A stretch of DNA of 26,259 bases, from positions 1 to 26,259 of IMG/VR virus record IMGVR_UViG_3300027833_001802, one strand, 5' to 3'. Position 1 is the first letter of the stretch; every line of letters starts with the position of its first letter. Under the pieces are notes generated by a model, which made no database searches, was not told the DNA's origin, and worked only from the letters and a program-made list of their open reading frames with translations. Positions 1 through 26,259 of this stretch are shown here, piece by piece. Both the position numbers and the translations under genes were made by a program. This DNA is from a virus.

Positions 1-28
1 TATGGGTATATCATTGGATAATATAAAA

Positions 29-57
29 GTCAAGGTAAATGTAAAGTTTACCTTGAC
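29..57. repeat. 11-bp inverted repeat overlapping the -35 box of the first promoter
   Basis: The arms at 29-39 and 47-57 are perfect reverse complements (GTCAAGGTAAA and TTTACCTTGAC) with a 7-nt loop. The right arm contains most of the TTGACA -35 hexamer. It may be an operator for a repressor or the hairpin of a terminator. No T-run follows on the + strand, whereas on the - strand the stem would be followed by TTTTAT. Its function is not determined. Confidence 0.55.
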
Positions 58-80
58 AAATATAATTTATGATGTATAAT
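53..80 (+). promoter_or_regulatory. sigma70-type promoter before the sliding clamp gene
   Basis: TTGACA lies at 53-58 and TATAAT at 75-80 with a 16-bp spacer, 45 bases before the first start codon. Both hexamers match the bacterial consensus exactly, so host RNA polymerase should read it. It would drive the clamp and DpdA-like genes. Confidence 0.85.
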
Positions 81-125
81 AGTAACACTAATTGATAATA
101 ATATTAATTAAAATTGGAGAAGTAA

Positions 126-881
126 ATGAATACACGTGACGTAATACAAGATATTGTAAAACACACAGCAGGTCCCGCTGGATTTACAGCAGTTAAATTA
201 ACAAGTTCTGATACAGAAACAACACTTGACGCGATGAACGCAGATCGGACAGTTATCCTAAAGGGTAAACTTCATAATGCTGCACCTGAGTTTCAAGGTG
301 AAATCGGTATGGGCAATCTAGGCTTCTTAGCAGGAGTTTCTGGTCTTGGTGCATATTCAACTCAATCAGAGAATGCAACTGTGACAGTGGTAACACGTGA
401 TCGCAATGGTGTTGAAACACCTGATCATTTGTTATTCAAAGATGGTGATGGTAATAAAGATCAGTATCGCTTTATGAGTAAAGAGATTATCGATCAAACA
501 TTAAAGACTGTTACATTCAAAGGTGTTGAATGGGATATCGCATTCGAACCTACCAAAGCGAAAGTAGCAGAATTACAACAAGTGGCTAGTATCTATGGCG
601 ACATTGAACCTAACTTTACTGTTAAGACAGAAGATGGTAACTTGGTTGTTACTGTTGGCGCAGCAGATGGTTCTTATACAGGCAAGCGTATCTTTGCAAC
701 CAATGTAAATGGTACATTATCACAAGGCTATGCATGGCCTCTATCACAAGTATTGGCTATCCTAAAATTGGGTATGTCTAGTTCATGTGTAATGCAAATC
801 TCAGCACGTGGTGCCCTACAGATTTCAGTAGATTCTGGCATTGCTAAGTACGACTATATCCTTCCTGCTCTAACGGTGTAA
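126..881 (+). CDS. 45: DNA polymerase sliding clamp, T4 gp45-like
   Basis: A 251-aa protein that resembles the T4-type sliding clamp, the trimeric ring that tethers phage DNA polymerase to DNA and also activates late transcription in T4. Similarity to gp45 is in overall pattern rather than a short motif. It has an N-terminal beta-rich half around residues 20-75. After that comes a segment like the gp45 interdomain region (EIIDQTLK near residue 120, then TVKTEDGNLVV near 165), and a C-terminal beta-rich end. At 251 aa it is slightly longer than T4 gp45 (228 aa). The ATG is preceded by GGAG at 116-119 with good spacing. It is the first gene after a consensus promoter, which fits early expression. 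The clamp-loader genes usually near gp45 are not in this window. The assignment is from remembered family sequence, without alignment. Confidence 0.72.
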   Translation: MNTRDVIQDIVKHTAGPAGFTAVKLTSSDTETTLDAMNADRTVILKGKLHNAAPEFQGEIGMGNLGFLAGVSGLGAYSTQSENATVTVVTRDRNGVETPDHLLFKDGDGNKDQYRFMSKEIIDQTLKTVTFKGVEWDIAFEPTKAKVAELQQVASIYGDIEPNFTVKTEDGNLVVTVGAADGSYTGKRIFATNVNGTLSQGYAWPLSQVLAILKLGMSSSCVMQISARGALQISVDSGIAKYDYILPALTV

Positions 882-884
882 TTT

Positions 885-2378
885 ATGACTAGTTTAACTG
901 ATACTAATGAAGATTATGCTGTATGGCTGCCTAGCATCAGTAATTTCTATAATAATATCATTACACGTTATCACCATCAGGGGGATGATTATTTTCCTCC
1001 TGAACGTATCCCTGTAGGTCTTGAGCATGGACTTGCAGGCTGTAATTTCTTAAAAGAAGATGATTCCTATTTCCAATATAAATGGGGATTGTATTCTATT
1101 GGACATGCACAGAGAGATGTGACTAAGACAGATAAGCGTGATATGATCATTCAACAACGTGATAGAAGTAAGACTTTTATCTTGGGTGATTCTGGTGGTT
1201 ATCAAATCGTAACTGGTGTTATCAAATGTGATTGGAATAACTTTAAGTCTGATGATAGTTTACGCCACCAAGTTTTGAATTGGCTTGAGCATACCGCAGA
1301 CTATAGTATGATTCTTGATGTTCCCACACTTGCAACATTGCCTCAGTATTCAGCAAAAAGTGGTATCAAAGACTTTGCACAGTGTCTTGATTATACCAAG
1401 TTCAATGCTGACTTCTTTGTAAAGAACAGAAAGTTTGAAACTAAATACTTAAACGTTATGCAAGGTATGAATGAGCAAGAATCTCGTGCATGGTATGATG
1501 CAGTTAAGCATTATCCATTTGAGGGTTGGGCATTTTCTGGCGCTTGTAAGTCAAACAAAATTGATATCTTATTGCGCAGACTAATTCAGATGCGTGACGA
1601 TAAATTACTTGAACGTGGTGAACGTGATTTAGTTCATGTACTGGGTGTAGGTAAACTTGAACTTGCTGTAGTTTATACCGCAATTAAACGTGCATTACGT
1701 GAGCATGTAAATCCTGATATGGAATTTACATTTGATGCAGCATCACCATTCATTGGTGCATCTAAGGGTGAAATTTATGCTGAATCGATATACAAGAGTG
1801 ATTCATTTAGGTTACAAACTGATCGATTCATTAATGATAAATCATTAAAGGGTAGTACAGTACGCTTACCTTATCGTTCCCCTATAGCAGATCGTTTAAC
1901 GATGGGTGATATGTGTTATCAAGGCGTAGGTGCACTTGATAAGAACGGACAAGTGTCAAAGACAAGTTGGGATTCATTGACTTATATGTTGATGCAAGGT
2001 CACAACACCTATTCTCATATTGAATCTATTCAACGAGCAAATCGCTTTGCAGATTCTACGATGCCATTAATTGATACAGATCATAACTTATGGTCGCAAG
2101 TAAGTGGCAAGGGCAAAGCACGACAGATTGATGATCATATCCCAGTAGAAGTGGTTTATATGATCAATTTCATTGAGAAATTGTTTAAGAGCGAAAACCC
2201 TATGACAATGATCAATGAGGCTGAGAGTTTGTTTGCTACATTTAGTAGACAGAAATCAGTAAAGAACAGTGACGTATTATTCACTAATCTATTTCAGATG
2301 GGAGATGATGAAACTGTAGACTCTGACGAGGAAATCGAACAAGATACCTCAGAAGAATTTTTAGAAACATTAACTTAA
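885..2378 (+). CDS. dpdA: DpdA-like / queuine tRNA-ribosyltransferase-fold base-exchange enzyme
   Basis: A 497-aa protein with the TGT fold. Enzymes of this family swap a guanine base for a 7-deazaguanine; TGT does this in tRNA and DpdA does it in DNA. Visible motifs are GDSGGYQ at residues 101-107 (the DSGG(F/Y)Q signature), ILDVPT at 143-148, FSGACKS at 217-223, HVLGVGK at 251-257 and FTFDAASPF at 281-289. D284 sits in the position of the TGT nucleophile. The CxCxxC zinc site of tRNA TGTs is absent, as expected for DpdA. The C-terminal 40 residues are very acidic. It starts three bases after the clamp gene, so the two are probably co-transcribed. FolE and QueE in the same window supply early pathway steps, which supports a DNA rather than a tRNA target. 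The exact product base cannot be told. Confidence 0.82.
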   Translation: MTSLTDTNEDYAVWLPSISNFYNNIITRYHHQGDDYFPPERIPVGLEHGLAGCNFLKEDDSYFQYKWGLYSIGHAQRDVTKTDKRDMIIQQRDRSKTFILGDSGGYQIVTGVIKCDWNNFKSDDSLRHQVLNWLEHTADYSMILDVPTLATLPQYSAKSGIKDFAQCLDYTKFNADFFVKNRKFETKYLNVMQGMNEQESRAWYDAVKHYPFEGWAFSGACKSNKIDILLRRLIQMRDDKLLERGERDLVHVLGVGKLELAVVYTAIKRALREHVNPDMEFTFDAASPFIGASKGEIYAESIYKSDSFRLQTDRFINDKSLKGSTVRLPYRSPIADRLTMGDMCYQGVGALDKNGQVSKTSWDSLTYMLMQGHNTYSHIESIQRANRFADSTMPLIDTDHNLWSQVSGKGKARQIDDHIPVEVVYMINFIEKLFKSENPMTMINEAESLFATFSRQKSVKNSDVLFTNLFQMGDDETVDSDEEIEQDTSEEFLETLT

Positions 2379-2397
2379 ATTAAACGGAGAAATCAAC

Positions 2398-2634
2398 ATG
2401 GCTAAGAAAATTAGACTTATTGACGACACAGTAGAAACTGTTGGTGATGCAGCAATTGCACCATTGACAGAATCACCGAAAGGTGATACAATTGGTTCTG
2501 CATTTTCAAAAGATGATGTAGAAAAACTTATGAAGACAGCAGAAGCAATCGATTGGAAATTATGGGAGTTGTTAAAATTTACCCAAAAATTTGAAGATGT
2601 GATGTTGCAATCCGCAACATCTTCGCAAGATTAA
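2398..2634 (+). CDS. small protein of unknown function (78 aa)
   Basis: Not recognised. The protein is 78 aa and acidic, with a probable helical C-terminal half around residues 38-70 (DDVEKLMKTAEAIDWKLWEL). There is no signal peptide, membrane segment or cysteine pair. The start is supported by GGAG at 2386-2389, nine bases before the ATG. It lies 19 bases after the DpdA-like gene in the same direction and is probably in its operon. Conserved spacing and the ribosome site support a real gene; nothing in it predicts a role. Confidence 0.7.
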   Translation: MAKKIRLIDDTVETVGDAAIAPLTESPKGDTIGSAFSKDDVEKLMKTAEAIDWKLWELLKFTQKFEDVMLQSATSSQD

Positions 2635-2656
2635 TTACTAACTAACTGGTATTATT

Positions 2657-3061
2657 ATGACCACAGAAAACGAAGCAACAACAACAACAACAACAACAAA
2701 AACAGCAGCACCTTATGCTAGTACTGCAAAGCCTCACGCTCCTCGTCTACCATCACTTTATATTAGTGGGTATTACACATTACACGACATTAAGTTTGAT
2801 TTATTAAAAATCATTGAACCATATGATGGTTATATGTTCAATCGGAAAGATACTGAACATGTTCGTGGATTGTTTAATAACTTTCTAAGTGATCTAAGGC
2901 GTGCATACAAGTTGCGTGAATACAATATCTATACTACAGTGAAAGATAATTCTATTACATTCGATGTAACAGTAAAGATTCATAAAGATCGCGCAGTAAA
3001 GAAATTGAAAATCCACGTAGGTCGTTTGAACTACGTATCTCCAACTACAACTCACTCTTAG
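2657..3061 (+). CDS. unknown protein with threonine run and a sheath-like C-terminal pattern (134 aa)
   Basis: Not recognised with confidence. The N-terminal 30 residues are low complexity, including seven threonines in a row encoded by a CAA/ACA trinucleotide tract at 2676-2700. The remainder is a compact alpha/beta region: a long helix around residues 68-90 (VRGLFNNFLSDLRRAYKLRE), then strands YNIYTTVKDN and ITFDVTVKIH. This helix-then-two-strands pattern loosely resembles the C-terminal domain of contractile tail sheath proteins, but I cannot show homology. The gene ends directly before folE, whose ribosome site GGAG starts on its last base, so the two are translationally close. Confidence 0.65.
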   Translation: MTTENEATTTTTTTKTAAPYASTAKPHAPRLPSLYISGYYTLHDIKFDLLKIIEPYDGYMFNRKDTEHVRGLFNNFLSDLRRAYKLREYNIYTTVKDNSITFDVTVKIHKDRAVKKLKIHVGRLNYVSPTTTHS

Positions 3062-3070
3062 GAGTATAAG

Positions 3071-3757
3071 ATGTCAGTATCAAGTAAAATTAAACAACGA
3101 CTGACTGATGCCGAACATCGACATTGGGCTGGTGATAATATTTCAGAATATATCATGGATGGTGAACACGAAGAACTTATTGTAGAACTTACGGAAAAGT
3201 TTGAAGATGTTCTTAGTAGTTTAGTAATTGATATAGAAAATGATCCCAACTCACATGGTACTGGAAAGCGACTTGCTAAAATGTATGTTAAAGAATTAAT
3301 GAGCGGGCGTTATTATCCTGCTCCTTCTGCTACTGCATTTCCAAACAATGGTGGTGATCCGTTTAAAGGTATGTTAGTGGTACGATCTGAAATTAAATCA
3401 ATGTGTTCACATCATCATCAACCTGTAACTGGTGTTGTTTATATTGGCATCTTACCCGAAGATAAAGTAATTGGATTAAGTAAGTACACGCGCATTGCAC
3501 AATGGTGTGCACGGCGCGGTACACTTCAAGAAGAACTTGCAAATGATATTGCACGTGAACTTGAGAAGGCTACCGAGACTAAGCATCTTGCAGTATATAT
3601 TCAAGCCGAGCATGGCTGTTGTACCAATAGAGGCATTATGGCACATAGTTCGTTAACACAAACTACTGTACTTAAAGGTAACTTCTTTGAAAAAGCATCT
3701 GTAAAAGAAGAGTTCTTCGATAATATTAAAATGCAACAAGCACATGCACCGAGGTAG
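3071..3757 (+). CDS. folE: GTP cyclohydrolase I
   Basis: Converts GTP to 7,8-dihydroneopterin triphosphate, the entry step of both folate and 7-deazaguanine (preQ0) synthesis. The 228-aa protein matches the family over its catalytic half. It has MCSHHHQP at residues 111-118 with zinc ligands C112 and H115, VIGLSKYTRIAQ at 133-144, and AEHGCCTNRG at 179-188 carrying the third zinc ligand cysteine and the conserved Arg. Length is typical (E. coli FolE is 222 aa). GGAG at 3061-3064 supports the start. With the DpdA-like enzyme upstream and QueE downstream, the likely role is precursor supply for a modified guanine in phage DNA rather than folate synthesis, but the sequence alone does not exclude the latter. 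Confidence 0.93.
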   Translation: MSVSSKIKQRLTDAEHRHWAGDNISEYIMDGEHEELIVELTEKFEDVLSSLVIDIENDPNSHGTGKRLAKMYVKELMSGRYYPAPSATAFPNNGGDPFKGMLVVRSEIKSMCSHHHQPVTGVVYIGILPEDKVIGLSKYTRIAQWCARRGTLQEELANDIARELEKATETKHLAVYIQAEHGCCTNRGIMAHSSLTQTTVLKGNFFEKASVKEEFFDNIKMQQAHAPR

Positions 3758-3760
3758 ATT

Positions 3761-4330
3761 ATGAATAAAAAAGTATATTATAGTTGGGAAGACGTTGAGC
3801 ATATGCTTACGACAATCAATAATGAAATGGCTGCCGATGGTTGGCGCCCAGACTATATTGTGGGCATGTCACGTGGTGGTCTTGTACCAGCAGTGATGTT
3901 GAGTAACATGTCAGGTATTCCTATGCATCCATTAGATAAAGACGAGTCAAATCTTTGGATGTCTGAAGATGCATTTGGTTATGTATCTACGCCAGATTCT
4001 AATGAAATATCTGATGTATATGATGAAATAGTACCAGAGATTTCAGAAAATGTATTTGATCATCGTAAGAATATTTTGATTATTGATGATATCAATAATG
4101 TGGGTAGCACATTTGATTGGTTAAAATCTGATTGGACATCTTCGTGTATGCCTATGGATCATGATAGTTGGGATGATATTTGGCATGACAATGTTAGATT
4201 TGCATCATTAGTAGATAATGAAGCAAGTTTATTTGTCGATGTTGACTATGCAGCCGTAGAGATCAATAAAATAGAAAAGCCTGTATGGTGTGTGTTTCCT
4301 TGGGAAGCGGAGCGTGATTATGGCAACTAG
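3761..4330 (+). CDS. phosphoribosyltransferase-domain protein
   Basis: A 189-aa type I phosphoribosyltransferase (PRTase). The PRPP-binding signature is ILIIDDINNVGSTF at residues 105-118, with the two acidic residues D109 and D110, and the upstream loop VGMSRGGLVPA at 34-44 has the usual position. The hood region between them is acidic and divergent, so the base it uses cannot be named. The family moves phosphoribose between PRPP and a purine or pyrimidine base. The gene starts three bases after folE and has GAGG at 3751-3754, so it is probably co-translated with folE. A link to purine salvage for the deazaguanine route is possible but is only inferred from position. Confidence 0.82.
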   Translation: MNKKVYYSWEDVEHMLTTINNEMAADGWRPDYIVGMSRGGLVPAVMLSNMSGIPMHPLDKDESNLWMSEDAFGYVSTPDSNEISDVYDEIVPEISENVFDHRKNILIIDDINNVGSTFDWLKSDWTSSCMPMDHDSWDDIWHDNVRFASLVDNEASLFVDVDYAAVEINKIEKPVWCVFPWEAERDYGN

Positions 4331-4709
4331 AAATGTTACCACTTTTGCAGGACCGAATGCATCTCATATATGGATAGATGATGCAGCAGCGACTTACGCT
4401 GATAATACTACTATCAGTACTCTCACTAGTGGTAATAGTACTATTACTGGTGGATTCAGTGGCATTTACGAAAATAACGATATGACTGTTAATGGTGATC
4501 TTACTATCGCAGATGGTGGATCACTTTCAGTGCAAGTATCTGGTGAGTTAGTTGATGTATCTGAGAAATTATCTGAAACTGAAATGCTACTAGGTATAAT
4601 GACTAACTTATTGGATACTCTTATCAAAGATAATCCTGGAATCACAAGTGCAAAATCTATTGAGGATTTAATGGATAAGCAAAAAATGATGAAAAAATTA
4701 TCAAAATAG
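4320..4709 (+). CDS. unknown protein, beta-rich N-terminus and helical C-terminus (129 aa)
   Basis: Not recognised. The ATG at 4320 overlaps the end of the upstream gene by 11 bases and follows GCGGAG at 4308-4313. An in-frame ATG at 4290 would add ten residues inside the phosphoribosyltransferase gene and is less likely. Residues 1-75 are rich in Thr, Ser, Gly and Asn with alternating hydrophobic residues (NDMTVNGDLTIADGGSLSVQ), which suggests beta structure of the kind seen in phage fibre or decoration proteins. Residues 76-129 look helical and end in a basic stretch, MMKKLSK. The DNA encoding this end is duplicated behind the next gene (see the direct repeat), which makes this the site where the dam gene appears to have been inserted. 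Confidence 0.68.
   Translation: MATRNVTTFAGPNASHIWIDDAAATYADNTTISTLTSGNSTITGGFSGIYENNDMTVNGDLTIADGGSLSVQVSGELVDVSEKLSETEMLLGIMTNLLDTLIKDNPGITSAKSIEDLMDKQKMMKKLSK
4681..4709 (+). repeat. left copy of a 29-bp direct repeat flanking dam
   Basis: This copy encodes the last codons of the upstream gene, including MMKKLSK and its stop. A second copy at 5596-5624 differs at one base (4694 is A, 5609 is G). The copies are 915 bp apart and bracket the methylase gene. Confidence 0.85.
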
Positions 4710-4722
4710 AAAGGCATTTATA

Positions 4723-5604
4723 ATGAAAACACCAATTAGATATGCAGGCGGCAAGTCTAAAGCATACAATATCATAACAGAACAACTACCGACATTATCC
4801 TTACCAGAAAGGATTATATCTCCATTTATGGGTGGTGGTAGTTTAGAATCTCGTTGGTCGTCGGAACTTGGTGTAGAAGTAATTGGTTATGATATATTTG
4901 ATGCACTTACTAATTTTTGGAATGTATTACTAACAGATTCAGATAGTCTTGCTGACAAACTTGCATTGTTGTCACCCACAAAGGACAAATACAAAGAAAT
5001 AAAAGAAATACTTATCCAGTGGGATTACACGCAAGAAATGTTGTCTGAATGGAAAACAGACTATTATAAAAGAGATAGCATTACGTTAGATAATGTAACT
5101 GCCGCAGCATATTATTATCATAATCATAATTTGTCATACGGACCAATGTACTTAGGTTGGATGTCTAAAATATATGAAAGTCAAGATAAATGGAACAATG
5201 CAATTAAACGTATAAGAGAATATAAGAATCCAAATCTTACAGTTCACAAGGGTACGTTTGATGAAGTGATACCAAATCACACGAATGATTTTTTATATCT
5301 TGATCCACCATATTATCTTGACAAAGATAAAGATAATAAAATGTTTAAGGGGTTATATCCGAATGCTAACATTGCAGTACATCATAAAGGATTTGATCAT
5401 GAACAACTGAGAGATTTATTGCATAATCATAAGGGTAATTTTATCTTATCGTATAATGATTGCGAGACAATTCGTGAATATTACAAAGATTTTGAAATAT
5501 TATATCCTAAATGGCATAACTCTTATGCGTATAATACTGATAAAGGCGGCAATGCTGAACGTAAATCAAAAGAAAGTCATGAAATTTTAATTTGTAAAAA
5601 ATGA
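4723..5604 (+). CDS. dam: Dam-type DNA N6-adenine methyltransferase (D12 class)
   Basis: A 293-aa alpha-class adenine methyltransferase. It transfers a methyl group from S-adenosylmethionine to adenine N6 in DNA. The N-terminal PIRYAGGKSK at residues 4-13 and PFMGGGSLE at 34-42 form the SAM-binding motif, IGYDIFDALTNFW at 54-66 is the following acidic loop, and LDPPYY at 193-198 is the catalytic DPPY. Length is near that of T4 Dam (259 aa) and E. coli Dam (278 aa). The target site cannot be read from sequence; GATC would be the family default. The gene sits between two copies of a 29-bp repeat, so it looks like a later insertion. Likely roles are protection from host restriction or marking of phage DNA. 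Confidence 0.9.
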   Translation: MKTPIRYAGGKSKAYNIITEQLPTLSLPERIISPFMGGGSLESRWSSELGVEVIGYDIFDALTNFWNVLLTDSDSLADKLALLSPTKDKYKEIKEILIQWDYTQEMLSEWKTDYYKRDSITLDNVTAAAYYYHNHNLSYGPMYLGWMSKIYESQDKWNNAIKRIREYKNPNLTVHKGTFDEVIPNHTNDFLYLDPPYYLDKDKDNKMFKGLYPNANIAVHHKGFDHEQLRDLLHNHKGNFILSYNDCETIREYYKDFEILYPKWHNSYAYNTDKGGNAERKSKESHEILICKK

Positions 5605-5624
5605 TGAAGAAATTATCAAAATAG
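5596..5624 (+). repeat. right copy of the 29-bp direct repeat flanking dam
   Basis: This copy matches 4681-4709 at 28 of 29 bases and overlaps the last nine bases of dam. Outside dam it is non-coding and still carries the MMKKLSK codons plus stop of the upstream gene, so it reads as a remnant gene end. The subtilase promoter begins three bases further on. Confidence 0.85.
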
Positions 5625-5626
5625 AG

Positions 5627-5655
5627 TTGACACGTAATGATTCTTGCTGTATACT
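5627..5655 (+). promoter_or_regulatory. sigma70-type promoter of the subtilase gene
   Basis: TTGACA at 5627-5632 and TATACT at 5650-5655 are separated by 17 bp, 47 bases before the start codon. It would allow the secreted protease to be made independently of the upstream genes by host RNA polymerase. Confidence 0.85.
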
Positions 5656-5702
5656 TAATGAGTAATGTAATTAAACAAAGTTAATTAAACCGTGAGAATA
5701 TT

Positions 5703-8462
5703 ATGATTAAATTCAAAAAAACAATAACTGCCTTATCAGTCGCAATGGCTATTGGCATTACAGCAGTCCCCACACAGGCGGAAGCAGCGCCTCGTTCAGT
5801 ATATGATTATGCGTCTAAAATCACCAATCATACTTCACAAGTCAAATTCATAAACAAGATGATTAGAAGTTATGCTCGTACCTCTAAAGTATACAGTAAT
5901 ATGATTGACAAATATGGCGCACGTTACGGACATTATTCTTGGTTCAAACCTATTATTCAAAATCATGCATTCTATCAAGCAGAAATGAAGAAATACACAA
6001 ACTTATTAAATTCTATTCAAGATGTAGTGGTAGCAGTAACCATTTTAAACACGGCTACTCATGTTGAACCATATGTACAAACTAGAAAGAGTAAGCCCGA
6101 ATTAATATCGTCTACTGATACAGTTGAACAAGAAACTGATGCGGGAATGATATATGAATATGCAGTACTAACTAAGGTAATGGAAACCATTACTACTGTT
6201 CGTACATTTGAAATGACTGTTACTGTCACATCGTTCAGCGATGGTTCAAAAGATAGTAGACGCAAAGCAAAACTAGTAGATACTAAGATTACGCCTAATC
6301 GTGAAACAACTCGTGATCGTGAATTAATTCGTAGTTATTCAGTTCCTGTAATTGAACCGCCAACACAAGTAGCAGACGTTGATACAGGTACAAAGACAGT
6401 TGCTATATTGACTGTTGAAGAATACCTTGCTCGTGATGATGTTGATTATGCTGTTACAGAAACTTATCGTCAAGCAGCATGGAATACAAGTGCAGGAACC
6501 AATCAAAATTATATTGATCGTGAAAGTGGTTTAGCGCCATATGCTAGTTCATTGGTAGATATTGGTGCACCACAGGCATGGGCACGTGGTTGGACAGGCA
6601 AGGGATCTATCATAGGTATTGTGGATTCTGGTATCGATTTAGATCATAGTGAGTTCGATGGGAAGATTATTGACGCACTATGTTTCACTCGTTCATGTGA
6701 TCTTGGTTACGAATCAGTAGACGATATTACACGAGTTAGTCACGGAACACACATTGCTGGTATTGCAGCAGCAAGTTTAGACGGAGTTGGTACAACTGGT
6801 GTTGCACCTGATGCAAAACTATTAATTGCAAAGGCAACAATAGGAACATATGGTTCAATCGATTTCGGTGCAATTGCAAAAGGTGTTGCATGGGCTGCAT
6901 CTAATGGTGCTGATGCAATCAACGTAAGTTCTAACTACAGGGTTGATAATACATACAAGAATAGTATTGTGTCGGTAGAGTCTGGTGTTTATCGTTCAAC
7001 CGATACACGTGGTAGAAATGGATTATCTTACGATAAAGATGGATATTCTTTTCTTCTAGTTGACACATTTGCCCAAAACTTAAAACAGGCAATGCAAGAT
7101 ACAGAAGCAGTGTTAGTTGCAGCAGCAGGCAACCAACGTTTAGATTACAGTACTTTCCCAGCACATTATGCAGTACTTGAAAATGAAGATGGTACATTAG
7201 CAATGGATGGTCGTGTGATCGTTGCTGGTAGTTATGACGTAAGAAATAATACAATTGCTAGTTATAGTAACAAAGCAGGCACTATGTGTTTCGATTTCAA
7301 TGAGACTACCAACAAGTGTAATACTGATTATCGCGTCAGTGATTTCTATTTGATGGCTCCAGGTTCGTCAGTTGCTTCAACTGATAAAGATGGTGAGTAT
7401 CGCTTGAATAGTGGTACATCAATGTCAGCCCCAATGATTTCGGGTGCTATTGCTGTGATCAAGCAGATGTGGCCCCACATGAAAGGTCAGAATCTTGCTA
7501 AGTTACTATTGAATACTGGCAATAAAGATATTCCTAACTATGATGTTAACGTGCATGGTCAAGGTCTACTAGATTTAGCAGCAGCAACTTCGCCACAAGG
7601 CGCGATTGGTATTCCTACAACAGGTCGTGTTGAAGGTAATAAGACTATCATGGCAAACGCTGGTACTACTAGTCTGTCAGGTGGTACTATCTCAGCATTC
7701 TCAACAATGATGGTAGTTGATGATTATGATCGTGACTTCTACGTAGATGGTAATGATTTAATTGGAAGCATTGATACTCGTACAGTTCACACAACCAAAG
7801 CAGCCCAAAGTGGGAACACTTTCGATCAGTATTCAGGCTATGCGAATGGCATTCGTTTATCTTCGCAGGGACTTGATTACAGTATCAGTGATGATGGTGG
7901 TCATGTTTCTGCTACAGTGAATAATGTTACAGTTGGTGCATTGGTTGAGAACAAAACATTCTTAGGAAATTATGCAGATAGTATGCTGATGAATGTCGAT
8001 GGTTCTAATACATTGTACATGGGTTATAATGCCGAATTTGAAACCAATAGTGTGACTTATTTTGGTGCAGCAAATGTTGGTGTAACCGCATTAAATGTTG
8101 ACAGTACAGCAATGATGAAATCTTCAAGTTCATTATTAAGTAACTCAGCATCACTAGGAGCAAAGGTTAAAACCGATATTGGTACATTCGGACTTGTTGC
8201 AGCACTGCCAGTAGCAATTTCAAATGGTTCGGCAAACTTTGATGTAGCATCATCAGTGTCAAACAGTGGTGAAATTTTGACTAATAATATGTCAAGTTCA
8301 TTAGCAGCAGATGCACGCGAATATAATATGGGAGCGTTCTATAATACTAGTCTAACCGAAGATGTTGGTCTTAAAATGTTTGCAGAAGCACGCAACAATT
8401 ACACAGGCACAGCAGGACTATATCAGATGGAAGCAGGTGTGACGTTAAATGGCACATTCTAA
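5703..8462 (+). CDS. secreted S8 (subtilisin-family) serine peptidase with autotransporter-like C-terminus
   Basis: A 919-aa protein with a signal peptide (basic MIKFKKT, hydrophobic core, likely cleavage after AEA near residue 28). Residues 30-270 are a pro-region of unknown type. The subtilase domain spans about 280-630 with the full triad: D308 in GIVDSGID, H347 in SHGTHIAG and S573 in GTSMSAP. The oxyanion Asn is N477 in AAAGN. Residues 640-919 alternate polar and hydrophobic residues and end in Phe, as outer-membrane beta-barrels of Gram-negative bacteria do, so the whole could be an autotransporter protease displayed on or released from the host surface. This topology is inferred. All catalytic residues are present, so activity is expected. 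It has its own promoter and a hairpin behind it, a self-contained accessory gene. A secreted protease is unusual for a phage; a tail-borne receptor-degrading role is less likely given the signal peptide. Confidence 0.88.
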   Translation: MIKFKKTITALSVAMAIGITAVPTQAEAAPRSVYDYASKITNHTSQVKFINKMIRSYARTSKVYSNMIDKYGARYGHYSWFKPIIQNHAFYQAEMKKYTNLLNSIQDVVVAVTILNTATHVEPYVQTRKSKPELISSTDTVEQETDAGMIYEYAVLTKVMETITTVRTFEMTVTVTSFSDGSKDSRRKAKLVDTKITPNRETTRDRELIRSYSVPVIEPPTQVADVDTGTKTVAILTVEEYLARDDVDYAVTETYRQAAWNTSAGTNQNYIDRESGLAPYASSLVDIGAPQAWARGWTGKGSIIGIVDSGIDLDHSEFDGKIIDALCFTRSCDLGYESVDDITRVSHGTHIAGIAAASLDGVGTTGVAPDAKLLIAKATIGTYGSIDFGAIAKGVAWAASNGADAINVSSNYRVDNTYKNSIVSVESGVYRSTDTRGRNGLSYDKDGYSFLLVDTFAQNLKQAMQDTEAVLVAAAGNQRLDYSTFPAHYAVLENEDGTLAMDGRVIVAGSYDVRNNTIASYSNKAGTMCFDFNETTNKCNTDYRVSDFYLMAPGSSVASTDKDGEYRLNSGTSMSAPMISGAIAVIKQMWPHMKGQNLAKLLLNTGNKDIPNYDVNVHGQGLLDLAAATSPQGAIGIPTTGRVEGNKTIMANAGTTSLSGGTISAFSTMMVVDDYDRDFYVDGNDLIGSIDTRTVHTTKAAQSGNTFDQYSGYANGIRLSSQGLDYSISDDGGHVSATVNNVTVGALVENKTFLGNYADSMLMNVDGSNTLYMGYNAEFETNSVTYFGAANVGVTALNVDSTAMMKSSSSLLSNSASLGAKVKTDIGTFGLVAALPVAISNGSANFDVASSVSNSGEILTNNMSSSLAADAREYNMGAFYNTSLTEDVGLKMFAEARNNYTGTAGLYQMEAGVTLNGTF

Positions 8463-8482
8463 TATAGAATAACAATAACAAT

Positions 8483-8503
8483 AGGGGACGCAATGCGTCC
8501 CTT
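8483..8503 (+). terminator. GC-rich hairpin after the subtilase gene
   Basis: Arms 8485-8491 (GGGACGC) and 8495-8501 (GCGTCCC) pair perfectly around a 3-nt loop, extended by one G-U and one A-T pair. It is much more GC-rich than its surroundings. Only a short T-poor tract follows, so termination may be weak, or the hairpin may protect the 3' end of the transcript. Confidence 0.6.
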
Positions 8504-8521
8504 AGTCATGAGAGCAGTACA

Positions 8522-8962
8522 ATGGATAATGAACAGATAGTAGGATTCACATGTAGCACGTTTGACTTATGTCACTCTGGGCATATACAAATGTTACGTG
8601 ATGCTAAAGATCAATGTGATTATTTAATATGTGGTTTACAAATAGATCCTACGATTGATAGAGCAGATAAGAATGCTCCTATACAGACAGTGGTAGAACG
8701 ATATGCGCAGTTGCAAGCAGTAAAGTATGTAGATGAAATCATACCATATTCTACAGAGCAAGACCTAGAAGATATATTAGAGATGTATAGTATTGATATT
8801 CGTATTTTGGGTGAAGAATATAGAAACAAAGAATTCACTGGTAAAGATATATGTAGTAGACGTAGTATACAGTTATTTTTTAACAACCGTGATCATCGGT
8901 TCTCAAGTAGTGGGTTACGTCAGCGTGTGTCAGATCGTCAACAATCAAACAAGAAGAAATAG
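8522..8962 (+). CDS. cytidylyltransferase-family nucleotidyltransferase (TagD-like)
   Basis: A 146-aa protein of the small nucleotidyltransferase group that includes glycerol-3-phosphate cytidylyltransferase. The group joins a CMP or AMP to a phosphorylated small molecule. FTCSTFDLCHSGHIQML at residues 9-25 contains the HxGH nucleotide-binding motif (H18, H21). ILGEEYRNKEFTG and the later SSSGLRQRV correspond to the C-terminal substrate and RxxSST-type motifs. Homologues are common in T4-like marine phages, where their role is unknown; teichoic acid is not expected in a Gram-negative host. The substrate cannot be assigned. The gene ends three bases before the next one, which suggests co-translation. 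Confidence 0.8.
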   Translation: MDNEQIVGFTCSTFDLCHSGHIQMLRDAKDQCDYLICGLQIDPTIDRADKNAPIQTVVERYAQLQAVKYVDEIIPYSTEQDLEDILEMYSIDIRILGEEYRNKEFTGKDICSRRSIQLFFNNRDHRFSSSGLRQRVSDRQQSNKKK

Positions 8963-8965
8963 ACT

Positions 8966-9589
8966 ATGAAAATTAAAATTGGAAATTACCCTAGTCGGTT
9001 AACATGTGATATACATACAAGACATATGGAAAAGAAGTATGGGTTTATGTATGCTGATATTAATAACGCACCCACTCGCTTTGATAACTTTGTAGAAGTT
9101 ATTGAAGATAGGATGCAAAGTGTGTACAATGTGTTTAACTGGGTATGGTTTGATAGACGCAAGCGGAAGATTAATGTACACATAGACAGATGGGATACGT
9201 GGAGCATGGATAATACGATTGCTCATATTATCTTGCCTATGCTTGTGCAACTTAAAAGAGATAAACATTGCGCACCTAATGTGTCTAACGCAGATGTACC
9301 TAAAGAACTACGGGCTAGTAAGAAGCAGATCAAATCATATGGCAAAGGTAAAACAGATACAAAGTACTTTAAGCGTTGGGATTGGATACTAGATGAAATG
9401 ATTTGGGCGTTCAATCAAAAGTGTCGTGATGATTGGGAAAGTGATTACTACAATTATGAAGAAGATGATACAGCACAATTTGGATTGAAACTTGTATGGG
9501 AAGATAGAGAGGGACAAAACGCACATCAATTACGCATGTCAAATGGATTCCGTTTGTTTGGTGTATACTTTGAAAATCTATGGGATTGA
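8966..9589 (+). CDS. conserved phage protein of unknown function (207 aa)
   Basis: The function is not known. I recognise the type from other marine T4-like phages by the block DRWDTWSMDNTIAHII at residues 74-89 and the tryptophan-rich WILDEMIWAFNQ at 140-151, followed by an acidic Tyr/Glu/Asp segment. It has no signal peptide, membrane segment or recognisable catalytic motif. It lies directly between the cytidylyltransferase and gp4, and ends one base before the gp4 start. The setting beside a head-completion gene makes a virion or assembly role possible, but nothing in the sequence shows it. Confidence 0.78.
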   Translation: MKIKIGNYPSRLTCDIHTRHMEKKYGFMYADINNAPTRFDNFVEVIEDRMQSVYNVFNWVWFDRRKRKINVHIDRWDTWSMDNTIAHIILPMLVQLKRDKHCAPNVSNADVPKELRASKKQIKSYGKGKTDTKYFKRWDWILDEMIWAFNQKCRDDWESDYYNYEEDDTAQFGLKLVWEDREGQNAHQLRMSNGFRLFGVYFENLWD

Positions 9590-9590
9590 T

Positions 9591-9965
9591 ATGAAGAATA
9601 CAGCAATTAGGGGTCGTTATAAACCTAAGAATAAAAACAAGTATAATGGCAACATTAAAAAAATAACATATCGATCTATGTGGGAAAGGAGATTTATGTT
9701 ATATTGTGATCGTTCTCCCAACATTATTAAATGGTGTTCTGAAGAATTACACATCCCATATGTTTCCCCAAAAGATGATAAGTGGCATAATTATTATCCA
9801 GATTTTACTGTTTCTCTCGCTGATGGAAGAACGATAGTTGTTGAAATTAAGCCTCATTATCAAACTAATTGGAATGTGAATAAGTCAAAGTGGAAAGCAG
9901 CAAGAGTATACTGTGATGATAATTCATATGAATTTGTTGTATTAACTGAGAAGGAATTATTTTGA
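9591..9965 (+). CDS. 4: head completion protein / nuclease, T4 gp4-like
   Basis: A 124-aa homologue of T4 gp4, needed to finish DNA-filled heads before tail attachment. Shared features are GRYKPKNKNKY at residues 8-18, the block YRSMWERRFMLYCDRSPNI at 27-45, IPYVSPKDDKW at 55-65, YPDF at 69-72 and VVEIKPH at 83-89. Together E32, D71, E85 and K87 form a PD-(D/E)XK-type nuclease site like that of TnsA N-terminal domains. The ATG at 9591 follows the upstream stop immediately; an upstream in-frame ATG at 9492 would lie inside the previous gene and adds residues foreign to the family. T4 gp4 is somewhat longer (about 150 aa) because of a Lys-rich insertion that is reduced here. Confidence 0.88.
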   Translation: MKNTAIRGRYKPKNKNKYNGNIKKITYRSMWERRFMLYCDRSPNIIKWCSEELHIPYVSPKDDKWHNYYPDFTVSLADGRTIVVEIKPHYQTNWNVNKSKWKAARVYCDDNSYEFVVLTEKELF

Positions 9966-10192
9966 GTTTAAAAATTTCAATAAGAAATCGAATATATAAA
10001 GATGAAGATATATATGTGTGTGTCGCATGTGATGGTATGTACACAATAGAAATGATAGATGCACATCTTGAAACGTGCAAGAATATGGATGCCTTTTTAG
10101 CCAAACGTGCAGCAGACGCAGAAGAAGAAGATGAATCAAGTGAAGAAGATGAATCAAGTGAAGAAGATGAATCAAGTGAAGAAGATGAATAA
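9962..10192 (+). CDS. small C2HC zinc-finger-like protein with DESSEE repeats (76 aa, TTG start)
   Basis: Not a named family. Residues 17-40 contain CVACDGMYTIEMIDAHLETC, a CxxC...HxxxC pattern likely to bind one zinc ion. The C-terminal 25 residues are almost wholly acidic, with three and a half copies of DESSEE. No ATG is available at the front. The TTG at 9962 follows AAGGA at 9951-9955 with six-base spacing and overlaps the gp4 stop by four bases, which supports coupled translation. Zinc finger plus acidic tail suggests a nucleic-acid or protein adaptor, but this is a guess. Confidence 0.68.
   Translation: MSLKISIRNRIYKDEDIYVCVACDGMYTIEMIDAHLETCKNMDAFLAKRAADAEEEDESSEEDESSEEDESSEEDE
10134..10189 (+). 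repeat. 18-bp tandem repeat encoding the DESSEE tail
   Basis: About three copies of an 18-bp unit (GATGAATCAAGTGAAGAA) lie in tandem. The unit is a whole number of codons, so copy-number change by slippage lengthens or shortens the acidic tail without a frameshift. Each unit also carries an ATG in the frame of the next gene. Confidence 0.85.
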
Positions 10193-10322
10193 AAAACGCA
10201 GTCTAGCAGAATTAGATAATATTATAGACGAAATTATTTCCCATAATCCTGAATGGGTTAAAGAAATTGACAAAATAATTAAGGAACAGTTAGATGAAGA
10301 TTCGGAAACGAAAGATATTTAG
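10185..10322 (+). CDS. small protein of unknown function (45 aa)
   Basis: Not recognised. The ATG at 10185 overlaps the end of the zinc-finger gene by eight bases in another frame. The peptide begins MNKKRSLAELDNIIDEII and is predicted helical and amphipathic. Reading further upstream in this frame only gives Lys/Met/Gln repeats produced by the DESSEE tract, so the shorter start is preferred. There is no strong ribosome site of its own; translation may depend on the upstream gene. It is real only if translational coupling works, hence moderate confidence. Confidence 0.5.
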   Translation: MNKKRSLAELDNIIDEIISHNPEWVKEIDKIIKEQLDEDSETKDI

Positions 10323-10473
10323 GTATGTAATAGATACATCTGATGCAATTAATTTTTGGTTTCAAGATAAGTTTAACTTGAATCCTAAACGAACAGTGTT
10401 AGAAAAGAAACAAGACTTAGTAACATTAAAAGAATTAGATGCTACCATTGGCAAATCGTTAGGCATAAAATAA
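10294..10473 (+). CDS. small basic protein of unknown function (59 aa)
   Basis: Not recognised. The ATG at 10294 has AAGGA at 10281-10285, eight bases upstream, and the frame runs 59 codons to a TAA at 10471-10473. It overlaps the previous small gene by 29 bases. The start MKIRKRKIFRYVIDTSD is strongly basic, and the C-terminal half (DLVTLKELDATIGKSLGIK) looks helical. It fills what would otherwise be a 160-base gap before mazG, which supports a real gene. Confidence 0.6.
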   Translation: MKIRKRKIFRYVIDTSDAINFWFQDKFNLNPKRTVLEKKQDLVTLKELDATIGKSLGIK

Positions 10474-10485
10474 AAGAGATAGTTT

Positions 10486-10761
10486 ATGAATAAAGAACAA
10501 ATAAAAGAATTGATGGTTATCACAGCAGAAGAATGTGGTGAATTGACACAGGCGTGTTGTAAGATATATCGCTGGGATATAGACAGTATCTATGCAGATG
10601 GTTCAAACAGACAAAGGTTGATTGATGAAGCAGGCGATGTTATGGCGATGATTTCTTTAATGGTTGAAAATGATCTATTGACAGAAAAAGAATTAGATGA
10701 TAGAATACATTATAAGAAATGTAAATTAAAAGAGTGGAGTAGTTTGTTTGATGAAACTTAG
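10486..10761 (+). CDS. mazG: MazG-like nucleotide pyrophosphohydrolase
   Basis: A 91-aa all-alpha NTP pyrophosphohydrolase of the MazG-like group, which splits (d)NTPs or (p)ppGpp-type nucleotides to monophosphates. The metal-binding motif is visible as AEECGEL at residues 14-20 (E15, E16, E19) and LIDEAGDVMAM at 45-55 (E48, D51), the EExxE...ExxD signature. Length fits single-domain phage MazG. The last codons overlap the start of queE by 11 bases, so the two are coupled. Phage MazG proteins are thought to lower an alarmone or aberrant nucleotides during infection; the substrate here is not known. Confidence 0.85.
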   Translation: MNKEQIKELMVITAEECGELTQACCKIYRWDIDSIYADGSNRQRLIDEAGDVMAMISLMVENDLLTEKELDDRIHYKKCKLKEWSSLFDET

Positions 10762-11635
10762 ATACAGTGAAGCATTTTATTCACTTCAAGGTGAAGGTAA
10801 ATTCGTAGGCGTACCTAGTGTATTCTTGCGTACTTTTGGTTGTAATTTTAGATGCAAATCGTTCTCAATGTCAAGTGAAGAACGTGAGGCTGTTAAAGAC
10901 GAGCGATACAACCCAGAAGTAAAGAAATTGATTGAAGATGGTGTACATATAAAGGCTACGCTATTAGAAGACTTGCCTATCATTCATACAGGATGTGACA
11001 CATACGCAAGCATCTATCCTGAGTTCAAGCATTTGATGTTTGATAGAACAGTAGATGAAGTAGTTGATCACTTATTATCGTTAACACCAAATGGTAAGTG
11101 GACTATGGATAACGGACAAGACATTCATCTAGTGATTACTGGTGGTGAGCCGTTGTTAGCATGGCAACGTATGTATGTGGAATTACTAGAACATGCACGT
11201 ATGAAAGACTTGTGTAATATTACGTTTGAAACAAATACAACGCAATTGTTACATGATGATTTCTATGAATACTTAGAAAATAAAGATACGTTAAAAGTTA
11301 CATGGAGTTGTTCACCTAAATTATCTGTTAGTGGCGAAGTGAGAGAAGATGCTATTAAGACTGATGTTGCAGCACAGTATATGAGTGTCGCAGATAGCAA
11401 TTTCTATCTCAAATTTGTAGTATCAAATGCAGCAGATGTTGATGAAGTAGATGAAGTAGTCGCAGAGTATCGCAAGAGTTATGTTAATTGTCCTGTGTAT
11501 CTGATGCCGATTGGTGGTCGTTCAGAAGAGTACAATCTATCAGTACAAGATATTGCACAGTTAGCATTAGACAAAGGTTATAGATTTAGCCCAAGATTGC
11601 ACATAGATTTATATGGTAATAATTGGGGCACATAA
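10751..11635 (+). CDS. queE: 7-carboxy-7-deazaguanine synthase, phage-type QueE
   Basis: A radical SAM enzyme that turns 6-carboxytetrahydropterin into 7-carboxy-7-deazaguanine, the third step of preQ0 synthesis. The N-terminus has SLQGEGKFVGVPSVFLRTFG (residues 11-30), the QueE signature, followed by CNFRC (C31, C35). The third cluster cysteine of the usual CxxxCxxC is replaced by Phe. A conserved-looking TGCDTYAS block supplies C82 after an insertion of about 45 residues. GGEP at 131-134 is the SAM-binding motif. At 294 aa it is longer than E. coli QueE (223 aa). GGAG at 10736-10739 supports the ATG at 10751; a TTG directly before it is an unnecessary extension. It lies between mazG and metK, and metK would supply its SAM cofactor. 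Confidence 0.87.
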   Translation: MKLRYSEAFYSLQGEGKFVGVPSVFLRTFGCNFRCKSFSMSSEEREAVKDERYNPEVKKLIEDGVHIKATLLEDLPIIHTGCDTYASIYPEFKHLMFDRTVDEVVDHLLSLTPNGKWTMDNGQDIHLVITGGEPLLAWQRMYVELLEHARMKDLCNITFETNTTQLLHDDFYEYLENKDTLKVTWSCSPKLSVSGEVREDAIKTDVAAQYMSVADSNFYLKFVVSNAADVDEVDEVVAEYRKSYVNCPVYLMPIGGRSEEYNLSVQDIAQLALDKGYRFSPRLHIDLYGNNWGT

Positions 11636-11638
11636 ATA
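11631..11638 (+). promoter_or_regulatory. T4-type late promoter box before metK
   Basis: CATAAATA, one base from the T4 late consensus TATAAATA, lies 25 bases before the metK start and overlaps the end of queE. Four similar boxes occur before other genes in this window. Confidence 0.5.
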
Positions 11639-11662
11639 TTACAAGTATTTAAATGGAGAATT

Positions 11663-12760
11663 ATGAATAATTATATTTTTACAAGTGAAAGTGTTAGTGA
11701 AGGTCATCCAGACAAAGTCGCAGATCAGATTTCAGATGCGTTAGTTGATGCAGGTTTCAAATCAGGTAATGAAACAACTCGTATTGCAATTGAAACATTG
11801 GTAACTACCAATATGGTTACAGTAGCAGGAGAAGTCAAAAATTTCAATTTAACCACAGAAGAAGTAGAACAGGTAATTCGTGATACTGTTTGTAAAATTG
11901 GTTATGAGCAAGAAGGTTTTAATTGGAAAACTCTACAGATACATAATGTTATTCATTCACAAAGTGATGATATTGCACTAGGTACAGATGATTTTGGTGC
12001 AGGCGATCAAGGTATCATGTTTGGTTATGCATGTAATGACAATGATGCATATCTACCAGCACCGATTTATTATTCACATGAAATTCTAAAACGATTAAAG
12101 CAAGTAAAAGAAGCAGAATCATTCGATAAAGTATTAGGTCCTGATGCTAAGGCACAAGTGTCAGTCAAATATATTGACAATAAAGTATCTCGTATTGATC
12201 AGGTAGTTATTTCAACACAGCATGTCGATGGTCGTTACCAAGATGCGTGTGATATTGCTAGACATGTAGGCGATATTGTATTGCATGGTTTAATTGATAA
12301 AGATACTGTGTGGCATATCAATCCTACAGGTAATTTTGTTATTGGTGGACCCGATGGTGACACTGGACTCACTGGTCGTAAGATCATTGTAGATACCTAT
12401 GGTGGTTTTGCTCCGCATGGTGGTGGTGCATTTAGTGGTAAAGATCCTACTAAAGTAGATCGTAGTGCAGCATACATGTCGCGTTGGTTGGCAAAGAATG
12501 TGGTGGCAAGTGGTTGGACTACATGGTGTCAGATTCAATTGAGTTATGCTATAGGTGTTAAAGAACCTACTAGTATATACATTCATAGTGATGGTGACAA
12601 TAGTAAAATTGAGTCATTCATTCGTGAAAATATTGATTTAACACCAAAGGGTATTATTGATAGATTTGATTTATTTAACTTTAATGAGTATAGCAAGAAC
12701 TGTGTTTATGGTCATTTTGGAAACAAAAATGTCCCATGGGAAAAGATAGGTTGGGAATAG
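11663..12760 (+). CDS. metK: S-adenosylmethionine synthetase
   Basis: Makes S-adenosylmethionine from methionine and ATP. The 365-aa protein is complete and easily recognised. It has SEGHPDKVADQISDA at residues 12-26, FGAGDQGIMFGYA around 112-124, PTGNFVIGGPDGDTGLTGRK around 215-234, and the metal- and phosphate-binding loop HGGGAFSGKDPTKVDRSAAY around 253-272. The C-terminal YGHFG is present. It is about 20 residues shorter than E. coli MetK (384 aa), with all catalytic motifs intact. GGAG at 11655-11658 supports the start. A phage-encoded MetK would feed Dam, QueE and the radical SAM protein in this window, or offset SAM limitation in the host. Confidence 0.96.
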   Translation: MNNYIFTSESVSEGHPDKVADQISDALVDAGFKSGNETTRIAIETLVTTNMVTVAGEVKNFNLTTEEVEQVIRDTVCKIGYEQEGFNWKTLQIHNVIHSQSDDIALGTDDFGAGDQGIMFGYACNDNDAYLPAPIYYSHEILKRLKQVKEAESFDKVLGPDAKAQVSVKYIDNKVSRIDQVVISTQHVDGRYQDACDIARHVGDIVLHGLIDKDTVWHINPTGNFVIGGPDGDTGLTGRKIIVDTYGGFAPHGGGAFSGKDPTKVDRSAAYMSRWLAKNVVASGWTTWCQIQLSYAIGVKEPTSIYIHSDGDNSKIESFIRENIDLTPKGIIDRFDLFNFNEYSKNCVYGHFGNKNVPWEKIGWE

Positions 12761-12799
12761 TTCTCAATCTATAATAGTATAATATAAAAAGAGGTAGTA

Positions 12800-13075
12800 A
12801 TGTTTAAATTTTTAAAACAGTTATTTAGCAGTTCATCTAGTGGTTCTGATGTAACTACTAAAGAGAAAGCAACCGCAAGAAATGAACCATATGTCAATGT
12901 TGTGAAAGTGAATATTGATAAAGATAAGCCTTCTGATGGATATTTTGAACTAGAATGGAATCAAGTATTCATTCGTCAATTGATGGATGCTGGTTATTCT
13001 GGTGAAAATGAAGAAGAAATTATTGATCAATGGTTTACTGCATTATGTAGTAGTGTCTCTGAGCAAGAATATTAA
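12800..13075 (+). CDS. conserved phage protein of unknown function (91 aa)
   Basis: The function is unknown. The N-terminus MFKFLKQLFSSSSSG is an amphipathic hydrophobic/serine segment, too short and uncharged for a clear signal peptide. The body includes NEPYVNVVKVNIDKDKPSDG and YFELEWNQVFIRQLMDAGY, then a Glu-rich helix and DQWFTALC. I recall similar small proteins in marine T4-like phages, but without a role. AGAGG just before the ATG supports the start. It follows metK after a 39-base AT-rich gap and precedes the RNase H promoter. Confidence 0.72.
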   Translation: MFKFLKQLFSSSSSGSDVTTKEKATARNEPYVNVVKVNIDKDKPSDGYFELEWNQVFIRQLMDAGYSGENEEEIIDQWFTALCSSVSEQEY

Positions 13076-13088
13076 TATCATAAATCCC

Positions 13089-13117
13089 TTGACAACCCGA
13101 TTACAATACTGTATAAT
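13089..13117 (+). promoter_or_regulatory. sigma70-type promoter of the RNase H gene
   Basis: TTGACA at 13089-13094 and TATAAT at 13112-13117 are both perfect matches with a 17-bp spacer, 35 bases before the start codon. Confidence 0.88.
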
Positions 13118-13152
13118 TAGTTTATTATATTGAATCATAGAGAAGACAAGAA

Positions 13153-14142
13153 ATGAGTAATACATATCTTTTAGTAGACGCAATGCACATGTTTCACCGA
13201 GCAAAGCACGTAGTACGTGGTGACGATATGAGCATGAAGATTGGAATGGCATTCCATATTATGTTTAATAGTATCAACAAAGTATGGCGTGAGCAGAACG
13301 GCACGCATGTAGTAATGTGCTTAGAGGGGCGTAGTTGGCGTAAAGACTTCTATGCACCTTACAAGCGTAATCGTGCTGAACTACGTGCAAAGAAGTCGGT
13401 ACAAGAACAGCGTGACGATAGTGAGTTCTTTGAAGCATATGAACATTTTCAAGATTTCGTAACTAACAAAACAAATATGACTTGTCTTCGTCATGAAGAA
13501 TGTGAGGCTGATGATTTTGTTGCTCGTTGGATTCAGAATCATCCTGATGATAAGCATGTAATTGTAAGTGGTGATTCAGATTTCTATCAATTGCTTGCAC
13601 CAAATGTTACTCAATACAATGGTATCACTGACAACTTAATCAGGTTAGATGGTATTGTAGATGGTAATGGTCGTCCTGTTAAAGACAAGAAGACTAATGA
13701 GCAAAAGATGCCTGGTGATCCTAAATGGTTATTGTTTGAAAAGTGTGTGCGTGGTGATACCGCAGACAACATCTTTAGTGCATATCCTGGCGTGCGCAAG
13801 AAAGGTAGTAAAAATAAGATTGGTCTAGAAGAAGCATTTGCTGATAAAGAAACACAAGGTTTCAATTGGAACAACTTTATGTTGCAGCGTTGGACCGATC
13901 ATAATGGTGATGAACATCGTGTACTTGATGATTATACACGCAATCTAGCATTAATTGATTTGACTGCGCAGCCTGACAATATCAAAGAAGCATTAGATGG
14001 TGCTATTGTTGAGCAAGTTCAGACTCCTGCAATTGGTCAAGTTGGATTACATTTTATGAAATTCTGTGGTCAGTGGGATCTTGAACGTATTGGACAAGAT
14101 GCAACGACTCATGCGATTTATTTGGCTGCCGCTTATAAATAA
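13153..14142 (+). CDS. rnh: RNase H / 5'-3' exonuclease (FEN family), T4 Rnh-like
   Basis: A 329-aa flap-endonuclease-family protein that removes RNA primers and short 5' flaps during lagging-strand synthesis. The acidic metal-binding residues are in place: D9 in LLVDAMHMFHRA, E118, D120 and D121 in ECEADDF, D141 and D143 in SGDSDF, and D202 and D205 in GDTADN. YKRNR at 70-74 is the basic patch near the helical arch. The usual FDG Asp is replaced by Glu in CLEGRSWR (E58), a conservative change. Length is close to T4 RNase H (305 aa). It is transcribed from its own consensus promoter, which fits early replication use. Confidence 0.88.
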   Translation: MSNTYLLVDAMHMFHRAKHVVRGDDMSMKIGMAFHIMFNSINKVWREQNGTHVVMCLEGRSWRKDFYAPYKRNRAELRAKKSVQEQRDDSEFFEAYEHFQDFVTNKTNMTCLRHEECEADDFVARWIQNHPDDKHVIVSGDSDFYQLLAPNVTQYNGITDNLIRLDGIVDGNGRPVKDKKTNEQKMPGDPKWLLFEKCVRGDTADNIFSAYPGVRKKGSKNKIGLEEAFADKETQGFNWNNFMLQRWTDHNGDEHRVLDDYTRNLALIDLTAQPDNIKEALDGAIVEQVQTPAIGQVGLHFMKFCGQWDLERIGQDATTHAIYLAAAYK

Positions 14143-14185
14143 TTGATTAATTAACCTGTTAAGTGTCTCTATTTTATTCTTATAC

Positions 14186-14193
14186 GATAAATA
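14186..14193 (+). promoter_or_regulatory. T4-type late promoter box before the 14246 gene
   Basis: GATAAATA lies in the 103-base gap behind RNase H, 52 bases before the next start. It is followed by ACATAGTATATAAT, similar to the sequence after the boxes at 21546 and 23216. Confidence 0.5.
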
Positions 14194-14245
14194 ACATAGT
14201 ATATAATGAATAATACGAAGTACCATATGGAGACATTTAACAGAA

Positions 14246-14539
14246 ATGGCAAGACCGAAACCAACGATAATAGTAGAATACGTAGATAGGAATTACAACG
14301 CAGAGCAGATATTGAAAGCAGATGCAGTGTATGCAGTATACTATAATGGTTCTCCTATTAATCTAAGATCATTGAATACATTGATCGATTATCCAGGACC
14401 AAAATATAAGAAGTCAAGTTTCCAAAATAGTGGACATGCATTCAATTTGTCTGATAGATTAAATATACTATTTAAAAGCAACTTATTTACCGTAGTTAAA
14501 TTGACAGAAGGCGAAACTATTACTCGTGGAGAAATATAG
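14246..14539 (+). CDS. conserved phage protein of unknown function (97 aa)
   Basis: The function is unknown. It is a small basic protein with the block NLRSLNTLIDYPGPKYKKSS near residues 37-56 and LSDRLNILFKSNLFTVVKLT near 69-88, which I associate with a small protein conserved in marine T4-like phages. There are no cysteines and no signal or membrane segment. GGAG at 14228-14231 is 14 bases from the ATG, a little distant. A late-type promoter box lies 52 bases upstream, suggesting expression with virion genes. Its end overlaps the next gene. Confidence 0.72.
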   Translation: MARPKPTIIVEYVDRNYNAEQILKADAVYAVYYNGSPINLRSLNTLIDYPGPKYKKSSFQNSGHAFNLSDRLNILFKSNLFTVVKLTEGETITRGEI

Positions 14540-14858
14540 TGTTGATGTAATGCAAGCACATATTGTTGCTAATTTAAATGAGGTATCTTCCGTTAAACTG
14601 ACGAATTTAGATATCTTTTATAATAAATTTACAGTACGATTAACTTCGCATGGAAAAAATAGATGTGTTAAACTATATGATAAGTGGGAATTTGTTTTAG
14701 AATCAGATTTCAATTCTGGACAACTTATTGATCTATTCAGAAAAATGAGTTTTCCATATTATCTTAGTCGTTCTAAATTGATTCTGTTTTCAGAAGAAGA
14801 TGCATTCATGGCAAAGTTAGCAGGTATAGATACTTGGCTAGAAGGTAAACAAACTTAA
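14526..14858 (+). CDS. protein of unknown function (about 102-110 aa, start uncertain)
   Basis: Not recognised. The frame opens with GTG at 14526, inside the upstream gene. The first in-frame ATG is at 14550 and would give 102 residues. Neither has an ideal ribosome site; GGAG at 14528-14531 lies between them. The body is mixed alpha/beta (NKFTVRLTSHGKNRCVKLYD, then KMSFPYYLSRSKLILFSEED) without motifs I know. It is the last gene before a strong intrinsic terminator and so ends its transcription unit. Confidence 0.65.
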   Translation: MEKYSVDVMQAHIVANLNEVSSVKLTNLDIFYNKFTVRLTSHGKNRCVKLYDKWEFVLESDFNSGQLIDLFRKMSFPYYLSRSKLILFSEEDAFMAKLAGIDTWLEGKQT

Positions 14859-14863
14859 CTTAT

Positions 14864-14889
14864 AAAGACAACTTTAGTTGTCTTTTTTT
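14864..14889 (+). terminator. intrinsic (rho-independent) terminator
   Basis: Arms AAAGACAAC (14864-14872) and GTTGTCTTT (14877-14885) pair perfectly around TTTA, and the 3' arm runs into a T-tract of seven Ts in total. It ends the unit of the two small genes and separates them from the envelope cluster. Confidence 0.9.
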
Positions 14890-14925
14890 ATGGACTTAAT
14901 TTATTAATAATATTAGTAGTTAATT

Positions 14926-14933
14926 CATAAATA
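14926..14933 (+). promoter_or_regulatory. T4-type late promoter box before the envelope cluster
   Basis: CATAAATA lies 28 bases before the ATG at 14961 and 37 bases after the terminator, so it is well placed to start a separate late transcript for the three envelope genes. Confidence 0.55.
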
Positions 14934-14960
14934 GATGTAGTTAAGGAGAAGATATTTATT

Positions 14961-15515
14961 ATGAACTTATTACAGAATGTTACCTTTAAAGTTGCTCTAG
15001 TGATTTTAGTGGGACTCGTGTCATTTACCAACGTTACACATGCAGCAGTAATTGAAACTGCATCGACAAGTAACAGTACAGTTACAACAAACGGAACTAA
15101 TACAACAACAGTCAAAAGTCCACCACCTAGTGCAATCAGTCCAGGCATTAATGCTAGTAATAGTGATTTATGTACAGTAGGTGTATCAGGCGCAGTACAG
15201 ACACAGATACTTGGTATCAGTGGAGGCAACACAGTACGTGATATGAACTGTGAGCGATTAAAATTATCCAAAACAATTTATGATATGGGTATGAAGGTAG
15301 CCGCTGTTAGTGTTATGTGTCAAGACCAACGAATATTTGACGCTATGGAAATGGCGGGAACACCTTGTCCTTTCTTGGGAGCAATTGGCACAGAAGCCCA
15401 AGAGCAGTGGGATAGAAAGCCAGAATTGCAACCAGCAAATATAAAGGAAAACGAAAAAGATGATAATTTTAAAACAATTGGTGGTATTCTTTTGTTTCTG
15501 CTTTTTCTTATCTAA
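14961..15515 (+). CDS. secreted four-cysteine protein with C-terminal hydrophobic anchor
   Basis: A 184-aa exported protein of unknown role, of a type I recall from marine T4-like phages. The signal peptide is residues 1-28 (LLQNVTFKVALVILVGLVSF, cleavage near THA). After that comes a Ser/Thr/Asn-rich linker (30-55) and PPPSAISPG. The core at 65-150 has four cysteines (C71, C97, C120, C136), enough for two disulfides in the periplasm. The last 12 residues, IGGILLFLLFLI, are strongly hydrophobic and could anchor it in a membrane. That same DNA, in another frame, encodes the signal peptide of the next gene (overlap 15460-15515). GGAG at 14944-14947 supports the start. Confidence 0.78.
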   Translation: MNLLQNVTFKVALVILVGLVSFTNVTHAAVIETASTSNSTVTTNGTNTTTVKSPPPSAISPGINASNSDLCTVGVSGAVQTQILGISGGNTVRDMNCERLKLSKTIYDMGMKVAAVSVMCQDQRIFDAMEMAGTPCPFLGAIGTEAQEQWDRKPELQPANIKENEKDDNFKTIGGILLFLLFLI

Positions 15516-18500
15516 TAGCGTTTTCGCAGAAACTGACAATGGTGATGGTTCATTCACCACTGATCCAGGAACTACGGACTACGCTGATGGTTTTATAACA
15601 GGTAATTGTGCTGCTGGGGAAAGCAGTGCAATGGTGATCAGTAATACACATGTTTCGTTCGGCACATGTTATAACACATTCGCTATCAGTACAGCCATCA
15701 ATGAAGTACTCACAAACGAAGGAATCAGTGTAGACAAGATACATTATAAATGGTTATACATGAATGGTTGCTTTAATACATCAACTTCCGATGGTGTTCA
15801 AAAAGATTGGTGTAATCAAAATTTAGAAAATCGAGTAAACTTACAAACTGGTGAAATACTAGATAGCGAATGGGCTGAACAATTTGATATACTTACAGTT
15901 GAAGTAGAGATAACAGACTCAAGCGGTAATATAATTGAAACTAGGACATACTCATACGACACTTGGTATGATTGGATGAATCCAAACTCATATAGTGATA
16001 GTGAAGAAGCATCAGACATTGATGGTGATGGAGTGGTGGAATACTGGCAAGTAGAAGAAGATTTTATTCAACTGTATGATCACACACATGGTGTTGGTAG
16101 TATATACACACCAGAAAGTTTAGGTTCTGCAACATTTAGAGTATCATCAAAAGATGGTGGTATGTGGGATGGTAACTATGGTCCAAACATACGTTCTGGT
16201 GGTATATGGTTTACATATCGTGCTAATCCTTGTGCACAAACCGCAATGTACGATCCAAGTTGTTCGGGTTATGCAGAAGCAGTAGCAACATACGAATATG
16301 ACAACAATTGCAGTGCAAATGCTGCATATGATCCTGGTTGTCCTGGCTATGCTGACGCAGTTTATTATAATGATCAGTGCACCGCAGATGCAACATATGA
16401 TGCAGGTTGTCCTGGATATGCTGATGCGTATTATGATCAACAATGTAGTGCAAATAGTCAATACGATAGCGGTTGTTCTGGCTATGAGAATGAAAAATCC
16501 ACCGAACCAGGCATGAATGTGAGTGGACAAGGCAGTGATTATATATTTATATACAGAGGAAACAATCCGGATGTGTTTGACATACTAGTTGCGGACTTAG
16601 GTAATATTACAAACTGGGTGTGGGACTGCGAGAAAAGACATGGTGCAAGCGATGGTGACGAATGTCCTGGCACACTACACGGTAAAATCAAAGATGCAAC
16701 CCTTAATGGTGATTACTTATTTTTATATACAACTGACATAGATGATAACATTGTATGGCCAGATTCTGGCAGATGGTATTCATTTGCTGAGTTTGATTAT
16801 TGGACAGAACAATGTTCGACAGATGCAACTTGGCATGATAGTTGTAGTGTATACACTTCACAGCAATATGACGAAAGTTGCAGTGTTGACCCAACATACG
16901 ATGCAAAATGTCCTGGATATGCGTCAGCGCATCACGATCAACAATGCAGTGCTAATGCGATGTATGATTCTAGTTGTCCAGGATATTCAAGTGCATATGA
17001 GAGTTACCAGTGTGAACAGAATTCATTATACAGCAGCAGTTGTAGCGGATATGAAGAAGCATATTATAATTACCAGTGCAGTGCCAATTCATTGTATGAC
17101 AGTGCTTGTCCTGGATATGATACAGCATATTACAACCAACAGTGCAGTTCTAATGCATTATATGATAGTGGTTGTGCAGGGTATGATACGGCATATTACA
17201 ACCAACAGTGCAGTTCTAATGCATTATATGATAGTGGTTGTGCAGGGTATGATACGGCATATTACAACCAACAGTGCAGTGCAGATGCATTATATGATAG
17301 TGGTTGTCCAGGATATGAAACAGCATATTACAACCAACAGTGCAGTGCAGATGCATTATATGACAGCGCATGTCCAGGATACGCAACAGCGTATTATAAT
17401 CAACAGTGTACAATAAGTCCGTTGTATGATAGTGGGTGCATAGGATACGATTCAGCATATCTTGGACAACAGTGTACAATAAGTACATTATACAGTACAG
17501 AATGTCCAGGATATGAGACAGCATATATGGATTACCAGTGCGGACTTGATGCTACTTACGACAGTTCATGTACTGGATACGCAGATGCTTATTTACTACA
17601 GCAATGTAATCTAAATACATTATATGATATGCGTTGTACAGGATATGCTGATGCATATTTTGATCAGCAATGCTTACAGAATCCACAATATGATACACAG
17701 TGCAATGGGTATGTTGCAGAAGTAACCGAATCACCAACATCAACTCCCATAGTAGAAGGAACAGGAACTGGTGATGCAGTGATTGATAGTATTATTGCAG
17801 CACCAATTATCATCGTTATGCCAATAGAAATAGTACAACCAGCACCAGTTGAAGTTGAACCAATAGTTGCAGCGCCTGTTCCCATAATACCAACGATACA
17901 ACTAGAAATAGCAACGGGTGCACCAGCCGAAACAACAGAACAATTGGAAATTGCAATTGAGCAAGAGATTGCAGCAGAGTTGAATATTGAAGTAGATGTC
18001 GAAGTAACCGAACCAGAAGCAGTGGTAGAGACAATTGAAGAAGAAATAGTCGATGAACCCATTGTTGAAGAAGTTGTTGAAGAAGTTGTTGAAGAAGTTG
18101 TTGAAGAAGTTGTTGAAGAAGAAATAGTTGAAGAAGTTGTTGAAGAAGTTGTTGAAGAAGTTGTTGAAGAAGTTGTTGAAGAAGAAATAGTTGAAGAAGT
18201 TGTTGAAAAAGAAGTAATTGAGCCTGTAGTTAAGAAGAAAGTAGTTAAGAAGATGACAAAGGCAGAAAAACAGAAAGCCAAAGTGAAGAAGATGAAAGAA
18301 ATTATTAAAAAGAAGTTAGCAAAATTAGCAATTGTAATGGGTGAAGCACAGTCATTGTCTGATCAGAGAGCATTACAAGCACAAATAAGTGCATTGATTA
18401 ACTTTGTTCCAGGCTTTAGTGCTTACGGACAACGAGCAATCCCCGGAGTTGATTTTTACACATCAACAGGTATTTACAAAGATAAAAAAGTTCCTGAGAA

Positions 18501-18588
18501 CCAACGAGGATTATTAAATGGTCTTGCAAGTCAGATACTTCATGAGAAGATGGTAGACCAACAATACGAGAAAATAGAAGATGAGTGA
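15460..18588 (+). CDS. large secreted cysteine-repeat protein with EEVV stalk (1042 aa)
   Basis: Not a characterised family, though similar Cys-repeat proteins occur to my memory in marine T4-like phages. The order is: signal peptide 1-23 (cleavage near VFA); a unique N-terminal domain to about 255 with six cysteines after the signal peptide; four cysteine repeats (256-345); a unique insert (346-449); fourteen more repeats to about 755; a Pro/Val/Ile-rich linker; a Glu/Val repeat (863-918); a Lys-rich segment; and a compact C-terminal domain ending near MVDQQYEKIEDE. The repeat is 22 residues, roughly QCSANALYDSGCPGYxTAYY, with two cysteines per unit, probably disulfide-bonded in the periplasm. 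AAGGA upstream supports the ATG at 15460. Its last eight bases overlap the next gene. A surface, lysis or superinfection role is possible but not shown. Confidence 0.85.
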   Translation: MIILKQLVVFFCFCFFLSNSVFAETDNGDGSFTTDPGTTDYADGFITGNCAAGESSAMVISNTHVSFGTCYNTFAISTAINEVLTNEGISVDKIHYKWLYMNGCFNTSTSDGVQKDWCNQNLENRVNLQTGEILDSEWAEQFDILTVEVEITDSSGNIIETRTYSYDTWYDWMNPNSYSDSEEASDIDGDGVVEYWQVEEDFIQLYDHTHGVGSIYTPESLGSATFRVSSKDGGMWDGNYGPNIRSGGIWFTYRANPCAQTAMYDPSCSGYAEAVATYEYDNNCSANAAYDPGCPGYADAVYYNDQCTADATYDAGCPGYADAYYDQQCSANSQYDSGCSGYENEKSTEPGMNVSGQGSDYIFIYRGNNPDVFDILVADLGNITNWVWDCEKRHGASDGDECPGTLHGKIKDATLNGDYLFLYTTDIDDNIVWPDSGRWYSFAEFDYWTEQCSTDATWHDSCSVYTSQQYDESCSVDPTYDAKCPGYASAHHDQQCSANAMYDSSCPGYSSAYESYQCEQNSLYSSSCSGYEEAYYNYQCSANSLYDSACPGYDTAYYNQQCSSNALYDSGCAGYDTAYYNQQCSSNALYDSGCAGYDTAYYNQQCSADALYDSGCPGYETAYYNQQCSADALYDSACPGYATAYYNQQCTISPLYDSGCIGYDSAYLGQQCTISTLYSTECPGYETAYMDYQCGLDATYDSSCTGYADAYLLQQCNLNTLYDMRCTGYADAYFDQQCLQNPQYDTQCNGYVAEVTESPTSTPIVEGTGTGDAVIDSIIAAPIIIVMPIEIVQPAPVEVEPIVAAPVPIIPTIQLEIATGAPAETTEQLEIAIEQEIAAELNIEVDVEVTEPEAVVETIEEEIVDEPIVEEVVEEVVEEVVEEVVEEEIVEEVVEEVVEEVVEEVVEEEIVEEVVEKEVIEPVVKKKVVKKMTKAEKQKAKVKKMKEIIKKKLAKLAIVMGEAQSLSDQRALQAQISALINFVPGFSAYGQRAIPGVDFYTSTGIYKDKKVPENQRGLLNGLASQILHEKMVDQQYEKIEDE
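16225..16491 (+). repeat. first array of 22-26-residue cysteine repeats (4 units)
   Basis: Four diverged units each fit the pattern CxxxxxYDxxCxGY. They begin at NPCAQTAMYDPSC and end at GCSGYENE. A unique segment of about 105 codons separates them from the second array. Confidence 0.85.
16807..17724 (+). repeat. second array of cysteine repeats (14 units of about 66 bp)
   Basis: Fourteen head-to-tail units follow. The middle ones are nearly identical at DNA level; two consecutive 66-bp units across about 17135-17266 appear identical. Outer units are more diverged, the usual sign of recent unequal exchange or slippage in the centre. Confidence 0.9.
18061..18213 (+). repeat. nested Glu/Val repeat (12-bp unit inside a 63-bp superunit)
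   Basis: A 12-bp unit encoding VVEE is repeated and grouped into 63-bp superunits at 18061-18123 and 18124-18186, with a partial third to 18213. It keeps frame throughout. The acidic run is followed directly by a Lys-rich stretch. Confidence 0.9.
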
Positions 18589-19174
18589 AAAAACAACAGT
18601 AGAAGTAGGTGGAGTTAAGTTTACAGGTGGAAAGATATTCCTGTTACTAACAGTATTAAGCACAATGGGTGGTGCAGCGTGGGGTGGATTTGAATTCTAC
18701 AACGACTATAGAAATATGAAGGCTAAGATTGAAAGTTATAAAGCACCCGATCTAAGTGGTTTTGACAAGGATTTAGCAGTACAACGTGAGAGATTCGCTA
18801 TTGTTGATGCCCACATGGAATTTGTCAGTAAAGAGATTACATTATTCAAAGAAGAAATAGGCATGATCAAAGAAATTAATGATGAACATTATCAATCACT
18901 GAAGGATCTAAAACAAACTATGCGCGATGATATCAATCGTCAAGAAAAGATTATCGATAAAGTAGAAGATGAAGTGCAAAAAACCGAATACGATGTGCGT
19001 CAGTTAATCGAAGTTGCAGATGGCAGGTTTGAAAACAAACGAAGCCAACTACAGTCAGACTATGAACAGAAAGCAGATAGTATTCGTAAAGACACTGAAC
19101 GCAAGTTAAAGGAACTTGAGGCTAGACTAAACAAACGTTTACAACGTGCATTAGATAATCCACTAGCACAGTAA
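18581..19174 (+). CDS. membrane-anchored coiled-coil protein (197 aa)
   Basis: Its function is unknown. One transmembrane segment covers residues about 18-38 (GKIFLLLTVLSTMGGAAWGG). The rest, residues 44-190, is a long charged heptad-like helix rich in Glu, Lys, Asp and Arg, with RQEKIIDKVEDEVQKTEYDV as an example, so it should form a coiled-coil rod. With no cleavable signal, it is probably held in the inner membrane. The start overlaps the large repeat protein by eight bases, a strong sign of coupled synthesis. The three genes from 14961 to 19174 thus form one unit of envelope proteins. A spanin-like or scaffold role is conceivable but there is no lipobox or other diagnostic feature. Confidence 0.8.
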   Translation: MSEKTTVEVGGVKFTGGKIFLLLTVLSTMGGAAWGGFEFYNDYRNMKAKIESYKAPDLSGFDKDLAVQRERFAIVDAHMEFVSKEITLFKEEIGMIKEINDEHYQSLKDLKQTMRDDINRQEKIIDKVEDEVQKTEYDVRQLIEVADGRFENKRSQLQSDYEQKADSIRKDTERKLKELEARLNKRLQRALDNPLAQ

Positions 19175-19178
19175 GTGC

Positions 19179-19207
19179 TTGACATATATCTATGTTTAAT
19201 GTATACT
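19179..19207 (+). promoter_or_regulatory. sigma70-type promoter of the dCMP deaminase gene
   Basis: TTGACA at 19179-19184 and TATACT at 19202-19207 with a 17-bp spacer stand 28 bases before the start codon. Confidence 0.86.
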
Positions 19208-19234
19208 AGATAGATAACAGAGAGTAGTGATGTA

Positions 19235-19726
19235 ATGAAGAAAAAGTTTAAAGAAGCATACATGGACACCGCAGTACGATTTGCTGAATTGAGCCATGCT
19301 GTCCGATTGAAGGTAGGTGCTATTATTGTCAAAGATGATAGAATTATATCAATTGGATTTAACGGGACTCCTAGTGGTTGGGATAATAACTGTGAATATT
19401 TACCAGAGAGAGCGGGTCAACTTAATATGGACAATACGCTAGATGAAAGTAAATGGTATGATAGTTCCAAAAATGCGAGTTTGCTTAAAACAAAACCAGA
19501 GGTATTGCATGCAGAAATGAATGCTATTTCAAAGATTGCAAAAACCACTGAATCGGCAGACGGTGCAACCATGTTCGTAACACATCAACCATGTATGCAT
19601 TGTGCGAAGATAATATATCAATCTGGTATTTCCGCAGTGTACTATCGTAATGAATATCGTGATCCGTCTGGTACACAATTTCTAGAGAAGTGTGGCATTG
19701 TAGTTGATAAGATTGAAGTAAGTTAA
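19235..19726 (+). CDS. cd: dCMP deaminase
   Basis: A 163-aa zinc-dependent deaminase that converts dCMP to dUMP, raising dTMP precursor for phage DNA synthesis. The zinc site is HAEMNAI at residues 92-98 (H92 ligand, E94 proton shuttle) and PCMHCAK at 119-125 (C120, C123). FNGTPSGWDNNCEY at 42-55 is the usual N-terminal block of dCMP deaminases and distinguishes it from cytidine deaminase. Length is close to T4 Cd (193 aa), slightly shorter. It is driven by its own consensus promoter, as expected for an early nucleotide-metabolism gene. Confidence 0.93.
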   Translation: MKKKFKEAYMDTAVRFAELSHAVRLKVGAIIVKDDRIISIGFNGTPSGWDNNCEYLPERAGQLNMDNTLDESKWYDSSKNASLLKTKPEVLHAEMNAISKIAKTTESADGATMFVTHQPCMHCAKIIYQSGISAVYYRNEYRDPSGTQFLEKCGIVVDKIEVS

Positions 19727-19746
19727 CAAGGAAAGAATGCATAATT

Positions 19747-19899
19747 ATGAGCAAAGTTACCGATGAACAGTTAGAAGAATTCGAAATTATGTTTGGTGAG
19801 GAGTTGCCAGGCTATGTGCATGAACCAATAAAATTCATGTACTATTGGAATATGTATTTACAAGTAAAAAATAATGAAGAATTTATCAAAAACACTTGA
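19747..19899 (+). CDS. small acidic protein of unknown function (50 aa)
   Basis: The ATG at 19747 opens a 50-codon frame that begins MSKVTDEQLEEFEIMFGEEL and ends at a TGA at 19897-19899. The middle contains HEPIKFMYYWNMYLQVK, an aromatic helix. AAGGAAAG lies 12-19 bases before the ATG. It fills the space between dCMP deaminase and the next promoter exactly, and its stop codon lies inside the -35 hexamer of that promoter. The family is not recognised. Confidence 0.65.
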   Translation: MSKVTDEQLEEFEIMFGEELPGYVHEPIKFMYYWNMYLQVKNNEEFIKNT

Positions 19900-19924
19900 C
19901 ACCACCTGAGATTTATAGTATAAT
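19896..19924 (+). promoter_or_regulatory. sigma70-type promoter of the VWA/metallopeptidase gene
   Basis: TTGACA at 19896-19901 and TATAAT at 19919-19924 match the consensus fully with a 17-bp spacer, 33 bases before the start codon. Confidence 0.88.
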
Positions 19925-19956
19925 TATTACATAAGTTAATTTCATAGGTAAAAGAT

Positions 19957-21234
19957 ATGTCTACAGCAGTAGCAGAAAAGTTAGAAGTATGTCCTAAAAT
20001 GTCAATACGTGTTCGTGAGCGTATTACTAAGTCACGTGTTCGCTTTCTATTAACTAGACCTTTCTATGGTACACTAGCAGCACGATTAGTTCTTACTGAG
20101 GCTAATTATATGCCTACAGCAGCAACCGATGGTCGTCGTTTGTTATACAATGTCGAGTTTGTCGATAAATTATCTGATTCAGAACTAGATTTCTTGGTAG
20201 CACACGAAGTATTGCATTGTGTGTATGATCATATGCAAGCACGAGGTGATCGTAATCCTCAAGTATATAATGCTGCATGTGATTACAATATAAATCTTAC
20301 ACTAGTTGATAACAAGATTGGTACTATTATCGGTTCTGATAAATTAGGTGGTGGTGAGCCTTGTTATGATACTAAGTATCGTGATATGAGTAGTTATGAA
20401 ATCTATGAAAAGTTGATGGAAGATAGCGATAATAAAAATTATAGCATATCACCTGATGGTACTATTACTGACGAAGATGGTAATGTAGTTGGTAATATAT
20501 CGGGCATGGATGTTCATTTGGAAGCCGCTCAAGGTGATGAAAATGGCAATGATGCGAATGGTAATCCTGTTGATGGTATGTCAGCAGATGAACGTAAAGC
20601 ATTACAGGATGAAATTAAGCAAGCCGTGATCAATGCTGCACAGTCAGCAGGCGATGAAGTGCCTGATGATATCAAGCGAATGATTGGCGAGTTAACAACG
20701 CCTAAGATGGATTGGCGCGATGTGTTACGTACTCAGTTAGAAAGTTCATTGAAGCGTGATTTCACATTCATGCGTCCTAGCAAGCGTTCTGGTGAAGTTA
20801 TCTTCCCAGGCATGTCACGTGATGAAGAATTGAAAGTGACAGTTGCTATTGATACTTCTGGTAGTATTGGTACAGAAATGTTGCGTGATTTTGTTAGTGA
20901 AGTACAAGGCATCATGGATCAGTATGCAGATTATGAAGTAACTATCATGCAGTTTGACACTGGTGTGTATGGTGTTGAAGTATTTACAGCAGAAGGTGGC
21001 GAAGACATCTCTGAGTATGAGATTCGTGGTGGTGGTGGTACTGATTTCGATGCAGTATGGAATTATATGAAAGAAAACGAGATGGAACCTGATCAGTTGA
21101 TTATGTTCACAGATGGTTATCCATTTGGCTCTTGGGGTGATGAAGATTATTGTGATACATTGTTTGTAATTCATGGTGATACTGAGCGCCGTTTACAATC
21201 ACCATTTGGAGTTACAATTCACTATGACGTATAG
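19957..21234 (+). CDS. putative metallopeptidase with C-terminal VWA-like domain (DUF2201 type)
   Basis: A 425-aa two-part protein. The N-terminal part carries AHEVLHCVYDH at residues 82-92, an HExxH zinc-peptidase motif, followed by AACDYNIN at 106-113, which probably supplies the third ligand D109. A Gly/Asp/Asn-rich linker covers 160-215. The C-terminal part from about 290 is a VWA-like fold with the MIDAS motif AIDTSGSIG at 297-305, GGGGTDF at 358-364 and MFTDGYP at 383-389. In bacteria this architecture usually works with a MoxR-type AAA+ ATPase; no such gene is in this window. It has its own sigma70 promoter, so early expression is likely. The substrate is unknown. Confidence 0.85.
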   Translation: MSTAVAEKLEVCPKMSIRVRERITKSRVRFLLTRPFYGTLAARLVLTEANYMPTAATDGRRLLYNVEFVDKLSDSELDFLVAHEVLHCVYDHMQARGDRNPQVYNAACDYNINLTLVDNKIGTIIGSDKLGGGEPCYDTKYRDMSSYEIYEKLMEDSDNKNYSISPDGTITDEDGNVVGNISGMDVHLEAAQGDENGNDANGNPVDGMSADERKALQDEIKQAVINAAQSAGDEVPDDIKRMIGELTTPKMDWRDVLRTQLESSLKRDFTFMRPSKRSGEVIFPGMSRDEELKVTVAIDTSGSIGTEMLRDFVSEVQGIMDQYADYEVTIMQFDTGVYGVEVFTAEGGEDISEYEIRGGGGTDFDAVWNYMKENEMEPDQLIMFTDGYPFGSWGDEDYCDTLFVIHGDTERRLQSPFGVTIHYDV

Positions 21235-21526
21235 TGTAAAGGTTATAAATAATGCAGGTAGTTTAAGTGAAAGTGACTTAACACTACTTGCAGGTACGGA
21301 TATCATTCTGTCTATGCTGCGAAATCGCATACTTGTTTTGATCGAAAAGAAACAAGTATGCGACTGGAGTAATTTAACAGAAGGTATGATTGGATTGTAC
21401 TATATTAGAACAATTGATCAAAATAGTAATTTATTTCAATTATGGTTTGAGTCAACAGACGACTTGGGCACTTTTGAAAAGAATTTAACAATGGCGAAGA
21501 TCGCTGGCACTGTTTACGAACAGTAA
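21224..21526 (+). CDS. protein of unknown function (100 aa)
   Basis: Not recognised. The ATG at 21224 overlaps the end of the VWA gene by 11 bases and follows GGAG at 21208-21211. An in-frame ATG at 21173 would extend 17 residues into the VWA gene and is less likely. The protein begins MTYSVKVINNAGSLSESDLT and has mixed strands and helices with no motif; LLAGTDIILSMLRNRILVLI is notably hydrophobic but not a clear membrane span. It is likely co-expressed with the VWA protein. Confidence 0.65.
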   Translation: MTYSVKVINNAGSLSESDLTLLAGTDIILSMLRNRILVLIEKKQVCDWSNLTEGMIGLYYIRTIDQNSNLFQLWFESTDDLGTFEKNLTMAKIAGTVYEQ

Positions 21527-21532
21527 ACCTAA

Positions 21533-21579
21533 TTTATCTATAATAGATAAATAAACATAGTAGTTAATAAGTAACTACT
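21533..21579 (+). repeat. two inverted repeats around a late-type promoter box
   Basis: The first pair, TTTATCTA (21533-21540) and TAGATAAA (21544-21551), overlaps the ATAAATA box. The second, AGTAGTTA (21559-21566) and TAACTACT (21572-21579), would lie in the transcript leader. They may be a weak terminator for the upstream gene and a leader hairpin, or binding sites. Confidence 0.5.
21546..21553 (+). promoter_or_regulatory. T4-type late promoter box before the 21605 gene
   Basis: GATAAATA lies 51 bases before the ATG at 21605 and is followed by AACATAGTAG, similar to what follows the box at 14186. Confidence 0.5.
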
Positions 21580-21604
21580 TTATTTAAAATAAAAGGAAAT
21601 AACA

Positions 21605-21850
21605 ATGACCGAAGCAACACAAGCAGTAGAAGCAGAAGCAGTAGAAGCACCAACACTAACATTGCACGACTTAACGTTAACTGCAAATATTATCGATTTG
21701 TCAGTACAGCGTGGAGCATTTAAAGGTGCAGAAGCAGAGCAAGTTGGACAGATGTTCAATCGTTTAGTAGCGATTATTAAATCTATCGCACCGCCAGCAG
21801 ACGAATCAGCAGACGAATCAGCAGAAGTGGAATCAGAAGGCGAGGGTTAA
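21605..21850 (+). CDS. small acidic protein conserved in marine T4-like phages (81 aa)
   Basis: Its function is unknown. The N-terminus is an Ala/Glu-rich tract, the centre (LHDLTLTANIIDLSVQRGAF, then KGAEAEQVGQMFNRLVAIIK) is two amphipathic helices, and the C-terminus is an acidic DESADESAE tail. I recall proteins with the central RGAFKGxE...VG..FNR pattern in cyanophage-like genomes, usually next to the gene that follows here. AGGAAATAAC before the ATG is a good ribosome site, and a late promoter box is 51 bases upstream. A virion-associated role is plausible only from context. Confidence 0.75.
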   Translation: MTEATQAVEAEAVEAPTLTLHDLTLTANIIDLSVQRGAFKGAEAEQVGQMFNRLVAIIKSIAPPADESADESAEVESEGEG

Positions 21851-21854
21851 TCTC

Positions 21855-22442
21855 ATGGCCACAAATAATCTAAAGCATGTTGGTCAATTGATCAACACAC
21901 AGCGTAGAGTTGTTGTTATGTTTCGTGAAATCCCAGATGATGAAAATCATTGTCTAGTAGTTGATACTGATGCATTAGTAGATTGGATGCATGATGATGT
22001 TATTAATGCAGTAGAATCTCCCGGTGCACAAGCATCTATTGATTTTTCTGAATTTGCTCAACGTAGAGTATTAACAGATGGTACTAATATGCTACAACAG
22101 TTGCATGCAACAGGTTTGCTACAAAAACAAAAATCGTCTAATGTGATGATGACTCCAAATCGTGAATCTCAGATTCGTTTGGACGAGTTGAATAAAATCA
22201 TTCGTGAACAGACAGGAAAGAAAGCGGTAGAAGTCGCTACTGAGCCTACTGCACCTAGTGTAGTATCAGAGTCTGTAAATAATGATGTCATTGACGATAC
22301 CATGATTGCAACGAACATGATTGCACAAGCAAAACAGTTTGAAGACGAAGCAGCATTATTGCGCGAAAGTGCATATGCAATGTCACCAGAACTTAAACCA
22401 AAACGTGGCCGTCCTGCTGCTAAAAAATCAGCAACTGCATAA
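21855..22442 (+). CDS. conserved phage protein with AT-hook-like tail (195 aa)
   Basis: Its function is unknown. The N-terminus MATNNLKHVGQLINTQRRVV and the later MMTPNRESQIRLDELNKII block are of a kind I recall from T4-like marine phages, where it follows the small acidic protein as here. A long helix (161-175) precedes a basic C-terminus, KPKRGRPAAKK at residues 181-191, which matches the GRP core of AT-hook DNA-binding motifs. It may therefore touch AT-rich DNA. The gene starts four bases after the previous one, so the two should be co-transcribed from the late-type promoter. Confidence 0.77.
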   Translation: MATNNLKHVGQLINTQRRVVVMFREIPDDENHCLVVDTDALVDWMHDDVINAVESPGAQASIDFSEFAQRRVLTDGTNMLQQLHATGLLQKQKSSNVMMTPNRESQIRLDELNKIIREQTGKKAVEVATEPTAPSVVSESVNNDVIDDTMIATNMIAQAKQFEDEAALLRESAYAMSPELKPKRGRPAAKKSATA

Positions 22443-22449
22443 TTAAATC

Positions 22450-23211
22450 ATGACTGGGAGTAATACAATAAACGATGAACCTACCGCATTTATATTTGAT
22501 GTCGGTGGTACACTTACTCCCAGTCGTTCTTTAATTGATCCTGAATTTGAATCATGGTTAGTAGATTTTTGTACTCATAATGATGTATATATTGTCACTA
22601 GCAGTGATCATTCCAACACACTAGAACAACTAAACATCACATTGTATGATCTCGTAGTTAAAGCATATCAATGTAGTGGTAATAGTGTATGGAATAACAA
22701 TATTCAACTTGAATGCAATGAATGGACACTTAATAGAGAAGCGAGAGTATTTCTTAACGACAAATTAGAGCAATCTAATTTTAATATTAAGAAAGGTATA
22801 CATATTGAAGATCGTACAGGAATGGCGAATTTCAGTATAGTAGGTAGAGGTGCAACAATCCAGGATCGCGCTTCGTATATTGAATATGAATTCATGCATA
22901 ATGAGCGTAAACTAATTGCTGATGCGTTCAATCTAGAATTCAACGAATTAGGAATGACTGCGCAAGTAGCAGGCGAAACTAGCATTAATATTGTACCAAA
23001 TGGTAAAGACAAAGGTCAGATCATTCATGATTTTGACGAACAAACAATTTATTTCTTTGGTGATAATATGGAAGAAAGCGGTAATGATGCTCCACTTAAA
23101 CAAGCCATAATTAACAGAAAGAACAAAAATGATAAATGCTTTACAGTAACTGGGTGGCAACATACGTGGGATCTATTACAGGAACTGTCTAAGCAAGGGT
23201 TATGTTATTAA
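22450..23211 (+). CDS. HAD-superfamily protein resembling phosphomannomutase, altered catalytic motif
   Basis: A 253-aa HAD-fold protein. The closest pattern I see is the eukaryotic-type phosphomannomutase family (PMM). Shared features are FIFDVGGTLTPSRS at residues 14-27, VTSSD at 49-53, GMANFSIVGRG at 124-134 (PMM GMxNxSxxGR), SINIVPNGKDKGQ at 178-190 and FFGDNMEESGND at 202-213. The nucleophile D17 is kept, but the second Asp of DxDGT, the general acid/base, is Gly (G19). A mutase or phosphatase without that residue should be much slower, so it may be a binding protein or have a changed chemistry. It lies seven bases after the 21855 gene without a strong ribosome site. Confidence 0.75.
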   Translation: MTGSNTINDEPTAFIFDVGGTLTPSRSLIDPEFESWLVDFCTHNDVYIVTSSDHSNTLEQLNITLYDLVVKAYQCSGNSVWNNNIQLECNEWTLNREARVFLNDKLEQSNFNIKKGIHIEDRTGMANFSIVGRGATIQDRASYIEYEFMHNERKLIADAFNLEFNELGMTAQVAGETSINIVPNGKDKGQIIHDFDEQTIYFFGDNMEESGNDAPLKQAIINRKNKNDKCFTVTGWQHTWDLLQELSKQGLCY

Positions 23212-23215
23212 CTAA

Positions 23216-23223
23216 CATAAATA
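23216..23223 (+). promoter_or_regulatory. T4-type late promoter box before the 23266 gene
   Basis: CATAAATA stands 42 bases before the ATG at 23266 in a 54-base gap and is followed by ATAGTATAATACT, again like the context at 14186. Confidence 0.5.
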
Positions 23224-23265
23224 ATAGTATAATACTTATAAAAGTACACGTGGAATAAATAAATC

Positions 23266-23559
23266 ATGGCAATTGAACAAAACGACCGATCATTTAGTAA
23301 GATTTTCAATGAAGTCGATATACAAACTATCCCTCCAAAATATATACAAGCAATAGTTCTTACATTATCATCTGGTGAAAAAGTAGAAATTTCAGATGTG
23401 ATGCTAGATTCAATCGAATCAGCAGAAGACGTATTCGCAGGAATCGAAAGAGAAGATGTTACAAACGTAGACATCGCTCTTGATTATGAAGCAATTGAGT
23501 ATGATGTAAGTACTGATGTGAAGAGTGTACTAGACGGGTTGTTCGGAACACACGACTGA
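23266..23559 (+). CDS. acidic protein of unknown function (97 aa)
   Basis: Not recognised by name. It is acidic throughout, with YIQAIVLTLSSGEKVEISDV around residues 26-45, a helix, then VTNVDIALDYEAIEYDVSTD and a short C-terminal VLDGLFGTHD. The strand-rich, acidic and cysteine-free composition is typical of small phage structural or regulatory proteins. The late-type promoter box upstream suggests late expression. It is followed by a 15-bp palindrome and the radical SAM gene. Confidence 0.68.
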   Translation: MAIEQNDRSFSKIFNEVDIQTIPPKYIQAIVLTLSSGEKVEISDVMLDSIESAEDVFAGIEREDVTNVDIALDYEAIEYDVSTDVKSVLDGLFGTHD

Positions 23560-23572
23560 TAATGTAATCATG

Positions 23573-23587
23573 ATGTATGACATACAT
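23573..23587. repeat. 15-bp palindrome between genes
   Basis: ATGTATG (23573-23579) and CATACAT (23581-23587) are reverse complements around a single base. The loop is too short for an RNA hairpin with all pairs, so a dimeric DNA-binding site is an alternative. It is 18 bases before the radical SAM start. Confidence 0.4.
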
Positions 23588-23604
23588 GTCTTAACGGAAA
23601 TAAA

Positions 23605-25044
23605 ATGACAGAAAAGAAATTACCTTCAGATACATTTTGTATACTACCTTGGGTACATTTGAGTACTCGTCCCGATGGTAGCATGAGAGTATGTTGTACA
23701 GCAAACGCAAGTAGTGTTGGTGCAACAAATGATAAAGTTCATGGTGGTAGAGTTGGTATTGTTAAAACAGATGATGGTAAACCTGCAAACCTAAACAACA
23801 GTGATTTATCTAGTGCATGGAACAATAGTTATATGCGTGGGGTACGTCAACAGATGCTTGCAGGAGAAAAGCCAGCGAGTTGTTTGAAATGTTACAAAGA
23901 AGAAGATGCTGGACATCGTTCTAAGCGACAATGGGAAACAGAGTATTGGCAACGTGACGGCATTGATGTAGATCAACTTATAGCAGAAACACGAGAAGAC
24001 GGTTCAACTGATTCAAAATTACGATATATTGATATCCGTATGGGTACTAAATGTCAACTTGGTTGCATTATGTGTAGTCCTCATGATTCATCTGGATGGG
24101 TGAAAGATTGGAACAAATTATATCCACAGGTTACAAATGAGTCACTAAAAGAAACTATGGCATGGGATGATAAAGGCAAGCAGTTTGGTGCTAATTATAA
24201 CTGGCATAAAACCAACCCAAAGTTTTGGGATCAGTTATATGCACAAATACCCTTTATGCGTCAACTATACTTTGCAGGTGGTGAATCAACTGTCATAGAA
24301 GAGCATTATGAAATCTTAGATAAAGTTATTGAGATGGGTTATGCACATCAGATTGAGTTGCGTTATAATAGTAATGGTATTGAATTGCCTGATCGTCTAT
24401 TAGAGCAATGGAAAAAATTCCAAAAAGTACGTTTCCACTATAGTATTGATAGTATTGGTGATATGAACGATTACATCCGTTACCCAAGTGAATGGTCGCA
24501 TCAACTTGCAATGTTTGAGCGCCTTGACACACAGACATCTAACAACGTAGAGATAACCATCGCATGTGCAGTAAACGCACTTAACATTCATTACATACCA
24601 GACTTCCTTAAATGGAAACTTCAAGAAAGTGGACTAAAGAAAACAAACATGTGGCCCTTTGGTGCTGGTGGTATTAACTATCACTTTGTATACTGGCCAG
24701 GACACTTGAATGTTAAAGTACTACCAGATGAATTCATAGATAAAACAGAAGCGAAGTATGAAGAGTTTATTGAATGGTGGAAAGAGAATTGGGAACTAGG
24801 TGTTCCAAGTTGGCACAAGGGTAAAGTAGACTATCAGACATGGGAAGATGCTAACTATGGTATCAAGCGGTTACGTGGTATGATTAGTTTTGCTCGTAGC
24901 GAAGATTGGACTCAACGCATGCCCGAGTTTAGAGAATACATTAACAAATTAGACGATATACGTGGGACAGATTTCAGAACAACATTTGCTGATATGGCTT
25001 ACTTATTAGATGAACCTACAGAGGACAACAATAATGTCGTATGA
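23605..25044 (+). CDS. radical SAM protein, twitch-domain type
   Basis: A 479-aa radical SAM enzyme. The [4Fe-4S] motif is CQLGCIMC at residues 150-157 (C150, C154, C157), preceded by YIDIRMGTK, the first strand of the barrel. The N-terminal 100 residues carry CILPWVHLS (C12), VCCTA (C30, C31) and CLKC (C93, C96), an arrangement like the auxiliary-cluster twitch or SPASM regions of peptide- and sugar-modifying enzymes. FAGGESTVIEEH near residue 223 is the SAM-contacting GGE region. Proteins of this type occur in many T4-like phages but have no proven substrate. It ends by overlapping the nucleosidase gene by 11 bases, which suggests the nucleosidase clears its 5'-deoxyadenosine by-product. 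Confidence 0.86.
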   Translation: MTEKKLPSDTFCILPWVHLSTRPDGSMRVCCTANASSVGATNDKVHGGRVGIVKTDDGKPANLNNSDLSSAWNNSYMRGVRQQMLAGEKPASCLKCYKEEDAGHRSKRQWETEYWQRDGIDVDQLIAETREDGSTDSKLRYIDIRMGTKCQLGCIMCSPHDSSGWVKDWNKLYPQVTNESLKETMAWDDKGKQFGANYNWHKTNPKFWDQLYAQIPFMRQLYFAGGESTVIEEHYEILDKVIEMGYAHQIELRYNSNGIELPDRLLEQWKKFQKVRFHYSIDSIGDMNDYIRYPSEWSHQLAMFERLDTQTSNNVEITIACAVNALNIHYIPDFLKWKLQESGLKKTNMWPFGAGGINYHFVYWPGHLNVKVLPDEFIDKTEAKYEEFIEWWKENWELGVPSWHKGKVDYQTWEDANYGIKRLRGMISFARSEDWTQRMPEFREYINKLDDIRGTDFRTTFADMAYLLDEPTEDNNNVV

Positions 25045-25585
25045 TGTTATACCCGTATTAGTTGCATTAGAAGCAGAATTACCCTATGAATTACCAGCAC
25101 CTTATGTTAAAATAGTAATGGGTGTCGGTAAGATCAAAGCGACAATTGCAGCGACAGAAGCAGCATTAAAGTATAATCCGCACACCATTATCAATATGGG
25201 TACTGCTGGCAGTTTAGATCCTAAGTTATCATTAGGTGTACATGAAGTTGGAAAAGTTGGTCAACGAGATATGGATGCTACACCATTAGGTTTCAAAATA
25301 GGACAGACACCATTCACTGGTGAATTATGGTTAGAATTAAAGAGTAGTGATATTTCATTGACTACTGGTGATAATTTTGTAACTAGTAGACCAGCATTGA
25401 GTAGTACATTAGTTGATATGGAAGCATACGGTATAGCAATGGTATGTAATAAGTATAAAATAATATTTGATTGCTACAAGTATGTATCTGACTTTGCAGA
25501 CGAAGAATCAACCACAGACTGGGAACAGAATTGTGCAGATGGTGCAGATGAATTCATGAAGATATTATTAAATAGAAGAGAGTAA
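25034..25585 (+). CDS. MTA/SAH nucleosidase-like protein (nucleoside phosphorylase fold)
   Basis: A 183-aa protein of the 5'-methylthioadenosine/S-adenosylhomocysteine nucleosidase family, which hydrolyses adenine from SAH, MTA and 5'-deoxyadenosine. Features are ALEAELP at residues 11-17, IINMGTAGSL at 52-61, ITTGDNFV-type text at 109-116 (LTTGDNFV), LVDMEAYGIA at 126-135 with the catalytic Glu, and YVSDFADE at 150-157 with the catalytic Asp. It is shorter than E. coli Mtn (232 aa), mainly in loops. AGAGG at 25020-25024 supports the ATG at 25034; an in-frame ATG at 25010 lies further inside the previous gene. With metK and several SAM users in the window, a SAM-salvage role is likely. Confidence 0.83.
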   Translation: MSYDVIPVLVALEAELPYELPAPYVKIVMGVGKIKATIAATEAALKYNPHTIINMGTAGSLDPKLSLGVHEVGKVGQRDMDATPLGFKIGQTPFTGELWLELKSSDISLTTGDNFVTSRPALSSTLVDMEAYGIAMVCNKYKIIFDCYKYVSDFADEESTTDWEQNCADGADEFMKILLNRRE

Positions 25586-25588
25586 ATA

Positions 25589-26259
25589 ATGTTAGATGTT
25601 ATAATGTTAGCGTATGGTGAAGTAAACGCTGATGAACATTTCAAACGAATACAGAAATTAGCACCTCATGCAAAACGTGTAGACAACGTTGTCGGAATTT
25701 TAGAAGCACATCAAGCAGCAGCAAAATTGGCAACAACAGATAATTTTTACGTGGTTGATGCTGATGCAGAGTTAGTTGATCATTTTGATTTCTCATTCAC
25801 GCCTAGTATTATCAAAGAATCATATCCAGGTGTTAATGAATCAAGTTGTGTATTTGTATGGCAAAGTGTAAACCCAGTAAATGGTTTAATTTATGGCAAT
25901 GGTGGGGTAAAGTTATTCCCTAGACATAAGTTACTGAATGCAACATCATTTCAAATAGATATGACAACTACAATTGATGCACCATTAGTAGTGATGCAAC
26001 AAGTATCCAACATATCAGCATTCAATACAGATGCGTTTAGTACGTGGCGTAGTGCATTTAGAGAGTGTGTGAAGTTATCATGTGCACGTAATCCTGATAT
26101 TGATACTAGATACAGATTAGATGTATGGTGTAATCGTGGTGATAGTAATACATATGGTAAATATGCGATCATGGGTGCTAGACAAGGTAGAGAGTTTGGT
26201 GTTCATTACAAAAATGATAGTACTAAGTTAGATAAAATAAACGATTATGAATGGTTAAA
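25589..26259 (+). CDS. glycosyltransferase-like protein, 3' end beyond the window
   Basis: The frame opens at ATG 25589, three bases after the previous stop, and remains open to the window edge for 223 codons. It is of a type seen in marine phages and annotated as glycosyltransferase. FYVVDADAELVDHFDF at residues 53-68 contains a DxD-like acidic motif, VFVWQSVNPVNGLIYGNGG near 88-106 is a conserved block, and SAFRECVKLSC comes later. DxD motifs bind a metal-nucleotide-sugar. What it glycosylates, DNA or an envelope polymer, is unknown; the presence of modified-base genes makes DNA a possibility but this is inference. The true length and end are not visible. Confidence 0.68.
   Translation, partial: MLDVIMLAYGEVNADEHFKRIQKLAPHAKRVDNVVGILEAHQAAAKLATTDNFYVVDADAELVDHFDFSFTPSIIKESYPGVNESSCVFVWQSVNPVNGLIYGNGGVKLFPRHKLLNATSFQIDMTTTIDAPLVVMQQVSNISAFNTDAFSTWRSAFRECVKLSCARNPDIDTRYRLDVWCNRGDSNTYGKYAIMGARQGREFGVHYKNDSTKLDKINDYEWL

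What the first reader, a model, noticed from the sequence alone, without database searches (positions are those of the whole stretch)
5627..8503. Secreted autotransporter-like subtilase as a self-contained phage cassette
A 919-aa S8 protease with signal peptide, intact Asp-His-Ser triad and a C-terminal beta-rich part ending in Phe sits between its own consensus promoter and a GC-rich hairpin. Phages seldom carry secreted proteases of this size. Expression from a host-type promoter would place it on or outside the infected cell, where it could cleave surface receptors to block superinfection, degrade competitor proteins, or release nutrients. The function is open.
Basis: partly seen in the sequence, partly recalled or inferred. 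Interest (0 to 1): 0.72.

Follow-up and report, generated by a model that had tools for sequence, protein, structure and literature searches.

The report
Phage-encoded outer-membrane-anchored subtilase family
This phage gene encodes a protein-cutting enzyme with an export signal and a predicted outer-membrane barrel, and about fifty distinct large uncultivated phages carry relatives, so many phages probably put their own protease on the envelope of the bacterium they infect.

Summary
ORF 5703-8462 (919 aa) has a Sec-type signal, an S8 subtilase domain with intact Asp308/His347/Asn477/Ser573, and a C-terminal domain ending in Phe. AlphaFold2 models that domain at pLDDT 88, and the best structural matches are outer-membrane beta-barrels, including the EspP autotransporter domain (Z 9.8). 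The sigma-70-like promoter is real and is conserved upstream of 34 of 45 homologues (0.4% in shuffles). The downstream hairpin is real, but its T-tract lies on the minus strand, so it is not a good terminator for this gene.

"Self-contained cassette" is wrong in spirit. Fifty distinct phage homologues (33-100% identity) form a family under purifying selection. They mostly sit in one syntenic slot, between phosphoribosyltransferase/FolE and QueE-like genes, on contigs up to 302 kb. Some relatives carry a lipobox (CGGGGG) and up to seven copies of a ~107-aa module, resembling the lipidated SphB1/NalP. Bacterial S8 proteins share the same barrel family, which is not detectably PF03797.

Best explanation: an autotransporter-like protease, probably made early, that is displayed at the outer membrane and shaves surface proteins. 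The anchoring is well supported by prediction. The substrate and purpose (receptor removal, nutrient release) are inference.

The parts
5627..5655 (+). sigma-70-type promoter, TTGACA-17-TATACT (11 of 12)
   Evidence: the same promoter with at most 1 mismatch upstream of 34/45 homologues vs 0.4% of shuffles and 10.6% of other genes
5703..8462 (+). phage OM-anchored subtilase, 919 aa
   Evidence: 50 distinct phage homologues; dN well below dS
5703..5789 (+). Sec-type signal sequence, about residues 1-29 (no lipobox)
   Evidence: sequence pattern; same pattern or a lipobox in nearly all complete homologues
5802..6020 (+). N-terminal helical segment, residues 34-106
   Evidence: AlphaFold2 secondary structure, (pLDDT about 64-88 by block)
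6042..6341 (+). one copy of an extended beta module, residues 114-213, here called the stalk; up to 7 copies of about 107 aa in relatives
6561..7592 (+). S8 subtilase domain, residues about 287-630; D308 (6624-6626), H347 (6741-6743), N477 (7131-7133), S573 (7419-7421)
7593..7850 (+). linker, residues 631-716, with conserved MMVVDDYDRDFY motif
7851..8459 (+). predicted outer-membrane beta-barrel, residues 717-919
   Evidence: AlphaFold2 pLDDT 88.1 pTM 0.79; VIA-align and Foldseek matches to OM barrels; strand alternation 35.7 vs shuffles 17.4 sd 3.6
8430..8459 (+). C-terminal beta-signal-like strand, ending GVTLNGTF
   Evidence: G at -8 in 43/51, hydrophobic at -7 and -5, F at -1 in 50/51
8482..8504 (+). 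GC-rich hairpin after the gene, not a clear terminator on this strand
3071..3757 (+). syntenic neighbour, GTP cyclohydrolase (FolE-like), in 39/50 distinct loci
3761..4330 (+). syntenic neighbour, phosphoribosyltransferase-like, in 43/50 distinct loci
10748..11635 (+). syntenic neighbour, radical-SAM QueE-like, in 43/50 distinct loci

Best explanation
The gene encodes an outer-membrane-anchored subtilisin-type protease that works like a subtilase autotransporter. Step 1 (inferred from the conserved promoter): host RNA polymerase transcribes it from a near-consensus sigma-70 promoter, probably early in infection. Step 2 (signal pattern): the Sec machinery exports it to the periplasm. Step 3 (structure prediction and beta-signal): the C-terminal ~200 residues are inserted in the outer membrane by the host BAM machinery as a beta-barrel. 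Step 4 (inferred from architecture): the subtilase and the N-terminal beta module are presented on the outside of the infected cell. Step 5 (least certain): the protease trims or sheds host surface proteins, most simply phage receptors or other adhesins, which would limit superinfection and loss of progeny to already infected cells and debris.
For: Subtilase domain and triad intact and invariant. C-terminal model of high confidence whose best structural matches are outer-membrane barrels, including EspP. Strongly alternating strands. Terminal Phe/beta-signal pattern in 50/51. Nearly all complete homologues carry a Sec-like signal or a lipobox; the lipobox CGGGGG forms parallel the lipidated subtilase autotransporters SphB1 and NalP, which process surface proteins (PMC9977779; PMC9289746). 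Dedicated promoter in 34/45. Purifying selection (window vs L030 dN 0.10, dS 0.60). In the 192-kb relative the gene (about 118-121 kb) lies tens of kilobases from the head, portal and baseplate genes, which are within the first 51 kb, so a virion role is less likely. The same barrel is fused to S8 proteases in bacteria (hhalign 99.5%, E 3.7e-23).
Against: No relation to the PF03797 translocator is detectable from the phage sequences (1/43 members at E 0.003; hhalign probability 0.9%), and only a weak one from the bacterial relatives (48.8%). Outward display of the protease is not shown; the barrel could anchor it facing the periplasm. Strand number and barrel closure were not measured on coordinates. 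The promoter argument for early timing is by analogy: the split between the structural region (1/33 genes with such promoters) and the rest (24/174) was not significant (p 0.14). The host and any substrate are unknown.
Confidence: 0.6

Rival explanations
1. Nutrient acquisition: the phage places a protease on the host surface so that peptides from outside (or from neighbouring lysed cells) feed the infected cell, an auxiliary metabolic function.
For: The gene sits in a region of metabolic genes (FolE, QueE-like, MazG-like, and by eye SAM synthetase). The 192-kb relative also encodes a TctA transporter subunit.
Against: No peptide transporter or peptidase partner was seen. The TctA family is for tricarboxylates. 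Conservation of an anchored rather than released enzyme fits poorly with broad nutrient release.
Confidence: 0.15
2. Processing protease for a phage-encoded secreted protein, as SphB1 and NalP process other exported proteins; a candidate partner is the secreted Cys-repeat protein at 15460-18588 with its small partner at 14961-15515.
For: Both partners have signal-like N-termini and occur in protease-bearing phages (7 of 17 records). Subtilase autotransporters mature other surface proteins (PMC9289746).
Against: Ten of 17 protease-bearing records lack a match, including the 202-kb and 302-kb contigs (all are possibly incomplete).
Confidence: 0.15
3. Lysis or envelope-disruption protease: the barrel anchors it facing the periplasm and it weakens outer-membrane to cell-wall links at the end of infection.
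For: Export signal and OM anchoring are equally consistent with a periplasm-facing enzyme.
Against: Host-type promoter of the kind expected for early genes; no lysis gene recognised beside it; the variable N-terminal modules and lipid-anchored forms look like surface display.
Confidence: 0.1
4. Virion component (tail or baseplate protease) with an unusual export signal.
For: Proteases occur on some virions (general knowledge); not excluded here, as no proteomics is available.
Against: Signal or lipobox in nearly all complete homologues, a membrane-barrel domain with a beta-signal, and a locus far from structural genes in the 192-kb relative.
Confidence: 0.05

Closest known systems
Subtilisin-like autotransporters (Group 15 in PMC9289746: NalP, SphB1, EprS, Ssp, Fusolisin)
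   Same: Export signal (lipidated in SphB1 and NalP, as in about ten distinct phage relatives), S8 protease passenger, C-terminal outer-membrane beta-barrel with a terminal aromatic residue.
   Different: No detectable PF03797 similarity in the phage proteins; no ~200-aa beta-helix between protease and barrel; an extra N-terminal helical segment and beta module (up to 7 copies in relatives); encoded by phages at a conserved phage locus.
Bacterial S8 proteins with the same C-terminal barrel (loci L098-L116, L024, L100)
   Same: Clear sequence homology over the C-terminal domain (E down to 1.6e-22). L100 has a lipobox CGGGGGG and is sister to the phage clade; L024 is 44% identical over the whole length.
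   Different: On bacterial contigs; found in about 5% of sampled genomes of that bacterial class; the N-terminal modules were not compared beyond L024.
phrog_3677 phage proteases and Bacillus phage SP-15 protease
   Same: S8 catalytic domain, phage-encoded.
   Different: Similarity covers only the catalytic region (39% of the query, 27% identity for SP-15).
Uncultured Caudovirales proteins A0A6J5TBB6 and A0A6J5L9S5
   Same: The C-terminal barrel model matches them (TM-score 0.72 and 0.67); the first is annotated Peptidase S8/S53. Likely members of the same family already in UniProt.
   Different: The annotation shown names only an S8/S53 domain or a repeat domain, with no mention of a barrel or export.

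Membership tests
Peptidase family S8 (subtilases) | Pfam PF00082 match above cut-off | tested here: met
   118.5 bits vs cut-off 21.8
Peptidase family S8 (subtilases) | Asp-His-Ser triad with oxyanion Asn | tested here: met
   D308, H347, N477, S573, invariant in 45/45
Peptidase family S8 (subtilases) | Subtilisin fold | tested here: met
   Foldseek hits are subtilisins, best E 8.4e-17, TMt 0.85
Type Va autotransporters | N-terminal Sec signal | tested here: met
   Sequence pattern only, conserved in nearly all complete homologues; no signal-peptide program available
Type Va autotransporters | C-terminal outer-membrane beta-barrel | tested here: met
   By prediction:
Type Va autotransporters | C-terminal beta-signal ending in an aromatic residue | tested here: met
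   F in 50/51, W in 1
Type Va autotransporters | Translocator homologous to PF03797 | tested here: inconclusive
   1/43 members at E 0.003; hhalign 0.9% for phage, 48.8% for bacterial relatives
Type Va autotransporters | 12-stranded barrel with pore-spanning helix | tested here: inconclusive
   About 12-13 longer strands listed by DSSP; coordinates not inspected
Type Va autotransporters | Passenger crosses the outer membrane | not testable with these tools
   Needs cell fractionation or surface labelling
Group 15 subtilisin-like autotransporters | Protease domain followed by ~200-aa beta-helix before the translocator (PMC9289746) | tested here: not met
   About 85 residues between S8 domain and barrel; extra domains are N-terminal instead
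SphB1/NalP-type lipidated subtilases | Lipobox cysteine at the end of the signal | tested here: not met
   Window protein has a non-lipid signal; about ten distinct relatives do have a lipobox Cys, most followed by Gly runs
Virion structural proteins | Found in purified virions | not testable with these tools
   No proteomics; locus is far from head, portal and baseplate genes in a 192-kb relative

The most novel reading that the evidence does not exclude
A widespread lineage of large uncultivated phages encodes its own surface-displayed, stalked, autotransporter-like proteases, built on a barrel family distinct from PF03797, to remodel the infected cell's surface early in infection, for example by shaving off phage receptors; phage and bacteria have exchanged the gene (L024 nests inside the phage clade).
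Probability: 0.3. Interest if true: 0.8.

Novelty: new variant of a known kind. Interest (0 to 1): 0.6.

Why it matters
Superinfection-exclusion proteins known to me are mostly small membrane proteins or receptor blockers. A conserved phage-encoded protease anchored in the outer membrane would be a different way for a phage to alter the surface of its host, and its conservation in about fifty distinct large phages suggests a real benefit. It gives a testable candidate, an enzyme that can be expressed on its own, for phage control of the infected-cell surface. It also adds an S8-linked outer-membrane barrel family, shared by phages and bacteria, that lies outside the standard autotransporter model.

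Tried and rejected
(1) Recent, self-contained moron: rejected because of 50 distinct homologues, conserved synteny and purifying selection. Two genes near it do look recent and were found only in the window and its near-identical contig: the D12 methyltransferase at 4723-5604 and the TnsA-like endonuclease at 9588-9965. (2) Hairpin as terminator for this gene: rejected on orientation of the T-tract. (3) Universal gene of every phage with the neighbouring phosphoribosyltransferase: rejected; only 6 of 26 wide-flank loci found with that gene carry the protease. (4) Strict coupling to the secreted Cys-repeat protein: 7 of 17 records only. (5) Sequence match of the barrel to solved structures: none. 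(6) T4-like late promoter TATAAATA: not enriched upstream of genes in the structural region (2/33 vs 9/174). (7) Literature: searches for phage-encoded autotransporters found nothing relevant; the library holds only open-licence papers, so this is weak evidence of absence. (8) A repeated-DNA search in the N-terminal region of the window gene found no repeats, in line with one module copy. (9) Searches with the full-length protein or model against the PDB returned only subtilisins, because that domain fills the list. (10) A tape-measure family search in seven records was uninformative.

Full report
WHAT IS THERE. The window is a 26,259-base IMG/VR fragment. The ORF at 5703-8462 encodes 919 aa and is preceded by TTGACA-17-TATACT at 5627-5655. 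Pfam finds only Peptidase_S8, residues 299-608, E 4.4e-34. The triad D308/H347/S573 and the oxyanion N477 are intact and invariant in 45 of 45 full-length phage homologues (this count includes L024, which is on a bacterial contig).

IT IS A FAMILY, NOT A CASSETTE. Three scans of IMG/VR gave ten full-length relatives first, then more distant ones. In all there are 94 protein copies, 51 distinct, 50 of them on phage contigs, at 33-100% identity on contigs of up to 302,518 bases. In the phage isolate collection only the catalytic region finds weak matches. The gene lies in a conserved neighbourhood: of 50 distinct loci, 43 have the phosphoribosyltransferase-like gene, 43 the QueE-like gene and 39 the FolE-like gene nearby, nearly all on one strand. 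In a search centred on the phosphoribosyltransferase, only 6 of 26 loci with wide flanks have the protease, so it marks a subset of the phages with that neighbour. Selection is purifying: window vs L030 dN 0.10, dS 0.60; window vs L029 dN 0.18, dS 0.85.

PROMOTER. With the same rule, 34 of 45 homologues have a promoter with at most one mismatch to TTGACA/TATAAT within 120 bases; mononucleotide shuffles give 0.4%, other genes of the same loci 10.6%. In the 192-kb relative such promoters sit mostly outside the structural region (24 of 174 genes vs 1 of 33, p 0.14, not significant). That region was identified by major head, portal and baseplate matches, and the protease lies well away from it. 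Early expression is therefore an inference.

THE C-TERMINAL DOMAIN. Modelled alone from 43 homologues it reaches pLDDT 88.1 and pTM 0.79, mostly antiparallel strands. The full-length model is much weaker (62.3). The top matches by VIA-align are outer-membrane barrels: V. cholerae OmpT Z 11.8, OmpG 11, CymA 11.2, FapF 10.6, EspP autotransporter domain 9.8; the Foldseek list is likewise made of outer-membrane proteins, with low TM-scores. Hydrophobic alternation along predicted strands is 35.7 against 17.4 (sd 3.6) in within-strand shuffles, none of 2000 as high; the strands come from the model, so this is supportive rather than independent. The last residue is Phe in 50 of 51 and Trp in one, with Gly at -8 in 43, the pattern expected of a BAM beta-signal (established knowledge).

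RELATION TO KNOWN AUTOTRANSPORTERS. A profile of this domain finds matches in 19 of 369 genomes sampled from one bacterial class, 18 besides the genome of L024; the ORFs I examined are S8 proteins with the same C-terminal family. Profile comparison of phage and bacterial sets gives 99.5%, E 3.7e-23; phage against a set of PF03797 domains gives 0.9%, bacterial against PF03797 48.8%. The barrel family is thus not assignable to PF03797 by sequence. In the review of autotransporters, translocators correspond to PF03797 and group 15 subtilases have a protease followed by a beta-helix (PMC9289746). Here the extra domains are N-terminal, so I do not file it in group 15, though it probably works in a similar way.

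TWO N-TERMINAL TYPES AND A REPEATED MODULE. The window's group has a non-lipid signal, a helical segment and one extended beta module. About ten distinct relatives have a lipobox, most followed by Gly runs (LTACGGGGG), reminiscent of the lipidated subtilases SphB1 and NalP (PMC9977779), and module copies spaced about 107 residues apart, seven in L084. That this module is a stalk is my inference.

EVOLUTION. In a maximum-likelihood tree of the protease-barrel part, the phage sequences form one large group, with the bacterial lipoprotein L100 as sister and the bacterial L024 nested inside (supports 97/90, 100/99, 96/97). L024 is on a 59.5% GC contig carrying ordinary bacterial-looking genes (annotations by eye: rmlA, rmlD, TamA-like), is 44% identical over the full length and has GC like its flanks. 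This implies gene exchange between phage and bacterium, with a phage-to-bacterium direction favoured by the tree. The root is a midpoint and several bacterial branches are long, so this is moderate evidence.

MECHANISM. Shown or strongly predicted: intact protease, exported, barrel-anchored in the outer membrane, with its own host-type promoter. Inferred: early timing and outward display. Least certain: purpose. I favour surface shaving that reduces re-adsorption of phages (about 0.3); nutrient release and processing of another phage-secreted protein are the main rivals. The overall confidence of 0.6 refers to the anchored, surface-displayed protease, not to the purpose.

LIMITS. Metagenomic fragments only; host unknown; no signal-peptide program; barrel coordinates not inspected; promoter and hairpin calls are pattern matches; open-access literature only.

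Noticed in passing
window 14961-15515 and 15460-18588: A small exported-looking protein (184 aa, hydrophobic C-terminus) overlapping a 1042-aa protein with a signal sequence, many ~20-aa Cys repeats (QCSxNxxYDSxCxGYxxAY) and a Glu/Val-rich tail. Conserved together in 7 of 17 protease-bearing phage records; no hit to the 1042-aa protein in the phage isolate collection. Function unknown.
   Followed up: partly
L251:1395-2840 and 2853-3914 (192-kb relative): A phage-encoded TctA-family transporter subunit (E 4e-85) next to an exported-looking protein with no Pfam hit, possibly the solute-binding partner.
   Followed up: partly
L250:6619-10234, minus strand: Four tandem paralogues of about 293-312 aa starting MKIxICxSGxTRxWxxxPSxNL; the two tested have no Pfam match.
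   Followed up: no
window 4723-5604 and 9588-9965: D12-class adenine methyltransferase and a TnsA-like endonuclease were found only in the window and its near-identical contig (L002/L025), unlike their neighbours; likely recent insertions on either side of the protease.
   Followed up: no
window 885-2378: 497-aa protein 32% identical over its full length to an unannotated protein of Pseudomonas jumbo phage PA5oct; possibly a DpdA-like base-modification enzyme in the FolE/QueE neighbourhood (the name is my guess).
   Followed up: no
L024 (contig CAKZQE010000165.1): A bacterial MAG contig with ordinary chromosomal-looking genes carries a full-length homologue (44% identity) that nests inside the phage clade, near a TamA-like gene: a possible domesticated phage protease.
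   Followed up: partly
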